From Thermovibrio ammonificans HB-1 (GTDB lineage: Bacteria > Aquificota > Aquificia > Desulfurobacteriales > Desulfurobacteriaceae), in assembly GCF_000185805.1 (NCBI RefSeq), contig NC_014917.1:1-64000 (forward strand): 64,000 nucleotides of DNA, written 5' to 3'. The notes below the pieces were generated by a model, which was not told the DNA's origin, did no database searches, and saw nothing but the letters and a program-made list of their open reading frames with translations. A program made the position numbers and the translations under genes. The stretch's first letter is position 1. Each line of letters begins with the position of its first letter. Shown piece after piece: positions 1 to 64,000 of the stretch.

Positions 1-321
1 AACGCTCGGTCTAAATCCCCTTCCACCGCTCTTTGATTTATTCCCGGTCTTCAAGTTCGGTAATGGGAGCTTCCAACTGCCCCCTCTCCTTATGAGAGAC
101 CGTATTCACCTGTCAGGTTGATTGTAAAACTTGTTCCGCTCAGAGTCAAGTTTTTCCCTACAATTATTGGGAGCAGGAGCTTCAAGCAATTCCCTTTCAG
201 AGCTCCCAATCCCAAAAGCCAAAGCAAACTACACTAACTTGGGCAGCTGAAGCTCTAAAACGGAATTGCCGTATGCCGAATTACACAGGCGTCTGGTAAA
301 ATTTGAAGTAAGGAGGAGGAA
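1..321. other. Intergenic region at window edge
   Basis: No convincing complete gene is seen here. On the minus strand at about 156-170 there is a copy of the window-wide promoter motif (reads CCAATAATTGTAGGG leftward), so a leftward transcript probably enters sequence beyond position 1. A purine-rich AAGGAGAGGGGG follows on that strand near 77-90, but no long ORF fits inside the window. On the plus strand TGGTAAAAT at about 295-303 looks like an extended -10 for the gene at 322. Confidence 0.4.
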
Positions 322-642
322 TTGAGAGTAAGAACCGGAAGGGAAATCCGTCCGGAGAGCAGGCTTCTCGACGACCTGCTGAAAGAGATTGTTAAAGAAC
401 GCCTCAAGCACCGCATCTACGTTATAAAGTGGGTGCTTGTGGATACCAAGGGTTACTCCCTGTCCGACTACGACAGGTTTATCAAGTGGATTAACGACTT
501 CCCGAAGGGAAGGAGAATCCACCCCGGCCTGCTCATAGACATTCTTACCGACCTCGGAATTCCCTACCAGGAAGTCTTCGAGGAAGCCCTCCGGAGAAGG
601 GCACGGATTCTCAAGGAGAGAGAGCAGATTACCCATCTCTGA
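322..642 (+). CDS. Hypothetical protein, 106 aa
   Basis: A small basic, mostly helical protein of unknown function. The TTG start is chosen because a strong AGGAGGAGGA sits directly upstream and the frame then runs uninterrupted to a TGA. The N-terminus is Arg-rich. No catalytic motif, membrane segment or signal peptide is visible. Its 3' end overlaps the convergent gene at 629-940 by 14 bases. Position next to the replication gene allows a replication-control or DNA-binding role, but this is a guess. Confidence 0.6.
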   Translation: MRVRTGREIRPESRLLDDLLKEIVKERLKHRIYVIKWVLVDTKGYSLSDYDRFIKWINDFPKGRRIHPGLLIDILTDLGIPYQEVFEEALRRRARILKEREQITHL

Positions 643-940
643 TTACCCCGTCCATACGTTTTCTCCCAAAGCGGACTCTCTGCCACACGGCAGAGTCCGC
701 TCCCTTTTCTGTAACGAGGGCCTCTTTTCTGAGGCGGGGCGGAAGCTCCTTGAGAACAGTTTCAAGGTCATCTACACCGACGGTAAGGAAAAGCTCCCCG
801 GAGTAGTAGTCGAAGTGAAACTCACCTACTACTCCGATGCTCCTCAACTTCCAGAGTTCCCTCTTGAGCTTCTTAACCCGCTCTTCCTCGATGTTCGCCA
901 GACGGATAACGCACCGCTTTTTCCTCGTCCTCAGTCTCAA
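629..940 (-). CDS. Hypothetical protein downstream of Rep
   Basis: 103-residue basic protein with no recognised domain. It starts inside the end of the Rep-like gene (4-base overlap), so the two are probably translationally coupled and share one mRNA. The first 15 residues are strongly Arg/Lys-rich (MRLRTRKKRCVIRLAN), as in nucleic-acid-binding proteins. A helical stretch and a strand pattern follow. A copy-control role is possible from position only. Confidence 0.55.
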   Translation of the reverse strand: MRLRTRKKRCVIRLANIEEERVKKLKRELWKLRSIGVVGEFHFDYYSGELFLTVGVDDLETVLKELPPRLRKEALVTEKGADSAVWQRVRFGRKRMDGVIRDG

Positions 941-2484
941 CTTGCCCTCCCAAGGTAGAGGTTTCTAAAGACCCGCTCCATGTTCCAAAAGCTCGCGGGA
1001 CTGTCCTTGAGAGCAAAGCTAATCAGTAGGCCAATCGGGTTGACGTTGACCCTGGGACCGTAGCCCGAACCCGGCCGCAGGGAGAGAAGCTCGTAGATGT
1101 AGGCCGGGACGAACCAGTAGGAGCCGTAGATGTCCTTCAGGGCCTCGTACCGCCCCTCAACCCTGCCGAGGATTCCGGTGTCGCCGGCAAGCTTCATGAC
1201 AGGGGCCGCAAGCTCTTTCAGGGCTTTGAGTATCCGCTGAAGCTCTTGTTTGTCAAGCCTTTCGGCCAATTTGTTAGTACTCCCTAACTTCGCCGCCTTT
1301 TGTTTGTCTTTTAAAACTTTAGGGTCTTTTCCCGTAGTTTCCGGTTTCTGTCGTTGGGTAGCGGTTTTACCGGTGACTTCCGCACATCTTCCTTCCCTCT
1401 CTCTTAGCTTTTTGTTATTTGACGAATTTTGAATATTATGTTTCTCTCCACCACCATATATATTATTAGATGTTGGTGGATATATAGATGTAGTAATTCT
1501 TTTCTTAGATGTAGTAAGGGACTCTTGGGCTTTTGGCTTACTTCCTCCTGCCGGTTTTTGGTGTCCGTCTATTGGGGAATTTTTCAGGTTGGTGTCCGTG
1601 TATTGGGGAATTTGGTGTCCGTCTATTGGGGAATTTTTAGGGGGTGTCCGTCTATTGGGGAATTTCTCTGAAAGGTGGCTTCGTGTTGGAGATTTTTCAG
1701 GGAGAGCAATGCTCCACTCCTTGAGGAAGGGGTGGGAGAGGGAGTAGAGCTGTGCTATCTCAAGGAGAGTCTCGTCCGGCCAGTGAACGGGGGAGCGGAC
1801 GAAAAACTCCGTCCCTTTCCTTGAGGTTTTAACAGAGAGAACTCCTCTGCTTACGAGCTCCTCTGTTAGTTTCCCTACCGACGCCTTGTCTATCGAAATG
1901 GCTCTGGCTATACTCCTCGTGCTCGCAACTGCTTTACTGGTCTCTTTATCTTTGAGGTAGTGCAGGTAGAGGTAGAGAGCCTTGGCCTGTGCCGAGACGG
2001 GGAGCAGGAAGGCAATCTTCGGAACGGGGAAGAACCTGTTGTCGGGGTAGATAAAGGAGAGGTCCTGAGGCAGAACCAGCTCTACCTCGGTTCTTCCGCC
2101 CCTGCCCCTTTTTCCCTTTATCCACCTGACGAACTTATCGGGGTGCTCTCCTCCCGCCTCAACTACCGCAAGGCGATTGAGAGTTTCTATCTCCTTAAAG
2201 AGTTCCTCTATCCTTGACTTGCTCTTTGTTGAAAGGACTCTCCGGAGTTCCTCGGTGGTGGTTCTGGCTGTGCTCCCGTTAAAGCAAAGGGCATAGAGGT
2301 AGCCCATTCCGATTAGGAATCTTGCCTTCCACTTGAACCTGCTCCCTGCCTTAAAGAGAGCAGTTGGATACATCAGGAAAGAGGGGTTGGCGGCCCTGAG
2401 ACGGACGGTAATGGTGTTGACTTCTTCAGGTTTGTGGCTTACAATTTCTTTAGGCATTTGTTGCCTCCTTTGTTTTTTGGGCAT
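937..2484 (-). CDS. Putative plasmid replication initiator with internal origin
   Basis: Probable Rep protein, about 515 aa. The N-terminal half contains two helix-rich winged-helix-like blocks (for example STRSIARAISIDKASVGKL, a helix-turn-helix pattern). A Lys/Thr/Ser/Pro-rich linker follows and then a compact C-terminal domain. The linker DNA carries four iteron-like repeats (1560-1665) beside an AT-rich stretch, so the origin appears to lie inside the gene, as in lambda O. Two in-frame ATGs each have a good ribosome site: 2484 (AAGGAGGGCAAA) and 2457 (AAAGGAGGCAACAA). An upstream GTG at 2559 lacks one. The promoter is TATAAT at 2561-2566 on the minus strand. The Rep assignment rests on iterons and context, since I do not recognise a named Rep family. 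Confidence 0.6.
   Translation of the reverse strand: MPKKQRRQQMPKEIVSHKPEEVNTITVRLRAANPSFLMYPTALFKAGSRFKWKARFLIGMGYLYALCFNGSTARTTTEELRRVLSTKSKSRIEELFKEIETLNRLAVVEAGGEHPDKFVRWIKGKRGRGGRTEVELVLPQDLSFIYPDNRFFPVPKIAFLLPVSAQAKALYLYLHYLKDKETSKAVASTRSIARAISIDKASVGKLTEELVSRGVLSVKTSRKGTEFFVRSPVHWPDETLLEIAQLYSLSHPFLKEWSIALPEKSPTRSHLSEKFPNRRTPPKNSPIDGHQIPQYTDTNLKNSPIDGHQKPAGGSKPKAQESLTTSKKRITTSIYPPTSNNIYGGGEKHNIQNSSNNKKLREREGRCAEVTGKTATQRQKPETTGKDPKVLKDKQKAAKLGSTNKLAERLDKQELQRILKALKELAAPVMKLAGDTGILGRVEGRYEALKDIYGSYWFVPAYIYELLSLRPGSGYGPRVNVNPIGLLISFALKDSPASFWNMERVFRNLYLGRAS
1425..1520. other. AT-rich candidate DNA-unwinding element
   Basis: A strongly AT-rich stretch (ATATATATTATTAG and similar) inside the Rep reading frame, next to the iterons. 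It contains a 12-bp direct repeat, TAGATGTAGTAA, at 1485-1496 and 1506-1517. AT-rich repeats beside iterons are the usual layout of an iteron origin. No DnaA-box search could be run. Confidence 0.5.
1560..1665. repeat. Four iteron-like direct repeats inside rep
   Basis: Four copies of a 23-bp repeat with core GTGTCCGTCTATTGGGGAAT start at 1560, 1591, 1614 and 1643. The second copy has one substitution (CGTG for CGTC). Start-to-start distances are 31, 23 and 29 bases, so the copies fall in all three reading frames of the Rep gene and encode different peptides (NSPIDGHQ twice, IPQYTDTN, FPNRRTP). The DNA rather than the protein is therefore conserved, which supports protein-binding sites of a replication origin. 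Confidence 0.75.
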
Positions 2485-2560
2485 TTTGCCCTCCTTGTTT
2501 GGTTTGAGGTTTTCCCCGGCTGCCACCGGGGAAAACAATTCTTCCCTACGATTCTCCACA

Positions 2561-2566
2561 ATTATA
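2561..2566 (-). promoter_or_regulatory. Probable rep promoter -10
   Basis: TATAAT on the minus strand, followed on that strand by ATCGTAGGGAAG, matching the TATAAT...TAGGGA pattern upstream of many genes in this window. It lies about 77 bases before the preferred ATG of the Rep-like gene. Confidence 0.5.
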
Positions 2567-2569
2567 CCA

Positions 2570-2600
2570 AAGCTCCCTTAGCGGGAGCTTCCCTTTTTTT
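2570..2600 (+). terminator. Hairpin with T tract
   Basis: AAGCTCCC / GGGAGCTT stem with a five-base loop, followed by CCCTTTTTTT on the plus strand. It overlaps the last codons of the transglycosylase gene. The T tract faces plus-strand transcription, where no gene lies upstream, so it may block antisense transcription between the Rep promoter and the tra genes. Confidence 0.4.
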
Positions 2601-3117
2601 CCAATCCACTCAGTATTCTCTGTAGTTTTAGAGCATATTGCCTATTATACTTTGGCGTTGTTGAGTGGTAGGTTGCTATGCCCTCCCAGCTCCAGCCGTG
2701 CTTTTTCACTTTGTTCACAAGGATTTGGCAGGCCTTGAGGTAGCTTTCGGGGAGCAGGAAGGCCTTTTCCGGGGGAAACCGGTGGACTGCGTAGTTAATC
2801 TGGAAGGGCCCGAGGTCGATGTTCCTGAAACCTCTCTTTATCAGTTCCCTTGCGGTATAGACGCACAGCTCGTAACTCTTACAGTCGTAGGAGTTCTCTC
2901 CCAGCTTCCGGAGCCACGGTATCTCAACTCTCACCGGGGAGTTTATCCTGATTACGTATGGGTAACCTGCCCTGCCCACTTCGGCCTTTGATATTGCCCA
3001 CATCACTGCGTAGGGAACCGGACAGAGGGCGACCGCTTCTTTAAGAGTTAAGGCCGACGCCGAAGGGAAACCTGCGAGCAAGCTCGTCAGCAACAGCAGC
3101 AACAGCCTCACTCTCAT
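2578..3117 (-). CDS. VirB1-like lytic transglycosylase
   Basis: Predicted periplasmic muramidase that opens peptidoglycan for the conjugation channel. The N-terminus is a clear Sec signal peptide (MRVRLLLLLLTSLLAGFPSASA). The rest has the SLT fold signature: AISKAEVGR with the catalytic Glu, then NIDLGPFQINY, then IATYHSTTPKYNRQYA. At 179 aa it is about the usual VirB1 or PilT size. AGGAGGGG precedes the ATG. It overlaps the 3' end of the TraC gene by 77 bases, so it is probably in the same operon. It could equally serve the type IV pilus, since R64 PilT is a transglycosylase. Confidence 0.75.
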   Translation of the reverse strand: MRVRLLLLLLTSLLAGFPSASALTLKEAVALCPVPYAVMWAISKAEVGRAGYPYVIRINSPVRVEIPWLRKLGENSYDCKSYELCVYTARELIKRGFRNIDLGPFQINYAVHRFPPEKAFLLPESYLKACQILVNKVKKHGWSWEGIATYHSTTPKYNRQYALKLQRILSGLEKKGSSR

Positions 3118-5620
3118 TTAACCCCTCCTGAGCCATCTTTATAGCCAGTTCCTCCATGAAGAGGGCTACTCGATGGGAGTCTGTGGTAAAGAGCCAGTCG
3201 TGGAAGGGAGTAATGACCGGTAGGAGGACGGCACTCTTGTTTTTCCTGCCTCCGTAGTTCTTGAGGGCGAGGTGAAACTCCCTCTTGGGCCTGAGAAGCT
3301 CATCAACGCTGTCGGGGTTGGAGGTGTCGAAATACCTGAGGTCTTCTTCCCTGAAGGGAATCAGCCCTTTCTCTCTCAGCTCCTTCAGGTCTCCGTAAGG
3401 TTGGTTCATTGTTATAAAGATGAAGGTGCTCTTCAGGATTGCCGAGAGGTCAACTCCCCCTGTTTCTCCCGTGAAGTCCTTGAGATACTGGGAAATCAAG
3501 ACTGCACCTGTCCCCAGTTTTCTGTAGGTTCTGAAAATTGTAACGAAGAAGTTTGCAATCTCCGGAGAAGAGAGAAAGCTCCAGATTTCGTCCCCCACAA
3601 AGCACTTGTGCTCCTTCCTGTTCCTGTAAGAGTAGTAGTTGACGTAGGAGAGGAAGACCATCAGGAGCGTTTCTACGAGGGCGGTGTTGTCCTGAACAGC
3701 TCCGAGCTCCAGGATAGAGACCTGAGCGTCTTCGTTGAAAGAGGTAGGGCGGTTGAAGAACTTGCCCAGCCCGTCTTCCTCGGTGTAGGCCGCAAGGATT
3801 GAGTAGAACCTCTGGGCCGTCTCCCTCTGGGTCTGAGTGGTGCCGAAGTCCTTTAAGAACCTCCTGAAGTCCCCCAGCAGGGGAACGGAAGAAGTCCCTC
3901 CTCTTCTCAGGAACTCGCTCACAGCTTCTGTGAGGACTCCCTCCTCGACGACGGTGAGCTTCCTGTCCCGTCCCAAAACTGCCCGCAGGAACGAGAGCAG
4001 AAGCCTGAGCTTCTCCGCCCTGTACTCCTTCTCCTCGTCGCTGACGGCCTTTATGGTCGTCCCGTCAAAGACGTTAAACGATACCGGATTCTCCAATGTG
4101 ACTCTGTAGTAGTCTCCCCCTGCGTACTTGCAGAGCTTCACGTAGCTGTCCTGTTTGTCTATTACCCAGAGCTTTACTCCCTGGGCTATGAGGTCGGAAA
4201 TGAAGTAGTTAGCCGTGTAGGACTTACCGCTTCCCGTGTCCCCCGTGATGATTGCGAGCCAGGCGTTGAGCATTGCGTCAAAGAGGGAGAAGTTAACGAG
4301 GTCTCCCTCTCTGGTCAGGAAGAGGGAGGAGGGCCTGCTTTCTGAGCCCGGAAACCGAATGGGCCCGAGGGTGTAGGAGTAGTCGCAGGCGTTAGAGAGC
4401 ATGGTTCTCCTGCGGTATTCTGTGGCGTTTATCCTTGCAGGCAAGGACTGCAAGAGGGTGTGAACGGGCGTGTACCTGTCCACCTCTACCTCGTCCTCTC
4501 CAAAGAGGGAGACCTCCTGTCCGTCTTCCCCCCTCACCTTGACTCTCTTCAGCCTCTTGAGGTAGCTCTGGACCTCTACCGGAGTGCCTCCGTAGAGGAC
4601 TCCGTTGAAGTCAAAGAAGATAGGGCGGTCTCCCCTGTGGATTCTCCTTTCAAACTCCATCAGCTCGTCGTATTTGTCCTGAACCTCTGCATCTTCCGGA
4701 GACTGGCGGTAGGCGTTCTTAATCATTCTCTTTGTGATTAGTTCGAAGCTCTTTCCGAGAACCTTCTGGGAGAAGTAGATTGAGAAGTTGAGAACGCAGT
4801 CGCCCTCCCAGTAGTCAAGGAGGAACCTTCCCATCTGCCCTACCGTGAACTGGGTCAGTTTTTTGAACCTTATCGGGTAGGCCGGAGTTTCGTCTATCCT
4901 CAGGTAGGAGAGGCGGTTCACCTTGTCGTTTACCACCTCGCAGTATGACTGAGAAACAGCGTCTGGAATGGACTCAAATGCCGGCGGGTTTACCAGGTAG
5001 CTCTTCCTGGGGTTGAGGACGAAGTAAAAGAGGGAGAGGACTTCTTCTTTCGTTGCCTCCCTTGCCTTTACTCCGACGCTTTCGAGGGCCGAAATCAGCT
5101 TCCCTGCTGCGTTTCTTACAACCTCCTCCGAGTCTTCCTCTCCGTAGAAGGGAAGAAGCTCCCTTACCGCCGCAGGGATTGAACCTTTCTCGGGGAGGGA
5201 GGAAACGGTTATGAAGAGTCTGGTTCTCCTGGGAACCGGGATTCTTCCCTCTGCACCGGAAGCTCTCTCTTCAATCAGGGAGATTACTCCCCGGGAGAGC
5301 TTCCGGAACCTCTCGGGCCTTTTCTGCGTGAGCTTTTCATACTCCCTGAGGAACTCTTCCACCTTACGGTCCCTGACTACCGTGATGTCAACTTTCAGGC
5401 CGTCTTCGAAGTCGGACAGTGCAGAGGTTACCGTCTCGCTGATTCGGTCGAGCTCTTTCTGTGTGAGCCCGCCGTTTTCAAAGGGAGCTTCAACGAATAG
5501 GACTCTTGCAAACCTCTCGTCGGTCGTCTTTAGGGTTCCGTTCCTGAACTCCTTGGCGTGAAGCTCTTCCCGCAGCGGCGGAGAGCTTTGTAGCGACTTG
5601 AGAAACTCTTCTACTTTCAA
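3041..5620 (-). CDS. traC: TraC/VirB4-family type IV secretion ATPase
   Basis: Large cytoplasmic ATPase that powers pilus assembly and transfer. The Walker A motif is GDTGSGKSYTANY at about residue 460 and the Walker B region is KCFVGDEIWSF. The motif LISQYLKDF lies downstream, as in VirB4/TraC. The roughly 860-aa length fits F-type TraC. The start is placed at TTG 5620 because AAGGAG lies seven bases upstream. A longer in-frame TTG at 5689 would pass through the promoter palindrome at 5653-5662. It is transcribed divergently from 5707. Confidence 0.85.
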   Translation of the reverse strand: MKVEEFLKSLQSSPPLREELHAKEFRNGTLKTTDERFARVLFVEAPFENGGLTQKELDRISETVTSALSDFEDGLKVDITVVRDRKVEEFLREYEKLTQKRPERFRKLSRGVISLIEERASGAEGRIPVPRRTRLFITVSSLPEKGSIPAAVRELLPFYGEEDSEEVVRNAAGKLISALESVGVKAREATKEEVLSLFYFVLNPRKSYLVNPPAFESIPDAVSQSYCEVVNDKVNRLSYLRIDETPAYPIRFKKLTQFTVGQMGRFLLDYWEGDCVLNFSIYFSQKVLGKSFELITKRMIKNAYRQSPEDAEVQDKYDELMEFERRIHRGDRPIFFDFNGVLYGGTPVEVQSYLKRLKRVKVRGEDGQEVSLFGEDEVEVDRYTPVHTLLQSLPARINATEYRRRTMLSNACDYSYTLGPIRFPGSESRPSSLFLTREGDLVNFSLFDAMLNAWLAIITGDTGSGKSYTANYFISDLIAQGVKLWVIDKQDSYVKLCKYAGGDYYRVTLENPVSFNVFDGTTIKAVSDEEKEYRAEKLRLLLSFLRAVLGRDRKLTVVEEGVLTEAVSEFLRRGGTSSVPLLGDFRRFLKDFGTTQTQRETAQRFYSILAAYTEEDGLGKFFNRPTSFNEDAQVSILELGAVQDNTALVETLLMVFLSYVNYYSYRNRKEHKCFVGDEIWSFLSSPEIANFFVTIFRTYRKLGTGAVLISQYLKDFTGETGGVDLSAILKSTFIFITMNQPYGDLKELREKGLIPFREEDLRYFDTSNPDSVDELLRPKREFHLALKNYGGRKNKSAVLLPVITPFHDWLFTTDSHRVALFMEELAIKMAQEGLNESEAVAAVADELARRFPFGVGLNS

Positions 5621-5652
5621 GGCCGGTCTCCTTGACTGTTGTCCGGTCGATT

Positions 5653-5662
5653 TATAATTATA
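5653..5662. promoter_or_regulatory. Bidirectional promoter palindrome
   Basis: TATAATTATA followed by GGGACA. The -10 hexamer reads in both directions. It lies 33 bases from the TraC start on the left and 45 bases from the ATG at 5707 on the right. Confidence 0.55.
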
Positions 5663-5706
5663 GGGACAAGCTGGCAGTTTCGCTGTCAATCAGGAGGAGG
5701 AGAAAC

Positions 5707-6807
5707 ATGGAGAAGATGAAGAAGGTGAGGTTCAAGACCGTAGAGATTGAAAGGGGAGACGGCGTATGGAAGGTTGAAGGGAAAGCCTCTCCTCCCGGCT
5801 GGGAATCTCCCTTTGTCGGAACAGTATCCACGCCGACTAATCTCTCTTCCTTCTATGTCGTGGCAGAGCTTGCAAGGCTCTTCGGAGAGCGCTCGACGAC
5901 TTACTTTTCCTACCTTCCCCCGAAGCTCAGAGAGATGCTCAGAACCTCTACAGAAGAGGTGATTCACACCCTCTACAAGGACGATAAGAACCGTCAGGTG
6001 GAGCTCAGGATAGTGGAAAAGCCCCAGTACTCGTTAAGGGCAAGTCTAATGTTCACCGACTACTCCACCAGAAAGGAGAGGACTTCCGTTCCCCTCAACG
6101 ACCTTGACCTTTACAAGTTCAAGGAGTTCATAAAACCCGACATTAGAAAAACGGCTGTAGTTGATACCGACGGAGAGGTTCTCCTCTTTGAGAAGACCGA
6201 GGACGGGGGAGTGAAGGTGGTTAACCCCTACGGGGAGGAGATTTTCCTCGAGCCCGACGAGAGGTGCGTGGTTGCCGCCTCACTCAATACCCTCCTTTCA
6301 GAGCAGGTCCGCTACTGGGAGTTCGTCAACAACGTTAGGGCCGAGTTCCTCGAGACGGCCCTTGAGGAGGTTCTGGATAAAACCGACGAAACTGCCCTCA
6401 AGAGATTCCTATCTGAGTGCGACACCAAGAGGTGCAGGAAGCTCCTTGAACTCATGAAGGACCCCCTGTGGAAGGAGAAGCTCAGAGAGCTTCTTCACAC
6501 GAAACCCAGAATGGTTGACCCTGTTATTGAGTTTGCCCGCAGAGAAGGCCTCTCCGAAAGGGCAGAGGAACTTGCCCTCGCCCTTGAGGCGGGAAGGGGA
6601 GTCTGGAAAAGGAGAGTAAAGGCCATTCGACCCTTAAAAATTTTTAAAGAAAACTACTCTCCGGAAGAAGCGGCCGTATCGTTCTGGAACGATTTCTCAA
6701 GGGAGCTTCCCCAGCCCAGAATGCGTTTCGGCCGCTACTACATGAAGGAAAGCATTCAGAACCCGATACCGGTTCTGTTTCTGCTCTCGATTTTTGAGCC
6801 CGACTAA
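5707..6807 (+). CDS. Hypothetical protein, about 366 aa
   Basis: Unknown function. The ATG at 5707 is chosen for its AGGAGGAGG ribosome site. A longer frame from 5632 would start upstream of the promoter palindrome. The protein is charged and soluble, with alternating strands in the first half and helices in the second (around EALERFLSECDTKRCRK-like segments). No membrane segment, signal peptide or known catalytic motif is visible. It is first in a plus-strand run with the sigma-like gene at 6826. Confidence 0.65.
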   Translation: MEKMKKVRFKTVEIERGDGVWKVEGKASPPGWESPFVGTVSTPTNLSSFYVVAELARLFGERSTTYFSYLPPKLREMLRTSTEEVIHTLYKDDKNRQVELRIVEKPQYSLRASLMFTDYSTRKERTSVPLNDLDLYKFKEFIKPDIRKTAVVDTDGEVLLFEKTEDGGVKVVNPYGEEIFLEPDERCVVAASLNTLLSEQVRYWEFVNNVRAEFLETALEEVLDKTDETALKRFLSECDTKRCRKLLELMKDPLWKEKLRELLHTKPRMVDPVIEFARREGLSERAEELALALEAGRGVWKRRVKAIRPLKIFKENYSPEEAAVSFWNDFSRELPQPRMRFGRYYMKESIQNPIPVLFLLSIFEPD

Positions 6808-6825
6808 ACGAGGGAGAGGAAGGAG

Positions 6826-7695
6826 ATGCTGGAGTATGCCTATGCCAAAGAAGAGAGGCTGTCTGAGTTTAGGTTCGGCAACGTTGTTGAGCCTTCGTTT
6901 CTAATCGATTATCTCCCTCCCAAGGCCTGTAAAGGAGGAATGAAGAGGCTCGAGGAGATTAGGAAGAGCAACGACTGGGAGCTTCTCCTTGAGTCTTTCA
7001 CCCGCTCGAGAATCATCAGGGCGATTATTAAGGCCGGATACTCCTTCTACACAGATGAGCTTCAGCGGAAGAGGAGCGCCCTCTACCGTGAGCACTACGG
7101 CCTCATCTGCGAGGCCGTGAGCAGAGTAAGCGGGTTTCTCTCTGAAGATTTTGTCTCCGAGGCCACGGTCGCCTTCCTGGAGGCCCTTGACAACATTGTT
7201 CCCGGGAAGTTAAACGGTGCCAAGCCGACCACTTACGTCTTCGCTCATATCGTCAGCCGCCTTAAAGAGTTCTGCACTTCCAAGTCCGGGCTGACCGTCT
7301 ATACCTACCTCAAGAAGCTCTGCGGATACGAGAACGCTTCAGAGCTTCTTGAGCAGGGACTGGTCAGAGTCAACGGAAGAGTGGTCAGAAAACCCTCCTG
7401 GAAGGTCTCCCTGACCGATGAAATCCTCGTGGGGGACGAGAGGGCCGCAAGTCCCTCTTCCTGCCTCGGGGAGCCCTCTACCCCGGCTTCACAGGAAGAG
7501 GAGCTCCTCTCTTCAGACTTCTGGAGGGTTATAAGGGGAACCGTCGGAGACGTAGGGGCGGAAGCTCTTGCAATGTATGCGAACGGTTTCAGCTTCAGGG
7601 AAATAGCAGAAGAACTCGGCCTCTCTATTTGGCAGGTCTCCGAGTTTATCAGGAAGGCGAGGAGGGAGAGGAGCCTTGAGGAGCTTCTTGAGTGA
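6826..7695 (+). CDS. Sigma-70-like factor with embedded S4 domain
   Basis: Predicted transcription factor of 289 aa. Residues about 85-150 resemble sigma region 2 (YREHYGLICEAVSR ... SEATVAFLEALDNI ... KPTTYVFAHIVSRL). Residues about 235-285 form a region-4 helix-turn-helix (EALAMYANGFSFREIAEELG, then SIWQVSEFIRKARRE). Between them, residues about 159-204 match the S4 RNA-binding fold (YLKKLCGYENASELLEQGLV, then RVNGRVVRKPSWKV, then DEILVGD). I know of no standard sigma factor with an S4 insert. It may direct RNA polymerase to plasmid promoters such as the TATAATTATA elements (inference). The start has GGAAGGAG adjacent and GAGGGAG further upstream. Confidence 0.65.
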   Translation: MLEYAYAKEERLSEFRFGNVVEPSFLIDYLPPKACKGGMKRLEEIRKSNDWELLLESFTRSRIIRAIIKAGYSFYTDELQRKRSALYREHYGLICEAVSRVSGFLSEDFVSEATVAFLEALDNIVPGKLNGAKPTTYVFAHIVSRLKEFCTSKSGLTVYTYLKKLCGYENASELLEQGLVRVNGRVVRKPSWKVSLTDEILVGDERAASPSSCLGEPSTPASQEEELLSSDFWRVIRGTVGDVGAEALAMYANGFSFREIAEELGLSIWQVSEFIRKARRERSLEELLE

Positions 7696-8008
7696 AGTTC
7701 TCTCTGCGGGCAGGTTTGCCGTAGTCTTGCCCGACCGGATTTACCGCAACCAGCTCTTCCGCTCCATCGAGGACGGTTGTCTTGTTACCCGGGCGTTCAT
7801 TAAGGTTCCCCTTGAGGAAGTCAGGTTTTTCTTCTTTCACGACCTCGACCTTTTTCGCTTCCGGAAAAGGGGCCGCTACGGCAGGTTCATCTCCTTTCGC
7901 TGCGACGGGAAGCTCCTACGGGGTAGAGTCCTCTCGGAAGACCCGTCCTGGCTCCTCATAGAGCTCGGGAGAGTGCCTTTTCTCTTCAGGAAAGGCAGGA
8001 AAGGTTAG
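7676..8008 (+). CDS. Hypothetical protein, 110 aa
   Basis: Basic and aromatic-rich, with the pattern VRFFFFHDLDLFRFRKRGRY in the middle. Strands dominate and there is no signal peptide. It overlaps the sigma-like gene by 20 bases at a TTG start (TTG at 7688 is an alternative), so it is likely co-translated with it. It ends 4 bases into the convergent gene at 8005-8508. A regulator of the neighbouring sigma-like protein is possible, but only context supports this. Confidence 0.5.
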   Translation: MRSFLSEVLSAGRFAVVLPDRIYRNQLFRSIEDGCLVTRAFIKVPLEEVRFFFFHDLDLFRFRKRGRYGRFISFRCDGKLLRGRVLSEDPSWLLIELGRVPFLFRKGRKG

Positions 8009-8508
8009 AAGTACTTCAAGGCGCACTTCATCAGCTTTATGGCTTCTCTTCTTACTCTTTCAAGCTCCTCGTAGTCTTTAAACAAAAGGTTTTTTGCCTT
8101 TGCAGTAAGACGCTGGTTGAGCTCCGGATACTTTACCAGTATATCGGGCGTTATGGGACCGATTTTTTCGAGAAGCTCAATCATCTCCTCGAAGAACTCC
8201 TTTTTGCCGCGTTTCATAAACAATGTGTCATGAATTATGGCCTTGGTTGAGCCGAAGCTCTTCTTTCTCAACGTCGGGAAGTCTCCCTCCCCTTTCTCGT
8301 GCAGTATCTCCAGGAGATTTGCTATTAGCGGTATAAAGCCGTGAGGAATGTAGATTAGTCTGAACTTAATCTCCTCTATCAGCGATTTAGGGGCTATTCT
8401 CAGTATCTCTCGGAGAATGCTTTCCGACACGAAGAACTTTGCCTCTGGACAACTCCTGACGAGGGAGAGTATCTTCTTCGCTGCCACTTTTACGTTCGCT
8501 CTTGACAT
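8005..8508 (-). CDS. Hypothetical helical protein, 167 aa
   Basis: All-helical, Lys/Glu-rich protein of unknown function. The ATG has AGGGAGCC upstream. No membrane segments are seen. Features include an amphipathic N-terminus (SRANVKVAAKKILSLVR) and a final basic helix. A TATAAT on the minus strand at 8597-8602 could be its promoter, shared with the divergent gene at 8626. Confidence 0.55.
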   Translation of the reverse strand: MSRANVKVAAKKILSLVRSCPEAKFFVSESILREILRIAPKSLIEEIKFRLIYIPHGFIPLIANLLEILHEKGEGDFPTLRKKSFGSTKAIIHDTLFMKRGKKEFFEEMIELLEKIGPITPDILVKYPELNQRLTAKAKNLLFKDYEELERVRREAIKLMKCALKYF

Positions 8509-8587
8509 TCCGGCTCCCTGTTAACCTTTTGTCCGTTCTTTGTCTGTCCTATGGCTGTTTTTCGGTTGGTAGAATGTAAGTGCTTGG

Positions 8588-8602
8588 TATACTGAAATTA
8601 TA
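8588..8602. promoter_or_regulatory. Divergent promoter region
   Basis: TGGTATACT gives an extended -10 for the plus strand at 8586-8594. ATTATA at 8597-8602 gives TATAAT for the minus strand. The genes start at 8626 (plus) and 8508 (minus). Confidence 0.4.
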
Positions 8603-8625
8603 GGCAACTACTTTCAGGAGGAGAC

Positions 8626-9213
8626 ATGACCCGAACCCGAACAACTGTCCGCCGCAGGAGAGTGGAGCAGCTCCTCCCGATGACGGGACTGACGTCCAAG
8701 GCCGTTCAGGAGCGATTCGGACTTCCCCTTCCTCTTCTGGACTTCCTTGACGAGCTGGAGAAAGTTCTGAAGAGAAAAGTCTTGTCGAGGGAAGAATACG
8801 ACTACTACCGCAGGCACCTCTTCACGCTTGCTATTGGGGTGAGGGAGACAAGTGAGGAACTTGCGGAAATATTTGAGGAGCTTCTGAAAAAGCTTGACGA
8901 AAAGGACGTCGGCAGGGAGATAACGCTGACGGAATACACCAAGAGTCTCTCATACTCGCGGCGGAAGGCTATCAGACACTTTACCAGCTTTCTGAGGAAG
9001 AGGTTCCGGAAGGTTGCTCCTCTGGTTATCGAGTACGAGGTTCCGGAGAAGCTCGGGCCTGCTGTGGACACTTACGGCCACTTCCGCCTCCACCACGCTC
9101 CGGGGAAACCTTATAAGTTCTTAATTGTCGGGAAAATCTACCGAAAAGACAAGGATAGGGCTTTTATTCTCGAAAGAGAGAGAGTGGTCGGGGAGATAGA
9201 TGTTGAACCTTGA
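8626..9213 (+). CDS. Hypothetical protein, 195 aa
   Basis: Unknown. The N-terminus is very basic (MTRTRTTVRRRRVEQLLP), followed by helices and a coiled-coil-like stretch (REEYDYYRRHLFTLAIG ... LAEIFEELLKKLDEKD). The C-terminal third is strand-rich. TCAGGAGGAGAC precedes the ATG. It overlaps the next gene by 14 bases. DNA binding is plausible from the Arg-rich start. Confidence 0.6.
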   Translation: MTRTRTTVRRRRVEQLLPMTGLTSKAVQERFGLPLPLLDFLDELEKVLKRKVLSREEYDYYRRHLFTLAIGVRETSEELAEIFEELLKKLDEKDVGREITLTEYTKSLSYSRRKAIRHFTSFLRKRFRKVAPLVIEYEVPEKLGPAVDTYGHFRLHHAPGKPYKFLIVGKIYRKDKDRAFILERERVVGEIDVEP

Positions 9214-9733
9214 GAAGATTTTAAGCGTAACGAACGGTCATCTGAACGCAGAGAACTCGCTGGTTTTCCCTCTGTTGAGAAGGTATTATCTGAAGGGTTA
9301 CCGTGTCGTCCTGCCGGGCAACACTCCCGACGGAACCGTCAGAGGGCTGCTCTTTTGCAGGCCCTCTGACGGTAAGGTGAGCTTCCACCTCTACGGGGTT
9401 CACTTCCACCAGCCCTTCCGTAAGGACTGCCCTGTTATCGTTGTGAAGTCTTACCTGGACTTTGTCGCAGTAAAAGAGGTAAGCGGGGAAATAGGGGTCA
9501 ATCCCGTCCTTGCGGCTGCCTCAATCGAGGAGGCAGCTGTGAGGTATGACCTGGAGGGATTCAAGGTTGACAGGCCGGTTTACGGAAGGTTTCTGCTCCT
9601 TCCCGTAGAGGAGTTCGGCGGGCTGTGGAAGATGAAGCTCAAGTATCCTAAGACGTTCCGATACCGCCTGCTCCGTCTTATGGAGCAGGCGGCGGAACTT
9701 GAGAACGAGTTTTTGAGGCTCTCTGAGATTTAG
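9200..9733 (+). CDS. Hypothetical protein, 177 aa
   Basis: Unknown. It starts inside the previous gene (14-base overlap). The stretch CPVIVVKSYLDFVAVKEV recalls a Toprim strand, but the catalytic Glu position is Lys and no DxD follows, so I do not assign that fold. It ends 4 bases into the convergent parR-like gene. There is no signal peptide or membrane segment. Confidence 0.55.
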   Translation: MLNLEKILSVTNGHLNAENSLVFPLLRRYYLKGYRVVLPGNTPDGTVRGLLFCRPSDGKVSFHLYGVHFHQPFRKDCPVIVVKSYLDFVAVKEVSGEIGVNPVLAAASIEEAAVRYDLEGFKVDRPVYGRFLLLPVEEFGGLWKMKLKYPKTFRYRLLRLMEQAAELENEFLRLSEI

Positions 9734-10062
9734 AAGCCCTCAAACTCCTTGGCTATGTCCTTGAGGGGGTTTGAGGAGCTTCGGTCGGTTTTCGGTTCGG
9801 GCTCGGGTCTCCGGGCCGGTTTTGGGCGTTCCGGAGTTTCGCGACGCTCCTGCTTCGGAGGAGCTTCATTCCTGCGGGCAGGGTCGGAAAGCTCGCCGGA
9901 GAAGGCAATCTGCAATATCTCTTCCCTGTCGAAATTCGAGAAGGCCCACTTAATCAGGGCTTCCACGAGGGAGCTTTTGAAGCCCTTGGGCACTAAAGAG
10001 AGAAGCTCCCTCGTTTCTGCGTCTATGTATAGCTGTATAGGTTTTCTGTCTTTCTTATCCAT
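9730..10062 (-). CDS. parR: ParR-like centromere-binding protein
   Basis: Predicted adaptor that binds the plasmid centromere and caps ParM filaments. It has 110 aa. The N-terminal half has a ribbon-helix-helix pattern (KPIQLYIDAETRELLSLV, then a helix GFKSSLVEALIKWAF). The C-terminal half is a Pro/Arg/Glu-rich tail ending in a short helix (NPLKDIAKEFEGF), like the ParM-contacting tails of ParR proteins. It overlaps the ParM-like gene by 8 bases and lies downstream of it, the R1 order parC-parM-parR. Confidence 0.7.
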   Translation of the reverse strand: MDKKDRKPIQLYIDAETRELLSLVPKGFKSSLVEALIKWAFSNFDREEILQIAFSGELSDPARRNEAPPKQERRETPERPKPARRPEPEPKTDRSSSNPLKDIAKEFEGF

Positions 10063-10984
10063 TCAGCACCTCCAAAAAGCCCCTTACGTTCGAAAACTCA
10101 GGAGCTTCCGGGATTATCAGGGCCATCTCTTCCTTAAATTCCTCGGGGATAAAGTATCCACCTCCACCGGCCACAATCCGGGAGCTGGCCCTTGTCCAGC
10201 TCTCCCCGAGCTCTTTCTCGATTTCGGAGAAGAGCTCTTCAGCGTAGAACTCTTTTTCGCTCTCTATAATCGAGGAGAAGTCGTACTCCCTTCCGAGGAG
10301 CTTAATCTTCCCTCCCCGCTTCATCATCTCGTTTGCCTCAATTTCCGAGATGAGCTGGCCGGTCTCTTCTCTGATTCTCTGAATCACGTTGCGTATTATC
10401 CTTGAAGTTCCGTAGCCCGGGAAGCCTCTGAAGAATTCCTTTCGAGGCTTCCCGTTCACGTAGAACGATAAGTCGACAGTATTAAACCCTATGTCGACCA
10501 CGAAAACGGCTTCGTCGGTTTTCTTGGGGAAGACGTCCCTGTATATTCCGTACCCCTGAGGGAAAACGTAGACTTCGGAGAAGGAGTATCTCTTTCCGTT
10601 GATTTCAAAGCTGGAGATTCTCTTCTTGAGGGTTTCTATGTGCTCTCTTTTGTAATCGCTGATGGCGACCGATACCGCAATGGCGTCAAATTCCTGCCCG
10701 GAGTCTCTTATCATCTTTGCAATGAGAAGCGGGGCGTAAGTGGGAATAAACCCTTTTTTGCGGGTCGAAATCGGTTTGCCGGCGAAGAATGCCTCTTCGC
10801 CTACAAGATACCTGACCCCCTCGAATACCATCTCGTCGGAAGTCCCCTCCACCTCTACTTCCGTCTTGAGGGCGGGGCCGAGTCTGACGACTGCTGTAGG
10901 GAACTTTCTGAGCTGAAGCTCACCGTCCTTGAGAAAGCCGTATTTAGTGTCCCCGTAGCCTATGTCTGTTATTAGGGCTTTCAT
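10055..10984 (-). CDS. parM: ParM-like actin-family segregation ATPase
   Basis: Predicted actin-like filament protein that pushes plasmid copies apart. The start (ATG 10984, GAAGGAGGTGCAG upstream) gives about 309 aa. Actin-fold motifs are visible: the N-terminal phosphate-1 loop DIGYGDTKYGF, the phosphate-2 loop VFVVDIGFNTVDLSFY, and the adenosine-region glycines IVAGGGGYFIP. A longer frame from 11125 runs through the repeat region and is unlikely. It is expressed from TATAAT at 11016-11021 (minus). The ParR-like gene follows. Confidence 0.85.
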   Translation of the reverse strand: MKALITDIGYGDTKYGFLKDGELQLRKFPTAVVRLGPALKTEVEVEGTSDEMVFEGVRYLVGEEAFFAGKPISTRKKGFIPTYAPLLIAKMIRDSGQEFDAIAVSVAISDYKREHIETLKKRISSFEINGKRYSFSEVYVFPQGYGIYRDVFPKKTDEAVFVVDIGFNTVDLSFYVNGKPRKEFFRGFPGYGTSRIIRNVIQRIREETGQLISEIEANEMMKRGGKIKLLGREYDFSSIIESEKEFYAEELFSEIEKELGESWTRASSRIVAGGGGYFIPEEFKEEMALIIPEAPEFSNVRGFLEVLNG

Positions 10985-11245
10985 CTGCACCTCCTTCCCA
11001 GTGGTTTTCCCTACGATTATACATTGTTTTGTAATGTTTGGCAATGTGTTTGTTTGTTGTTGTTTGTTGTGTAATGTGTTGTGATGTTGTGTTAGGCCTG
11101 CAATGTGGGGTGTTTTAAGGGGCACCCTTTCTCCCTACGCCTCGCCATGTTTTTGTTGCTTTTTGTTTGTTGTTGTTTGTGTTTAGTTGTGTTTGTTTGT
11201 TGTTGTTGTGTTATGTGTTGTATTGTGTTGTTATGTTGTGTCGGG
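10985..11245. repeat. GT-rich repeat region, candidate parC centromere
   Basis: One strand is almost only G and T with little A. TGTTTGTTGTTGTTTGT occurs at 11051-11067 and again at 11164-11180, with a degenerate third copy near 11190-11210. GTGTTGTGATGTTGTGT at 11076-11092 recurs with one change at 11225-11241. The parM promoter (TATAAT, minus, 11016-11021) lies at the parM-proximal edge. Direct repeats around the parM promoter are where ParR binds in type II partition loci. Confidence 0.6.
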
Positions 11246-11638
11246 AGCTTCCGTCTTTTTGCTCTCGGAGCGAAGCTCTCTGCGGAGCTTCCACAGAATC
11301 CTTTTCAGCCTCTTCTTGCTGACCTCTATTCCGAGCTTCTGGAGCTTCGCCTCCAGGAGGAAGAGGTAGTACTTGTGGAAGATGTTGGTTCCTCTCTGGT
11401 AGTCGGAAAGAATTATGGCCTTTATCGCTTCGGGCTCCTCTTCCTTATCAACGTGGACATAAATAGTTTTTCCGCCGTAACCGAGGAGTTTCAGAAGCTC
11501 TTCGATTATCCTATGCTCCGGAGGAAAGGTGACGAACCTTGCGTCGGGAACTCTTACGATTCCGTTCTCTGCGAGCTCAAGCTCTCTGTTCACAACCTCG
11601 ACGAGCTTCTCGATGAACTTCTTCCTACTTATGCTCAC
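11231..11638 (-). CDS. Hypothetical protein, 135 aa
   Basis: Unknown, soluble and charged. The GTG start has GGGAGG four bases upstream. The middle (GGKTIYVHVDKEEEPEAIKA) looks like a mixed alpha/beta domain. The C-terminal 40 residues are very basic (KKRLKRILWKLRRELRSESKK). Its last codons run into the GT-rich candidate centromere. It diverges from the gene at 11701 with the promoter palindrome between them. Confidence 0.55.
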   Translation of the reverse strand: MSISRKKFIEKLVEVVNRELELAENGIVRVPDARFVTFPPEHRIIEELLKLLGYGGKTIYVHVDKEEEPEAIKAIILSDYQRGTNIFHKYYLFLLEAKLQKLGIEVSKKRLKRILWKLRRELRSESKKTEAPDTT

Positions 11639-11677
11639 TTTTCCTCCCTGTTTCCGAAAAATCCCGATAGTTTTCCC

Positions 11678-11687
11678 TATAATTATA
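11678..11687. promoter_or_regulatory. Bidirectional promoter palindrome
   Basis: CCCTATAATTATAGG. TATAAT reads in both directions. It lies only 13 bases before the plus-strand ATG at 11701, with GGAGG between, and 40 bases before the minus-strand GTG at 11638. Confidence 0.6.
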
Positions 11688-11700
11688 GGCGGAGGTACCG

Positions 11701-12300
11701 ATGGCGATAAAGCTCATAGGTTCCGGGGATTTTCTCTTTGAAGGCGGTCGTCAGACTCGCTCCGGGGCTCCTCCTTTTGAAGGCTTAGTCTCCCTGTCCC
11801 CGGAGGAGCAGGTGCAGCTGGCCGTTATCCTGAAAAGAAAAGGCGAGAAGGAGTATCTCAGGGCCGGAAGCGTCGACTTCGCCTTTTACTTCAAGGAGAA
11901 CGGTTCCTGCAACCTGGTTATCCGGGACTATGTGGACAGGAGAACCTCTTACTTCCCCCTCTCTCCGGTAGAGCAGGAGGAACTCAGGAGAATGATTCTC
12001 GTCTCCCTTGACGGCACGGACCTTTCCCTCTACCTGGAGGGAAACCTGATAGAGAAGGGCCACGGGGAAGAAAGGGTAAGAGTAAACGGCGTTCTTGTCC
12101 CGACCGAAGAGTGCTGGAGATTGGCCACTGCTCTTGAACTCGGGGCAAGGTACAGCTTTCACACTGGTTCGCTCTCAATAGAGGCGGGCTTTTCCTACGA
12201 AATCAGCAAGTATGTTCTCTCTTCGGAGAGTGCTCTGAAGCTCCAGGCGGTTTTTGAGTCCGCCTCTTTGGAATTCAGGCCCTACTTCGTGGGGATATGA
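11701..12300 (+). CDS. Hypothetical protein heading the c-di-GMP/TraD operon
   Basis: 199 aa, unknown. It is strand-rich with several short repeats of a GSVDFAFYFKENGS-like pattern (also GSLSIEAGFSYEISKY). Both lie in segments preceded by a stretch about feature counts such as LSPEEQVQLAVIL and LSPVEQEELRRMIL. Those two LSPxEQ segments suggest an internal duplication. No signal peptide is visible. It is joined to the GGDEF gene by an ATGA overlap. A c-di-GMP receptor or scaffold is conceivable but unsupported. Confidence 0.55.
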   Translation: MAIKLIGSGDFLFEGGRQTRSGAPPFEGLVSLSPEEQVQLAVILKRKGEKEYLRAGSVDFAFYFKENGSCNLVIRDYVDRRTSYFPLSPVEQEELRRMILVSLDGTDLSLYLEGNLIEKGHGEERVRVNGVLVPTEECWRLATALELGARYSFHTGSLSIEAGFSYEISKYVLSSESALKLQAVFESASLEFRPYFVGI

Positions 12301-12998
12301 TGAAAACTGCGACTCTTGAGTCTGTTCTCAGAGGGTTTGAAGCTCTTCTCTCCATTATCGAGGACGGCCGCTCGCCTACTCCAGAGGTTTACGCAGAGTA
12401 CTACGAGAAGGCTTCCGGCAGGTGCGAGACCGTCGCCCTTGCTGTTATCGAGAGCTTCCAAGCTTTTGGGAAGCTCCTTGAAGAGGTAATAGAGGGTGAG
12501 TGCAGGCTTTCGCAGAAGCTGGCAGAGCTTGTCGGGAAGAGAGGCTTGACCTTTGCGGTTGAGCTTTTCAAGGATTGTCTGACCGGAGTCTGGAATAGAA
12601 GAGCACTCTCTTACTACTTTGCCAAGGTTGTCCTGCCTACTCTCTCCGAGAGGACCTGGAGCCTCGCCTTTATAGACCTCAACAACTTCAAGAAGATAAA
12701 CGACACCTACGGTCATCTGGAAGGGGATAGAGTCCTCCGCGAGTTCGCCCAGCTCCTTTCGGGGGCCTTTTCCGGGAAGGGAGAGCTTGTATGTAGGTAC
12801 GGAGGAGATGAGTTCGTTGTGGTTTCTCCCTGCTCTCCGAAGGAGATGGGACGGAAGCTCGAGGAACTTCTTGCCTTTTCGGACTTTGCCGTCGGCGTTA
12901 CGGCGGTGAGTCCGGGAGATTCCCTCAGCAGCGTTATCGACAGAGCCGACAGGGCAATGTATCGCTCAAAAAAAACGAGGAAGGTGGAGTACGCATGA
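12297..12998 (+). CDS. GGDEF diguanylate cyclase
   Basis: Predicted to make c-di-GMP from two GTP. Residues about 1-95 are helical with no known sensor domain. The GGDEF domain begins at DCLTGVWNRRAL. It has the Mg/GTP site FIDLNNFKKINDTYGHLEGD and the intact signature RYGGDEFVVV at residues 167-176, and ends in ADRAMYRSKK. No RxxD inhibitory site is seen upstream of the signature. It is coupled to both neighbours by ATGA overlaps. No membrane segment is present, so it is cytoplasmic. Its place between an unknown gene and the EAL-like and coupling-protein genes suggests control of transfer by c-di-GMP (inference). Confidence 0.85.
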   Translation: MMKTATLESVLRGFEALLSIIEDGRSPTPEVYAEYYEKASGRCETVALAVIESFQAFGKLLEEVIEGECRLSQKLAELVGKRGLTFAVELFKDCLTGVWNRRALSYYFAKVVLPTLSERTWSLAFIDLNNFKKINDTYGHLEGDRVLREFAQLLSGAFSGKGELVCRYGGDEFVVVSPCSPKEMGRKLEELLAFSDFAVGVTAVSPGDSLSSVIDRADRAMYRSKKTRKVEYA

Positions 12999-13573
12999 GA
13001 CCCAAGTTCTTCTTCCAGAAGATTTACCGCCCGGACGGCTCTCTTTTAGGCGTAGAGCTTTTCGTGAGGGATTTCACGGTCTCTCCGTTTACCGACCTCT
13101 TTATTTTCCACTGCGCCCTTGAAGAGGTGTCCGTCAGGGACATTCCGGTTCCGGTTCACATCAACCTGTTTGCCTCCTCGGTCAGGTTCGTCCGCTGGGA
13201 CGAGATAGCCGAAGTTTTCGGAAACCGTATCGTCGTAGAGCTGGTCGAAAAGGACGTGCAGCTGCACCTGACTGCGATGGATTCCCTGGTCCACTCCGGC
13301 ATTACCTACGCCCTCGACGACTTCGGGAACGGCTCGGCAAACTACTCTGTTCTCAGGGAGCTTCACTTTCCGGTGGTAAAGGTTGACGTTGAGTTTACTC
13401 CCGAAAGGGTGATTCAGGAGCTTAAAGAGACCTTCGGCGTCCCCTGCGTCGTTGCCGAGAAGACGACCTCGTGCCCCTACGCCGACGCCCTTCAGAGCTT
13501 CAAGCTCCACCGCCCCGAACCCATAGAGAACCTGGAGGAGAGCCTTGCCCTGGAGATTCAGAAAAAGGCCTAA
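12995..13573 (+). CDS. Short EAL-like phosphodiesterase domain
   Basis: 192 aa against about 240 for a typical EAL domain. The key residues are nonetheless in the right order: Glu21 in GVELFVRD (EAL replaced by ELF), Asn57 in VHINLFASSV, Glu82 in VVELVEKD, Asp108-Asp109 in YALDDFGNGSANYS, Lys129 in VVKVD, and Glu155 in VVAEKTT. It may therefore hydrolyse c-di-GMP, or be a compact receptor if the C-terminal loss removes activity. It is translationally coupled to the cyclase and overlaps the coupling-protein gene by 29 bases. Confidence 0.7.
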   Translation: MRPKFFFQKIYRPDGSLLGVELFVRDFTVSPFTDLFIFHCALEEVSVRDIPVPVHINLFASSVRFVRWDEIAEVFGNRIVVELVEKDVQLHLTAMDSLVHSGITYALDDFGNGSANYSVLRELHFPVVKVDVEFTPERVIQELKETFGVPCVVAEKTTSCPYADALQSFKLHRPEPIENLEESLALEIQKKA

Positions 13574-15011
13574 GGTCTTCAGGAGCGATAGGGAAATAGC
13601 GGAGTGGGTGGGCTACCCCTACCAGAGCGGGGACGTCTTCCTCGGATACGGCCTCTCCCTTGAGAGGAGAGGCCCTGAAAAGTGGGAGCCCGTCTTTGTC
13701 TTCGTTCCCCGGAGCCTCTCTGTGGCCCACGGTCTAATTCACGGTATGACCAGGCACGGTAAGTCCCGCCTCCTTGAGAGGCTTGCTTACAACGACATTC
13801 TGGAGGGCCTCTCGGTAGTCGTGATAGACCCTAAGGGAGACTCGGGACTCCTTGAGACCAACCTCTCTGCCTGCATAAAGGCAAACAGGCTCAGGGATTT
13901 CATGTTCTTCTCTCCCATTTACCCTGAGCTCTCCCTGCGGGCAAACTTCCTCTACGGGCTTACTCCCGACGAAATCGTTGACGTCGTTATAGCAGGCCTT
14001 CCCCAGAGCAGGGACGAGTTCTTCATAAAGATTGCAGAGGAGACCACCAGAGCGATAGTCCACGCCCACTTTGCCCTCGGCAGGGAGGAAATCAGGTTCG
14101 TTGACATCTTCTCAAACATTCCCCAGGAGGAGCTCAAGAAGATTGAAAACGAAATCACGGAGAAGATTGCAGAGGGAGTCAAGGAGAGGGAAGACGCAGA
14201 GCTCTTGATGAAGGAGATTGCCAACTCCCCGAGGGACTACTACTCCAAGGTTGTCTCCACTCTGAGGACCTCTATATCGGCCCTCTGCGTCGGGCCAATC
14301 GGGGAGCTTGTGGGCAAGGCAAGGGGCAACCCCATATACGAGAGGCTAATGAACGGAGAGCCGATGGTTCTCCATGCCTACCTCGGCTCCCTCCTCTCAA
14401 AGGGCAGGGCCTACGTTCTCTCAAGGCTTCTGCTCTCAACGATGGTTATCTACGCAGGACGCTACAACTCGGCCAATAAGAAGTTCAACCCCATGCTGAG
14501 AGTCCACGCCGACGAGGCCTCAAACGTTTTCTTCCACGGTATTGAAGACCTCATAAACAAGGTGGGCGGCACCAACTTCTCCTGCTGGTTCTACACCCAG
14601 TCCTTCAACGACATAGTGGCAAGGGTGGGGCAGGAAGTAGCGGGAATGATGTTTGACAACACCCACACGAAAGTTGTCTTCAAGGTTGACGACGCCAACA
14701 CCATAAAGAGGCTGGTTGAGATAGTTCCCGAAGTGGAAAAGCCCCGCTACTTCGTCAGGGACGGCATAGACGTCATGGGGGGCGGCAAGGAGCCTCTAAT
14801 TCAGCCCTCCCAGTTCGGCCAGCTCCCCGTCGGAGTCTGCTACGCCTACACCGAAGGCAAGTGGTACCGCCTCTACAACCCCGTTCTGGTTGAGGACACC
14901 AAAGAGGCCATTGACGGGGTGGTTGCCTACGCAGAGAGGTTGGGGAAAGACCCCTCGGCCTACATCGTTGAGGTTCGCCCCCCCGTGAAAGTTGAAAACC
15001 TTTTCAGGTAG
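13545..15011 (+). CDS. traD: TraD/VirD4-type coupling protein without membrane anchor
   Basis: Predicted hexameric ATPase that delivers relaxosome DNA to the secretion channel. Walker A is GMTRHGKSRLLE at about residue 67 and Walker B is RVHADEASNVFF at about 320. The motifs CWFYTQSFNDI and MMFDNTHTKVVFKVDD resemble TraD/TraG motor domains. At 488 aa the protein begins almost directly at the motor domain. No transmembrane helices precede it, unlike most coupling proteins. The TTG start has GGAGGAG upstream. A GTG near residue 22 is an alternative. Confidence 0.8.
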   Translation: MPWRFRKRPKVFRSDREIAEWVGYPYQSGDVFLGYGLSLERRGPEKWEPVFVFVPRSLSVAHGLIHGMTRHGKSRLLERLAYNDILEGLSVVVIDPKGDSGLLETNLSACIKANRLRDFMFFSPIYPELSLRANFLYGLTPDEIVDVVIAGLPQSRDEFFIKIAEETTRAIVHAHFALGREEIRFVDIFSNIPQEELKKIENEITEKIAEGVKEREDAELLMKEIANSPRDYYSKVVSTLRTSISALCVGPIGELVGKARGNPIYERLMNGEPMVLHAYLGSLLSKGRAYVLSRLLLSTMVIYAGRYNSANKKFNPMLRVHADEASNVFFHGIEDLINKVGGTNFSCWFYTQSFNDIVARVGQEVAGMMFDNTHTKVVFKVDDANTIKRLVEIVPEVEKPRYFVRDGIDVMGGGKEPLIQPSQFGQLPVGVCYAYTEGKWYRLYNPVLVEDTKEAIDGVVAYAERLGKDPSAYIVEVRPPVKVENLFR

Positions 15012-15019
15012 GAGGAGAG

Positions 15020-16966
15020 GTGCTGGTAATCGTTGAGTCTCCCACCAAGGCAAAGAAAATCCAGTCCTTTTTAGGCAAAGGCTACACGGTTAAGGCCAGT
15101 TTAGGCCACGTCAGAGACCTGCCCCCAGACGAATTTGCAGTCTCAATAGAGGCTTTAGAGCAGGGGAAGTTTCCCTTCAAGTTCAAAGTCCTTGCGGGCA
15201 AAGGCAGAGTGGTTAAGGAGCTTCAGAGGCTCGCCTCCGGGGAGCTCGTTCTCTGTGCCTCAGACCCGGATAGAGAAGGGGAGGCCATCGCTTGGCACTT
15301 AGCCCAGCTACTCAAAGAAAAGGCTAAAGAGGTTAAAAGGATTGAGTTCCACGAAATAACGAAGAAAGCCCTCCAAGAGGCCGTAAAGAGGCCCAGGGAG
15401 ATAGACCTCAACAGAGTCCGTGCCCAGTTCGCAAGGAGGGCGATAGACAGGATACTGGGCTACCTGATTAGCCCTGAACTCTCAAAGGAGCTGGGCAAAA
15501 GAGGCCTCTCTGCGGGCAGAGTTCAGTCAACCGCTTTGGCAGAAATCGTCAAGAGAGAGCGGGAGATAAAAGAGTTCGTCCCCAAGCCCTACTGGGTGGT
15601 TGAGGTAGAGCTTGAGAAAGACGGCAAAAAGTTCAGGGCAAGGACTGAGAAGTTCTGGGACAAGAAAGAGGCTCAGGAAAACCTCAGGTTCCCCACGCTC
15701 CTTGTAATCAGGGCCGATAAGAGAAAGAAACTTGAAAAGCCCAAGGCTCCCTTTACAGCCTCAGCTCTCCAGCAGGAGGCCAACCGTCTCTTTAAGTGGA
15801 GCCCTGAATACACTATGAAGGTGGCTCAGGAGCTATTTGAGAACGGTTACATAACCTACCACCGTTCAGACTCCCCGAGGCTGTCTGAAGAAGCCGTCGG
15901 CTTTTTAAGGAACCTAATCCCCCGCCTTTTCGGCAAGGACTACCTTCCTGCAAAGCCTTTCGTTTATAAGGCCAAAGAGGGAGCTCAGGACGCCCACGAG
16001 GCAATTAGGCCGACTAAACTCACCCCGGAGGGAGCTCCCGAAAACCTCAAGGACAGGCTCACTCCTCAGCAGCTAAAGCTCTACACCCTTATCTGGAAAA
16101 GAACGCTTGCCTCACAAATGAAAGAGGCCGTCTGGAATACTCAAACGGTAGTTCTGCAAAACGACAGGGGAGTCAAGTTCACGGCAAAGGGCAAGACCCT
16201 CGTCTTTGAGGGCTGGAGGAAGGTTTACGACGCTGAAGTGGAGGAAGACGGAGAGGGAATTCTTCCAGAGCTCAGGGTCGGGGAGAAGCTCCCTGCGAAG
16301 CTCAGGCTCAAGGAGGACAAGACAAAGCCCCCGGCCCGCTACACCGAAGGTTCTTTAGTTAAGTGGCTGGAGAAAACTGGAGTGGGCCGTCCCTCAACCT
16401 ACGCTTCTACGGTGAAGACCCTGAAGGCAAGAAAGTACGTTGTCGTTAAGGGCGGCAAGATGGTTCCAACGGAGACGGCCTTCCGGGTGATTGAGTTCCT
16501 TGAGGAAAAACACCCGTGGATACTCTCACCTGAGCTGACCGCCCAGATGGAAAAACAGCTTGACCTTGTGGAGCAGGGGAAACTTGACTGGAGAAAGCCT
16601 GTTCTGGAGACGGTGGAGAAGGTTAGGGAGCTTCTGCCTCTCCTATCGGAAGAAAGGGACGACAGGCCTACCGAGAAACAGCTTGAGTTTGCCCGCAGTT
16701 TGGCTGAGAAGCTCAAGAAAGAGCTCCCTGCCGACGTTCTCCTCTCCAAGAAGAAGCTCTCAAAGTGGATAGACGGGGCAAAGAGGGAGCTTGCCAAGGA
16801 AAAGGCCAATGCTCCGCTGTCTGAAAAACAGGTTGCCGTCATAGAGAAGCACGGCGACGAAAAGGTCAGGGAAGCCCTCCTGAGGGGCGACTACGCCTAC
16901 TGCCGAAAGTGGCTTGACGGGTTTTTCAGGGAGCTGAAGAGGAGCGGGAGGAGGAAGAAGAAGTGA
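15020..16966 (+). CDS. topA: Type IA DNA topoisomerase I
   Basis: Relaxes negative supercoils, and on plasmids helps unlink replicating or transferring DNA. The Toprim domain starts at MLVIVESPTKAKKIQSFLG and has ASDPDREGEAIAWHL with the DxD metal site. The catalytic tyrosine is Tyr280 in GYITYHRSDSPRLS. The motif TGVGRPSTYASTVKTL is also intact. At 648 aa it has no Cys4 zinc-finger repeats. The C-terminus is instead a Lys-rich tail (ELKRSGRRKKK). The GTG start has AGGAGGAG close by. It follows traD by 8 bases. Confidence 0.9.
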   Translation: MLVIVESPTKAKKIQSFLGKGYTVKASLGHVRDLPPDEFAVSIEALEQGKFPFKFKVLAGKGRVVKELQRLASGELVLCASDPDREGEAIAWHLAQLLKEKAKEVKRIEFHEITKKALQEAVKRPREIDLNRVRAQFARRAIDRILGYLISPELSKELGKRGLSAGRVQSTALAEIVKREREIKEFVPKPYWVVEVELEKDGKKFRARTEKFWDKKEAQENLRFPTLLVIRADKRKKLEKPKAPFTASALQQEANRLFKWSPEYTMKVAQELFENGYITYHRSDSPRLSEEAVGFLRNLIPRLFGKDYLPAKPFVYKAKEGAQDAHEAIRPTKLTPEGAPENLKDRLTPQQLKLYTLIWKRTLASQMKEAVWNTQTVVLQNDRGVKFTAKGKTLVFEGWRKVYDAEVEEDGEGILPELRVGEKLPAKLRLKEDKTKPPARYTEGSLVKWLEKTGVGRPSTYASTVKTLKARKYVVVKGGKMVPTETAFRVIEFLEEKHPWILSPELTAQMEKQLDLVEQGKLDWRKPVLETVEKVRELLPLLSEERDDRPTEKQLEFARSLAEKLKKELPADVLLSKKKLSKWIDGAKRELAKEKANAPLSEKQVAVIEKHGDEKVREALLRGDYAYCRKWLDGFFRELKRSGRRKKK

Positions 16967-16973
16967 GGACCTG

Positions 16974-16989
16974 TTCCTGCGGGCAGGAA
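16974..16989. repeat. Dispersed palindrome TTCCTGCCCGCAGGAA (intergenic copy)
   Basis: Full 16-base palindrome with a GG core (TTCCTGC-GG-GCAGGAA) just after topA. Other full copies lie at 23230-23245, 23519-23534, 41083-41098 and 48347-48362. About 40 shorter copies of the TGCCCGCA core are scattered through the window. Position after a stop codon would also allow a weak hairpin terminator. Confidence 0.6.
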
Positions 16990-17009
16990 TTAACCGAGGA
17001 GGTTTCGGC

Positions 17010-17261
17010 TTGACGGTTGACGACGCAGTGAGGCTGATAGCTTCCGCCGTCAAGGATAGAGACGTTACCAAGGCTCTTGAAACCGCCATGTGGCTTGAGA
17101 GGGAAGTGGTTAATACCTCTTTTAAGAGGGCCGTTATTGTGGTCATCGCGGCCCTGAGAACCGTCCAGACCGTTAATACGCCTTACACCTGGAGTATTTG
17201 TGATTCGGCCGTCAGGAATCTGGAGAAGAGCTTCCGCTCCCTGTATATGAGACGGCCTTAA
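17010..17261 (+). CDS. Hypothetical helical protein, 83 aa
   Basis: Small all-helical protein of unknown function. The TTG start has GAGGAGG seven bases upstream. The pattern (TVDDAVRLIASAVKDRDVTK, then ALETAMWLEREVV) suggests a helical bundle. It sits downstream of topA and overlaps the end of the convergent PLD-like gene by 4 bases. Confidence 0.5.
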   Translation: MTVDDAVRLIASAVKDRDVTKALETAMWLEREVVNTSFKRAVIVVIAALRTVQTVNTPYTWSICDSAVRNLEKSFRSLYMRRP

Positions 17262-18349
17262 TCGGCAGCGGCCGCTATTACCTGGGTGTAGGTATCCCCG
17301 TTAATCTTCTGAATCAGCACTGCTTCGTATGTTGTTCCTTCCTTCGGTTCTATCTCCAGCGGGAAGTACACCCTCGGAAGCTCTTCGAGGGAGGTTTCCA
17401 CCCTGTAGGTCTTACCTGAAGTTGAGGACTCTACCTTCACAACCCGGAACCTTTCGTAGATGACTCTGCGGGCAGTCGAGGAGTTTTTCAGGTTCTCTAT
17501 CTCCAAGTTCACGAGCTTGCGGGCAAGCTCTGAGTCGTCTATCTCTACTCCGACTTCCCTGAGCCTGTTGTTCTTCGACAGGAAGTTATAGCTGGTTATC
17601 GTGACCGAGTTCTCCCCTGCGAGGACCTTGTGGTGGACGTTATCCGCAAAGAGCTTCACCCTGCCGTTCGCCTTTGAAAGCGTTCTTGCAAGGAGCAGGA
17701 GTCCCTCGTCTCCGAACCTTACCGTGTTCCACTCTCTACCGATTACCAAAAAGAGGGTGGAGTCTTCCCTCTCAAGGAAGGCCTCAATCTCCGGAAGCCT
17801 CTTTTTAACGGCGTCCTCGGTGATAAAGGGAGAGGTTAGAAAGACTTTTCTTTCAGAGGCGAAAACCCTTGCAAAGAGCTTGTCGTGTTCATCGCTTGAA
17901 ACAAGCCTGTAGTTGTTTACCTTTCCGGTTCTGAGGTACTCCTTCATCTGCTGAAGCAGCTTCTCGGCTCCGGTTAGAGACCGAATTACCTCTCTCGGTA
18001 TGGAGCTTCTGAGCCTGCTTTCAAGGGTGGCTACCGTGTTCTCAAGGCTCTTCTTTTCAAGTTGCAAAAGGCTGAGCTGTTCCATCAGTCTTGAGTTCTC
18101 AGAGAGCTGGACCTGTAGCTGCCTGCTCTTCCGCTGAAGCTCCTCTTCGTATTTCCTAACGATTTCCTCCTTCTCCCTGACGAGTCTGTCGAGTTCCTGC
18201 CGGAGGGAGGAGGCCTCTCTGAAGATTACCTCTTTCTCCCTCTGTAGAGATTCCAGGGCTCGAAGCTCGTCTTCTCTGGAGGCCAGTAGCCTTGAGAGGG
18301 CGGCTCCTGTTACGGTTCCTATTACTGCTGCTGCGATTATCTCTAACAT
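17258..18349 (-). CDS. Membrane-anchored coiled coil with PLD-like domain
   Basis: 363 aa. Residues 1-22 form one membrane helix (LEIIAAAVIGTVTGAALSRL). Residues about 25-125 are a heptad coiled coil. Residues about 150-285 resemble a phospholipase-D/Nuc fold, ending with HHKVLAGENSVTITSYNF. This matches HxKxxxxD except that Glu replaces the Asp. Only one such motif is present, so activity would need a dimer, as in Nuc endonuclease. A strand-rich tail follows. It could act in DNA processing or exclusion at the membrane, which is unproven. The ATG has AGAGGGA upstream. Confidence 0.6.
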   Translation of the reverse strand: MLEIIAAAVIGTVTGAALSRLLASREDELRALESLQREKEVIFREASSLRQELDRLVREKEEIVRKYEEELQRKSRQLQVQLSENSRLMEQLSLLQLEKKSLENTVATLESRLRSSIPREVIRSLTGAEKLLQQMKEYLRTGKVNNYRLVSSDEHDKLFARVFASERKVFLTSPFITEDAVKKRLPEIEAFLEREDSTLFLVIGREWNTVRFGDEGLLLLARTLSKANGRVKLFADNVHHKVLAGENSVTITSYNFLSKNNRLREVGVEIDDSELARKLVNLEIENLKNSSTARRVIYERFRVVKVESSTSGKTYRVETSLEELPRVYFPLEIEPKEGTTYEAVLIQKINGDTYTQVIAAAAD

Positions 18350-18376
18350 GATTCCCTCTGAAACACCAATCTTCCC

Positions 18377-18390
18377 TATAATTAATAGGG
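18377..18390. promoter_or_regulatory. Bidirectional promoter for PLD-like gene and pilin operon
   Basis: CCCTATAATTAATAGGG: TATAAT for the plus strand and TATTAATTATAGGG on the minus strand. The plus ATG (pilin) is at 18417 and the minus ATG is at 18349. Confidence 0.55.
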
Positions 18391-18416
18391 AGAAACCGAG
18401 CTCTTTGGAGGAAGAA

Positions 18417-18710
18417 ATGAGGAGGCACCTCGGGCTTGTCGTGTTTGCCCTAATTCTGTTTGCTGCGTTCTCGCAGAACGCCTGGGCTTTGAAAGATTTT
18501 AATACCGTTCAGGAGGGACTGAACTCCTGGGCCAACGACTTGGTTGAACTACTCGGAGGGCCAGGAGGGGCAGTCCTTGCAGGAATAGGAGCTATAGGCC
18601 TCTTCTTCGAATCGAAGTTCACAGAGAGCAAGCTCCTAATGTTCGGAACGTTCATGATTACGATAGCTCCATTTCTGATTGCCTTGGTACTGAAGACCCT
18701 GTACCTTTAG
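18417..18710 (+). CDS. TraA/VirB2-like pilin
   Basis: Probable conjugative pilin precursor, 97 aa. A signal peptide (MRRHLGLVVFALILFAAFSQNAWA) is followed by a short polar region and two hydrophobic helices. These are separated by a small basic/acidic loop (GGAVLAGIGAIGLFFESKF ... FGTFMITIAPFLIALVLKTL), the classic VirB2/TraA topology. The ATG at 18417 with TTGGAGGAAGAA is chosen over an in-frame ATG at 18348 that lies before the promoter. It is followed by TraL- and TraE-like genes, the F-plasmid order. Confidence 0.75.
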   Translation: MRRHLGLVVFALILFAAFSQNAWALKDFNTVQEGLNSWANDLVELLGGPGGAVLAGIGAIGLFFESKFTESKLLMFGTFMITIAPFLIALVLKTLYL

Positions 18711-18718
18711 GGGGCGTT

Positions 18719-19102
18719 TTGAAGAAGAACTTCAAGTATCTCTTTGAGGACAAAAAAATCTTCGGCTTCTATACTGACGAGCTCTCGGTTGCACTTCTAG
18801 CCGGAATAGCGGTTGCCTTGCCCGTTTACGCGTTCTCAAGCGATTCCGACCTGGTTATTTTCCGGAAGCTCGGGGGCTTCTTCCTGCTTTCCATAATCGC
18901 CTTCGTAGCCTCTGTCGTACTCTCAACGATGAGGGCCGTAAGAGGTAACGACGATAAGACCTTCTACGTCAAACTGCTCGGTAGAGATGAATCTCCCAAG
19001 ACCTTGAAAGGGAAGTTCGCCAAGTTCGTTCTGTATCTGATTGTCGTGGACAAGGTGAAAGGAAAGGAGCGGATAACGAAGACGAGAGACTACTCTCCGT
19101 AG
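18719..19102 (+). CDS. TraL/VirB3-like inner-membrane protein
   Basis: 127 aa. A cytoplasmic N-terminus precedes two membrane helices (VALLAGIAVALPVYAF and FFLLSIIAFVASVVLS), and the C-terminus is basic. Size, topology and position between pilin and TraE-like genes match TraL/VirB3. The start is TTG with a weak ribosome site (GGGGGCGTTT), so it may be coupled to the pilin gene 8 bases upstream. Confidence 0.65.
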   Translation: MKKNFKYLFEDKKIFGFYTDELSVALLAGIAVALPVYAFSSDSDLVIFRKLGGFFLLSIIAFVASVVLSTMRAVRGNDDKTFYVKLLGRDESPKTLKGKFAKFVLYLIVVDKVKGKERITKTRDYSP

Positions 19103-19111
19103 GAGTCTTGA

Positions 19112-19738
19112 ATGGAGAAAAAGCATCTTCGGGAACTTCTCGAGGAGATTTACGGCGGGCAAACAAACGCCCTTGAGAGGGCCGGAAGACTTATAACCGC
19201 CTGGAAGGTTGCTACCGGCGTATTTGCCTTTGCCTTTCTGATTACCCTGGGAGCTCTCCTGTGGACGCTGACCCACCCGTTTGAGATTTCGGTTAAGGGG
19301 CTTCCCGTAAGGGGAGTCGGCGGTTTTGGAGTTGACGTGGTAACTCCAAAGCAGTTAAAGGAGTTCGGCAAGAACGCAACCTATCTGCTGTGCAACCTTA
19401 ACGAAGACAACCTACCGGACCGTTTTGACGCCCTTGAGACGATTTCCACTCCCGACTGGGCAAGGGAGATTAAGGCCCTCCTTCCCGATACCGAGAGGAA
19501 GTTCAGAGAGCTTCAGATGACCCAGACCTGCTCGGTTGAGGACTCGATGGTTGAGGTTAAACCCCTTGCGAGGGACACTTTCCTCGTTAAAGTCCCGGCC
19601 AGAATGCACTACTGGATAAAGGGAAGGGAGACGCAGGGCGTTCGCTACTACACCTTTGTTGTCAAAACCTGCCCCGCCACCGGAGAAAATCCTTACGGTT
19701 TCTGCATAAAGGAGTGGGAGATAAAAGATGTTGATTAA
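19112..19738 (+). CDS. TraE/VirB8-like channel protein
   Basis: 208 aa bitopic protein. It has a short cytoplasmic N-terminus, one membrane helix at about residues 31-53 (VATGVFAFAFLITLGALLW), and a periplasmic domain of about 150 aa with paired cysteines. TraE-like proteins scaffold the F-type channel at the inner membrane. TAGGAG precedes the ATG. The last 11 bases overlap the next gene. Confidence 0.65.
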   Translation: MEKKHLRELLEEIYGGQTNALERAGRLITAWKVATGVFAFAFLITLGALLWTLTHPFEISVKGLPVRGVGGFGVDVVTPKQLKEFGKNATYLLCNLNEDNLPDRFDALETISTPDWAREIKALLPDTERKFRELQMTQTCSVEDSMVEVKPLARDTFLVKVPARMHYWIKGRETQGVRYYTFVVKTCPATGENPYGFCIKEWEIKDVD

Positions 19739-20240
19739 GCCGCTGATGAGGTTCCGGGACGAGTCGGTGGGCGGAGTAAGGGAGGGAGCTCTCACTGAGG
19801 CTGACGTTCCGGACAGGAGAACGATTTACTATCAGGCCAGGATTGACGGCAGAACCTACTCGGGGATAAGGGTTTTCCACCGTCTCGGAGCCCACCTTAC
19901 CCTCTGGAGGGTCAACCTTGAGGAAATGAAGGAAGAGCTTCTTGAGGGTTGGGAGAAGGTGGTTGACTTCGTGGAAGGGAGAGAGGTTTCCATCGAGCCT
20001 TTTAGGCCCGTGAAGCTCTCGCTTATCTACGGCGAGGGAGACTTCTCTCCTTACAACTACTGCACCGTAAGGACGTTTACCGGGAGCTTCACCTTTGTAG
20101 AGGCTGACACCGAGGAGTCTGCAAGGTTCGGTTTTCCGGTCAGGGACCTGAAAGGCAGAGACCTTGAGGTGGCCTCGGTGCTCTTCTCGCCGCCCCTGCA
20201 CTCTTTCCTCTCCCTGAGAGCCCTGAACCTGCTGAGGTAG
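19728..20240 (+). CDS. Hypothetical conjugation-operon protein, 170 aa
   Basis: Unknown. There is no signal peptide or membrane helix. It is strand-rich with segments such as RRTIYYQARIDGRTYSGIRV and a helix-rich centre. It lies between TraE-like and TraU-like genes, overlapping the first by 11 bases and 2 bases short of the second, so it is clearly part of the transfer operon. It does not look like TraK or TraW. Confidence 0.55.
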   Translation: MLIKPLMRFRDESVGGVREGALTEADVPDRRTIYYQARIDGRTYSGIRVFHRLGAHLTLWRVNLEEMKEELLEGWEKVVDFVEGREVSIEPFRPVKLSLIYGEGDFSPYNYCTVRTFTGSFTFVEADTEESARFGFPVRDLKGRDLEVASVLFSPPLHSFLSLRALNLLR

Positions 20241-20242
20241 CT

Positions 20243-21244
20243 GTGAGGAAGCTCGGAGCTATCCTGCTACTGCTCCTGCTCTTCTTTGTCTCACCTGCAC
20301 GTGCAGGGATTACCGATACGGACCTTAAAAACTGGCTTGATTTCAATTGTATAGACTTCAGGATAAAGGGTATCTGCGTAAGGCACCACCACTTTCACAT
20401 TCAGGTGGGCCTGAGAATCTCCTACTACCTCCCCGTGGCTGTTGTGGAAGCTCCTCCTAATCCATATCAGACTGAGCTTGCCTTTTTGAAGCCGATAATG
20501 CAGCTTTCAAAGCCTCTCGTCGATAGGTTGATGGAAAGTCTTCTCGGCCAGGACTACTACGAGTTTGGCGGGAACGTCTGCGGCGTTGAGGACACCTACT
20601 ACAGAGAGGTTCACATTGTCTCCTTCCCGGGGCTCGCAAATCCGGTTCTTCAGTTAATAGCCACCTGCGACCGACCGCCTTCCCTTTACTTCCTCTGGTT
20701 GTCTGAGACGGACCCGATTCAGTGGAGGTTCGGTGTAAAGGACTACATATCCGCCGTGGCTTCGATTCCGGCAAAGATAAACTCTCTGGTTAACACGCTT
20801 TCGAGCTTCTCCAGCTCCATCTCCTCCTCCTCTCCCTCGGCTCTGTTCCAGTCCCTAAAGGATAGGTTGCGGGGACTGGAACAGAAGCTCTCTTCCTACA
20901 AGCCGGAAGACTTTAAAGAGCTCTTTAAAACGCTTCAGCAGGGAGCTGACCTCCTGTCGAAGAAGATTCCGGACGGCGGGTGGGGCAGTAAGTTCCCCCA
21001 CACGGGCTATGTTCACGATATTTCTTCGACAGTTGCCTACCACCTTATGGCCGTAAGGGCTTTAGACTACGCTTTTCCCCTCAAGCCCAGGTGGGGAGTT
21101 GACAAGTTTCAGGAGGTCTATCCGGAACAAACCGGCTGTTATACCTTGGGGAGTGACCGGGTAAAGACCGAGTACGGGAAGCTCCTCAAGGGTGAAACGC
21201 TGGTTTGGATTTATTGGTATAGGTTTGAGTGCTGTTTGTTTTAG
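20243..21244 (+). CDS. TraU-like mating-pair protein
   Basis: 333 aa exported protein. The signal peptide is MRKLGAILLLLLLFFVSPARA. Cysteines are frequent, and the N-terminal pattern RIKGICVRHH ... GLRISYYLPVAVVE resembles the conserved start of TraU (cysteine pair, then a GLxxSYWEPVxxVE-type segment). It ends with a Cys-Cys pair (YRFECCLF), also typical. Length matches F TraU (about 330). A Ser-rich stretch lies in the middle (SFSSSISSSSPSAL). It would act in the periplasm in mating-pair stabilisation and DNA transfer. The GTG start has GAGGTAG upstream. Confidence 0.65.
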   Translation: MRKLGAILLLLLLFFVSPARAGITDTDLKNWLDFNCIDFRIKGICVRHHHFHIQVGLRISYYLPVAVVEAPPNPYQTELAFLKPIMQLSKPLVDRLMESLLGQDYYEFGGNVCGVEDTYYREVHIVSFPGLANPVLQLIATCDRPPSLYFLWLSETDPIQWRFGVKDYISAVASIPAKINSLVNTLSSFSSSISSSSPSALFQSLKDRLRGLEQKLSSYKPEDFKELFKTLQQGADLLSKKIPDGGWGSKFPHTGYVHDISSTVAYHLMAVRALDYAFPLKPRWGVDKFQEVYPEQTGCYTLGSDRVKTEYGKLLKGETLVWIYWYRFECCLF

Positions 21245-21534
21245 GTGCTAAAAGAGGTAAGCAATGGTGTGGGAGAAGCTGCTGTTACCCGTTGTTGAGT
21301 TTAGGGAAGAACACTTCCCCATAAAGTAGGGCTGTATTCAACATTGTAACCGCATTCAATCCTCTCAAAAGAGTAAACTGAAACTTCATTGTTTATACGT
21401 CATCGTTTATATATACCTGCGAAGAAGATTTCACTTCACTTTGTTTTCTTTGTGAGGGTGCTTATATTAAACAATAATAATACTCTGATGGGGCGGCCCC
21501 ACCCGCCCCAAATAAAAAGGAAGGAGGTGTAACC
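21245..21534. promoter_or_regulatory. Leader region of the 22-codon ORF
   Basis: 290 bases without a larger gene. A tandem 14-bp repeat (TCATTGTTTATACG, then TCATCGTTTATATA) occupies 21386-21413. Its AT-rich second copy could serve as a -10. A GC stem (GGGGCGG / CCGCCCC) at 21490-21509 precedes AAGGAGGTG, the ribosome site of the small ORF at 21535. Confidence 0.45.
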
Positions 21535-21603
21535 ATGAAATGGTGCTTGCTTTTCAAGGTGATTCTACTTGCCTTGGAGTTTGTCCACTGGCTCTGCTGT
21601 TAG
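21535..21603 (+). CDS. 22-aa hydrophobic peptide between hairpins
   Basis: Begins MKWCLLFKVILLALEF and ends with HWLCC. It is one hydrophobic helix with a Lys near the front and Cys/Trp at both ends. It has an excellent ribosome site (AAGGAGGTGTAACC). A GC hairpin lies just upstream, and the stop codon sits in the loop of another hairpin. The size and helix resemble type I toxin peptides or small membrane regulators. No antisense RNA gene could be identified with confidence. Confidence 0.5.
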   Translation: MKWCLLFKVILLALEFVHWLCC

Positions 21604-21640
21604 AGCCAGTGGGAACCGGGCCTGGGCCCGGTTCCCTTTC
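21585..21640 (+). terminator. Two back-to-back perfect hairpins
   Basis: First stem CCACTGGCTCT (21585-21595) with AGAGCCAGTGG (21602-21612). The second is GGGAACCGGGCC (21611-21622) with GGCCCGGTTCCC (21625-21636), loop TG, followed by TTTC. The stems share two bases. The second is probably a terminator. The first holds the stop codon of the small ORF. Confidence 0.6.
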
Positions 21641-21709
21641 AATGTAACAATTTATATTGAATATAAATGATTTTCCACTCTTAGTTTTCCACTCTCAACT
21701 TCAGAAAGG

Positions 21710-21820
21710 TTATAACGTTAGAATCAAAATCTCTACCGAAAAGATAACGAGAACTGCAAGCGTGAAGAGAAGCATCAGCCCTACCGTGTAAAGAATCTCC
21801 CTAAGAGTAAGGCATTTCAT
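21710..21820 (-). CDS. 36-aa membrane peptide
   Basis: Begins MKCLTLREILYTVGLML and continues as one long hydrophobic helix (LLFTLAVLVIFSVEILILTL). GAGGAGG lies seven bases before the ATG, which is inside the last codons of the membrane protein at 21801-22724 in another frame. It is therefore a plausible translationally coupled small gene. Function unknown. Confidence 0.5.
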   Translation of the reverse strand: MKCLTLREILYTVGLMLLFTLAVLVIFSVEILILTL

Positions 21821-22724
21821 ACATCTTCCTCCTCAGGGACCTGACTTTCCACTTGAAGAGGAAAACAGTCAGAAGCGGTATGAGAAGGGTGGCCATTTCA
21901 ATCTTCTCCGAGAAAGCGTTCATGATGAAAACTGCAAGGTAGTAGATTAGCCATTGGGCGTTTTCGGGAGTTGCACCGTACTTGTAGAGGAGAACGGCCA
22001 GTATCCCGAGGATACTACCGGCGGTTGTCAGCATAAGGCCGACGGCGTTGATGTAGTCTTTTCGTGTCAGGAACATTAGACCCAGCCCGAGCGAGAACAG
22101 TAAAACTGCTCCTGCAACGATTCCGATGTGGAAGACTTCAAAGTGGCTCTGGATAAAGTCGTAAACTCTGGGCAGGAGCCAGCTCATAACTCCTTCTCCC
22201 TTGAGGCTCACTATTACCATTCTGACTATTGAAAGCAGCAGGAGAACCGTAAGTCCAAGCCAATAGCCCATGAGGAAGTTCTTCACCCTTACGAAGAGAT
22301 ACCCTTCCGGGTAAATGATGTACCTCTTTATGAACATTACAGGGACGGCAGAGAGAATGGCCGCCGTGGCAACGGTTACGACTATCTTGTACGCGGGACT
22401 CTCAAAGAGGAGCTTCTCAACCCTCATAGAGTCCGGACTGTATTTCACCCAGAACTCTATTATCAGAAAGAATAGGAGGGCTGCCAGAGAGGTTATGTGG
22501 AAGAAGAACGCCACGAATATTCCCTCTCCCTGGAGTTTGAACTTCAGGGGGAGAGTAGCGGACTTCTCTCCTTCTCTTATCGGCTCACCCAGAAGGCTCT
22601 CTTTGAAGAGCAGGTCGTCAAAGTGGGCAACGATTCTCAGAAAGCGTTTTTCTTCCTTGTTCCTGGGCTTTTTGTATTCGAGGTTCTCCTCTATCGCTAT
22701 CCGTCTTGCCTCTTCGTCGTGCAC
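21801..22724 (-). CDS. Polytopic membrane protein, 307 aa
   Basis: Unknown integral membrane protein. The N-terminal 70 residues are charged and cytoplasmic. About seven hydrophobic helices follow (for example FVAFFFHITSLAALLFFLI and VLLFSLGLGLMFL). The GTG start overlaps the upstream small membrane gene by 28 bases. It lies among transfer genes between TraU- and TraF-like proteins, on the opposite strand. An exclusion or channel role is only a guess. Confidence 0.6.
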   Translation of the reverse strand: MHDEEARRIAIEENLEYKKPRNKEEKRFLRIVAHFDDLLFKESLLGEPIREGEKSATLPLKFKLQGEGIFVAFFFHITSLAALLFFLIIEFWVKYSPDSMRVEKLLFESPAYKIVVTVATAAILSAVPVMFIKRYIIYPEGYLFVRVKNFLMGYWLGLTVLLLLSIVRMVIVSLKGEGVMSWLLPRVYDFIQSHFEVFHIGIVAGAVLLFSLGLGLMFLTRKDYINAVGLMLTTAGSILGILAVLLYKYGATPENAQWLIYYLAVFIMNAFSEKIEMATLLIPLLTVFLFKWKVRSLRRKMYEMPYS

Positions 22725-22987
22725 CCGATTACCTCCACCGTTTTACCTATCAGGTAGGCGAGTCCGAGCGCTCCGATAGCCGCTCCTATGTAGAGGAAGT
22801 CCTTTATCAGGTCGATTACGGCCCACCAGAAAAGTGTAGACTCGGGAATTATGAGGCTCCCGATACCCGAACTCCCGGTACCCGAACAAACGGGGAGGCT
22901 CTCCTTCCACCTGTTCAGTTCGGGCGTTAGGAGAAAGGGGAGAAGTATCAAGAGAGAAAACGCCGGAACCAAGTATCTCTCCCTCAT
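22697..22987 (-). CDS. Small membrane protein, 96 aa
   Basis: Two predicted membrane helices: one at the N-terminus (YLVPAFSLLILLPFLLT, possibly a signal anchor) and one at about residues 62-85 (FLYIGAAIGALGLAYLIG). They are separated by a Gly/Ser-rich loop with a cysteine. Unknown function. The start overlaps the upstream gene by 4 bases. Confidence 0.55.
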   Translation of the reverse strand: MRERYLVPAFSLLILLPFLLTPELNRWKESLPVCSGTGSSGIGSLIIPESTLFWWAVIDLIKDFLYIGAAIGALGLAYLIGKTVEVIGCTTKRQDG

Positions 22988-23319
22988 CTTTCCTCCGGGC
23001 TGAATGGGTATCTCGTCAGGTAAACGATTCCTTTTTCAGAGTCGACTATCACGGTGATGTCCTCGCCGGTGGCTATTTTGAACCTGCCGCACCTGTAGAA
23101 GGCCCTGTTTGCCTGCTCAACAAACGGTAGTATGCGCCTTATGTCTTGCGGGCCGTAGGCGTAGGAGTTCTGAATGATTAGTTCGACCTGAGACAGGCAG
23201 GTTGGGTAGGGAAGCTCCCTGTAGTGCGGTTCCTGCCCGCAGGAATTGCACGCTCCGTAGGAGCTTCCGGCTATCACCAGCCCCGCAATAACTGCTATTG
23301 CGGCACTTCTCACTCCCAC
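22984..23319 (-). CDS. Exported small protein with cysteines
   Basis: 111 aa. A signal peptide (GVRSAAIAVIAGLVIAGSSYG) is followed by ACNSCGQEPHYRE and two further cysteines, suggesting disulfides in the periplasm. The GTG start is preceded by GGAGGTGATACA. It is first of a three- or four-gene minus-strand operon. The promoter lies at 23338-23343. The DNA contains one full copy of the dispersed palindrome (23230-23245), which encodes the CGQE segment. Function unknown. Confidence 0.6.
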   Translation of the reverse strand: MGVRSAAIAVIAGLVIAGSSYGACNSCGQEPHYRELPYPTCLSQVELIIQNSYAYGPQDIRRILPFVEQANRAFYRCGRFKIATGEDITVIVDSEKGIVYLTRYPFSPEER

Positions 23320-23332
23320 TGTATCACCTCCA

Positions 23333-23360
23333 TAATAATTATAGGGACGAAACCTATAAT
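23333..23360. promoter_or_regulatory. Divergent promoter pair
   Basis: ATTATA at 23338-23343 gives TATAAT for the minus gene (start 23319). CCTATAAT at 23353-23360 serves the plus gene (start 23389). Confidence 0.5.
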
Positions 23361-23388
23361 TTAATAGACAAAGCGACGGGGCAAAGCT

Positions 23389-24093
23389 GTGAAGAGAGTT
23401 CTGCTACTTGTATTGCTGTTGACGGTTACGGCACAGGCTAAGGATTTCAACTACGGCCTGTGGGGAGATAGGGCGCAGGTGGAAAAAAGGCAGCAGGTTA
23501 AGAAGTCCGTGAAGAGCGTTCCTGCGGGCAGGAATCACAAAGAAGAGACCTTCTCCTGGCAGGACTTCCTCCCTGAGAACCTTCCTCGTCCCTTCCGGAA
23601 GCTCCTTGAGAACCCCTCTCCCGAGAACGTCCGCAAGTATTGGAGAGCCTACGAGGAGTTTGTCAGTCGTGTGGCCGAAGCGGAGAAGCAGGTGAGACTG
23701 CTTCAACTTGAGTTTGCCCGCAGGATTTCTTCAAAGTATCAGCTCTACTACTTCTTCTCTCCCTCCTGCCCTGCATGCCGCCGCTATTCCCCGCTCCTTT
23801 TTGCCTCTCTGCTCCGGGAAGGTTTCAACCTTCCCACTAAGGCCTTTGTCGTCGGAGACCTCAACAGCGGCAGGCTCTTTGCGGCGGCACTCGGAATAGC
23901 AGAGGTAAGGCAGGCTACTCCGGAGCTTCTGTCTCAGCTCGGAGTATCTGCTCTTCCCACGGCCGTTCTACTTGAGGGAGATAGGGTTGTGGCAGAGCTG
24001 ACCGGAGCTGAGGTTCTGAAGCTCGTAAACTTCCTGAAGGAGAAGAGAGATGAGGCGATTGAGTCTTCTGTTGACACTTCTTCTAACCGGTAG
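23389..24093 (+). CDS. TraF-like thioredoxin-fold protein
   Basis: 234 aa periplasmic protein. The signal peptide is MKRVLLLVLLLTVTAQA. A thioredoxin-like domain in the second half has the CxxC site FFSPSCPACRRYSPLL and a cis-Pro loop (GVSALPTAVLLEGD). F-type TraF has this fold, often without the active-site cysteines. Here they are kept, as in TrbB, so it may handle disulfides of Cys-rich transfer proteins. The GTG start has a weak ribosome site. Its end overlaps the TraH-like gene by 44 bases. Confidence 0.7.
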   Translation: MKRVLLLVLLLTVTAQAKDFNYGLWGDRAQVEKRQQVKKSVKSVPAGRNHKEETFSWQDFLPENLPRPFRKLLENPSPENVRKYWRAYEEFVSRVAEAEKQVRLLQLEFARRISSKYQLYYFFSPSCPACRRYSPLLFASLLREGFNLPTKAFVVGDLNSGRLFAAALGIAEVRQATPELLSQLGVSALPTAVLLEGDRVVAELTGAEVLKLVNFLKEKRDEAIESSVDTSSNR

Positions 24094-25258
24094 TGCCTTT
24101 GCAGACCCGTTGACGGGTGTCAAGGGCTTTGAATACAGGGCTTATAGAACCTCTCCGCCCTCGAATATCGCAAACCTGAAAATCGGAACGAGCAGCCGGC
24201 TCTCGTGCGACGCGCTCGGTTTTACAACAGACTACTCAGCCGTCTGGGACAACGTGAAAAACATTGCCGACACGGTGGTAAGCAACAAGAAAACGCTCCT
24301 TTTGGGAGCTGCTCAATACCTACTCGCAAAGGTGGCTCCGTCCCTGTATTCCGTTCTTGCCAAGCTGAACTCCATGGCAGAGCTTGCCCTCAAGTACAAC
24401 TTCGACGCTTGTGCCCTCTACAAGAAGGCCCAAGAAGAGGCGAGTAAGAACGGTAAAGGGCTTGAGGGACTGTGCATGTCTGTTGTCGGAGACCCTGACA
24501 TATGTTCTGCCCCCGGGAAGGCCCTTGAGGCCGTTTTCGGCAAACGTAAGGTTGACGTAGTTGACGAGATAGTCAAGGACCCGGATACGGCCGACCTCAT
24601 AAAGGCCGTGATAGGAACCGTTGTCTTTGAGGCCAACGGAGGTTCTCTGGAGACCTCCTACTACTCTCCCGCCTGGCACCTTGCGGACGTTTACTCTGCC
24701 TTTTACAAGACCTACTACGACAAATACCGGGAAATAGCAGAGAAGATTCACGACGGGAAGCTCTCGGCCGACGAGTACTACAGGGACTACGGGCCCTGGA
24801 TAACGGTAGGCGGGGAGATTGACCTTAAAAAGGTGAAGCTCACCTCTTCCGGAATCGACCTGACGGACGCAAAATACGGGGGCTATCAGATACCCTACGA
24901 CTTCTTCTATCAGGTTGCCCACTTCAGTCCGTCGGTGGCTTTCGCCTATGTAAATCAAATGGCCCAATACGCTGCCGCTCTTGACCTACAGAGCTTCCTC
25001 TCCGCCGTTGAGGAGGCCCTGTCTGCGGGTAGCAACTCTACCGGTAAAGGGGGCGTTCTCGAAAACAAGGCCCTGCTGGACAGGGTAGAGAAACAGTACC
25101 GAACCTTTGCAAGTAGCTTCGGTCAAGCCAGCAGAAGGAACATCATTGCCCTTGAGCAGTCTGCCGCCGAGAGATACAGAACCATGATTGCCGATTCTCT
25201 GAAAGTTCCATCGACGGGAAGGAAGCTCATGGAAGCTATTATGCAGGGGCCGGGGTAG
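24050..25258 (+). CDS. TraH-like pilus assembly protein
   Basis: 402 aa exported protein. It has a signal peptide (MRRLSLLLTLLLTGSAFA) and several cysteines (RLSCDALGFTTDY, FDACALYK, LCMSVVGDPDIC). The helical C-terminal region is rich in Ala/Ser/Gln. Length, cysteines and position directly after a TraF-like gene fit F-type TraH, which works in pilus extension. Sequence similarity is only suggestive. GAAGGAGAAG precedes the ATG. Confidence 0.55.
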   Translation: MRRLSLLLTLLLTGSAFADPLTGVKGFEYRAYRTSPPSNIANLKIGTSSRLSCDALGFTTDYSAVWDNVKNIADTVVSNKKTLLLGAAQYLLAKVAPSLYSVLAKLNSMAELALKYNFDACALYKKAQEEASKNGKGLEGLCMSVVGDPDICSAPGKALEAVFGKRKVDVVDEIVKDPDTADLIKAVIGTVVFEANGGSLETSYYSPAWHLADVYSAFYKTYYDKYREIAEKIHDGKLSADEYYRDYGPWITVGGEIDLKKVKLTSSGIDLTDAKYGGYQIPYDFFYQVAHFSPSVAFAYVNQMAQYAAALDLQSFLSAVEEALSAGSNSTGKGGVLENKALLDRVEKQYRTFASSFGQASRRNIIALEQSAAERYRTMIADSLKVPSTGRKLMEAIMQGPG

Positions 25259-26236
25259 TCACAGCAGTCTCTTGAGGTCGTTTGCGAGCCCTATAAGAAC
25301 AACTGCTGCAAGTAGAGCGAGCCCGATTAGGTTGAAAACGGCTCTTGCGACCGCCGGCACCGGTCTGCCGCCCCTGAGAGCTTCCGCAAGGTGAAGCAGA
25401 ATCGCTCCACCGTCGAGAACCGGTAGCGGCAGCAGGTTAAAGTAGCCCAGTTGCAGGCTAATAAAGCCTGCATAAAGCAGTAGGGCGGTGATTCCTTGGT
25501 GAACGGCCCTCTGAAGCTCCTGGGTTGAGAGTATCGGCCCGCCGATACTCCTCAGGGATACCTTGCCGGTTGCAAGTTTGTAGAGCGTCTTAAAAAAGAG
25601 TGCAGACAGCTTTGCGTACTCCTGCAAGCCTTTCTTCAGAGCTTCAGGAAGCGGGTAGCTAACTTTCCTGTAATTCAGAAAAACTCCCGAGATTCTTCTG
25701 TGGAACTTCTCCATAAAGACGGGCTTGAGCGTTACGGAGAGCCCCTTGCCGTCTCTAAGAATCGTGAGTTTAACCTCCTTGCCCGATTCCACGGCCTTCT
25801 CAAAGAGACTCCAACGGAACGGCTCTCCGTTGACCTTCAAGATTCTGTCGCCGCTCTTTATTCCGGCCTCGTAGGCAGGCGAACCCGGTAAGACTTTAAC
25901 GACTTTCGAGTCAGGAATCACCACTCCGGAGAGGTAAACTGCCGTGAAGCAGATAACGGCAAGCAGCAGGTTCATCAGCGGCCCTGCCAGGGCTATTACT
26001 ATCCTCTGCCACGGAGGCGTGTCGGGGCTTTCGTTGGCCGTTTTAACGTAGCCGCCGAGGGGAATCAGGCTTACTGCAAATTCCGTGTCGCAGCAGCGGA
26101 ACTTCAGTACCTTCGGCCCGAAGCCTATGGAGAAGGTCTCCACTCTCACTCCGAAGGCCCTTGCGGCTATGAAGTGGCCGAGCTCGTGTGCAAGTATCAG
26201 AAGCTCGAGTATTGCAAGAGCCACAAAGATACTCAT
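25259..26236 (-). CDS. RseP-like M50 site-2 metalloprotease
   Basis: 325 aa intramembrane protease. The zinc motif HELGH lies at about residues 18-22 in the first membrane helix. The glycine-rich IPLGGYVK motif follows, then a PDZ domain (about residues 115-190, including GSPAYEAGIKSGDRILKVNGEPF). The second active-site motif is LLPLPVLDGGAILLH. Such proteases cut membrane anti-sigma factors. An S2P on a plasmid that also carries a sigma-like factor is notable, but a link is unproven. The end abuts the TraH-like stop. GGGAGGTTTCT precedes the ATG. Confidence 0.9.
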   Translation of the reverse strand: MSIFVALAILELLILAHELGHFIAARAFGVRVETFSIGFGPKVLKFRCCDTEFAVSLIPLGGYVKTANESPDTPPWQRIVIALAGPLMNLLLAVICFTAVYLSGVVIPDSKVVKVLPGSPAYEAGIKSGDRILKVNGEPFRWSLFEKAVESGKEVKLTILRDGKGLSVTLKPVFMEKFHRRISGVFLNYRKVSYPLPEALKKGLQEYAKLSALFFKTLYKLATGKVSLRSIGGPILSTQELQRAVHQGITALLLYAGFISLQLGYFNLLPLPVLDGGAILLHLAEALRGGRPVPAVARAVFNLIGLALLAAVVLIGLANDLKRLL

Positions 26237-26333
26237 AGAAACCTCCCTTGCGGTCGGAAACCCTGCTTTTCAACTTTAGTCGGGGGTAGTTGACTGCCTA
26301 CCTTCAATTTGTAGGCTTCCGGAGCTGCTTTCC

Positions 26334-27173
26334 TTAAAGTCCCTTAAACTCCAGCCTCTCCACCGCCTCAAAGAGCTCCTCATCAGCTATCCCTATATAG
26401 CCGGCGGTGGTGTTCAGATTGCTGTGCCCCATTAGAGTCCTTATTACCTCAGGCCTTACTCCCCTCCTCGCAAGCTCTGTTCCGAAGGTGTGGCGTAGCC
26501 TGTGGGGGTGGAAGTCGGCTATTCCTACTCTTTTCCCAGCCTGCCTGAGCTTTCTGTATAACCTGTAGTAGGGAGAGGAGCTCCACTTAAAGAGGGGGAA
26601 GAGGTTGAGGTTCTCCTCTATCTCCCTGCTTACTCCTGCGGGCAGAGGCACGACTCTCTCTTTGCCCCCCTTACCCTTTACTCTCACAATCAACCTGTTC
26701 CCCTCCCTCTGAAAACTGAACTTACTCAGGCTCAAGACCTCGCTCGCCCTCAAACCTGCGTAGGCCATCAGCAGGGCGGCGAGGTAGGCTTCCTTGTCCT
26801 TTTCCTTCAGGTAATCAAGGAGCTTCCGAAGCTCCTCCCTTGAGATGGGCTTGGGCTTTTTCTCCTTTGGCTTTGGTAGGTTTCTCCTTGGAATGGAAGG
26901 CAGGGTTATTCCCTTGACTGCCTCAACGAAGTCCCTGAAGTTGCTCCAAGCAGCCAAGCTCTGCTCTACCACGCTGGGAGAGTGCTTTTGTAGGGCGTGG
27001 TAGAGGAGCTCTTTCCCGGTCTGTCCCTGCAAGTCCTCAACTGTTTCGGCTCCCAAGACCTCAAGGGCTTTAATCAAGTCCCCCACACGCTTTTTATACA
27101 TTCGGTAGGTGTGGGGACTCGTGGAATTGTGCAGGGCAAGGAGCCAGTCGGTATAGAGCTCTGAGAGCTTCAT
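26334..27173 (-). CDS. Tyrosine recombinase (Xer/integrase family)
   Basis: About 279 aa. An N-terminal SAM-like core-binding domain (LSELYTDWLLALHNSTSPHTYRM-type pattern) precedes the catalytic domain. Catalytic residues are visible: Arg in YAGLRASEVLSL, the Lys loop in RVKGKGGKERVVPL, HPHRLRHTFGTELARRG (H-x-x-R), GHSNLNTTAGYIGI with His and the nucleophile Tyr. It could resolve plasmid multimers, integrate the element, or invert the segment at 52488-53138, as Rci does in R64. GAGGAG lies upstream of the ATG at 27173. An extra TTG start at 27191 is less likely. Confidence 0.85.
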   Translation of the reverse strand: MKLSELYTDWLLALHNSTSPHTYRMYKKRVGDLIKALEVLGAETVEDLQGQTGKELLYHALQKHSPSVVEQSLAAWSNFRDFVEAVKGITLPSIPRRNLPKPKEKKPKPISREELRKLLDYLKEKDKEAYLAALLMAYAGLRASEVLSLSKFSFQREGNRLIVRVKGKGGKERVVPLPAGVSREIEENLNLFPLFKWSSSPYYRLYRKLRQAGKRVGIADFHPHRLRHTFGTELARRGVRPEVIRTLMGHSNLNTTAGYIGIADEELFEAVERLEFKGL

Positions 27174-27187
27174 CTGTTCTCTACTCC

Positions 27188-27508
27188 TCAAAACAGGTAG
27201 ATTGCCTTTCCTCCTTCAGGTTCCCAGACGCCAGACACTCCGTAGTAGATTACCGTCTTGCCGTTGCAGTCTAACTGCACTCTGTTGGGCTCGTCGGGGC
27301 AGTATTGGGCTTTTACCCGGTAAAACCGCCTTTTCTTCTCTAACAGCTCCTCTTCCTTTTCGGCCGTGTAGCACTCTTTAGGAAGCTCCCTGTCAATAGA
27401 GAGCCAGCCTTCCTTGTAAGAGTGGCACAGGTAGTAGGAGTAGCCGAAGAAAACGGCCGTGGCTACTCCCAGAAAGACCCAGAACGCTGACCAGAGAACC
27501 TTATCCAT
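27188..27508 (-). CDS. Bitopic membrane protein
   Basis: About 106 aa. One N-terminal membrane helix (WSAFWVFLGVATAVFFGYSYYL) is followed by a charged domain with four cysteines (CHSYKEGW, PKECYTAEK, QYCPDEP, LDCNGKT). The latter are consistent with a periplasmic disulfide-bonded fold. Unknown. The start overlaps the upstream gene by 8 bases. Confidence 0.5.
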   Translation of the reverse strand: MDKVLWSAFWVFLGVATAVFFGYSYYLCHSYKEGWLSIDRELPKECYTAEKEEELLEKKRRFYRVKAQYCPDEPNRVQLDCNGKTVIYYGVSGVWEPEGGKAIYLF

Positions 27509-27878
27509 TTCTCTTCTCTCTTTTCCCGTATTCCGTTTCAAGCCACTTGCCGAAGGCGTAGGTAATAAGGCTCACGAAAAGGGCTATCACTAAAGGTAGC
27601 GGGTGAGAGTTAGGAATACAGAGCTCTATCACTCCCATAAGGCTGAACAAAACCACTCCCTCAAAGGCTACTTTCTGGAGCTTTCTCCCCATCAGGTAGC
27701 AGTCGTCCCTTTCCCTGAAGTCCAGCACAAGAAAGGGAAAGAAGATAAGAACCACCCCCAGCGTCGTCTGAAAGAGGAGTGCAGGCAGGTGCGGTTGGGA
27801 AAGCAGGGATTGGGGAGCAAGGAGTATCGCCCCGAAGGAGACTAAAAAGGCCATAAAAATAGCACCTTCCCTGCACAT
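27501..27878 (-). CDS. Polytopic membrane protein, about 125 aa
   Basis: Four hydrophobic helices (IFMAFLVSFGAILLAP, LLFQTTLGVVLIFFPFLVL, VVLFSLMGVIELCI, LPLVIALFVSLITYAFG) and a charged C-terminus. Unknown. The ATG at 27878 is chosen because GGGAGG lies six bases upstream. Confidence 0.5.
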   Translation of the reverse strand: MCREGAIFMAFLVSFGAILLAPQSLLSQPHLPALLFQTTLGVVLIFFPFLVLDFRERDDCYLMGRKLQKVAFEGVVLFSLMGVIELCIPNSHPLPLVIALFVSLITYAFGKWLETEYGKREKRNG

Positions 27879-27880
27879 TA

Positions 27881-28219
27881 CTAACCTCCCAGCACGATTG
27901 TTAACTGCCCAACGGCCACCGCTCCTATTCCCCACCTGCCCAGCGGGGTTATCCTTGAGTTGAGCTTCAGGTCTCCCGCAACTGCCGCAGTCCCGCCCAG
28001 CACAAAGAGCCCTCCCAAAAACACGGCGGGGGAGCTCTCAAAGAGCCCCTTTGCTACCGCCGCAGTTCCCGCCGCAACCTCAATCAACCACAGGGCTGTG
28101 GCAGTTCTCCCAAGCTCCAGCAGGAATTCCAAAGCCTCCTTCTCCTTCACCTCTACCTCTAAAACGGCCTTTCTCTCTTGAGTTCTATTCCTGCTCCTTT
28201 CAGGTTGTCCTTGTGCCAC
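27881..28219 (-). CDS. Small membrane protein
   Basis: Up to 112 aa. A charged N-terminus is followed by two or three Ala/Gly/Val-rich membrane helices (ALWLIEVAAGTAAVAKGLF, AVFLGGLFVLGGTAAVAG, GAVAVGQLTIVLGG). The start is uncertain: the frame opens at a GTG (28219) inside the DUF5131-like gene, and an internal GTG downstream would remove that 60-base overlap. Unknown function. Confidence 0.45.
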   Translation of the reverse strand: MAQGQPERSRNRTQERKAVLEVEVKEKEALEFLLELGRTATALWLIEVAAGTAAVAKGLFESSPAVFLGGLFVLGGTAAVAGDLKLNSRITPLGRWGIGAVAVGQLTIVLGG

Positions 28220-28848
28220 ACGGGAATACCAAGCCCCTCAAAAAACTCCGTAGCCCTGATTAAGTCCGTCCCCTTCGGGAGCTTCAGGGGGTTAGTTTGA
28301 GCCCCGAAGATTACCCACCCGATTTTCCTTACCTCTCTCCCCTTTGGAGCTCTCCACGGGGCTAAAAAGGGCTCAAAGCTCACAAAGAGGTTGGGAGTGT
28401 CAGCCTTTACAAGCTCCCTTACCCTCTCTTCAAGCTCTTTAGGATTTGTAGCCGAAATTCCCAGCCACAGGTTTGGGGGGAGCTCCCTTCCCTTGAGAAC
28501 CTTGAGAGCTCCCTTTGGCCTTTTGGTGAGGATTAAGAAAACCCTCTCCCGTTCCTCTTTAATTCTCTCTAAAACCTTCTCCGTCCATTCCTCTTTCCAG
28601 TCGGCCAAATCGCTCATTGAGTTAACAAAGATAACACGGCCTTTAAGAGGGCGGGAAAAGTTTTTAGGTAGCCACACGGGTTTAAACTCCTTGAGCCTCT
28701 CGGCCTCTTTCTGGGAAAGCCCGTTCCACCTTGCCACCTGTCCAGAAAACCTTTTGGCGAATTTACGGGCGTAGCAGAAGGGACAGGAGTAGGTGCACCC
28801 CCAGACGGGGTTCCAGACGCTATCCGTCCAGTCAATCTTGGTGGTCAT
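28159..28848 (-). CDS. DUF5131 (phage Gp37/Gp68) radical-SAM-like protein
   Basis: 229 aa. The N-terminus TKIDWTDSVWNPVWGCTYSC and then PFCYARKFAKR match the Gp37/Gp68 family, with the CxxxCxxC-type cysteine cluster expected of a 4Fe-4S radical SAM enzyme. Later motifs VIFVNSMSDLADWK, FLILTKRP and NLWLGISATN also fit. The reaction is unknown. The family is common on phages and mobile elements. It overlaps both neighbours (60 and 17 bases). The ATG is preceded by AAGAGGTAGAAA. Confidence 0.8.
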   Translation of the reverse strand: MTTKIDWTDSVWNPVWGCTYSCPFCYARKFAKRFSGQVARWNGLSQKEAERLKEFKPVWLPKNFSRPLKGRVIFVNSMSDLADWKEEWTEKVLERIKEERERVFLILTKRPKGALKVLKGRELPPNLWLGISATNPKELEERVRELVKADTPNLFVSFEPFLAPWRAPKGREVRKIGWVIFGAQTNPLKLPKGTDLIRATEFFEGLGIPVWHKDNLKGAGIELKRERPF

Positions 28849-29596
28849 TTTCTACCTCTTGGAGTTCTTTTTTCAGCTCTTTCCTTATTCCTTCAAGGCT
28901 AACTTTCCGGTAAACTGGGTCTTGTGCACGGTTGCCCTGTAAAAAAACGGCTGTAGAGTAAGAGTCCAGTTCCTCTGGAGAGGGAATAAAGGTCTGAACC
29001 AGCTCCTCAAAACCGTTCCTTATTAGTCCCTCTTTAAGAGAGGAGATTGCACAGGAAACCAGCGATACCTCACTTGACCTTGCCATTTCCTCTATCGTGT
29101 CCTCGTCAAGGCCGATAAAGTAGGCGTAATCCCTTTTAAGACGACGGAATTCGTTATAGTTGAGCCGCAGAGTTGAGAGGGTTAAGGGAAATACCAGCCA
29201 GTCGGGGTTCTCCTTTTTGACTTTCCTCATAAACCTCAACCAATTTTTGACACGATTGAGCCTTTTCCTCTCAAGGTCTTTAACCTCTACCTCTGGCAGG
29301 GGCTCTGTAAGGGGAGTAATTCTGGCGGGAGTTAGAGGATAGATGGGTTCTAAATACTCCACTATGTCCTCGGTAGAGCCCTGAAGAACGGGAGCTTTCC
29401 AGACGGTATTAAAAACCTCAGCCGGCTGGCACTCCCACGGAGAGTCGCAGGTTGCCCTTTCGGGGTAAAAAACGACTATCAGGTCTGACGCTCCTTTGAT
29501 TAGAAACTGCCTTCCCTCAAGAACATCGTAGGGGTGCTCCATTCCTGCGAAAACCGGAGCAAGGAATACTTTTTCTCCAAAATCAAGGTAAATCAT
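28832..29596 (-). CDS. Hypothetical protein, about 254 aa
   Basis: Unknown. ATG at 29596 with GGAGGTAAGAAG is preferred, and a longer frame would overlap the next gene. The N-terminal half is strand-rich (MIYLDFGEKVFLAPVFAG). The middle is basic and helical (RLNRVKNWLRFMRKVKKE), and the C-terminus is charged. Two cysteines lie near residue 55 (ATCDSPWECQP). It is coupled to the DUF5131-like gene, so the two may act together. Confidence 0.55.
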   Translation of the reverse strand: MIYLDFGEKVFLAPVFAGMEHPYDVLEGRQFLIKGASDLIVVFYPERATCDSPWECQPAEVFNTVWKAPVLQGSTEDIVEYLEPIYPLTPARITPLTEPLPEVEVKDLERKRLNRVKNWLRFMRKVKKENPDWLVFPLTLSTLRLNYNEFRRLKRDYAYFIGLDEDTIEEMARSSEVSLVSCAISSLKEGLIRNGFEELVQTFIPSPEELDSYSTAVFLQGNRAQDPVYRKVSLEGIRKELKKELQEVENDHQD

Positions 29597-30009
29597 CTTC
29601 TTACCTCCACGTTCAGTTCTCCAACCAGCCTGCTTATTTCGTTTACCGCCTCTAATGCCTTCTTTAGGGGCATTTCTGGGGAGAGCTCTCCAGCCTTTTC
29701 CAGTATCAGTTCCTTCAGCCTCTCCCTTTTCCACCTGCGGTAGGCCTCTCCGTCTCTGACGGCATTCCAGAAGACCTTCTCTATCCTGCGGGCAAGGTCG
29801 GGAGAGGCACTTACTCCCTCTTTCAGCTCTACTACAAGTCCCTCCAGTCCCTTGTGGTAGAAGAATTCCTCTACTTCGTCTATCTCCTCTACTACACGGT
29901 TGCAGGCAAAGGTGTAGAGGGAGGAGGGAAGAGTTCTCCCTTCGTATCCTTCGTAAAACAGTCTGAAAACTTCATTGTGGAGTTCTCTGGACAGGAGTTT
30001 CTCCGCCAT
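29593..30009 (-). CDS. Hypothetical helical protein, 138 aa
   Basis: Acidic and basic helices throughout with no motif recognised (LYTFACNRVVEEIDEVEEFF near the middle). GGAGGAAAGGA precedes the ATG. A 4-base overlap couples it to the next gene. Unknown function. Confidence 0.5.
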   Translation of the reverse strand: MAEKLLSRELHNEVFRLFYEGYEGRTLPSSLYTFACNRVVEEIDEVEEFFYHKGLEGLVVELKEGVSASPDLARRIEKVFWNAVRDGEAYRRWKRERLKELILEKAGELSPEMPLKKALEAVNEISRLVGELNVEVRR

Positions 30010-30036
30010 TCCTTTCCTCCTTTTTAAAAGAATTCT

Positions 30037-30516
30037 TCAATTACTTTCCAGTTTCCTTTGGTAGCACTCAGAGAAAGCCTGTTCCAGTTCCCTTTTGAGT
30101 TTACTCTGGAGCTTATCGCCATACCTACGAGCAATTATTTCGCAGGCAGATTGGGCAGAGTCGTAGTCAATACTCTTGTCCTGTTCCTGGATAAAGTTTA
30201 TACAGGCATCTTCTATGCTTTGCACCAGATTTGGAAGTGCTTCATATAAGTAGTCCGCCTCTGTCTTGATGAGGCACATCTTCGCATCTGCCAGAGTTTT
30301 ACTTTGAATACAGTTGCAAAGGGCGTTCACGGCCTTTTCCTCCAGCTTTGGCCCGTATTTTTTAAATTTCATTTCTATGAATTTCTGATGCTGGAGGATT
30401 TTTTCCGCTTTAGCTGTTTTTTTGATGTTTACATAGATGAGGCCTGCGTAGATTGTTGCGGTTATTACCGTAGCAACAAAGACAGCAGAGACAATTGAGG
30501 GTTTTGCCCGCAGCAT
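30037..30516 (-). CDS. Membrane-anchored protein with cysteines
   Basis: 159 aa. One N-terminal membrane helix (IVSAVFVATVITATIYAGLIYV) precedes a helical Lys-rich domain with seven or so cysteines (ALCNCIQS, AKMCLIKT, DACINFI, SACEIIARR, SECYQRK). Outward topology with disulfides is plausible. Codon usage is AT-richer than its neighbours. GGGAGGGCAAG precedes the ATG. Unknown. Confidence 0.5.
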   Translation of the reverse strand: MLRAKPSIVSAVFVATVITATIYAGLIYVNIKKTAKAEKILQHQKFIEMKFKKYGPKLEEKAVNALCNCIQSKTLADAKMCLIKTEADYLYEALPNLVQSIEDACINFIQEQDKSIDYDSAQSACEIIARRYGDKLQSKLKRELEQAFSECYQRKLESN

Positions 30517-30798
30517 CTTGCCCTCCCATAACTACGGTTTTGGCTCAGGTTTTGGAAAATATTCGAAGGGCGTGTCAGATAAGTTCCCTTATCTGACGCT
30601 CAATATAATGCCCACCTGTGCAGGTGGCAAGTGTTTCGATGTAGATTGAATAAAAACTCTAAACGCAGATGTAAGTTAGAGAGACCAACGCCAAATATAA
30701 TGTTTGTTGTGTTCATCTGAACAGGAATTGGACTTGACGCTGTTCGCCGTCTGGAATAGAATTAGAGGTAGAGGACAGGAGCAGGGAGGCTGAAAGCG
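30517..30798. promoter_or_regulatory. Divergent intergenic region with inverted repeats
   Basis: 282 bases without a gene. GTCAGATAAG (30574-30583) pairs with CTTATCTGAC (30588-30597), four-base loop. CCACCTG pairs with CAGGTGG around 30612-30627. GTTCA/TGAAC forms a further small palindrome near 30710. TATAATG occurs twice (about 30604 and 30695). It starts the hairpin-rich block that continues through the next two genes. It is also a candidate oriT by structure, without further support. Confidence 0.45.
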
Positions 30799-31623
30799 AT
30801 GAAAACGATTCTTCTTTCTGGGCCAGCTGGGGCGGGGAAAACCGCCCTCGCTGAATACTCAGCCCGCCAGCAGGGGGCGGAGCTTATTTATTACCTCTGC
30901 CACGAGTGGAGCGTGGCAGAGGATTTTCTTTTTGAGATTTCTATCCCGGCTGTGGCCAAAACCATGGCCGGGATAGAGACGCCCTCCAGCTTCTACAAGG
31001 AGGGTGTATTGGCGAGGGCACTCAGGCTCTCGCAGAGCAGGAGGGTTGTTCTCCTGCTGGACGAAATAGACAAGGCGTCCAGCAGGATTGATGCCCTCCT
31101 GCTGGACTTTCTTCAAAACGCCCGCCTCCCGCTCCCGGAGGGCGGGTTTCTTTTTGGTAATCCAGACAACTTACAGGTCTGGATTACCAGCAACGGCCAG
31201 AGGGAAATCATTGACCCTCTGGCCCGCCGCCTTTTTAAGCTGGAGCTGGGCTTTCTGCCCGCTGAGGTGGAGGCCCAGCTCCTCGCTGGAACGCCGTCGG
31301 AGTTTTATCTTGACGGCGTTCGCCGGTTCATACTCCGCTACATGGAGTATGAGCCGGTTATTTACGAAGCTCCCACCCTGCAGAAGTTTGTGGCAAAGGT
31401 GGGTGCTTATATTCGTTCAAAGGGGCTGGATATAAGCCTCTTTGAGCTAAAACAGCTCTACCTGAATCTCCCGGTGTGCGAGAACCGGGAGGAGGTAGAG
31501 CTTCTCGTCAAGGGCTGGCTCTGCCGTAACGAAGAGTATGAGCTGGCCCTAAAGGAGAGGTTTGTCGGGCTTGCCAATCTGGCGAACGCTCTCCTTGACC
31601 TTTACAGGAGGGAGGCGAAATGA
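30799..31623 (+). CDS. MoxR-type AAA+ ATPase
   Basis: 274 aa. Walker A LLSGPAGAGKTALAE at residues 5-19, Walker B VVLLLDEIDKASSRID at about 80-95, and sensor 1 VWITSNGQREI at about 127-137. MoxR ATPases remodel protein complexes with a VWA partner, and the next gene encodes one. GGGAGG lies upstream of the ATG. The coding DNA is exceptionally rich in long perfect inverted repeats (see findings). It overlaps the VWA gene by ATGA. Confidence 0.8.
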   Translation: MKTILLSGPAGAGKTALAEYSARQQGAELIYYLCHEWSVAEDFLFEISIPAVAKTMAGIETPSSFYKEGVLARALRLSQSRRVVLLLDEIDKASSRIDALLLDFLQNARLPLPEGGFLFGNPDNLQVWITSNGQREIIDPLARRLFKLELGFLPAEVEAQLLAGTPSEFYLDGVRRFILRYMEYEPVIYEAPTLQKFVAKVGAYIRSKGLDISLFELKQLYLNLPVCENREEVELLVKGWLCRNEEYELALKERFVGLANLANALLDLYRREAK

Positions 31624-33207
31624 GGAAAGTAGTAGAAAAAGCTCTCCCTTCAAAGTGGAACGGGCGGTGGGAGCTTCTCGCCGCCGCCCTGAGAGAGGTC
31701 GGAGAGGAAGTTTCCCCGACCTTTTTCCTGATTTCAGAGGGCCTGACGGTCTCTTATAGGGGGCTTGAGTTTTTCTTTGTTCCCTTTGGGGAGACTATCG
31801 GGTATTTCGTTACGGTGGCTTCACCTGAAGACCACCGCAAAATCCAGAGCCTCCTGAGCAAGCTGTCTGCTTGGCTCAGGAGGCACGAGGAGGGCCGCCG
31901 TCTTCACAAAATAGAGGACGATACCGTCGTTGAGTCTTCCTCTCAAACCTGCGACGACTGCCACGGCGGCGAGTCGCAGGCAAACGAAGTTGAGGGCGGA
32001 GAGGCCCGCCCAGAGGGCCAGAGAAGTGAGGGGGTTGAAAACAGTAGTGCACAGCAGCCCTCTCACTCCTCTGGCTCGGGGCGCGGGGAGGCTCTGAAGG
32101 AGAGGCATTCGCCTTCGTGCGAATCTACCTCTCCGGAGGAAGCCGAACCGCCCGGGCCAGAGGCGGGGTTGGGAGGAGTCCCCGATAGAGGCACCGACTT
32201 CTCCTTAAAGTCTGCATCAGCAGACTTTAAGGATAGACTCGTCGGTGCTGAAACCTCCCCGTCGTCCCTCTGGAGTTCCTCAGAGACCGGCGGCTCTGAG
32301 GAGCTTAACTCCGCCCAAAAGGGTGCAGAGGAGGGCGACGATGAGCTTACCGATGCAGGCGAGAGAGAGGGGGAGCGGGCTGGCCAAGAGGCAGAGAGGC
32401 CACCCGCCGGTGAGGCCAGTTTCGCTCACTCTCAGCAGGTTGACCCTGCTGAGAGTTCCAACCCCTCTGAGGAAGATTATACTTCCTCTCTCATAGAGGA
32501 AGTTTTGAATATAGAGGTTGAACCCGCCCGTGCACCGAGGCGGGACTTCAATCTCCCCTATCTTACCGAGCCCAGCCCGCTTGAAAGGTGGGCTGGTAAG
32601 GTGAATAAGAGGAAGTTCAGGGCCCTCAAAAAGATATTCAAGCGGGCTGTGGATTTCGTCTCAAACGGGAGGGCCACTCCCAGGATTGACTCCAAAAAGG
32701 CCCTCCTGAACATGCTCAAGGGCCGTTCTCCATACACGGCCTTTAAAACTGACATGGAGAACGGCCGGCTTCTGCTGATGGTTGATGTTAGCGGGAGCAT
32801 GCACTCGTTCCTTGACCTCGTTCCGTATTTCGTTGAGCTTGCAAAGCTCTGGAGGGACGAGGTCATTCTTATCATCAACGAAAATGCCTTTCCTGCCACC
32901 GTGGTAGTGGACGGCGTTGAGGCTACCTTCTGGGAGTGTAGGTGGGAGAAAGTTCACCTGTTCTACGACGAGCTTATAAGGAAATACAACATCAAGCTCG
33001 TCGTAGCCCTTACGGATTGGGACGGAGTTTCAGTTTACAGGAAGCTCCTCGAAAAAACTCCGGCCCAAATGGTGGCACTTGATACTTACTGCTGTGCCAC
33101 CTACGATAAGCCGATTAAGCCCAATCCGGGGAGCTTAGAAAAATACCTCCCAAATGAACTCTGGGGGGTTAAAGATAAAATCGCCTACTGGTATGCAGTA
33201 GGCGATT
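30894..33207. repeat. Series of about 25 inverted repeats inside coding sequence
   Basis: Perfect or near-perfect stems occur every 50-150 bases. Examples (left arm/right arm): 30894-30903/30913-30922; 30941-30950/30967-30976; 31052-31062/31077-31087; 31156-31167/31177-31188; 31195-31204/31215-31224; 31290-31298/31312-31320; 31849-31859/31874-31884; 32203-32215/32220-32232 (13 bp, four-base loop); 32428-32439/32445-32456; 32721-32733/32754-32766; 32964-32975/32994-33005; 33179-33189/33197-33207. Neighbouring genes lack this density. Confidence 0.75.
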
Positions 33208-33245
33208 GGGACGGCGTAATCACCGTTCTGAATGAAGAATTGTAG
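31620..33245 (+). CDS. VWA-domain partner of MoxR ATPase
   Basis: 541 aa. The N-terminal domain (about 1-100) is followed by a long disordered Ser/Glu/Gly/Pro-rich linker (about 105-300), then a basic helical segment and a von Willebrand A domain. The MIDAS motif is LLMVDVSGSMHSF at about residue 387. Later acidic residues (LTDWDGVSVY) fit the fold. No signal peptide is present, so it is cytoplasmic, like CoxE/YehP-type MoxR partners. The linker and domain DNA both carry many perfect hairpins. Confidence 0.75.
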   Translation: MRKVVEKALPSKWNGRWELLAAALREVGEEVSPTFFLISEGLTVSYRGLEFFFVPFGETIGYFVTVASPEDHRKIQSLLSKLSAWLRRHEEGRRLHKIEDDTVVESSSQTCDDCHGGESQANEVEGGEARPEGQRSEGVENSSAQQPSHSSGSGRGEALKERHSPSCESTSPEEAEPPGPEAGLGGVPDRGTDFSLKSASADFKDRLVGAETSPSSLWSSSETGGSEELNSAQKGAEEGDDELTDAGEREGERAGQEAERPPAGEASFAHSQQVDPAESSNPSEEDYTSSLIEEVLNIEVEPARAPRRDFNLPYLTEPSPLERWAGKVNKRKFRALKKIFKRAVDFVSNGRATPRIDSKKALLNMLKGRSPYTAFKTDMENGRLLLMVDVSGSMHSFLDLVPYFVELAKLWRDEVILIINENAFPATVVVDGVEATFWECRWEKVHLFYDELIRKYNIKLVVALTDWDGVSVYRKLLEKTPAQMVALDTYCCATYDKPIKPNPGSLEKYLPNELWGVKDKIAYWYAVGDWDGVITVLNEEL

Positions 33246-33254
33246 GAGGTTGCT

Positions 33255-33608
33255 ATGAAAGTGCCCGCAAGAACAAACGACCTCGTTGAGGTTGCCAAAG
33301 TTAAAGTGCTCAAGGGCGACCCGTTTGAGCTGAAGTTTGCAATCAGGACTGTTGCCCGGGAGAACTCCCTTTATCACCAGCCCGTAGAGCTTGTTATCGG
33401 CGGCAGGCCTGTGAGCCTACCAAACGCTCCCAAAACACTTGGGCAATGGCTTTTCGGCCTGCCAGACTACGCAGGCCATTATAGGCAAAGGGTAGAGGGA
33501 GACGAGGTTGTTATCCTTGCTCCTGACCTGCCTGAGATGAAAGAACTCCTCTACGGGGCCCTCCAGAAGCTCAAAGAGGAGGGGTTAGTTGAATGGGGGG
33601 CAAGATGA
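33255..33608 (+). CDS. Hypothetical protein, third gene of the MoxR operon
   Basis: 117 aa, unknown. The mixed strand/helix pattern begins MKVPARTNDLVEVAKVKVLK. TAGGAGG lies upstream of the ATG. It follows the VWA gene by 9 bases and still contains shorter hairpins (33456-33462/33471-33477). It may be the substrate or adaptor of the MoxR/VWA pair (inference). Confidence 0.5.
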   Translation: MKVPARTNDLVEVAKVKVLKGDPFELKFAIRTVARENSLYHQPVELVIGGRPVSLPNAPKTLGQWLFGLPDYAGHYRQRVEGDEVVILAPDLPEMKELLYGALQKLKEEGLVEWGAR

Positions 33609-33673
33609 ATGCGGCATTCTCTACGACGCATGGGCAGTCGTTGAGTAAAAATACTTACAAGGAGGTTAAGTAG
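33605..33673 (+). CDS. Possible 22-codon linking ORF
   Basis: MNAAFSTTHGQSLSKNTY and four more residues. The ATG overlaps the previous stop (ATGA), and its own TAG touches the ATG at 33674. It probably couples translation of the two flanking genes. A functional peptide is not supported. Confidence 0.3.
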   Translation: MNAAFSTTHGQSLSKNTYKEVK

Positions 33674-34222
33674 ATGGAAGGAAAGAGCAGAATAGCAGTT
33701 AGCGAAATCGTCAAGGTTCTAACAGAAAGCGGGGCGGTGAAGAGTAGAACCACCGCCTACGACTGGATTGAGAAAGAGACGGTGGGGTTCGGTCGTGTGG
33801 TGGAAGAAGGCCAGAAATACTGGGAGGGGGACTTTTCAAAGCTCTTTAACTGGCTCAGGAATAAGCTGGGGGAGAAAGAGGTAGTTAGGGAGATAGTAGA
33901 AAACGGTGTTCCCCTCTCCAAATACGAAGAACTCGTTAAGGAACTCCGAAGGCTGGAAAGGGAGGTAGCAGAGAAGGAGGCAAGTCTGAAGATTTTAGGA
34001 GAGAGAGTAGCTCTCAAGGAACAGGAGAAGAAAGCTCTTGAGGAAGAAAAGCGTAGGCTCAAGCAGGAGGTTGAGAAGCTCCTGAAGGAGCTCAAGGAGA
34101 AGGAGAAAACCGTAAGGGAGCTGGAGAGGAAGCTCAAGCTCAAGGAGCTTGAACCGATAGTCGGGGAGCTTCCCGCTGAAAAGAGGAAGGCTCTCTTGAA
34201 GCTCCTGGAGGAGCTTCAATGA
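33674..34222 (+). CDS. KfrA-like DNA-binding coiled-coil protein
   Basis: 182 aa. The N-terminal 70 residues carry a helix-turn-helix-like segment (IAVSEIVKVLTESGAVKSRT, then TAYDWIEKE). About 100 residues of heptad coiled coil rich in Lys, Glu and Leu follow, ending with a short helix. This layout (DNA-binding head, long alpha-helical tail) is that of plasmid KfrA proteins, which form nucleoid-like structures. AAGGAGGTTAAGTAG precedes the ATG. Confidence 0.55.
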   Translation: MEGKSRIAVSEIVKVLTESGAVKSRTTAYDWIEKETVGFGRVVEEGQKYWEGDFSKLFNWLRNKLGEKEVVREIVENGVPLSKYEELVKELRRLEREVAEKEASLKILGERVALKEQEKKALEEEKRRLKQEVEKLLKELKEKEKTVRELERKLKLKELEPIVGELPAEKRKALLKLLEELQ

Positions 34223-34416
34223 AAGAGCTTCGGGAGCAGGTAAAAGAGATTCTGAAAGCCCACGGCTCTGACCTTGACGGGGCCGTGAAGGCTCTTGTTA
34301 AACTGATAGAGAAGGAATCGGAACGTAAGGCTATACTGCTAATATCAAAAACACTTGCAAGGAGAGGATATGGCCAGTTTCAAAAAGAGGCTATTGAGAC
34401 GGGGAGGGGAAGTTGA
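34219..34416 (+). CDS. Hypothetical helical protein, 65 aa
   Basis: Small helical protein (LREQVKEILKAHGSDLDGAV, then KALVKLIEKESERKAI), linked to both neighbours by 4-base overlaps. No recognisable domain. A regulatory subunit of the flanking proteins is possible only from context. Confidence 0.5.
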   Translation: MKELREQVKEILKAHGSDLDGAVKALVKLIEKESERKAILLISKTLARRGYGQFQKEAIETGRGS

Positions 34417-35198
34417 AAGCAATAGAGCTTCTCGAAAAGCACTACCCGGATACTCTGAAGGTTCTTGAGGGCAAGTTCCCGGAGTTTGTTGAAACTGCCC
34501 GCAGAGTAGAGGTAATCCCATGGCGGGAGGAGTTCCAGGTAGCCGATAGGAACCCTGAAGTTATTGATGAGATAGAGTTCTGGGAAACCCTTACCCAGAA
34601 CGGATTAGTCAGTTTGGAGGAGGCCCGCAATAGAGTTGACGCTATTCTCAAAGAGAAGGGCTACTCCTCTAAAACCATGGGGATAGCCTTTATAGAGGCC
34701 GGAGAGGTGAGCTTCAGGACTGAGGTTCCCCCACTATCGGTTCTGCTCCACGAAATCGGACACGTCCACTTCAGGGAGCCCGACCCCGTGTGGAGCTCCG
34801 TTTACGGAGGGGGAGAAACCCTCTTTTGGCTCGCCCTCAAGAAGGACTATCCCATAGGGGAGGAGGAAATCAGGCGGTTCCACTCCCTCTTTAAGAGGGC
34901 CCAGCAGGGAGAGCACCTTGAGGTGGCCAAGGAGGTAGTTGAGAAGGTAGCCTCCCTGTGGGGAAAGCAGATAGTTCCGGCCTTTTACCCGATTTGTCTC
35001 GGGGCGGGCTGGTTGCCGAGTTACTTTGAGGAAGTCGCTCCGGAGCTTGACCCCTTTGACCTGACTAACCCTGAGTGGGAAAAGGTTCTGCCCCACAGGA
35101 ACGACGTGGTTTCCTTTTTCGTCAACCTTACGGAGGGAGTTCGGTTCGGAGACCCCTTCTGGGTGGAGTATGCAAGGAGACTGGGGATTTTGAAGTGA
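34413..35198 (+). CDS. HEXXH zinc-peptidase-like protein
   Basis: 261 aa. VLLHEIGHVHF at about residues 110-120 is a zinc-binding HEXXH motif. A downstream Glu (GGGETLFWLAL) could be the third ligand. The helix-rich N-terminus resembles no known protease prodomain. There is no signal peptide, so it would act in the cytoplasm. The TTG start has GGGAGGGG upstream. A conserved role with the coiled-coil protein upstream is inferred from overlap. ImmA-like proteases on mobile elements are a loose parallel. Confidence 0.6.
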   Translation: MKAIELLEKHYPDTLKVLEGKFPEFVETARRVEVIPWREEFQVADRNPEVIDEIEFWETLTQNGLVSLEEARNRVDAILKEKGYSSKTMGIAFIEAGEVSFRTEVPPLSVLLHEIGHVHFREPDPVWSSVYGGGETLFWLALKKDYPIGEEEIRRFHSLFKRAQQGEHLEVAKEVVEKVASLWGKQIVPAFYPICLGAGWLPSYFEEVAPELDPFDLTNPEWEKVLPHRNDVVSFFVNLTEGVRFGDPFWVEYARRLGILK

Positions 35199-35202
35199 GC
35201 TC

Positions 35203-35226
35203 AGGCAGAGCTTCGAAGCTCTGCCT
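35203..35226. terminator. Bidirectional palindromic terminator
   Basis: Perfect 24-base palindrome with half-site AGGCAGAGCTTC, between convergent stops (35198 plus and 35225 minus). It has a short pyrimidine run on the right side. Confidence 0.6.
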
Positions 35227-36658
35227 AATTCCCTTTCTCTTCTTCTTTGAGCTTCTCTCTTAAAACGGCTCCAAGGGCGATTGGAGTTGAAAAAGATGTG
35301 CCTTCAACTGAAAGCTCAACCCCGTTAGGCCAGCGGAAAATTACTCTGCCAGGGGCTATTAGCTCTCCAACCTGAAACTCTCTGGCTCCAACGGTTGTAA
35401 TGTTCGGCAGGATAAAGGCAATCTGTTTGGCAAGTTCGAGGTCTCCAAACTTCCAATCTTCATCAAGGTTCCCTGCTGCTTGGAAAACGCGGATACCGGA
35501 CTTGTCAAGCTTTGTTAGAGCCTGGGAGATTTGGTATTCATATTCAAAAGAGCATATTCCTCTCTTTTTTACCTCAAGGGAAATGTTGACTAAGACTAAT
35601 TCCCTATCAAATTCTCGAGGAATTTGGATTAAAGCTTCCTCCCATTCTTCTGCCTTCTTCCTTACAAGGTGATATTTGAGCTCTTTTGGTAGGGCAGTTT
35701 TGAGAACCTTCTCTACCAGTTCCCCGTGAGTGAAGTAACAGGGAAGTAGGAAGACCATTAAACCGAGTGCCTTATTTGTGAAACAGTAGCGAAGCTTCTT
35801 GTTCTTATTCCCGAAAAAGTCTATAACCACTACTGTGGCCTCTTTAGTTTTGAGGCCTTCCGAGAGGCGTTTTTCAAAGGCTTCTTTGGCTTGCTTATCG
35901 TGCTCGGGGCCTACCCCAAATGCTTGCGAGAGCTTTAATAGATATGAGTGAATCGTTATAGTATCCTCTTCAGGTTCTCCAAAAATGAAATCCCTCTCAG
36001 AACCATCTTCTTTGAACTTCTTCCAGCTGACGGTTGCGTTTTTCAAAGATAGACCGTGAAAGGAGTGTAGTTTGTACACGAACAAGCCCATGTAAGCTAC
36101 AAAGATTATGAAGAAAAGAGAGGTTATGGAGCACTTAACCTTATACTCATCTTCTTCGCCAACTGGTTTTTTGGTTAGGAGCAAATAGATACTGAATGCC
36201 ACAAGAGCGTTTAGGAGTATGAACTGAGTGATAATGGCAATAAAGCTTGCATGAATAAGATAGGACTCCGAATAAATAGCCAAGGGTAAACTAAGGCCGA
36301 GTAGAAGTAGTACTCCAGAAAGAGGATATCCACAGAGGAAGCCAACAAACTTCCGATAACCAGTTTTTTTTTCAAGTAGTGGAGAAAGAAGAGTATAGAC
36401 TTTTCTGAGGGGAGAAAATAGAAAAAGCAAAGAGATAGAAGTGGATAAAGAAAGGGCCGTTACCCAAATAATAGATAACTGAACTCCAAGAAAAGTCAAA
36501 TTCTTATTTGAGTTTATCGATGGTACGAACGAAATCATCAGCAATATTAATAGTAACATTGGAGCTATTACAAAGATAGCAATTGTAGAGGGAGCAGTTA
36601 CGGTTATAGACTTGACAGCTTGCTTTAAATCTTTAAAGTTGAGTGTAAAGTTACGCAT
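35225..36658 (-). CDS. Membrane-anchored subtilisin-family protease
   Basis: 477 aa. Residues about 1-205 contain about six membrane helices (IFVIAPMLLLILLMISFV and others). The soluble remainder has a subtilase triad: Asp near 280 (ATVVVIDFFGN), His near 311 (CYFTHGELVEKVL), and Ser near 455 (SVEGTSFSTPIALGAVL). The oxyanion Asn is in VFQAAGNLDEDW. The GTSFSTP box and order D-H-S are diagnostic for S8. A polytopic front end on a subtilase is unusual. Codon usage is AT-richer than in the tra genes, suggesting separate acquisition. Confidence 0.75.
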   Translation of the reverse strand: MRNFTLNFKDLKQAVKSITVTAPSTIAIFVIAPMLLLILLMISFVPSINSNKNLTFLGVQLSIIWVTALSLSTSISLLFLFSPLRKVYTLLSPLLEKKTGYRKFVGFLCGYPLSGVLLLLGLSLPLAIYSESYLIHASFIAIITQFILLNALVAFSIYLLLTKKPVGEEDEYKVKCSITSLFFIIFVAYMGLFVYKLHSFHGLSLKNATVSWKKFKEDGSERDFIFGEPEEDTITIHSYLLKLSQAFGVGPEHDKQAKEAFEKRLSEGLKTKEATVVVIDFFGNKNKKLRYCFTNKALGLMVFLLPCYFTHGELVEKVLKTALPKELKYHLVRKKAEEWEEALIQIPREFDRELVLVNISLEVKKRGICSFEYEYQISQALTKLDKSGIRVFQAAGNLDEDWKFGDLELAKQIAFILPNITTVGAREFQVGELIAPGRVIFRWPNGVELSVEGTSFSTPIALGAVLREKLKEEEKGN

Positions 36659-36800
36659 ATTTTACCTCCTAAGTGAGAAATATAGGCAGACAATTGAGGT
36701 CTATAAGAGCTGGACGGCTTTACGCCCGTGGAGAGTTCGGTGGCACTCGTTGGAGCGGGAAGCTCCTTATTAGTTAAGGTGGCCCGGGGCAGACCACCTT
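36659..36800. other. Short intergenic region with hairpin
   Basis: Holds AAGGTGG ... CCACCTT (about 36776-36800), a 7-bp stem downstream of the gene at 36801-37130. It could terminate that minus-strand operon, although no T tract follows. Confidence 0.3.
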
Positions 36801-37130
36801 CTAAAGACGGGGGCGGCGACGAGAAGTACAACGGGGAGTATTATGATTCCCTGGAGGTCTCTTTTTGGTGACTGAGTCGAGTCTCACCTTACATGCAATT
36901 TTTTCCCCGTCCCAGGTTTCTACTATTACCCATGTTTTTTCAATCTCTTCTTTCTCAACTTCTCCAGAACGCACCTCCTTGGTTAAAGTTTCCTCAGCCT
37001 CAGAAAGAGTCGGAAACTTGCCTACGGCTTTGTCGCCGCAGACCACGATTACGCTCTTGACCTCTTTTTCGCCAACTGCTTCTCTGCACTCGGGGTCGAT
37101 TCTGACCACTATCTCTTCTTTAGGTAACAT
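36801..37130 (-). CDS. Hypothetical protein downstream of PIN toxin
   Basis: 109 aa. Strands and charged helices, with a motif GDKAVGKFPTLSEAEETLTK near the centre. The last 20 residues are Arg/Pro-rich and look unlike the rest, so a frameshift near the 3' end is possible. It is third in a minus-strand run with the antitoxin- and PIN-like genes. Function unknown. Confidence 0.5.
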   Translation of the reverse strand: MLPKEEIVVRIDPECREAVGEKEVKSVIVVCGDKAVGKFPTLSEAEETLTKEVRSGEVEKEEIEKTWVIVETWDGEKIACKVRLDSVTKKRPPGNHNTPRCTSRRRPRL

Positions 37131-37150
37131 TTCTCCTCCATGTAAAAGGT

Positions 37151-37642
37151 TTAATCTACCAGCTTGTTACGGAGCTCTATTCCGAGCCTTGCTATCAGGG
37201 CTTGTTTTCCCGTAAAATCATCATCGTTGGCCCATAGGATAACCTGATAGCCCTGCTCTACCAGGGCCATTGCCAAGGCTAAAGCATGTGCATCTTCCGG
37301 CTCTTTTTCCCTATCCTCGAGAAGCTCCACAGCCTGCGGGAGCTTCTCGAGGTAGTACTCCTTATTGATGACCTCAACGAACAGCCTAATCCGGCCTTCA
37401 GCAATGTTAAGAAGCATCTCCAGCTCCTCCCCTGAGAGAGGAAGCCGCAGCTTCCTGGCAAGAGCCCTCTTGGCCCTACGGAGATTCACTTCCGTTGTCT
37501 TTAACAACCAGTTCCGCCTTCTGGCCTCTTCGATTACCCTTTTCAGGGGACTGTTCACCTGCCGACCATATTCCTGAAGGCAGGTGAAGTTGAGCAGTTG
37601 AAACAGCTTGCTGGAGTCGATGACCACAACTGTTTCTGACAT
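37151..37642 (-). CDS. PIN-domain (VapC-like) ribonuclease
   Basis: 163 aa. It begins SETVVVIDSSKLFQLLN with the first PIN acidic residue. The late segment EPEDAHALALAMALVEQGYQ and WANDDDFTG supplies the other acidic residues. PIN toxins cut tRNA or mRNA. The upstream small gene is the likely antitoxin, 48 bases away. At 163 aa it is slightly longer than typical VapC, with a basic insert (RRRNWLLKTTEVNLRRAKRA). Confidence 0.65.
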   Translation of the reverse strand: MSETVVVIDSSKLFQLLNFTCLQEYGRQVNSPLKRVIEEARRRNWLLKTTEVNLRRAKRALARKLRLPLSGEELEMLLNIAEGRIRLFVEVINKEYYLEKLPQAVELLEDREKEPEDAHALALAMALVEQGYQVILWANDDDFTGKQALIARLGIELRNKLVD

Positions 37643-37690
37643 CGTAACCTCCTTATTTGATTTCTGTAAAAGCTGACGGGATTGCGACGG

Positions 37691-38005
37691 TTACCTCTTT
37701 TCATCTCTACCTCCTCTTGCCTGCCTAAGAAGTTTGCAGCCCGCTGCATTAAGAACGTCAGAGAGGAAAAGCTTCACCGTTTCAGAAAGGTTCTTTATGT
37801 TCTCATCTGAGTCTAATCTGATAAATACACCTATAGGTTTCTTTCTCTCCATAATTAGAATAATTGGATTGTTAAACGCTTCGGCAGGTTCCCTCACTAT
37901 CTCTCGCTTGTTTTTGATAGCAACCACATCTTCAAGCCATCCTCCTCTGTTCGTAATCTCATTCTTCGTAGCTTTCATAACTTCATTGCTCATAGTTCTA
38001 ATCAT
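37691..38005 (-). CDS. Probable antitoxin (Phd/YefM-like)
   Basis: 104 aa. A strand-helix N-terminal half with NPIILIMERKKPIGVFIRLD resembles the Phd/YefM pattern (xPVxVxxxxKPxAVL). A helix and a basic tail follow. TAGGAGGCGTAGTA precedes the ATG. It lies before the PIN gene, the usual antitoxin-first order. Tandem repeats and a palindrome upstream (38042-38089) are likely operator sequences. Confidence 0.5.
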   Translation of the reverse strand: MIRTMSNEVMKATKNEITNRGGWLEDVVAIKNKREIVREPAEAFNNPIILIMERKKPIGVFIRLDSDENIKNLSETVKLFLSDVLNAAGCKLLRQARGGRDEKR

Positions 38006-38147
38006 TACTACGCCTCCTAAAGTCGTTTAAAACATCTCCAAATAAATTGAATAAATCGAATAAATTGAAAAATTCCGTGGCCACGGAATCAATACTGAAT
38101 ATATCCCCCGTTCGTTATTTGTCAAACATTATGTCTGACAAATAAGG
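38006..38147. promoter_or_regulatory. Operator-like region of the PIN/antitoxin operon
   Basis: Three tandem 9-bp repeats ATAAATTGA / ATAAATCGA / ATAAATTGA at 38042-38068. A perfect 18-bp palindrome (half ATTCCGTGG) lies at 38072-38089. TTATTTGTCA ... TGACAAATAA form an inverted repeat around 38115-38145. The region is AT-rich and separates the toxin-antitoxin genes from the TraG-like operon end. Confidence 0.5.
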
Positions 38148-39671
38148 TTATCTCCTAAGTCCGATTCTCGCCCTATTCTGGACAAAATCCTTGCCCGCAG
38201 AAATAACTTGCGTGATGTGCAGGAACTCCCCAAAGATAATGGTTCTCAGCATCTGAGCTCCGAACCAGAGGACTATCATTCCGGCCGCAAGAGTGATTGC
38301 CGTGTAAGAGAAAAATGCAGCTAAGATTCCTACTCCCGAGGCTTTCAGAATCAGGGCACCGAGCCTTTTTGCCAGAAGCTCGGCCATTACGGGAGTGTTC
38401 AGGAAGCTCCCGCTTAGTCCGAAGACTCCGATGAGCTCCTTCCACGCAGGACCTTGCAGAACACACACGATGACATATGCAAGAATAAATACTGCATAGA
38501 GGAGTCTTGCCCAGAGCATCTCGAGAATAATTCTGACGGTTGAGGTGACGAACTGACCTTGAACGAGCTGGGTCAGGAAGAACAGGGGGGAAAGGAAGAA
38601 TATCAGCAGGTTTGTGATTCCCAGGGAAATCGGTGCAATTGTGGTTATCCCTGCAAGCAGGACGAAGTTGGCCAGCCCTGCGGCCCCCAGGAAGAAACCG
38701 ACAAGCAGGTCTTTAAGGATTGAGAGAATGGCCTCTACTCCCTTCTCAGGGAAGCTCTTTATGCTGTTGACGGCACTGTGGAAGAAGTTTGAGAGCTTCT
38801 GCATGAGCGAGACCTCAACCATGGAGCTGCACACTCCGGAAGGGTCGCCCGTAACAGAACTCCACCTCTCACAGATGTTAGATACGGTGCTCTTTATCTC
38901 GGAGGCAAGCTCCTGACAGCTCTGTTTTGTCGTGGAGTCAAGGTCGTCGTTTATGTTGTCCAGCAGCATCGGAAGAACGTCTCCGGGTCCGTCGGAAGTC
39001 GCCTTCTGCCAGACATCTTCTATTACCGACGGGGAGACGCAGTTCTGGGCGAGGAAGTCTCTCAGGGCACTATTGAGTTCGGCGAGCTTCTGCTGGTCCT
39101 GGGGAGTCCACTGGCCCTTGTCCCGAAGCTCAGCTACAACAGTATCGATACCCTGTGAAATCTCCTTCTCAAGGGTCATCAGTTTGGCCGTGTGCATAAG
39201 GCCCTTTCCAACCGTATCGGTTCCAAGAGTCCGCCCAGCTTTGTCTATCAGCCACATAGTCCAGAACTGCAAATCCCCGATGAACTGCCCCACGAATCCC
39301 ACAACTGCCGGGAGCTTCGCCTCGGCACTCAAGTAGAGGTCGGCGGTGAAGCTGTCGCTCCTGTTTACCGGGACCACCCACTTGAATACGTTCGTGTAAT
39401 CCTTTGCTTTGCTGATGGTGTAGATGTCTATAGTCCAGGTTGTCGGCCAGAGGGTAAGGGCAGAGAAGAGGAAGACTGCAAGAGCACGCTTGATGAGCTG
39501 GCCGGGAATGTTCGGAGAGTCCTTGATTTCCGGAAAGAAGCGGAAAAAGGCGTAAACGCTGGTTATGGCTACGATGGCCTTCCAGACAGGGGACCCGTAG
39601 AGCAGGTTCACGAGGTTTATGCCGTAAACGTATATGGTGGCGTCCCAGTTGTTCAGTGCGTAGATGTCCAT
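38148..39671 (-). CDS. TraG/VirB6-like polytopic transfer protein
   Basis: 507 aa. Membrane helices near the N-terminus (about 10-75) and in the C-terminal half (about 330-490, such as LLVGFFLGAAGLANFVLLAG) flank a periplasmic region with cysteines (QNCVSPSV, QSCQELA, SNICERW, GVCSSM). This topology fits the N-terminal part of F TraG or a TrbL/VirB6 protein. The long C-terminal periplasmic tail of F TraG is absent. GGAGTAGCG precedes the ATG. Last gene of the minus-strand tra operon. Confidence 0.65.
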   Translation of the reverse strand: MDIYALNNWDATIYVYGINLVNLLYGSPVWKAIVAITSVYAFFRFFPEIKDSPNIPGQLIKRALAVFLFSALTLWPTTWTIDIYTISKAKDYTNVFKWVVPVNRSDSFTADLYLSAEAKLPAVVGFVGQFIGDLQFWTMWLIDKAGRTLGTDTVGKGLMHTAKLMTLEKEISQGIDTVVAELRDKGQWTPQDQQKLAELNSALRDFLAQNCVSPSVIEDVWQKATSDGPGDVLPMLLDNINDDLDSTTKQSCQELASEIKSTVSNICERWSSVTGDPSGVCSSMVEVSLMQKLSNFFHSAVNSIKSFPEKGVEAILSILKDLLVGFFLGAAGLANFVLLAGITTIAPISLGITNLLIFFLSPLFFLTQLVQGQFVTSTVRIILEMLWARLLYAVFILAYVIVCVLQGPAWKELIGVFGLSGSFLNTPVMAELLAKRLGALILKASGVGILAAFFSYTAITLAAGMIVLWFGAQMLRTIIFGEFLHITQVISAGKDFVQNRARIGLRR

Positions 39672-39673
39672 CG

Positions 39674-40852
39674 CTACTCCTGGACAAGACTGATTCTCGC
39701 CCTTGAGAGCCTTCTCTCAAGGTTTGAAAAGGGAGGAAGGGTTTTTCCGTGCTGCTGGGCGAACTTGCGGATTTTCTCCCAGTTGACCACGAGGAAAACT
39801 TCTTTCCTGCCCGCAGCATTCGGATAAGGTTTGAAGATACAGGACCTGATTATCCTGCCGTCCTCCATTCCGAACGGTCTCAGAAGCTCTGCCAGCTCCT
39901 CTAAGGTGGCCGTTCCGAGGAGCCCCTTTGCAACCTCAAGCACCCGTTCCCTGAAGAGAGCAACAAGCGGTCTTGCCGTCATTGTGTAACCGTAGAGCTT
40001 CGCCGGAGTTCTCCTGTCGGCAGGCTGGTTGATTCCCTGCGAAACGACCAGGAAGAACTGTAGGAGCTTCTCCTCCCCTATTCCCTCCTTCTCGGCTTCC
40101 TTCTTCACCTGCTCCTGTTCGAGCCTGCGGGCAGTTTTCTCTACCTTTTTTGTCTCCTGAATGGCCCACTCAAGGGCCGTTGCCTCGTCCTTTGCCTCTC
40201 CCGACTCCATCTTTGCAGCTGCGGAGTCGGCCCTCTTGAGGTAGAGGAGCAATCTATTGAGCGTTCCGGCCTCATCGGCAGTGAAGTGGTCAACCGCCGG
40301 AACGGACTGTTCGTGGTGGTATCGAACGAGGTAGGCAATGAGGTTTCCGAGCCTGACTCTCTGAAGCTCCAGCGGGTCGGCCTCCTTCACTACCTTGTCC
40401 CACTCGGAGTTGTAGAGGCCAAGCCTCGAGGCTATTTCGAACGAGTACTCCGGGTGCTGCCTCATTTCCTCTTCCGAGACGGTCGCCTTGCCTGCGTCGT
40501 GGAGCAGGGCCGAGAGAACCACCACGGCCCTTTCTTCGAAAGGAAGGCTCCCAGTAAGGGCAAAGGCAAAGTCGGCCGTTCTCAAGGAGTGCTCTAAAAG
40601 GTTCACCCTAACGCTTCCTCTCCGGAAAGAGGCTTCCCTGTGGGAGTCAAGGAACTCAAGAACTGCCTCAAACTGCTCGACAAGTCCGGCCTCTTTGAAA
40701 AAGGGAAGTCTCTTCTCGTGGAAGCTCTTGGCGAGGGGAGAGGAGAGCTTCTCCCTGTCAACCTCCGGAATCAGCTCGGCAGGGAGCCACTGCTTTGCAA
40801 GCTCTGCAAAGTCGACCACAAACCGTCCGTTTTCTTCTCTTACCGCCGACAC
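39674..40852 (-). CDS. HD-domain protein, candidate MOBH-type relaxase
   Basis: 392 aa. His88 (VNLLEHSLRTADF), His118-Asp119 (SALLHDAGKATVS) and His179-His180 (VRYHHEQSVP) form a metal-binding HD arrangement like the TraI_2 domain of MOBH relaxases (LLxHTLE, then LLHDIGK). The C-terminal VNWEKIRKFAQQHGKTLPP also recalls TraI_2 proteins. No other relaxase is visible, and the gene lies in the transfer operon, so it is the best candidate nickase. It could instead be a metabolic or c-di-nucleotide HD phosphohydrolase. The GTG start has GGAGGGCAG upstream. Confidence 0.5.
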   Translation of the reverse strand: MSAVREENGRFVVDFAELAKQWLPAELIPEVDREKLSSPLAKSFHEKRLPFFKEAGLVEQFEAVLEFLDSHREASFRRGSVRVNLLEHSLRTADFAFALTGSLPFEERAVVVLSALLHDAGKATVSEEEMRQHPEYSFEIASRLGLYNSEWDKVVKEADPLELQRVRLGNLIAYLVRYHHEQSVPAVDHFTADEAGTLNRLLLYLKRADSAAAKMESGEAKDEATALEWAIQETKKVEKTARRLEQEQVKKEAEKEGIGEEKLLQFFLVVSQGINQPADRRTPAKLYGYTMTARPLVALFRERVLEVAKGLLGTATLEELAELLRPFGMEDGRIIRSCIFKPYPNAAGRKEVFLVVNWEKIRKFAQQHGKTLPPFSNLERRLSRARISLVQE

Positions 40853-41145
40853 CTGCCCTCCTTAACTTTTTCAAGGGGCGGAACGGCGTCTATGGGTTTT
40901 ACGATTACTGCCTCCTTGTGGGGGTAGATGATGAAGTCGCCCTTATCCTGAGCGGGAACGTTTACTATCTCAACGGCAGTCTTTCCGGCATAGGTGCAGG
41001 GATAGACTCTACAGGGGTCGATGCCCTGTTTAACCAGTCTCTCTACCAGCTGGCGGTCGGTGGGAGGCTTATAGACGACCTTTTCCTGCCCGCAGGAAAA
41101 AAGCAGGGCTCCGCACATAACCACCACTCCCATCAACTTCTTCAC
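40840..41145 (-). CDS. Small lipoprotein of the tra operon
   Basis: 101 aa. Signal peptide with lipobox GALLFSCGQ, so it is lipidated at Cys17 and probably reaches the outer membrane. The mature part has CRVYPCTYAG, two cysteines four apart. A VirB7-like or entry-related role is possible. The GTG start with GGAGGTGAGCT overlaps the previous gene by 4 bases. A full copy of the dispersed palindrome (41083-41098) codes for the lipobox region. Confidence 0.6.
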   Translation of the reverse strand: MKKLMGVVVMCGALLFSCGQEKVVYKPPTDRQLVERLVKQGIDPCRVYPCTYAGKTAVEIVNVPAQDKGDFIIYPHKEAVIVKPIDAVPPLEKVKEGRCRR

Positions 41146-41807
41146 AGCTCACCTCCGGAGCTTCTGGTCAGGTCGAGGTTCCTGATGTAGGGGTAGTACT
41201 TGAGACCCATCTCTTTTAGAATCTCCTCGGCCCTGCCGTTAGGTATCACGACAACCCTGTAAAGGGGTTTTTCGTCCCTTTTGGTGATTCTCCTCACCAC
41301 CGTGCAGAGTCCGGTTCTTGCAACGTTTCTCGCAAGGTTTATGGCCTTGGACCTGCTCCTGGTGATGAAGATGTTGAGGTATCGATAACCCCTTGAGGTT
41401 CTCTCGGGGAGCTCGCACGTAACGTCGCTTCGCTTGAAGGTAACCCAGGGAAACTCGTTGGGCTGGCTACCGGGAACCTCCTCCACTACGGGAACCCTGT
41501 GGCTCTTCATCTCCATTTTTCTCACCTGCACTTGACTCTGGCTCTTCTCCTGTGCCTTTTGAACCTTCTGTTCAAGCCTGATTAGGACGAGCTTATCCTC
41601 AAGCTCCTTGAGCTTCCGCCTGAGCTGCTTATTCTCCCTGCGAAGCTCTTCGATTTCCCTTGAGTTCTTCCTGTAGAGGTCTATAAGGTAGTGGACGGCT
41701 TCTCCGAGCTCACGCACCGTAACGGTAGTTTTCTGAACCTGAACCTGGGCGTGAGCGGAGGCCGAAAGGGACAGAACTATCGTCAAGGCAGCTGCGAGCT
41801 TCCTCAT
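41142..41807 (-). CDS. Periplasmic coiled-coil protein with SPOR-like domain
   Basis: 221 aa. A signal peptide (MRKLAAALTIVLSLSASAHA) is followed by a coiled coil at about residues 40-95. The C-terminal domain pattern YLNIFITRSRSKAINLARNV ... LYRVVVIPNGRAEEI resembles SPOR peptidoglycan-binding repeats. It could hold the channel to the cell wall. It is coupled to TraV- and lipoprotein genes by overlaps. Confidence 0.6.
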   Translation of the reverse strand: MRKLAAALTIVLSLSASAHAQVQVQKTTVTVRELGEAVHYLIDLYRKNSREIEELRRENKQLRRKLKELEDKLVLIRLEQKVQKAQEKSQSQVQVRKMEMKSHRVPVVEEVPGSQPNEFPWVTFKRSDVTCELPERTSRGYRYLNIFITRSRSKAINLARNVARTGLCTVVRRITKRDEKPLYRVVVIPNGRAEEILKEMGLKYYPYIRNLDLTRSSGGEL

Positions 41808-42259
41808 CTCCCTTCCCTCTCCTTCATCTGCTTGAGGAAGTTGAGAATTGCCTCGGCATCCTGAGGCCTGACTCTATCGGATTCGCTCTTCCTGCTCCTG
41901 TAAACGGCCCTTACCGGAACTTCGCCGACGTTCTCCCCGGGCTTCCTCCACCTGCCCGGAACGACAATCTTCCAGACGTAGTAACCTGCCACCATGGAGC
42001 CGTCAGGAGCTTCGTGAGGCGGTATGTAAATCCGCCTGATTACCGGCGGTATCCAGACAGGCTTTGCCCAGACTACCCTCGGAGTGGAACTCCAGTCAGG
42101 CCTTCTCACGTGGGCCTCAACGTACCTCTCCTGCCTGAGCTGGAGCTGCCTCTGTTCCAGCACCATCGGAGAAACGGTAGGCTTAACCTGAACCTGCGAA
42201 GCTCCACAGGACGAAAGGGCCAGCAGAGGCAGAACAAAGGCAAGGAGTTTCCTTCTCAT
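41804..42259 (-). CDS. traV: TraV-like outer-membrane lipoprotein
   Basis: 151 aa. The lipobox is LLALSSCGAS (Cys18). The segment RIYIPPHEAPDGSMVAGYYV, ending KIVVPGRW, closely follows the TraV pattern (xxxIPPxxDxxG ... VxPGRW). It lies immediately after the TraB gene, as in F. TraV anchors the TraK/TraB core complex in the outer membrane. It overlaps both neighbours by 4 bases. Confidence 0.75.
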   Translation of the reverse strand: MRRKLLAFVLPLLALSSCGASQVQVKPTVSPMVLEQRQLQLRQERYVEAHVRRPDWSSTPRVVWAKPVWIPPVIRRIYIPPHEAPDGSMVAGYYVWKIVVPGRWRKPGENVGEVPVRAVYRSRKSESDRVRPQDAEAILNFLKQMKEREGR

Positions 42260-43503
42260 CGCTCATACCCCGCAAAGTCGTACTCCGTTTTCGCCGAGCT
42301 TCTGAGCCAGGACTCGGGAACCCTGACGTTTTGGGTGAAGACCAGATAGACCTTTCCTCCCGGTTCCCTGTCGGCAGTCTTGAGTTTCATAAGCTCCTGA
42401 ACTTTCTGCTCTATGAGCCTCTGAGTCTGAGAGAGGGCTCCCGCAACTCCACCCCAGAAGGTATATGCAGTCGGGTTCTTTATCTCCTGAGTGGTTATGG
42501 AAGTGTTCTGGTTGATTGCGGTCGTCTTCGAGATTTCCTGCGCCCTTTGGGCCGCCTCGGCAGCTCCCAGCAGGGCCCCCGCTACAAAGGACTTTTGAAC
42601 TATGTCGGGCATATGTTCTTCAAGCCTTGCGGCAAGGTGAAGTTTCCCGTCCCTCAAATCTACGGTGTAGCCCGTTACGGGAACCGTATGGAGCTTCCCG
42701 TCGGGCCAGACGCAGGAGAGCTTCACAAGCTCAACCTCTATCCTTGCAGAGTCGCCGGTCTGTATTCCCTTACCTACTCCGAGGACGACGCAGGAGTTCA
42801 GCGGGAAAGAGTAGCTGCCCACTCCGACTGCACTGCCCACGACCTTGAACCTGACGGGAACCTTGTAGCCCAGAGGGGCCATGATTCCCTGGGAGAGGAC
42901 GGCCGGAACGAACATTCCGGCCGCCACGACGGTGGTGTACTTACCCCCGGTCTCTTTACCTGTCTGCTTTTCAGGCTGAGGAGCACGGGCAGGGGAACTC
43001 TTCGGAGCGGTAACGACAAGCCTCGGGGTGATTACTCTCATCTTCTCCGCTATTCGCTCTTTCTTCTCCTCACGCATCTTGAAGAGAGTCGGCTTCGGAA
43101 GGCCTATGGTAAACCGCTTTCTCTCCTCTCTCCGGTTTTCAGGAAGAGGGGTAAGTTTGCCCGCCGGCTTGGGCAGCTTCCACCCGCTTTCCTTGGGAGG
43201 TTCCTTTTTCTCGCTCGGCTTCACTTTGGGAGGGGGCGGGTTCTGCTGCTTTGCCGGCGGGCGCTGCTCGGCCGGAGGAGAAGGCGGCTTCGAAGATATG
43301 GCTTTAGCTACAGTCTCGGGCGGAACGTTTCCCGGACTTGCGTGCTTTATCGCTACGCTCTCCGACTCCTTAGCCCTCTGAGTATGAAGGGCGTTCAGGG
43401 CCTCAAAGGCTGCAAAGCCGAAGAACGCCGTAGAGAGCACTCCGAGTATTATCCAATCTCTCTTCGTCAGCTTCTTCTTCTTTTTCCCTTCTACCTCTGC
43501 CAT
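42256..43503 (-). CDS. traB: TraB/VirB10-like core-complex protein
   Basis: 415 aa. Cytoplasmic Lys-rich start, one membrane helix (WIILGVLSTAFFGFAAFEAL), and a long Pro/Lys-rich periplasmic region (about 60-160). A VirB10-type beta-barrel domain follows (FVPAVLSQGIMAPLGYKVPV, then GVGKGIQTGDSARIEVELVK). It spans both membranes and senses ATPase energy. The Pro-rich linker fits the family. It lies between TraK- and TraV-like genes in F order. Confidence 0.85.
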   Translation of the reverse strand: MAEVEGKKKKKLTKRDWIILGVLSTAFFGFAAFEALNALHTQRAKESESVAIKHASPGNVPPETVAKAISSKPPSPPAEQRPPAKQQNPPPPKVKPSEKKEPPKESGWKLPKPAGKLTPLPENRREERKRFTIGLPKPTLFKMREEKKERIAEKMRVITPRLVVTAPKSSPARAPQPEKQTGKETGGKYTTVVAAGMFVPAVLSQGIMAPLGYKVPVRFKVVGSAVGVGSYSFPLNSCVVLGVGKGIQTGDSARIEVELVKLSCVWPDGKLHTVPVTGYTVDLRDGKLHLAARLEEHMPDIVQKSFVAGALLGAAEAAQRAQEISKTTAINQNTSITTQEIKNPTAYTFWGGVAGALSQTQRLIEQKVQELMKLKTADREPGGKVYLVFTQNVRVPESWLRSSAKTEYDFAGYER

Positions 43504-44321
43504 TTGTCGCCCCTTATCACGAGGTAGAGATAGGCAGTGTAGTCTCCCGAGAGCTTCTCGGTCGCCGTGTAGGGCCTCGGAGCAAGCCTTCTACGGGAGA
43601 GGGAGACTGCGAGAACGCCGTCGGTTGCAAAGTCCTCTTCGCTGATTGTGAGAGGGTAGATTGACCTGTTTATCAGCTTTATCACCACTCCGGTTCTCAC
43701 CGGAGAGCGGTATTCGTAAAGGAGTCTTGCTTCAAGAAGGTTGTTGGAGGAGAAACTCTTTAAGAGCTTCCCCTCGGGGCCGTAGCTGACGACAGTGTAG
43801 CCCGGCAGGGGCTTGGCCTCCTTAGGAAACTCGGTGTGCCTTATCATAGCGGCGATAAGTTCGGCTACGGGAGTCCTTGAAGCTCTCTGAACTGATTCCT
43901 TTATAAGGAGAGTGGCGGTTCTCTCCACCTTTGAGAGCTCCCTCTGACCGTCAACGACGACCACCTTAAGGGGGGCTCCCTTCTTTACCAGCTCCACCTG
44001 AACGGGAATGACCAGGGGCTTACCGTTCTTGTTGAGGACAACCGATAAAACGGCAGTCTTCACCGAGTCGTCTATTACCTTGAGGATTACGAAGTCGTTA
44101 CCCGCCTGAACGTCAATCCTTGAGTCCTGGGGAACGGCGTAAGAGACGGGATAGGGAAACTTCACCGTAACGGGCCTGTTGAACTCTGCCCGCAGGAATA
44201 GAACCTGGTTCTGCCGGGTGAGAACCACTCGCTCAACCGGCTGAACCGACTGAGCCAAAGCCTGAACCGGTAGAACGATTAAGCTTAAAACCGTCGCAGC
44301 AGCCACCACACCGGTTTTCAT
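43491..44321 (-). CDS. traK: TraK/VirB9-like outer-membrane protein
   Basis: 276 aa. The signal peptide is MKTGVVAAATVLSLIVLPVQALA. The mature protein is strand-rich, including a VTVKFPYPVSYAVPQDSRID segment and a C-terminal domain with SIYPLTISEEDFATDGVLAV that matches the usual TraK pattern (NxSxxPxxLxExxF). It forms the outer ring of the channel with TraV and TraB. It overlaps TraB by 13 bases. Confidence 0.75.
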   Translation of the reverse strand: MKTGVVAAATVLSLIVLPVQALAQSVQPVERVVLTRQNQVLFLRAEFNRPVTVKFPYPVSYAVPQDSRIDVQAGNDFVILKVIDDSVKTAVLSVVLNKNGKPLVIPVQVELVKKGAPLKVVVVDGQRELSKVERTATLLIKESVQRASRTPVAELIAAMIRHTEFPKEAKPLPGYTVVSYGPEGKLLKSFSSNNLLEARLLYEYRSPVRTGVVIKLINRSIYPLTISEEDFATDGVLAVSLSRRRLAPRPYTATEKLSGDYTAYLYLVIRGDKWQR

Positions 44322-44632
44322 CTCTTCTCTCCCAGGTCCTTGAGTAGAAGGTCGCTGTCAACTTTAAGCCTATAGTACTCGTCGTATTCCCTCTCCTTCC
44401 TCGAGAGGGCCTTTTCAAGGTTCTCTATGGTGCGGTCAAGGTAGCCGATGTAGAGCTGGTAGTTAAAACCCTCAACTCCCCCTGCCTTGAGGCTCTTCTC
44501 GGCATACAGTCGGGCTTCCTTGAGCTTTTGCAGGGAGAGCTTCAGGTAGTCGTAGGCCGATAGCTCCACCGCCGAAGCTGCGGAGCTCAGGCTCACCAGA
44601 AACACCGCCGTTAGCACGGTCTTCCAGTTCAT
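44318..44632 (-). CDS. Small periplasmic protein, possibly RAQPRD-like
   Basis: About 104 aa. A signal peptide (MNWKTVLTAVFLVSLSSAASA) precedes a helical mature part (FNYQLYIGYLDRTIENLEKA). Size, exported helices and the FxY...YLDRTI pattern recall the RAQPRD family of conjugative elements, but the RAQPRD motif itself is absent. The ATG at 44632 has GGAGGAGAAG upstream. First gene of the traK-traB-traV operon. Confidence 0.5.
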   Translation of the reverse strand: MNWKTVLTAVFLVSLSSAASAVELSAYDYLKLSLQKLKEARLYAEKSLKAGGVEGFNYQLYIGYLDRTIENLEKALSRKEREYDEYYRLKVDSDLLLKDLGEKR

Positions 44633-44656
44633 CTTCTCTCCTCCGGCGAATCTCAC

Positions 44657-44690
44657 CATAATTATAGGGAAATTTCCCTATAATTTAGGT
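44657..44690. promoter_or_regulatory. Back-to-back divergent promoters in a large palindrome
   Basis: ATTATA at 44661-44666 (TATAAT on minus) and TATAAT at 44679-44684 (plus) lie in a nearly perfect palindrome centred on AAATTT at about 44670-44675. It drives the tra operon leftward and the pilus operon rightward. A shared regulator could bind here. Confidence 0.6.
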
Positions 44691-44710
44691 GAGTAAGAAG
44701 GAGGTTGCCG

Positions 44711-45142
44711 ATGAGGAAGACGCTCACGCTCCTTGCAGCGGCCGTGCTGGTCGTTCCGACAATGGCTACGGCCGCTACGGTCGTCGGAAGGGTGGACAAC
44801 TACCTCATCTTGAAAGGGAAGAACGGCTACAGGATAGTCTCCGAGGAGGAGCTTCAAAGGCAGAGGGAGGAGAAGCTCCGCAGGGAGCGGGAAGCTCAGA
44901 TGAGGAAGCTCGCTGCCCGCAGGCAGGCCCTATTTGAACAGATAGTCGAAAAACTGATGCACGGAGCCGGACGCCCCGTTTACTCAAGAATAAAAGGATT
45001 TGACGTCGAAAGGGTTCTCGACGCGGGACCTTACTTCGGGGCGGTAATTTCAGGCTCTCCCGACCCCAAAACCCTGAGAAAGGCTTTCAAGTTCGTTAAA
45101 CGAGTAGGGAACAAATACTACGTGGTAGGAGAATGGCAATGA
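44711..45142 (+). CDS. Periplasmic protein before the secretin
   Basis: 143 aa. A signal peptide (MRKTLTLLAAAVLVVPTMATA) is followed by a short strand region and an Arg/Glu helix (EELQRQREEKLRREREAQMR). A C-terminal domain ends in YYVVGEWQ. R64-type operons have small exported proteins (PilL, PilM) before the secretin, and this may be an equivalent. AAGGAGGTTGCCG precedes the ATG. The end overlaps the secretin gene by 10 bases. Confidence 0.55.
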   Translation: MRKTLTLLAAAVLVVPTMATAATVVGRVDNYLILKGKNGYRIVSEEELQRQREEKLRREREAQMRKLAARRQALFEQIVEKLMHGAGRPVYSRIKGFDVERVLDAGPYFGAVISGSPDPKTLRKAFKFVKRVGNKYYVVGEWQ

Positions 45143-46851
45143 GGAAGCTGCTGACACTTCTGACGGCCACGGCTCTTGTATCCTCTTGCGGAGGAGTATC
45201 GGGACTCTCCAAGGTGAAAGAGCCCAAGATAACTCCTAAGCCTACTTACTCTTTCGGAGAAGTAACGCTTCCGAAGGATCCCCTTGAAAGTTTAAAAAAG
45301 ATTAAAGTTCACGCCGACTTCAAGGGAGTTCCCGTCAGCGTTGCGGTCAAGGCCATTTGCAAGGCCAAGAAGTTGGCCTGCAACCTTACGGGATTTAACA
45401 GCCAGTTTCCGATTACCATTGAGAACTTCAACGGCTCCCTCTACGACCTGCTCAAGGTAATCGAGAGGACCACCCGCTTTAAGTTCTCCTACGAAGACGG
45501 CGTTCTTACGGTGGTCAACGCCGACTCAAACGAGTACGCAAAAGAGGTAGAAAGGAAGCTGGCCCGAGAGAAGCTCAAGGTTGAAGGGCCCAAGATTACC
45601 CTCAACCTTCAGGGAGTTCCCCTCTTTACCGTCTTCAACGAAATCAACGCCGCAACGGGCTACACGGTAGTTCCCGACAGGGACGTTGACCTTACCCAAA
45701 AGGTCTTCGTTGCCGTCAAGGACCTTCCGCTCGACAAGGCCCTCAAGGTAATCCTTTCACCGCTGGGCTACTCGTTCACCATAGACCCGGAGAACAAGGA
45801 GATTAAGGTCTCCGCTCTCGTAACGAGAGTCTTCAGAATACCCTACATACCCAAGCAGGTGAGCTTCAACTTCTCCGCAGGCGAGTCCTCAACCGTTGAA
45901 GGCAGCACTTCCGGAACCACGACCACCTCATCGTCGAGCGGAAGCTCCGGAACAAATGAGAAATCTGTAACGATTCAGACGGACTTCTGGAGCGAGCTTG
46001 AGAAAAACATAAAGAACGTGGTCTCAAAGAGAGGCTCTTACTTCGTGAACAAGACCGCACGGATAGTAACGGTAACCGACACTCCGGAGAACATCGCAAA
46101 GGTCGAGAAGGTAATCAACTCCCTCATAAAGGCCGTATCCCAGCAGGTTCAGTTCAGGGTGGCCATCTACGAGGTCACCTACTCGGACGAGTTTCAGAGC
46201 GGAGTTGACTGGTCGGCGGTGTTCGGCTCCCAGAACCTCCAGATTACCACCGGTCAGAGCACGGGATACGTCTTTGACCTGTCGGGCTATTTCAAGGCAG
46301 GGAAGAGCAATCCCTTCAACTACCTCGTGAAGCTCCTCTCCCGCTACGGAAAGGTCAAGACCATTTACGACAACTACGTCAGGACGCTTTCGGGAGAGAC
46401 GGTTGCGATAGTGCCCGGGGAGACCTACAGGTTCCTTGAGAGCATAGAGACCCAGTCTCAGGCCGACACCAAGCTGGTGACTCAGGTTCCCGTCTTCAAG
46501 GAGCTCTCCCTCGGCATTCAGCTCTACATAACTCCCCTGAAGAGGGACGACGGAACCACCCAGTACGAGCTGGACGTGACCAACCGCTTTATCAAGAGCC
46601 TCAAGACCTACACCTTTGACAACAACACCTACACCGTTCCGGAGCTGATAGGAAGGACGGATATATCCCTCACCACCGTAATACCCAAGCACCACTTTGA
46701 GGTGATAACGGGAATCAAGCAGTACAAGCTCGACAGCTCCCAGTCCGGCGTTCCGGGACTGATGGATATTCCCGTGGCAGGGGAGCTTTTCAAGGGAAGA
46801 AGCAGGAAGGCCACCCTCTCTGAATACATAGTGGCCATTTACTCCTATTAG
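45133..46851 (+). CDS. PilN/BfpB-type lipoprotein secretin
   Basis: 572 aa outer-membrane pore for the type IVb pilus. Lipobox LVSSCGG (Cys about 20) marks it as a secretin lipoprotein, as in PilN of R64. Two N-domains follow (VPVSVAVKAICKAKKL and VPLFTVFNEINAATGYTVV). A Ser/Thr-rich insert (about 255-275) precedes the secretin domain (VQFRVAIYEVTYSDEFQSG ... LMDIPVAGELFKGRSRKA). Length and order fit the family. The start may be ATG 45133 or 45139. Confidence 0.85.
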   Translation: MAMRKLLTLLTATALVSSCGGVSGLSKVKEPKITPKPTYSFGEVTLPKDPLESLKKIKVHADFKGVPVSVAVKAICKAKKLACNLTGFNSQFPITIENFNGSLYDLLKVIERTTRFKFSYEDGVLTVVNADSNEYAKEVERKLAREKLKVEGPKITLNLQGVPLFTVFNEINAATGYTVVPDRDVDLTQKVFVAVKDLPLDKALKVILSPLGYSFTIDPENKEIKVSALVTRVFRIPYIPKQVSFNFSAGESSTVEGSTSGTTTTSSSSGSSGTNEKSVTIQTDFWSELEKNIKNVVSKRGSYFVNKTARIVTVTDTPENIAKVEKVINSLIKAVSQQVQFRVAIYEVTYSDEFQSGVDWSAVFGSQNLQITTGQSTGYVFDLSGYFKAGKSNPFNYLVKLLSRYGKVKTIYDNYVRTLSGETVAIVPGETYRFLESIETQSQADTKLVTQVPVFKELSLGIQLYITPLKRDDGTTQYELDVTNRFIKSLKTYTFDNNTYTVPELIGRTDISLTTVIPKHHFEVITGIKQYKLDSSQSGVPGLMDIPVAGELFKGRSRKATLSEYIVAIYSY

Positions 46852-46859
46852 GGGGAGTC

Positions 46860-48215
46860 GTGAAGTTCAGTCTCGCTGCACTGAAAAAGAAAAGGGAAAA
46901 AACAGGCGGTAAGGGCAAGGAAGGCATCTGCGTTAAGGTTAACAAGGTCTGTGCCTACAGGAACGGAGAGTCCTTCCGGCCCTCCAGAGAAAGGTGCTAC
47001 TCCCTTGTCGCCGAGGACTTCACTCTCAAAATCCTCGGGAAACCCAAGGGCTTTGCGGTAAAGGACCCGACAAAGGGCACCTGGCTGTGCTGGATTCCCA
47101 GGAGCAACCACTACCCGCTGTTTCCTTTCCTCATCGAGTTCACCAAGCTCAAGCTCAAGGAGCTCAAGGAGGCCTCCACGGCGCTGTTTCTCATCGACAC
47201 TCCCTGCGGCTACGCCCTTATCAAGGTCAGCCCGAGACTTCCCGAGGTCGGCAAGAAAGTATCGGTGAGAATCATTCCGAGGGAGGAGGAGAAGCTCTTC
47301 AAGGACCCGCAGATACAGGACGTCGTTGATAGCTTCTTCCTGAAGCCCTACTTCGTCTTCGTAAACAACGAAAGGCTCAAAGAGATTCTAATCCAGAAGG
47401 TAAAGACCGCCCAGAAGCCAAGGGAAGTCATAGAGAGCAAGCTGAGAACCGTAGAGAAGAGCATTACGGTAGTCGAGGACCTTATCCCCCTGATTATCAG
47501 AGAAGCCCGAAAGAGTCCGGAGCTTGTAGTCCCCAGAGAGCTTCCCGTCAGAGCGATAATCGCCGCCGTTCTGGCCGTCGCCCTGGCCTTCGGAGGATAC
47601 ACCTACTACCAAAAGAAAAAGGAAGAGGAAGAGGCTCTCAGGGCAAGGCTGGCGGCTCAGGTTAACCGTCCGTGGACTCCCTCTCCGGCTTTTAAGAGAA
47701 CCCACCTCGCCTACCTTTTCATGCCGACGTCGTTTGATGTGCTGAGACTGATGAAGTCCCTTTACCCGCCGGAGGGCTACAGAACGATTTACGGGGCAAT
47801 CTCGGAAAAGAGCATAAAAATCGAATACGAAACCCCCTACCTGGTAGAGGGGGGAAGGCGAGTAGGCGACTACTTCGTCCTTGAGAAGGTATTACCGAGA
47901 AACCCGAAGCCCAGCTGGGCCTCGCTCAGAGGTAAACCCCCCTCTACCATTCCGACTATGAAGGAAGTAGTGAAAAGGTACTCCGATAGCATCAGGAACA
48001 TAAAGAAAGACAACATAGACGGAGTTCGGGTGCTGTCGGCAGAGGTATCTGTAAGGAAGGTTCTGACTCCCCGGAAGCTCGCCGAGGAGCTCGCAAAGGC
48101 GGCGGCCACTCCGATGGACATTGAGGAGATAAGGTTCAAGCTGAGAAGCGACGGACTATACGCTTTCAGCCTGAGAGCAAAAGTCTACGGTCTGGAGGAA
48201 GGCAATGAAAGGTAA
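46860..48215 (+). CDS. PilO-like type IVb pilus accessory protein
   Basis: 451 aa. A cytoplasmic N-terminal half of about 225 aa is followed by a single membrane helix (VRAIIAAVLAVALAFGGYTYY) and a periplasmic C-terminal half. Size and topology match R64 PilO, which follows the secretin gene there too. The GTG start has GGGGGAG upstream, 8 bases after the secretin stop. It overlaps the PilP-like gene by 11 bases. Confidence 0.6.
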   Translation: MKFSLAALKKKREKTGGKGKEGICVKVNKVCAYRNGESFRPSRERCYSLVAEDFTLKILGKPKGFAVKDPTKGTWLCWIPRSNHYPLFPFLIEFTKLKLKELKEASTALFLIDTPCGYALIKVSPRLPEVGKKVSVRIIPREEEKLFKDPQIQDVVDSFFLKPYFVFVNNERLKEILIQKVKTAQKPREVIESKLRTVEKSITVVEDLIPLIIREARKSPELVVPRELPVRAIIAAVLAVALAFGGYTYYQKKKEEEEALRARLAAQVNRPWTPSPAFKRTHLAYLFMPTSFDVLRLMKSLYPPEGYRTIYGAISEKSIKIEYETPYLVEGGRRVGDYFVLEKVLPRNPKPSWASLRGKPPSTIPTMKEVVKRYSDSIRNIKKDNIDGVRVLSAEVSVRKVLTPRKLAEELAKAAATPMDIEEIRFKLRSDGLYAFSLRAKVYGLEEGNER

Positions 48216-49023
48216 GGTTATAGCGGTTGCTCTACTTGCGGCAAACACTGCTCTGGGAGCCACAATTGCTCCGACTCCTCCGGTTCCCAAGGGAACGCCG
48301 GTTAAGGTGAAAAAGCAGGAACAAGCAGTTCACAGGCAAAGACCTGTTCCTGCCCGCAGGAACGAAAAACAGGTCGTTCTACCTGCTCCCGAATTCCTCT
48401 ACAAACCCCCCGAGGTTGACAAGTTCGAAAAGGAGCGGGAGGAGCTTCTGAGACAGAAAGACCTACTTCAGATAAAAGTCGACATAGCACGTCTCAAGGC
48501 CGAACTTCAGAAGTACCAGCTCGCTCCCGTCGAGCTGAAGCTGAAGCTCGAGAAGTCTGCCGGAATCAGGCAGGCACCACAGGCCCGCGTCACTGCTCCC
48601 GCTACAGCCACAAGAGTTAACCCTCAACTGGAGCTTCAAAAAGAGTACCTCAGGATGCAGATGGAGCGGGAGAGGCTTCAGAACCTCGAGAGGAAGCTCT
48701 CCCTGCTCCAGAACCTCTTTACCGGAGTCATGAGCGTCGGCGGGCAGAAGGTTGCTTTTGACTCCATGGGAAGGAAGTACACCGTAGGCTCTACCGTTTA
48801 CGGCTGTAGAATAGTGGACATACTCAACGACGGAGTTGTAGTTGCCTACGACGGGCACGTCTTCAAAGTTCCGATTTCTGCAAGCACCCCCGAAAAGAGC
48901 AAGAAGACATCTCAGTCGCAGATAGCTTCCGGACCTTCTGCCCAGCCTGCACCGCCTCAGGTGCCGCCTGCACCGGTTCCGCCGCCCCCGCCGATGGAAG
49001 TTCCACCCGTTCCCGTACAGTAG
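48205..49023 (+). CDS. PilP-like type IVb pilus protein
   Basis: 272 aa. A signal peptide (MKGKVIAVALLAANTALGA), a helical region rich in Lys/Leu/Gln, and then a compact domain around GVMSVGGQKVAFDSMGRKYT and GCRIVDILNDGVVVAYDG, the PilP signature of a small beta domain. A Pro-rich tail (VPPAPVPPPPPMEVPPVP) follows. PilP links inner-membrane and secretin parts. It contains a full copy of the dispersed palindrome (48347-48362). Confidence 0.65.
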   Translation: MKGKVIAVALLAANTALGATIAPTPPVPKGTPVKVKKQEQAVHRQRPVPARRNEKQVVLPAPEFLYKPPEVDKFEKEREELLRQKDLLQIKVDIARLKAELQKYQLAPVELKLKLEKSAGIRQAPQARVTAPATATRVNPQLELQKEYLRMQMERERLQNLERKLSLLQNLFTGVMSVGGQKVAFDSMGRKYTVGSTVYGCRIVDILNDGVVVAYDGHVFKVPISASTPEKSKKTSQSQIASGPSAQPAPPQVPPAPVPPPPPMEVPPVPVQ

Positions 49024-49032
49024 GAGGAGGCC

Positions 49033-49602
49033 GTGTATTACCTGCTGTTTCTCTTTCTGCCGATGCTTTTCATATTCGGCCTGCCGCCTGTCAAGACGGT
49101 GGACACGACAGAGCAGGCCTACAGCTACGCCCGCAACTACCTGATAAGCTACTACTACGCCCACAAGGACTTCCCTCAGGCTCTTTCCATACCCGGTTAC
49201 CCCTTCATCACCTACTCTCACGGCGGGACTCCCACCTCTACAACGGGAGTCCCCGCCAATCAGCCCTGGGCAAAGGTCGTCTTTGCGGGCAGGGATAGGC
49301 AGTTCGGAACCGCCGACGATAGAGTCTTATCCCTGACGGCCTCAATGCTTGAGTCCACCAAGTACGAAGACCTCTACCGCAGGGCAAACGTCCTCGAGCA
49401 GGCCGCTTACTCCGTATGCCAGAGGAGACTCTCTCAGGGAATAACCCCCATATGGCCCGCCAGCTTGGACGAGGTAATCAGAGAGGCCAACCTGCCCGCA
49501 GATTACAAATACACCCCCTTCGGAGCCACCTACATCTACGACCTATCTTCCTGCCGAACCGATTCCTGCTACTGCACTCAGGCCATCGTCAGAGCTCCCT
49601 AA
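49033..49602 (+). CDS. Exported pilus-operon protein with pilin-like GRDxxFGTADD motif
   Basis: 189 aa. An N-terminal hydrophobic segment (YYLLFLFLPMLFIFGLPPV) lacks the prepilin FTLxE motif. The segment VVFAGRDRQFGTADDRVLSL matches SAGRDGVFGTADDLTYTW in the prepilin at 57142-58188, so it may be a minor pilin that lost the motif or a related secreted protein. There are four cysteines near the C-terminus (SSCRTDSCYCTQ). The GTG start has TAGGAGGAGGCC upstream. Confidence 0.55.
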   Translation: MYYLLFLFLPMLFIFGLPPVKTVDTTEQAYSYARNYLISYYYAHKDFPQALSIPGYPFITYSHGGTPTSTTGVPANQPWAKVVFAGRDRQFGTADDRVLSLTASMLESTKYEDLYRRANVLEQAAYSVCQRRLSQGITPIWPASLDEVIREANLPADYKYTPFGATYIYDLSSCRTDSCYCTQAIVRAP

Positions 49603-49675
49603 CGCTCCCTCTTGACACGGAACAATTGCCGAAACAAATTAAAAGACGAACCGAATTAAATGAGGGAGCGTTAGG
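49598..49675. promoter_or_regulatory. 14-bp inverted repeat flanking a promoter-like spacer
   Basis: CCTAACGCTCCCTC (49598-49611) and GAGGGAGCGTTAGG (49662-49675) are perfect inverted repeats. They enclose TTGACA (49612-49617) and an AT-rich stretch. The right arm contains the ribosome site of the ATG at 49677, so folding would hide it. Confidence 0.5.
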
Positions 49676-49676
49676 A

Positions 49677-50045
49677 ATGGAAGAAAAACTGAAGAAAGTT
49701 GAAAAGCTGTTAGAGCAGGCCCTTGCGGAAATCCAGAGGTTGAGGGCTGAACTTGCGGGCAGGAAAACTCCGCCCGCCTCGGAACTGCTGAAACTCAAAC
49801 TGATTGCGGAGCTCCTCAAAAGGGGCGGAGAAGTCTCAAAAGAAGAGCTCCACGAAATCTGGAAGAAGATGGGGAAAGACCCCAGAGGACTCGGCGGGTT
49901 CTTTAAGGGCAAGAACCCGATAATGGTGGAGACGGCCAAGGGAACCGTCTCCCTAACCAAAGAGGCCCTGAGAATTGCCCACGAATACAAGGACTACATG
50001 AAAGGCTACGGAATAGAGTTTGAGGAGGTAAACGGCCATGCGTAG
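49677..50045 (+). CDS. Small coiled-coil/winged-helix protein
   Basis: 122 aa. An N-terminal coiled coil (EEKLKKVEKLLEQALAEIQR) is followed by a helical segment resembling a winged helix (LKRGGEVSKEELHEIWKKMG, then GGFFKGKNPIMVETAKGTVS). Cytoplasmic. The start ATG lies next to the right arm of the inverted repeat. It may be a repressor acting on that repeat. The end overlaps the C11 lipoprotein gene by 8 bases. Confidence 0.5.
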   Translation: MEEKLKKVEKLLEQALAEIQRLRAELAGRKTPPASELLKLKLIAELLKRGGEVSKEELHEIWKKMGKDPRGLGGFFKGKNPIMVETAKGTVSLTKEALRIAHEYKDYMKGYGIEFEEVNGHA

Positions 50046-52155
50046 GAAGTTAATAACCGCAACCGCACTTATACTAACCTCTCTTCTTGCCTCCTGCGGT
50101 GGAGGAGGCGGTGGTGGAAGCTCCACCACGACCAGCTCCACCACCACCTCAACTACCAAGGGGCTAACCGTAGTCCCTGCAACTACCAAAGCAGTAGAGG
50201 TTGACCCTGCTTACCTGTTCAGGGCTACCTCTCCCACTCTTGTGTGTGCAAACGGAACCGTAGTAGTTAACCCCGACACAGTTTCAGACACCCAGCTCCA
50301 CTTTCCTCTACCCTCTACGGGGAGCTTCCAGGGCTGTGTAGTGGCCTTCACGGCTCCCACAGGGCAGGTTATCTACACCAGCCTCTCCGCCGTAGAGGGA
50401 ACGGGAGGAACGGTAGCCCTCAACTCCGACCTTACCCTCTCTAAAGTAGATGGAGACTTAACCCTTCAGCCCCTTGCCGACTCAGACGGAGACGGAGTAG
50501 CAGACACCTGTGAGGGCAAGGTAGTTGACCACGACAACGACTCCGTAGAGAGCGAGCCCGTTTACGACAAGACTGTCATAGTCGTCCTTGAGGGAGACGA
50601 CCTTGGAGACAGCTCCCTTACCAGTTACCTTGAGGACAACTACGCCGACCTTGTGGCAGGCATCAAAGCGTCACAGCCTCAGAATACACGCTTTGTAGTC
50701 ATCTGGGACGGAGGGCAGAAAAACGGCCTTGACGGACAGAGCGACGTCTTTATCCTTGACCCTCAATCGGGCAAGGACTTCACCACTCTGACTAACGACA
50801 TCTCTCAGGTTCTCTCCGGAGCTTCCGTCTCCCAGTTCGGCTCCGACGGGCTTCTCTACTGGTATGCTCCCTCTGACAACCTCTCCAACCACCTCAAGGA
50901 ACTGATAGAGGTAGCAGTTAAGCTCTTCCCTGCAAAGAGCTACGACCTTATCATCAGCGACCACGGAGACGGCTGGGTGAGCCTTCCCACTCCCACCACG
51001 AGGACGGTTCTCTTTGAGAGTTTCAGCGACGGCAATCAGACTGGAACTACTTGGCTTGGAACCAAACAGTTTGCCGATACCGTTCTTGCTCCCCTTGCTA
51101 AAGAGGGCATAAGGTTCGACCTGATTGGCTTTGACGAGTGCCTGATGGGAGAGCTTGCTACCCTGACTCAGATAGCTCCCTACGCTCAGGAGATAGTAGC
51201 CTCTCCCGAATTTGAACTGGGAACGGGCTGGGGAAGCGTATGGAAGAACCTGCCCTCGTGGTATGCACAGGGACTTGACAGCTGGACGATAGCAAAGAAC
51301 ATCGTTGACGGCTACTATCAGTATTACTACGACAATCCTCCCAACGTGGCCCTTGCCTACCCGCAGGTGGTTGCCCTGACGGCAGTTAAGAGTGAAGCTC
51401 TTAAAGAACTTGCACAGGCTTTTGATACCTTCGCAGGGAGCCTCTACCAGACTGCTCTGAATGAGAGGGATAATGGGCAGATGTATGAGTATTTCTATTC
51501 GCATTTCGGGAATAATGACCTTAATACGTATCAGGGAGTTTTTTGGTGGCTAAATACTTCCGATTATACGGGAGGCGATACCATAGCCCAGGAGCTCGAT
51601 AACGCAACACAGGAGTATGCTGGTTACTACGGAGGCTCTCAAGGAACAGATACTCTTGGTTTTGACCTTGTTCAAACCGTATCAGCTATCGGATATACTG
51701 CAAGACTTGTTGAACTGGGTTACACTAATTTTTACGCAATGCAAGGCTTAGCTTACACTCCATATAACAGTCAATACGCCCTCACCCCTTCCTTTGCCCC
51801 CGACACGGTTCAGAACGCTCTCAACTTCCTCTCCACCTACAACTCCGTTAAGAGCAGTGACGGTCTCTACACGAAGTATCTCCAGCTCAACATGGACGGA
51901 ACGGTTGACACGAACGTAACAGGTTCGGGACTCTCTCTCATCTACCCCTACACCTCTCCCGACTACGCTACCTCTCCCAAGTTAGAGCTTTGCAACTACT
52001 CCAACTTCGTGGAGAGCTACAACTCCACTCTGCCTAACTACACGGCCTTTGTTAACACCGTCTTTGGTGTGATGTGGCAGGCAGTTAAGGACGCAGGGCT
52101 GGACAGCCAGTTTGCTTGTGATGTGGGAAGCGGAAATGTAGTGTGGAGCCAGTAG
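50038..52155 (+). CDS. C11 (clostripain)-family cysteine protease lipoprotein
   Basis: 705 aa surface protease. The lipobox is SLLASCGG (Cys20), followed by a Gly run and a Ser/Thr linker. A calcium-type acidic stretch (DSDGDGVADTCEGKVVDHDN) lies near residue 155. The catalytic pair is His at about 311 in IISDHGDGW and Cys at about 367 in GFDECLMGELATL. Family members act extracellularly. A patch at about 51430-51780 uses AT-richer codons than its flanks, as if exchanged by recombination. Its place in the pilus cluster suggests a cell-surface role. Confidence 0.8.
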   Translation: MRRKLITATALILTSLLASCGGGGGGGSSTTTSSTTTSTTKGLTVVPATTKAVEVDPAYLFRATSPTLVCANGTVVVNPDTVSDTQLHFPLPSTGSFQGCVVAFTAPTGQVIYTSLSAVEGTGGTVALNSDLTLSKVDGDLTLQPLADSDGDGVADTCEGKVVDHDNDSVESEPVYDKTVIVVLEGDDLGDSSLTSYLEDNYADLVAGIKASQPQNTRFVVIWDGGQKNGLDGQSDVFILDPQSGKDFTTLTNDISQVLSGASVSQFGSDGLLYWYAPSDNLSNHLKELIEVAVKLFPAKSYDLIISDHGDGWVSLPTPTTRTVLFESFSDGNQTGTTWLGTKQFADTVLAPLAKEGIRFDLIGFDECLMGELATLTQIAPYAQEIVASPEFELGTGWGSVWKNLPSWYAQGLDSWTIAKNIVDGYYQYYYDNPPNVALAYPQVVALTAVKSEALKELAQAFDTFAGSLYQTALNERDNGQMYEYFYSHFGNNDLNTYQGVFWWLNTSDYTGGDTIAQELDNATQEYAGYYGGSQGTDTLGFDLVQTVSAIGYTARLVELGYTNFYAMQGLAYTPYNSQYALTPSFAPDTVQNALNFLSTYNSVKSSDGLYTKYLQLNMDGTVDTNVTGSGLSLIYPYTSPDYATSPKLELCNYSNFVESYNSTLPNYTAFVNTVFGVMWQAVKDAGLDSQFACDVGSGNVVWSQ

Positions 52156-52224
52156 GAGTTAGAACACCTTTGTGGGAGTGGGGCGGTAGCCTCGCTCCTA
52201 AAAACAAAAAAAAGGAGTGGGACA

Positions 52225-52467
52225 ATGAGCTGGTACAACAAAGATGACCTTCGCAGGAGAGGCATCGACAGATTCTTCGTGTCGTGTGACGAGGAGTATG
52301 AAAAGGAAAAACTTGTTAAGTGGACAGTAGACAAGTATGCGTTGTCAAAAGAAGTAGCAACAGAACTTGTGGAGAAGTGTTGTAAAAAAGTTACCGCTCC
52401 TCGAGATAGGAAGGCGTTTGAGGAGTGTATCTACCTCGAAGTTCTTAAGAAATTTCACCAGGAGTAG
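52225..52467 (+). CDS. Hypothetical protein, 80 aa, beside the invertible site
   Basis: Charged helical protein with four cysteines (VSCDEEYEKEK, VEKCCKKVT, FEECIYLEV). AAAGGAGTGGGACA precedes the ATG. It ends in a hairpin terminator 20 bases from the inversion site. It is too small to be a recombinase but could be an accessory factor. Unknown. Confidence 0.5.
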   Translation: MSWYNKDDLRRRGIDRFFVSCDEEYEKEKLVKWTVDKYALSKEVATELVEKCCKKVTAPRDRKAFEECIYLEVLKKFHQE

Positions 52468-52484
52468 GGAGCGTCCCTACTCCT
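52460..52484 (+). terminator. Hairpin terminator beside inversion site
   Basis: AGGAGTAGGGA pairs with TCCCTACTCCT (11 bp, loop GCG) directly at the stop codon of the 80-aa gene and 3 bases before the repeat at 52488. Confidence 0.6.
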
Positions 52485-52487
52485 CCC

Positions 52488-52509
52488 ATAACAAAGCTGA
52501 GTTTGATGG
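52488..52509 (+). repeat. Inversion-site copy 1 (22 bp)
   Basis: Begins ATAACAAAGCTGAG and ends TTTGATGG, identical over 22 bases to the reverse complement of 53117-53138. It codes for NKAEFDG in the plus-strand orphan cassette, in the same frame as in the expressed gene. Confidence 0.8.
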
Positions 52510-52726
52510 GGGAGTAAGACTCTCAGGAGTTTTTATGTCTTCACAGGCATCCTTTTTCGCTTCAGGAACTGCTAACGACGGTATTGCTTTGGGAAGAGCA
52601 ATAACGGGAGCAATAAGACGATGCAAACTGGCAGGCTACGACGGCGGGATAATTGTTCAAGCTGGCATAGGCGGGTACTCAGGCGAGTTCACGGCATATG
52701 CAGTAGCAGAATGCTATGAGAAGTGA
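52510..52726 (+). pseudogene. Silent alternative C-terminal cassette
   Basis: An open frame without its own start or ribosome site, continuing from the NKAEFDG codons of the site. It encodes about 72 residues (GVRLSGVFMSSQASFFASGT ... AYAVAECYEK) and ends with TGA inside the shared palindrome. Inversion of 52510-53116 would fuse it in frame to the exported protein encoded from 53958, replacing the present C-terminus. It is therefore best read as a silent cassette, not a decayed gene. Confidence 0.75.
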
Positions 52727-52748
52727 GCAGCTCAAGCTGCTCACTTCT
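52719..52748. terminator. Shared palindromic terminator inside invertible segment
   Basis: AGAAGTGAGCAGCT (52719-52732) pairs with AGCTGCTCACTTCT (52735-52748), loop CA. Both cassettes read Lys-TGA-GCAGCT into it from opposite sides, so whichever is expressed ends at the same structure. Confidence 0.75.
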
Positions 52749-53958
52749 TAATTATAAGACCGTTACTATAGTCATAATCATCTCTCAAACAGAGACCGTA
52801 GCTTCCAATATATTTATACCCGGGAGCACAACCGTAGTATGCTTTCCACCAAGTAAGGCCGCCACCTCCCGTTACACCTATTTTTTTCAGCTCATCCGGC
52901 ACTCTTGGTCCGTAACGCGGGTCAAACATTCCGGCATAGGCTACAATTCCCTTTGAGTCGTAAAGAACAGCATACCTCTCCCACCAATGCTTCTGATAGG
53001 GAATTTTCTTGACAGCAGACGGGTAACCGCTTGGGATTCCAACAAAGTAGGTCAGCGGATAATAAGTATCCGCAGCATCTATAATTGTTTTCGCCGCAAC
53101 AATTCCTCCACTGGCTCCATCAAACTCAGCTTTGTTATTGGTACTTATCGGAGTAAGCCCCGCAGTCTTCGAGGTTATAGAGGTATCCATAGTAGTAAAG
53201 GCCTTTTTCATACCGTTCGGGTTCAGGTACATGTCGTAGAAGGTTTGGTCAGCACGTTGTTTGAACTGTTGCATTTTGGTTTGCTGGTAATTGTTATAAC
53301 TGGAATAAGGGTCGTAAGTAATACTTTGACCATTTGCTAAACCTTGAGCAAGACTTTTGTAATTTGCTCCCGCGTTCCTGTAATACCAATACCTGTAATC
53401 CCTTATAGACAACCCGGTCTGTCCCTCTGCAAGGTTCTTAACGTTCCTACCAGCGTAGTTGTAGTAGTAATACCTGTAATCCGTTATCCCCAGACCAGTC
53501 AGACCCTGGGCAAGGTTACGATAGTTCCTGCCCGCAAACTGAAAGAGGTAAGTCCTGCCGTCCTGAACGCCCACACCAGCAGCGTTCACGGTAAAGTTCC
53601 GGTAGTTGTTCCCGACCGTCTTAAACAGAGCATTGTTCGTGGAGCTTCCCGGGTCAGCGTTAGCTGCTCCCCACACAAAGTTGCGGTAGTTTGCTCCGTA
53701 ATACCTGAAGTAGGTCGGGGAGTAGGTTGAGGTGGTGCTCTTTCCGGTAGCTCCCTCTACGAAAGCCTTGACGTTCGCTCCTGCATTCTGGGCCTGAGTA
53801 TCCGAGAGGGTAGAGAGGTTGGTGGTTCCTGCAAGCCCCTCCACCACCTTTTTCATCTTCTCGTAGTCGGCAGGTATCGTGTAAACCGGCCCGGCTGCAT
53901 AAGCCGCCGCAACTGTTCCGACCACTACTCCCACAGCGACTGTCAGGAGCTTCCTCAT
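52741..53958 (-). CDS. Repeat-containing exported protein with invertible C-terminus (PilV-like shufflon protein)
   Basis: 405 aa. The signal peptide is MRKLLTVAVGVVVGTVAAAYA. Residues about 85-215 contain several tyrosine-rich repeats of the form YAGRNYRNLAQGLTGLGITD. The variable end starts after TNNKAEFDG, at the 22-bp site, and runs about 125 residues to the palindromic terminator. It has no prepilin motif, unlike PilV of R64, but it lies in a type IVb pilus cluster and could be a surface adhesin. Promoter TGTAATTGTAGGGAA lies near 53998-54010. GGGAGGTGATAG precedes the ATG. Confidence 0.75.
   Translation of the reverse strand: MRKLLTVAVGVVVGTVAAAYAAGPVYTIPADYEKMKKVVEGLAGTTNLSTLSDTQAQNAGANVKAFVEGATGKSTTSTYSPTYFRYYGANYRNFVWGAANADPGSSTNNALFKTVGNNYRNFTVNAAGVGVQDGRTYLFQFAGRNYRNLAQGLTGLGITDYRYYYYNYAGRNVKNLAEGQTGLSIRDYRYWYYRNAGANYKSLAQGLANGQSITYDPYSSYNNYQQTKMQQFKQRADQTFYDMYLNPNGMKKAFTTMDTSITSKTAGLTPISTNNKAEFDGASGGIVAAKTIIDAADTYYPLTYFVGIPSGYPSAVKKIPYQKHWWERYAVLYDSKGIVAYAGMFDPRYGPRVPDELKKIGVTGGGGLTWWKAYYGCAPGYKYIGSYGLCLRDDYDYSNGLIIKK
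53117..53138 (-). repeat. Inversion-site copy 2 (22 bp)
   Basis: On the plus strand it begins CCATCAAACTCAGC and ends TTTGTTAT, the exact inverse of the copy at 52488-52509. It lies inside the exported-protein gene, at the boundary between constant and variable parts. Confidence 0.8.
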
Positions 53959-54006
53959 CTATCACCTCCCTCAATAGCCATCACAAGTAATTTTAGTTCC
54001 CTACAA

Positions 54007-54294
54007 TTACAGGTCAAGTTCCCTTGCCACTTCGGCTGCAAGGTCGTAAACGTTGAACTCCTCGGGCTTTACAAAACCGTCCTTCGTTCCCGAGACTATG
54101 GTCTGGGCGAGGGAGAGAAGCTCCCTCTCCTCATCGGTAAAAACCGACGAAACCTGCCAGCAGTTAAAGAGGGCGTCATCAAGGTCGGGCAGGCCCGCCG
54201 TAGAGATAACGAACCTCACTGCTTGCTTTACCTTCTCCATCGGAAAAGTCAAGAAAACTCTCGTATAAGGGTTAAAGAATCGAACACTGTCCAT
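54007..54294 (-). CDS. Hypothetical protein, 95 aa
   Basis: Small soluble acidic protein, unknown (DSVRFFNPYTRVFLTFPMEK). GGGGAGGTT precedes the ATG. It is the last gene of the minus-strand pilus run after the PilT-like ATPase. Its stop lies beside the promoter of the exported protein. Confidence 0.5.
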   Translation of the reverse strand: MDSVRFFNPYTRVFLTFPMEKVKQAVRFVISTAGLPDLDDALFNCWQVSSVFTDEERELLSLAQTIVSGTKDGFVKPEEFNVYDLAAEVARELDL

Positions 54295-54307
54295 AACCTC
54301 CCCACGG

Positions 54308-55522
54308 TTACGCTGAAAACTCTGAAGACTCCAACATGGATTGCAGCTCCCTTGAGTCGTAAGTAACCTTCATGGCCGTATCTTTGGTAATCACGCCCTC
54401 CATCACAAGGCGTGTAAGCTCGCTGTTGAGGTACTTACAGTTCTCCCGGTCTCGCCTTATGAAGTCCCTAATCTGCTTAACGTCGCCCTCCTTAATCCTG
54501 CCTCTGACGAACTCGTCAACCAGGAGAACTTCACAGACCGCCCTGACTGCAAAGTCAACGGTCAGGACGAGCCTCTGGGCAACGACCAGCTTCAGTTGGT
54601 CTGCGAGTATCGTTCTGATTTGGGGCTGCTCGTCCGGCGGGAAGACGTCCACTATCCTGCTTATCACTCCCCAGGCCGAGGAAGTGTGCAGGGTGGTGAA
54701 GGTAAGGTGGCCTGTTTCGCTTGCCATAAGGGCCGTCTTTATCTCCTCGGGAGTCCTGGACTCGCCGATGTAGATTACGTCCGGGTGCTGCCTGAGGGCG
54801 TTGTGCACTCCGGAGATAAACGAGTCGGTGTCCCTGCCGACCTCCCTCTGAATGAAGAAGGCGTTCTTGTTATCAAAAACGTACTCAATCGGCTTCTCTA
54901 TGGTGACGACGACCCTCGACCTGTCGTCCTCGGAAAGGTAACGCATTATTCCGGCAAGCGTTGTCGACTTACCGGAACCGGTAGGACCGGTAACTATGAC
55001 GAGACCCGAGTTCCACTGCCGAACCTTACCGATAACCTCGGGCAGGCGAAGCTCGTCAAAGGGGTGCGGAACGTAAGAGTAGAGTCTCCTTATCGAAAGA
55101 ATCGTGCTGCCGTCGGAAAGGGCAACGTTAAGCCTAAACCTGCCGATAAATCTGTCTCCCTTGTGGAGCGTGAAGGAAGTATCAATCTCCTTGGCATTGC
55201 TCGGCAGGGAGAGAGCTTCCACAAACGCTCTTATGTCGCTGCGAACGACCTTGCTCTTCAAGGGAGCGGGAATCTCCTTGGGAAGCTCTTTCATTCTCTC
55301 CTTTATCCTTGCAGCTTCCTCCTCGTCGCCCCTTTCCTTGGCCTCTTCGTAGAGAGCTTCGTAAAGGAGCATCTTTATCCTCACGGCGGAGCCCGCTATC
55401 TCCACGGTCTTGAAAAAGGGCGGAACTCCCTCCCTTATGTAGATGTCAGTGGCAAACTGCTCCTCCGCGAACTTGAAAATCTCCCTGAAAACCTCCGGAA
55501 GCGTCCCAAACTCCAGCTTCAT
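54308..55522 (-). CDS. PilT-like retraction ATPase
   Basis: 404 aa. Walker A VTGPTGSGKSTTLAGIMRYL, Walker B region HPDVIYIGESRTPEEIKTAL, His box GHLTFTTLHTSSAW, and the PilT-type segment VDVFPPDEQPQIRTILAD. It lacks the tetracysteine zinc site of PilB, which supports a retraction motor (as BfpF/PilT). The N-terminus contains a helical insert (MLLYEALYEEAKERGDEEEA). AGAGGAGGAGAAAG precedes the ATG. Confidence 0.85.
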   Translation of the reverse strand: MKLEFGTLPEVFREIFKFAEEQFATDIYIREGVPPFFKTVEIAGSAVRIKMLLYEALYEEAKERGDEEEAARIKERMKELPKEIPAPLKSKVVRSDIRAFVEALSLPSNAKEIDTSFTLHKGDRFIGRFRLNVALSDGSTILSIRRLYSYVPHPFDELRLPEVIGKVRQWNSGLVIVTGPTGSGKSTTLAGIMRYLSEDDRSRVVVTIEKPIEYVFDNKNAFFIQREVGRDTDSFISGVHNALRQHPDVIYIGESRTPEEIKTALMASETGHLTFTTLHTSSAWGVISRIVDVFPPDEQPQIRTILADQLKLVVAQRLVLTVDFAVRAVCEVLLVDEFVRGRIKEGDVKQIRDFIRRDRENCKYLNSELTRLVMEGVITKDTAMKVTYDSRELQSMLESSEFSA

Positions 55523-55546
55523 CTTTCTCCTCCTCTTTGAATAGAG

Positions 55547-56602
55547 TTACATCGCCCTCTGAATCGAGGTAGTCATCGGCAGCAGCAAGCCTATGTAGAG
55601 GAAAGCCACGTAGCCGCCGACGAGCATGAGGAAGGCGGCCTGAACGAGAGTGATTGTCTTCTCCATAGACTTGTCCACTATAACCTTTAGCAGCCTGATG
55701 GAAGGCTCCACCTGCTTGGGAATGTTACCTATTCTGATACCGCTCTTTATAAACGAGTAGTCCGAGTGGGATAGAAGTCCCCTCTCAACAAAAACCTCCA
55801 TGGCCTTTTGCAAATCCTCTCCTCCCTCGAGACGGTAAAGAACCTCCTCTATCGCTTCCCTCCATTTCTTTGAAAAGCCCGCCTCGGACAGGAACTGAAA
55901 GACCTTGGTTTCCGACCAGCTTGCCTCAAAGAGGATTTTCAACCAGTTGAGGAACCGGAGCTTCTCAAACTCCCTGTAGGCGGGCAGGTAGGGTTTCCAG
56001 ACACCGCTTTTGAGGAAAAGAATCACCAGGGCTGCAAGGGCTACAACGGCCGCAACAAAGAGGAGCGGGTGCTGAGAAACGACGTATGCGGCTTTTACCG
56101 TTGCGGGCAACCTGTCCTTATAGGTTACAGTGCCCACTATCTTAGGAGTGAACTTGAAAACCATTATGTAGGTGAAGAGCAAGCCGATGATAATGGAAAG
56201 AACAGGACCTATCAGGGTCTTCTTGAGTTTTCCCAGAAGCTCCACTTCGGTCTCAAGGAGGTCGGCCAACCTAACCGCCATCTTCGGCAGGTTACCGGCC
56301 TTAATACCCGAAGCGATAGAGGCCCTAACGTCTTCGTCGAATATGTCGGCCTCGAGGAAGACCTTGGCAGGCTCCTGGCCCGCCTCGATTTCATAGACCA
56401 TCTCCTCGAGCTTCTCCGCAACCCAGCCCACCCGCAGCTGCTCGGGAACGAGGTGGGCAAGGGAGGGGGGAACCTCGATAAGACCGTATTTCCTGTAGTC
56501 CTCCACAAGGGAGAGCAAGGCGTCCCTTATGGAGAAGTTAGCCGACACCATCGAAGCGAGGATTCTAACGATTTTGGCCTGCTCTTCACGGGGTAGGGCC
56601 AT
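55547..56602 (-). CDS. PilC/GspF-like pilus inner-membrane platform
   Basis: 351 aa, with the duplicated T2SF pattern: two helical cytoplasmic domains and three membrane helices (IGPVLSIIIGLLFTYIMVF, LLFVAAVVALAALVILFL, and AAFLMLVGGYVAFLYIGLLL). The repeats ASGIKAGNLPKMAVRLADLL and KSGIRIGNIPKQVEPSIRLL match the family. It corresponds to R64 PilR or BfpE. The start overlaps the previous stop (TAATG). Confidence 0.85.
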   Translation of the reverse strand: MALPREEQAKIVRILASMVSANFSIRDALLSLVEDYRKYGLIEVPPSLAHLVPEQLRVGWVAEKLEEMVYEIEAGQEPAKVFLEADIFDEDVRASIASGIKAGNLPKMAVRLADLLETEVELLGKLKKTLIGPVLSIIIGLLFTYIMVFKFTPKIVGTVTYKDRLPATVKAAYVVSQHPLLFVAAVVALAALVILFLKSGVWKPYLPAYREFEKLRFLNWLKILFEASWSETKVFQFLSEAGFSKKWREAIEEVLYRLEGGEDLQKAMEVFVERGLLSHSDYSFIKSGIRIGNIPKQVEPSIRLLKVIVDKSMEKTITLVQAAFLMLVGGYVAFLYIGLLLPMTTSIQRAM

Positions 56603-57123
56603 TACTTACACCTCACATTCGTCCCTCTAATGAGGAAGTAGCGGCACCTGTTCACGCTGGAGTCCCACCGAACGTTACCGGCAGAGAGGTTGCCGTCGTC
56701 AACAGCCCTATCGAGCTTGTAGCAGAAGTCTTTAGAGGCTCCGTTGATAACCAGCTGAACGTTGCTTCCCCAGGTACAGGCTATCCAGCCGGTACCGCTC
56801 CAGGGAGTATGGGGCCAGTAATTGAGGGAAACGTTGTTGTTCGGCGGCTCCACGTAAGGGCCGTTCCAACCCGGTGCTCCCACGGCGTTTGTCCAGAGCT
56901 GCTGAGTCTTTGAGGGGTAGTAGCCCGTATCAGCGTAGTAGGCAGACATGGCCCTCTTGAGGTTGTTGGCGAACTCAACAGTTTTGGCTACCCTGGCCTT
57001 GTCGGTACTCCCTCCGTAGTAGATGTAAAGACCGAGGGCAAGGATTGAGATGACCGCAACTACAACCATCAGCTCCACGAGGCTGAAAGCCTTACGGGAA
57101 GCTCTCAAGCCCTTTCTCTTCAT
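56602..57123 (-). CDS. Type IV prepilin-like protein
   Basis: 173 aa. The leader MKRKGLRASRKA ends at an Ala before FSLVELMVVVAVISILA, with the essential Glu at +5. Cleavage after Ala rather than Gly is less common. The C-terminal domain has four cysteines and the pattern GWNGPYVEPP, shared with the pilin at 58254 (GWSGPYVQPP). No prepilin peptidase gene is present in the window. GGGAGGAGAT precedes the ATG. Confidence 0.8.
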   Translation of the reverse strand: MKRKGLRASRKAFSLVELMVVVAVISILALGLYIYYGGSTDKARVAKTVEFANNLKRAMSAYYADTGYYPSKTQQLWTNAVGAPGWNGPYVEPPNNNVSLNYWPHTPWSGTGWIACTWGSNVQLVINGASKDFCYKLDRAVDDGNLSAGNVRWDSSVNRCRYFLIRGTNVRCK

Positions 57124-57141
57124 ATCTCCTCCCTAAGACGG

Positions 57142-58188
57142 TTATTCTCCCGTGCTCATTACGGTTATGAATCCGTCGGAGACGGAAGCCGAAAAAGCTC
57201 CTCTGTCTGTTGCAGGAGTGTTGGGGGGAGCCCCGTCCGGATAACCGTCTCCGTCAGGGTCGAAGCAGAGGTTAACGTAAACAGGGTTACCAAAGGCGTC
57301 CACCTTGTAGTCGGTAGAGAGGTTCAGATGAGACAGAATCGTGTCTATCGAACAGGTCGAATGGGTTACAGAACCGTCGCAGATAACAGAGGGCCAGACT
57401 GCCCGCAGGTTTGAACAGGTAGCGTCGGTGCAGTAGTCGTAAGGCTTGCTGGAGCACAGCTGCACGTACCAGTCGACCTTGAGGTCGTCCTCCTCGGCAA
57501 GGCCGTAAGGGTAGGTTCTCTCGGTTACCTCTACCGAGAGCCTCTGCCTGAAGTAGGCGTCAAGGGCGTCGGCTATGGTCTTCAGGCGGTCGTAGGTGAA
57601 CTTCCGGTATCTCTCATCGAGGGAGGCAGAGCTCCAGGTGTAGGTAAGGTCGTCGGCCGTGCCGAACACTCCGTCCCTGCCCGCAGAGGTGAAAGTTATC
57701 CTAATCGGGGAGCCTGCCGTCGGGTCGTAGGGAGTGGAGTGGGTTTTGGCTCCGTTTTCGTAGGAGAAGCGAAGCTCCCTTCCCCAGCCGTCGTAACAGG
57801 CAACGTCGTAGCCTGCCCCGATATTCGCCAGCTTGCAGCCGGCGTCCTCAAAGGCCTTCAGAATCTGAGAGTCGGCAGGCGTGAGGTTGTCCTTCCAGAG
57901 AACAAGTCTTGCTGTGTAGCTCCAGCACCCCGGAGGTGTTAGCCAGCTTCTCGCCCTCGAACAGTCCGGCTGGTTTATCCAGCCGGGATTGTTTCTCCTG
58001 TAGGCGAGAACAGTCTCATAGTGGAAGTTCAGGGCCTTGGCCAGCTTCTCAAACCTGTTTTCGGTTTCAGCCTTCTTGTTCCTCTCTACCATCGGGACTA
58101 TGAACTCGGTAGTTCCGATGGCGAGAATCGAGAGAATGGCCACGGCAATTATTAGTTCAAGAAGTGTAAAACCCTTCCTGCCTCTCAC
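57142..58188 (-). CDS. Large prepilin-like protein (minor pilin)
   Basis: 348 aa, much larger than a major pilin. The leader MRGRKG is followed by FTLLELIIAVAILSILAIG. The large C-terminal part has many cysteines and SAGRDGVFGTADDLTYTW, a calcium-binding-like pseudopilin loop. It also has DPDGDGYPDGAPP near the end. It may be the initiating or tip pilin. The GTG start has GGAGGCTGAAG upstream. Confidence 0.75.
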   Translation of the reverse strand: MRGRKGFTLLELIIAVAILSILAIGTTEFIVPMVERNKKAETENRFEKLAKALNFHYETVLAYRRNNPGWINQPDCSRARSWLTPPGCWSYTARLVLWKDNLTPADSQILKAFEDAGCKLANIGAGYDVACYDGWGRELRFSYENGAKTHSTPYDPTAGSPIRITFTSAGRDGVFGTADDLTYTWSSASLDERYRKFTYDRLKTIADALDAYFRQRLSVEVTERTYPYGLAEEDDLKVDWYVQLCSSKPYDYCTDATCSNLRAVWPSVICDGSVTHSTCSIDTILSHLNLSTDYKVDAFGNPVYVNLCFDPDGDGYPDGAPPNTPATDRGAFSASVSDGFITVMSTGE

Positions 58189-58230
58189 CTTCAGCCTCCT
58201 CCGGTAGTCCCCCTTCAGAGAACCACCGGA

Positions 58231-58247
58231 GGGGGCTGAAAGCCCCC
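58231..58247 (-). terminator. GC hairpin after major pilin
   Basis: GGGGGCT / AGCCCCC stem with a three-base loop, 7 bases beyond the stop of the pilin gene at 58254 on the minus strand. No T tract follows, so it may act as partial attenuator or as a 3' end that protects the pilin mRNA. Confidence 0.45.
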
Positions 58248-58253
58248 GGAGAG

Positions 58254-58784
58254 TTAGATGCAGGAAACGTTGGAGGACACGGTGATTGTGAGCGTATGGT
58301 TGGTGTCGTCGTAAACGGCGTTGCCGCTGGAGAGGTTGCCGTCGTCGTACTTCTCGTCGTAGGCCTCTGCAACGTTCTTGGGAACGTTGGAGAAGACAAT
58401 CTGCTCCACGCCGTTAGTGGAGTCGCAGGAAACTGTGATAGTGGCTCCTGAACCGCTCTTGAGAGACGTGGCGCTGGTATCTCCGCCCGGAGGCTGAACG
58501 TAAGGTCCGGACCAGCCCGGAATCGGGTTGCCGTTGGCATCGGCGTTCTTCCAGAGCTCCTGTATGGAGCTCGGCATGTAGCCGGTCTGCTCCTCGAACA
58601 GGTTCAGGGCAGTCTCGAGCTTGTTGGTCTCCTCGGCAATCTTAGTTGCCTTTGTGTCGATGAGGTTGTTCCTGTTGTAGAGGTAAAAAGCGACGGCGAA
58701 GATTGCGACGATGGCAACGGCGATGAGGAGCTCCACCATCGTGAAACCCTTCCTCATCAGTCTTTTCAGTTTTCTCTTCTCCAC
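58254..58784 (-). CDS. Probable major type IV pilin
   Basis: 176 aa. The leader MEKRKLKRLMRKG is followed by FTMVELLIAVAIVAIFAVAF, with Gly before the cleavage and Glu at +5. The C-terminal domain holds a disulfide pair (VSCDSTNG, VSSNVSCI). It is directly downstream of the PilB gene and followed by a strong hairpin, as expected for the most expressed subunit. GGAGGTGGGAA precedes the GTG start. Confidence 0.75.
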   Translation of the reverse strand: MEKRKLKRLMRKGFTMVELLIAVAIVAIFAVAFYLYNRNNLIDTKATKIAEETNKLETALNLFEEQTGYMPSSIQELWKNADANGNPIPGWSGPYVQPPGGDTSATSLKSGSGATITVSCDSTNGVEQIVFSNVPKNVAEAYDEKYDDGNLSSGNAVYDDTNHTLTITVSSNVSCI

Positions 58785-58795
58785 TTCCCACCTCC

Positions 58796-60382
58796 TTAAA
58801 GGATTTCTAAAGCGTCTTCTATGGTCACTTCTTCCTGGCGGACTCTCTCAAGTACGTCATCGCTATACGGCCTGAAGCCCCACTTTTTGGCGTGGGACAG
58901 GAACTCCTCCGTCTCAAAAGTTCCTCCGGAGCCGATGATGAAGTCCCGTATCTCCCGGTTAAACTCGAGAATTCCGAGCACGGGGATTCTACCTACAAAA
59001 CCTCCCTTACACTGCCCGCAGGTCTGCTTTATCTGCCTGCTGAGAACCATCTGGCCCTTGAGCTTCTCATCCAGAAGCTCCCTGGTCTCTACGGGAAGCC
59101 TTGCGAGGAACTGGTCGTTTATCTCCACCCTCGGGAACAGCCCCAGCTCCCTGCACCTGGGGCAGACTCTCGGAACAAGCCTCTGGGCGACGATTAGCCT
59201 CATCTGGTTAACCACCTTGGCAATGTCCGGGTCCTGAGCGAGGTCAAGGAGCCTCTTTATGGCCTCAACCTCGTCGTTGGCGTGGAGGGTAGAGATTAGA
59301 AGGTGTCCGGTATTTGAGGCCGCTATGGCCGCCCTTGCGGTTTCCCTGTCCCTTATCTCTCCGACGAGTATTACATCGGGGTTCTGCCTCATAAAGGCCC
59401 TGATTGCATGGGCGAAGTCTATGCCGATGAGCTTCCCGTCGTCGTCGTAAACGGGAAGGCGAACCTCTACCTGCTGAACTCCGGGGATTTCGGCCTCAAC
59501 AGGGTCCTCAATGGAGACAATCTTCCTCTTCTCCGGGTCGGCCATTAGGGCCATGGCCCTGATTAGAGTCGACTTTCCGGAGCCCGTAGGGCCAACCACG
59601 AGAATCATTCCCTTCGACAGCAGAGGGTATCCGGAGAGCCTCTCTATGTGCTGAAGCGAGTAACCAAGCTCCTCGAGAGAGCGGAGCTTCTGGTTCTTGG
59701 GAAGTATTCTGATAACACAGGAGGGCCCGTTAACTGTAGGAATAACCGACACCCTCATGTCGCAGGGAGTAGCCTTGAGCTTCTCGAGGAAATCCCGGAG
59801 CTTCTTCTTCGAAGGCTCCGTGGAGGTTACGTCCCTGAAGTTTATCGAGGCATCTATGGGAACGTTCAGGTTCGAGGTCTTTGCGTCTGCGAGAGTCAAA
59901 AACTGCCTCAAAAGCCTCTGGCCGACTTCCTTGTCAAGAGTCCGGACGGTCTCTATCCGCCCGAGGGAGTTCCTCACCCTGACTCTGTAAGCGGCGGGAG
60001 TAGGTTCGTAGTGAATATCTCCCCAGCCGCTTAAAACCGCCTGCTTTATCAGGTTAAGCCAGAAGTTGTCTTCATCTCCCTCTTCCCTGCCGGGAACGGG
60101 AGGAACGATGACTATCTCATAGTCGGTAAGCTCAGAGGGAACAATAGAGGGGTTCCAGGTGTAAACAGTCCTTCTGTCATGGTCCACGAAAATTTCCCCC
60201 TCCTTGCGGGCACTTTCCGGAGGGGCAGGGACAAACTCATAACCCCGTTCCTCTGCGGCCAGACGAAAGAGCTCCGGCCTTACAACGGGCAGAGAGGCTA
60301 TGGCCTCCCAGACGTTCTTGCCTTTCTCTATCTCAAGGAGAATTGCTTCCTTTTCATCAGGTTGCAGGGAGTCCAGGAACAT
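58796..60382 (-). CDS. PilB/GspE-type pilus assembly ATPase
   Basis: 528 aa. Walker A VVGPTGSGKSTLIRAMALMA, the Asp box PVEAEIPGVQQVEVRLP, Walker B NPDVILVGEIRDRETARAAI, and His box GHLLISTLHANDEVEA. The zinc site is intact (CPRCRELGLF and CGQCKGGFVG). It extends the pilus, paired with the PilT-like motor. First gene of the minus pilus run. GAGAGGTGACAG precedes the ATG. Confidence 0.9.
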   Translation of the reverse strand: MFLDSLQPDEKEAILLEIEKGKNVWEAIASLPVVRPELFRLAAEERGYEFVPAPPESARKEGEIFVDHDRRTVYTWNPSIVPSELTDYEIVIVPPVPGREEGDEDNFWLNLIKQAVLSGWGDIHYEPTPAAYRVRVRNSLGRIETVRTLDKEVGQRLLRQFLTLADAKTSNLNVPIDASINFRDVTSTEPSKKKLRDFLEKLKATPCDMRVSVIPTVNGPSCVIRILPKNQKLRSLEELGYSLQHIERLSGYPLLSKGMILVVGPTGSGKSTLIRAMALMADPEKRKIVSIEDPVEAEIPGVQQVEVRLPVYDDDGKLIGIDFAHAIRAFMRQNPDVILVGEIRDRETARAAIAASNTGHLLISTLHANDEVEAIKRLLDLAQDPDIAKVVNQMRLIVAQRLVPRVCPRCRELGLFPRVEINDQFLARLPVETRELLDEKLKGQMVLSRQIKQTCGQCKGGFVGRIPVLGILEFNREIRDFIIGSGGTFETEEFLSHAKKWGFRPYSDDVLERVRQEEVTIEDALEIL

Positions 60383-60411
60383 CTGTCACCTCTCTCTTAT
60401 ACCTAACTCCC

Positions 60412-60421
60412 TATAATTATA
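60412..60421. promoter_or_regulatory. Bidirectional promoter palindrome
   Basis: CCCTATAATTATAGGG between the PilB start (60382, minus) and the ATG at 60447 (plus). TATAAT in both directions with no recognisable -35 on either side. Confidence 0.6.
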
Positions 60422-60446
60422 GGGAAAACGGTCCCGGAGGGAAGAC

Positions 60447-61190
60447 ATGAAGGTTGAAGGCTTCAAAAGCCAAGGGAGAAATGTAGGAGGCGGAGAGGTT
60501 ACTTTCCGCATTGAGGAAGACAACCTGACTGTAATCGTGTCCGGAAAGCCCCGCAAGAGAAAAGACGGAGAGGAAGCTCCGGCTCCGATGGAGAATACCA
60601 CGATAAAAATCCCGTTCAGCGAGCGCAACCTTAAAAGCATTTTCCGACTCGCAGTAGAGGGAAGAAACTCACTTATCGCAAAGGCCCTAAAAGAAAAAGA
60701 CAACCAGGAGTTCGATGTCAAATTGAAGGGAGGAGAGGGAGTTTACGTCGGCTTCAGGTGTTACAGGTGGGGATACTCTATGCTTGCTGTGAACGGTAAC
60801 GAAGAGGCCCTGTTGCTGATGAAGCCCAAAGAGTTCTACCCGGTTGCCGGCCTTATGGAGAAAATCACAATCACAAGACCGAAGAACTCGGCCGTGGTCA
60901 GCAGAGACCTCGACATACTCGTGTGCCAGGCCGATAAAGGAAAGCTGACGTTCAAAACCGTTGAGAACTTCGAGGAGGTTGCCGTAATCAACCAGAAACA
61001 CCTCCTTTTATCCATGGCAGAGGACCTAACGGATAGAATAAGGATAGAAGACATGTATCCGGCCAGATTTGGACCGATAACCCTCTCAAGAAGGGGAGGC
61101 AGGAGCTTCCTGAAGGCGGACAGGTACTACGCAGTAACGAGGAAAGAACTTATAACCCTGCAACTTCTAACCAGAACCGCCCTTTCGTAG
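60447..61190 (+). CDS. Hypothetical protein, 247 aa
   Basis: Soluble, strand-rich and basic. The start resembles single-stranded nucleic-acid-binding patterns (SQGRNVGGGEVTFRIEEDNL), but this is weak. There is no signal peptide or catalytic motif. GGAGGGAAGAC precedes the ATG. It is expressed divergently from PilB and followed by a small membrane protein. Function unknown. Confidence 0.55.
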   Translation: MKVEGFKSQGRNVGGGEVTFRIEEDNLTVIVSGKPRKRKDGEEAPAPMENTTIKIPFSERNLKSIFRLAVEGRNSLIAKALKEKDNQEFDVKLKGGEGVYVGFRCYRWGYSMLAVNGNEEALLLMKPKEFYPVAGLMEKITITRPKNSAVVSRDLDILVCQADKGKLTFKTVENFEEVAVINQKHLLLSMAEDLTDRIRIEDMYPARFGPITLSRRGGRSFLKADRYYAVTRKELITLQLLTRTALS

Positions 61191-61201
61191 CGGAGGAGGA
61201 C

Positions 61202-61516
61202 ATGTGTACCTATTTCGAGGTTCTTGCAATCCTGGTAGGAGCATTCGCCGCATTTATATACGACCACTTCAAAGAGCAGCTGACAGTGCAGCAGGGAAGC
61301 AAAAGGTTGCTTCGCATCACCCCTGAGCTCTTCAGACGCCACCCGGACATGGAGAGGGAAGTTGAACGGATAATCAGCTTTCACCCTGAGGCAAGGGAGG
61401 AGGCCTTGAAAAACCTGGCCGAAATAGTCATCAGAAGAGAGAGGAGAAGAGTAGTAGTCCCATATGTGTTGTTCCTGGCATACCTCTTGTATTTATGTAT
61501 CTTCAAAATAACATAG
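61202..61516 (+). CDS. Small membrane protein, 104 aa
   Basis: Two hydrophobic helices (FEVLAILVGAFAAFIYDHF and VPYVLFLAYLLYLCIFKI) around a charged cytoplasmic segment. GGAGGAGGAC precedes the ATG. Unknown function. The end meets the convergent small gene at 61518. Confidence 0.5.
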   Translation: MCTYFEVLAILVGAFAAFIYDHFKEQLTVQQGSKRLLRITPELFRRHPDMEREVERIISFHPEAREEALKNLAEIVIRRERRRVVVPYVLFLAYLLYLCIFKIT

Positions 61517-61517
61517 C

Positions 61518-61691
61518 CTACCAGGACTCACCGTGGAGGATAGCCTCTTCAATATCTCCGCGGTAAAACTTCTGGCGCCTCTCAACGATTTCAGAGGCGT
61601 CGCCCCACTCGTCAAACATTTCAATCAGAAGAATTACAAAAATCACCGAGTACTTGAAAATCAGCCAGAAGAGCTTCAGTGCCCTTATCAT
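61518..61691 (-). CDS. 57-aa membrane protein
   Basis: Begins MIRALKLFWLIFKYSVIFVI, one membrane helix, then an acidic tail (EMFDEWGDASEIVERRQKFY). GGGAGGTGAGCG precedes the ATG, and a 4-base overlap couples it to the upstream gene. Function unknown. Confidence 0.5.
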   Translation of the reverse strand: MIRALKLFWLIFKYSVIFVILLIEMFDEWGDASEIVERRQKFYRGDIEEAILHGESW

Positions 61692-61951
61692 CGCTCACCT
61701 CCCTCGACGAAACTGACCCTATCCACCTTTTTCCTGAAGTCGAGAAGCTCTCTTTTAAGTTTATCGCAAAACTCGGCAGTTTCCTGGTCGGATAGACAGA
61801 AGTCCAAGTCAACAGGCCTACCTCCTGTGAGAACCGAGAAAAGGGAGTAAATAGAGAGGCCGACGGCGTAATCGACCGTGGCCTCTCTGCCGGAGAAATC
61901 TCCCCTTACAACCTCCAGCTTTGTTTTCCTCACCTTCACCCTAACGCCCAT
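61688..61951 (-). CDS. Hypothetical protein, 87 aa
   Basis: Begins MGVRVKVRKTKLEVVRGDFS, strand then helix pattern with one cysteine pair (DFCLSDQETAEFCDKL). GGAGGCGAAAG precedes the ATG, within the end of the DsbC-like gene. Unknown. Confidence 0.5.
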   Translation of the reverse strand: MGVRVKVRKTKLEVVRGDFSGREATVDYAVGLSIYSLFSVLTGGRPVDLDFCLSDQETAEFCDKLKRELLDFRKKVDRVSFVEGGER

Positions 61952-62717
61952 CTTTCGCCTCCGGTTTCCCTACAGAGATTGTGCCGTCGGAGTAGATAAA
62001 GGTCGGTGTGCCCGTAATCTCAAGGGAGCGGAGTTCTCTGGAGAGTTTCCGGAGAATGAGCTCTTCCTTCGAGAGATTCTGCCCGCAGGAATTGAGAAGC
62101 TCCCGCTTCTCGCGAGGAGAGTCCTTGAACCACTCCGCGACGACCTTCTCAAAGGGAGCTCTTTCCTCCTCTGCCTTCTTCAGAAGGCATGCGGCTATCC
62201 TCTCGCTGAGCTTCCCGTGAACAGGGAAAGGAACCGCCCTCAGGTCGTAAGAGGCCATGAGCTTCTTCATCTCTCCGCTCCTAACCGCCCTCTCGCAGTA
62301 CGGACATAGGGGGTCAAAAACAACGTAGAGCTTCGGTTTCCCGGTATCAGGCTCCCGCAATCCGGCGGCCGCAACAAAGGACGAGTAGGCCCGTCTGAAG
62401 TCGGAAAGCTCCTCCGGAGAGAACGGTTTTACCTCCGTCTTTACCCTGCCCGCAGGATAGGGCAGGAAAAACTTTCCCTCCTTCACCATCGCCGTCGGTT
62501 CCGCAAAGTAGAGTTTTCCCACCCGATAGACTTTAAAAGTCTCCTTTACTCTTCCCCTCTTAACGGTCAGGCTGTAAACCTTCACATTTTCGGTCTTCTC
62601 CTTCACAAGGTGAAGCTCCCCCTTAACTCCGCCGGAGAGGACTACCTCCTCTGCCCCGGCGGGAGCTGCCGTAAGAGAAACTGCAAGAACCGTAAGAGCC
62701 ACAGCAAACCTTTTCAC
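61941..62717 (-). CDS. DsbC/TrbB-like disulfide isomerase
   Basis: About 258 aa. Signal peptide MKRFAVALTVLAVSLTAAPAGA from the GTG at 62717 (GGAGGTGGAGAA upstream). An N-terminal strand domain, then a thioredoxin fold with FDPLCPYCERAV and the cis-Pro loop ITGTPTFIYSDG. It resembles plasmid-borne DsbC used for Cys-rich transfer proteins such as TraU and TraH. A longer frame from 62792 overlaps the ArsR-like gene and is unlikely. Confidence 0.8.
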   Translation of the reverse strand: MKRFAVALTVLAVSLTAAPAGAEEVVLSGGVKGELHLVKEKTENVKVYSLTVKRGRVKETFKVYRVGKLYFAEPTAMVKEGKFFLPYPAGRVKTEVKPFSPEELSDFRRAYSSFVAAAGLREPDTGKPKLYVVFDPLCPYCERAVRSGEMKKLMASYDLRAVPFPVHGKLSERIAACLLKKAEEERAPFEKVVAEWFKDSPREKRELLNSCGQNLSKEELILRKLSRELRSLEITGTPTFIYSDGTISVGKPEAKDGR

Positions 62718-63022
62718 TTCTCCACCTCCTTCAGTATCTTTTCGACAGCCTCCAGGACTGAAGCTCCGATAGGAGTCAAAGCGTAGTAGCACCTGTTATC
62801 CTTCCTACGCCTCCTGATAAGACCTGCACCCCTGAGCCAACTAATGTGCTGGCTCAGACTGCTCTGGGGAACGCCGAGCCTCAGGTAGAGCTCCGTCAGC
62901 CAGGTCTCTCCCCGCTCCTTCAAGAGAAAGAGAACAGCCAGCCTCAAAGGGTGAGCAGCTGCACGGAGAACATCTACGACCTCCTCAAGGGTTGCCCTGT
63001 CAACTCCTGTAGCAGTCTTCAC
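62714..63022 (-). CDS. ArsR-family winged-helix regulator
   Basis: 102 aa. HPLRLAVLFLLKERGETWLT, then GVPQSSLSQHISWLRGAGLI and RRRRKDNRCYYAL form the ArsR fold. No metal-binding cysteine motif (CxCxxC) is visible, so it may sense something other than metal. The GTG start has AAAGGAGGGAGAT. It is coupled to the DsbC-like gene by 4 bases, suggesting it controls this operon. Confidence 0.8.
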   Translation of the reverse strand: MKTATGVDRATLEEVVDVLRAAAHPLRLAVLFLLKERGETWLTELYLRLGVPQSSLSQHISWLRGAGLIRRRRKDNRCYYALTPIGASVLEAVEKILKEVEK

Positions 63023-63222
63023 ATCTCCCTCCTTTCAAACACCGTTTTCCAGCCTTCCTTTTCTCTCACCTGAACCCTCGTCCACAGGGGAACCCTTCCG
63101 CCCTTCGCTCCCCTGATGAACTGCCTGTACACCCTCTTATCTTCCCCGACTCTCCAGACCTCAAGGTAGTCCGAGGAGTAGTCGGGCTTCCTCTCCTTAA
63201 CCACCTTCAGAAGCTCCTCCAC
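63019..63222 (-). CDS. Hypothetical protein, 67 aa
   Basis: Basic small protein (YSSDYLEVWRVGEDKRVYRQ) with strand-rich content and a GTG start. A 4-base overlap couples it to the ArsR-like gene. No known domain. Confidence 0.5.
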   Translation of the reverse strand: MEELLKVVKERKPDYSSDYLEVWRVGEDKRVYRQFIRGAKGGRVPLWTRVQVREKEGWKTVFERREM

Positions 63223-63252
63223 GTCTTACCTCCTCTTTGAATTGGCGGGGCA

Positions 63253-64000
63253 CTAACGCCCCACCTTAACTGCCTTGGCAACTTTCCTCTTTTCCTTCTT
63301 AAAGGAGCGGGCCTCTTTAGAGGCGGGAACGCACCTTGCAGAGGCCCACTCCCTCAACCTCTCAATCTTCTCCCCCATCGTGGCCGAAAGGGGCTTTACG
63401 AACTCTTTAGCCTCTTTGAGGTCTATGCCGAGGGCCTTTGCCGTCCTGCAAAGGCTCTTTACCTCTGCTCCCGTCCAGCCTGCAAGCTCTGAGGGGGAGA
63501 GGGTTTTCTCAACTTCGAAGACGGAGCAGTAATAGCTAAGGAGCTCTTCAAGCTCCTTCTCAGTGGGGAGGTCAACGAAGAAGATTGCGTCCCACCTCTC
63601 TGCCCGCAGGAACTCGGGGGGGAGCTTTGAGACGTCGTTGGCCGTGGCAATAACGTAGGTGTCGCTGGTCCTGTCGTTGAGCCACTTGAGGAAGCTCCCG
63701 AAGACTCTCGCAGTCGTCCCCCCGTCGGTTGAGTTTGAGGAGGCAAGGCCAGAAAGGCCTTTCTCTATCTCGTCTATGAAGACTATACAGGGAGCCATTG
63801 CGTCAATGACTTTAAGAGCCTCTCTAATTCTCTGTTCGGAGCTCCCGACGAAGCGGTCAAAGACGGCTTCAAAGTTGAGGCTGACAATTGGAAGCCCCAG
63901 CTCCTTGCCGATAGACTTGGCAAGGAGGCTCTTTCCCGTTCCCGGGACTCCCAAAAGGAGAACTCCCCTTCCAAGGCCGCTGGTGGCCATCTTCTTTATG
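63253..64000 (-). CDS. AAA+ ATPase, truncated by the window edge
   Basis: Walker A LLLGVPGTGKSLLAKSIGKE, Walker B PCIVFIDEIEKGLSG, sensor 1 VIATANDVSKLP, and the arginine-finger region FLRAERWDAIFFVDLP. The pattern resembles Ycf46-type AAA proteins. The frame is open through position 64000, so the N-terminus lies outside and ATG 63990 is not necessarily the start. The tail is Lys/Arg-rich (KKEKRKVAKAVKVGR). Function unknown. Confidence 0.75.
   Translation of the reverse strand, partial: IKKMATSGLGRGVLLLGVPGTGKSLLAKSIGKELGLPIVSLNFEAVFDRFVGSSEQRIREALKVIDAMAPCIVFIDEIEKGLSGLASSNSTDGGTTARVFGSFLKWLNDRTSDTYVIATANDVSKLPPEFLRAERWDAIFFVDLPTEKELEELLSYYCSVFEVEKTLSPSELAGWTGAEVKSLCRTAKALGIDLKEAKEFVKPLSATMGEKIERLREWASARCVPASKEARSFKKEKRKVAKAVKVGR

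Follow-up and report, generated by a model that had tools for sequence, protein, structure and literature searches.

Where a type IV pilus gene run ends on a plasmid of Thermovibrio ammonificans HB-1, two short inverted repeats raise a simple question: can the tail of an exported protein be exchanged by flipping the DNA between them? We consider this probable. Read from its sequence, the locus resembles a two-state site-specific inversion switch that would work like a one-segment shufflon, and we infer that the inversion takes place. The organism comes from a deep-sea vent and has an optimum of 75 °C (PMC3570795). Its genome consists of 2 contigs with 1,759,526 bp in total, and the host replicon of the repeats is a 76,561-bp plasmid. 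Throughout, the window is the whole stretch of DNA that was analysed, 64,000 nucleotides, corresponding to bases 1-64000 of this plasmid. The segment and the gene that it enters comprise the following features.

52460..52485: second hairpin, at the end of an 80-aa ORF and beside the left site (z = -4.2)
52488..52509, plus strand: left 22-bp site (inverted repeat), coding for NKAEFDG; putative recombination site
52490..52726, plus strand: cassette B, a silent alternative C-terminus that would supply 71 aa past the constant part after inversion
52719..52748: perfect hairpin with 14-bp arms at the cassette junction, holding both stop codons (z = -6.5 and -4.6)
52741..53115, minus strand: cassette A, the C-terminal 124 aa and stop, the frame expressed in the sequenced orientation
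53116..53958, minus strand: the 281 aa that stay constant in the tyrosine-rich repeat protein, an exported product carrying a Sec-type signal; the gene has a strong Shine-Dalgarno site and a homologue in G007, a genome of another genus in the same family
53117..53138, minus strand: right 22-bp site, within the minus-strand gene, coding for NKAEFDG; putative recombination site

Both copies of the repeat read ATAACAAAGCTGAGTTTGATGG, an exact 22-bp match in inverted orientation with 607 bp in between, and the invertible unit measures 651 bp when both repeats are included. For the whole plasmid, chance alone would give about 2.3e-5 such 22-bp inverted pairs within 5 kb, and the runner-up among exact inverted pairs at 50-3000 bp spacing is a 16-mer. 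A genome-wide search allowing up to 3 mismatches found no further copies of the site, which leaves two in total. The sequences flanking the left and right sites are unrelated, and half-site symmetry within the repeat was not significant. The initial annotation had the coordinates and spacing of the repeats right, and its claim that both of them encode NKAEFDG is confirmed, as each copy is read as N-K-A-E-F-D-G.

What would a flip of this segment do? In the sequenced orientation the minus-strand gene encodes a 405-aa product with tyrosine-rich repeats, and it starts, as was first suggested, with a Sec-type signal and has no prepilin motif. At the left repeat a plus-strand frame opens whose phase matches that of the right repeat within the gene. 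When the segment is inverted in silico the reading frame is kept, the first 281 residues are unchanged, and residues 282-405 (124 residues) are exchanged for 71 unrelated ones, giving a product of 352 aa. This in silico result agrees with the swap of about 125 for about 72 C-terminal residues that had been proposed. The locus has the anatomy of a site-specific inversion switch, with a segment that lies between short inverted repeats and that would alter a gene product if it flipped.

The two cassettes converge on the hairpin at their junction, within which both TGA stops lie, and this hairpin is a possible terminator for either orientation. Both cassettes have a lower GC3 than the constant part. 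Coding scores are positive for both and highest in the proposed frame, with the score of cassette B poorly separated from those of non-coding frames.

Searches of Pfam, NCBIfam, PHROGs and PDB sequences with the protein returned nothing solid, no recognised adhesin domain was found, and there were no relatives of the whole protein, the constant part or cassette B among the genome contigs, viral contigs, plasmids and phages. Single-sequence AlphaFold2 gave a pLDDT of 39 for the whole protein. For cassette B the model was weak, a strand-strand-helix-strand-strand fold (pLDDT 61), and a structural search with it found nothing significant.

A comparison comes from within the phylum, where only one other genome among 136, that of G007, has a homologue of the exported protein (L006:11660-12889, G007 C71). 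The homologue lies next to a C11 peptidase gene, convergent as on the plasmid and in the same gene order, and the two peptidases are 52% identical over 419 aa. Similarity between the exported proteins runs to residue 278, within the repeat-coded NKAEFDG, and then ends, as would be expected if the tail were a swappable module. The long G007 tail has no significant similarity to cassette A, making it a third, unrelated tail, and nothing in G007 matches cassette B. This supports, at the level of sequence, the reading of the tail as a modular unit. The G007 gene has no inverted repeats of this kind. It is also without its 5' part and N-terminal signal and has no in-frame ATG start, features that could point to a decayed or partial copy or to an effect of the draft assembly. 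Elsewhere in the family we saw weak matches of cassette A to G002 and of cassette B to G012, and as both contain stop codons we took them as chance.

The relevant neighbours of the gene are listed here.

45133..46851, plus strand: PilN-like secretin, in the opposing pilus gene run
50038..52155, plus strand: C11 (clostripain-family) peptidase, lipoprotein-like, the convergent neighbour that is kept in G007
52225..52467, plus strand: 80-aa ORF between the peptidase and the left site, with no family and no convincing relative
54308..60382, minus strand: pilus genes upstream in the same strand run, encoding a T2SSE-type ATPase, a PilR/GspF-like protein, prepilin-like proteins and a PilQ/GspE-like ATPase

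A minus-strand pilus run with a PilQ-like ATPase, prepilin-like proteins, a PilR-like platform protein and a second T2SSE-type ATPase ends with the variable gene, which faces a plus-strand run with the PilN-like secretin and the C11 peptidase. The peptidase is a possible processing partner of the variable protein. A secretin, an assembly ATPase, an inner-membrane platform protein and prepilins occur together here, the combination that identifies a type IV pilus cluster. The initial annotation had been more specific and called this a type IVb cluster; the type IV part stands, and the IVb assignment rests on a PilN model that is the best match but sub-threshold.

Elsewhere the plasmid carries TraC-, TraU-, TraF-, TraK-, TrbI- and TraG/TraD-type genes. 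These transfer genes are F-type, and judged from them the plasmid is of the conjugation type, a description of gene content that makes no claim of self-transfer. The plasmid further encodes an actin-like protein and has GGDEF as well as EAL genes. Several repeated motifs were noted on the plasmid in passing. A palindromic TATAATTATAGGGA-type motif lies near the starts of several gene runs, both pilus runs included (window 11676, 44658-44685 and 60410; also 5654 and 23335), and is a possible shared promoter or operator. A 16-bp palindrome, TTCCTGC(CC/GG)GCAGGAA, has five copies across the plasmid (window 16974, 23230, 23519, 41083 and 48347) and additional half-copies. At window 1557-1665, in or near an HTH_36-domain gene, GGTGTCCGTCTATTGGGGAATTT is present as four near-identical direct repeats, which are possible replication iterons.

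A switch of this kind needs an enzyme, and the candidate is a single gene.

26334..27191, minus strand: Xer-like tyrosine recombinase, candidate invertase, on the basis of profile matches, catalytic residues and a tree

The HB-1 genome has two tyrosine recombinases, one per replicon, and at the cut-offs used it has no serine or Piv/IS110-type recombinases. The plasmid enzyme, the tyrosine recombinase nearest to the segment, has 285 aa, lies 26 kb away and retains the catalytic R, K, H-x-x-R, H and Y. Like members of the Xer family it matches the archaeal-type XerA and the XerC/XerD models, and in the tree it groups beside the family's chromosomal Xer; unlike them it is plasmid-borne, scores below the curated cut-offs and sits on a long branch. 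Its closest relative in the family is the G007 enzyme, with which it groups at 100/99, and recombinase and repeat protein occur together in both of the two genomes that have the repeat protein. That said, an actin-like gene is also common to the plasmid and the G007 contig that carries the homologue, and the recombinase may be a plain part of the plasmid backbone, so that a role in plasmid resolution is possible. On sequence grounds we regard this Xer-like recombinase as the likely agent of the inversion.

How closely does the locus resemble known switches? The obvious model is the PilV shufflon of the IncI plasmids R64 and TP114, driven by the recombinase Rci, to which the initial annotation had likened it. 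There too a conjugation-type plasmid carries a type IV pilus cluster; its last gene combines a constant N-terminal part with C-terminal tails that can be exchanged, and the cassettes lie in opposite orientation between short sites. The tails are similar in size, 69-113 aa in TP114 (PMC9045228) against 124 and 71 aa here, and in TP114 the choice of mating partner in broth depends on the variable PilV tail (PMC9045228). When the segment is inverted in silico, in-frame C-terminal tails are exchanged, as they are by inversion in the R64 shufflon, and in both cases the gene concerned closes a type IV pilus operon on a plasmid: on R64 this gene is pilV, next to the shufflon and rci. The differences lie in the parts. 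R64 has several invertible segments and sfx sites, whereas here there are two sites, one segment and two tails. The core of the R64 site, GTGCCAATCCGGT, was found in seven copies in the R64 control and is unrelated to the 22-bp site. R64 PilV is a type IVb prepilin-like minor pilin, unlike the Sec-exported protein described here, and no match to it was found on the plasmid. Rci adjoins the R64 shufflon and has a C-terminal extension, which the distant Xer-like enzyme does not have; the two are 25% identical over 181 aa, and Rci is a different, longer enzyme (PMC11852207, PMC8138268). The likeness to a PilV shufflon therefore holds for the tail-switch anatomy at the end of a pilus operon and fails for the site, the type of recombinase, the number of segments and the identity of PilV. 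With one segment, a different site, no PilV or prepilin and no adjacent Rci, the locus does not belong to the R64 shufflon family.

Single-segment switches of surface or tail proteins are found in other settings, e.g. Moraxella pilin with Piv, phage tail-fibre inversions and hsdS inversions. These share with the present locus one segment, two states and a crossover within the coding region, but they differ in the kind of protein, and no Piv/IS110-type or serine recombinase was found in the HB-1 genome at the cut-offs used.

Other explanations deserve consideration. The initial annotation described the plus-strand cassette as start-less and in the same frame as the minus-strand gene. The shared frame stands, but the cassette does have an in-frame ATG at 52535 with AGGAG 5 nt upstream, opening a possible 63-aa ORF. 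Shine-Dalgarno sites of this strength precede 46 of 64 gene starts on this plasmid and 10 of 189 internal ATGs, so cassette B may also, or instead, be a 63-aa gene. Could it be an independent gene that ends the plus-strand operon, with the in-phase fusion after inversion incidental? In that case inversion, if any, would mainly truncate or alter the repeat protein or shift a small gene between operons. Frame agreement has about a one-in-three probability by chance alone. However, the stretch from the repeat up to ATG 52535 is open and in phase, and because of this inversion would make the fusion anyway; in addition, the common hairpin holds the stops of both cassettes, and the first strand of the weak AlphaFold2 model precedes ATG 52535. 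We consider an independent gene quite improbable.

It is unlikely, but somewhat less far-fetched, that the arrangement is a relic, with repeats left by an old inversion or duplication and a segment that no longer flips, so that the cassette A form alone is made. A single orientation is known, from one assembly, the G007 homologue is without such a segment, and the candidate recombinase is distant. Against this, the 22-bp copies are identical, the silent frame has stayed open and in phase, and the plasmid has a tyrosine recombinase with intact catalytic residues. A 651-bp unit bounded by terminal inverted repeats could also suggest a non-autonomous transposable element inserted in the gene, and this we find barely credible. 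We rejected it because the repeat has no further copies in the genome when 3 mismatches are allowed and the flanks show no target duplication; besides, G007 has no empty site but a homologue with a different tail.

We return, then, to the inversion switch. By recombining at its two 22-bp sites, the 651-bp segment would flip and exchange cassette A (124 residues) for cassette B (71) on the exported protein, and the central hairpin would end the transcript in either orientation. The protein is the last product of the plasmid's type IV pilus operon and would most likely be a surface or pilus-associated adhesin. By analogy with the PilV tails, its variable tail may set what the cell binds, perhaps the mating partners of a conjugation-type plasmid. 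More speculatively, and in our view less likely than not, the system may have evolved independently on the conjugative plasmid of a deep-branching thermophile, where at about 75 °C a Xer-type enzyme would flip the tail of a tyrosine-rich adhesin, Sec-exported and not a prepilin, on which the binding of the type IV pilus system would depend.

Most known examples of phase-variable surface proteins come from host-associated bacteria, and in the open-access literature that we searched we found no description of such a switch in Aquificota. If the segment does flip, a distant lineage would have arrived, using different parts, at tail-swapping of pilus-linked proteins on conjugative plasmids. This would suggest that the choice of partner or surface is a general problem for such plasmids. 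It would also put a small, two-state, heat-stable inversion system on offer.
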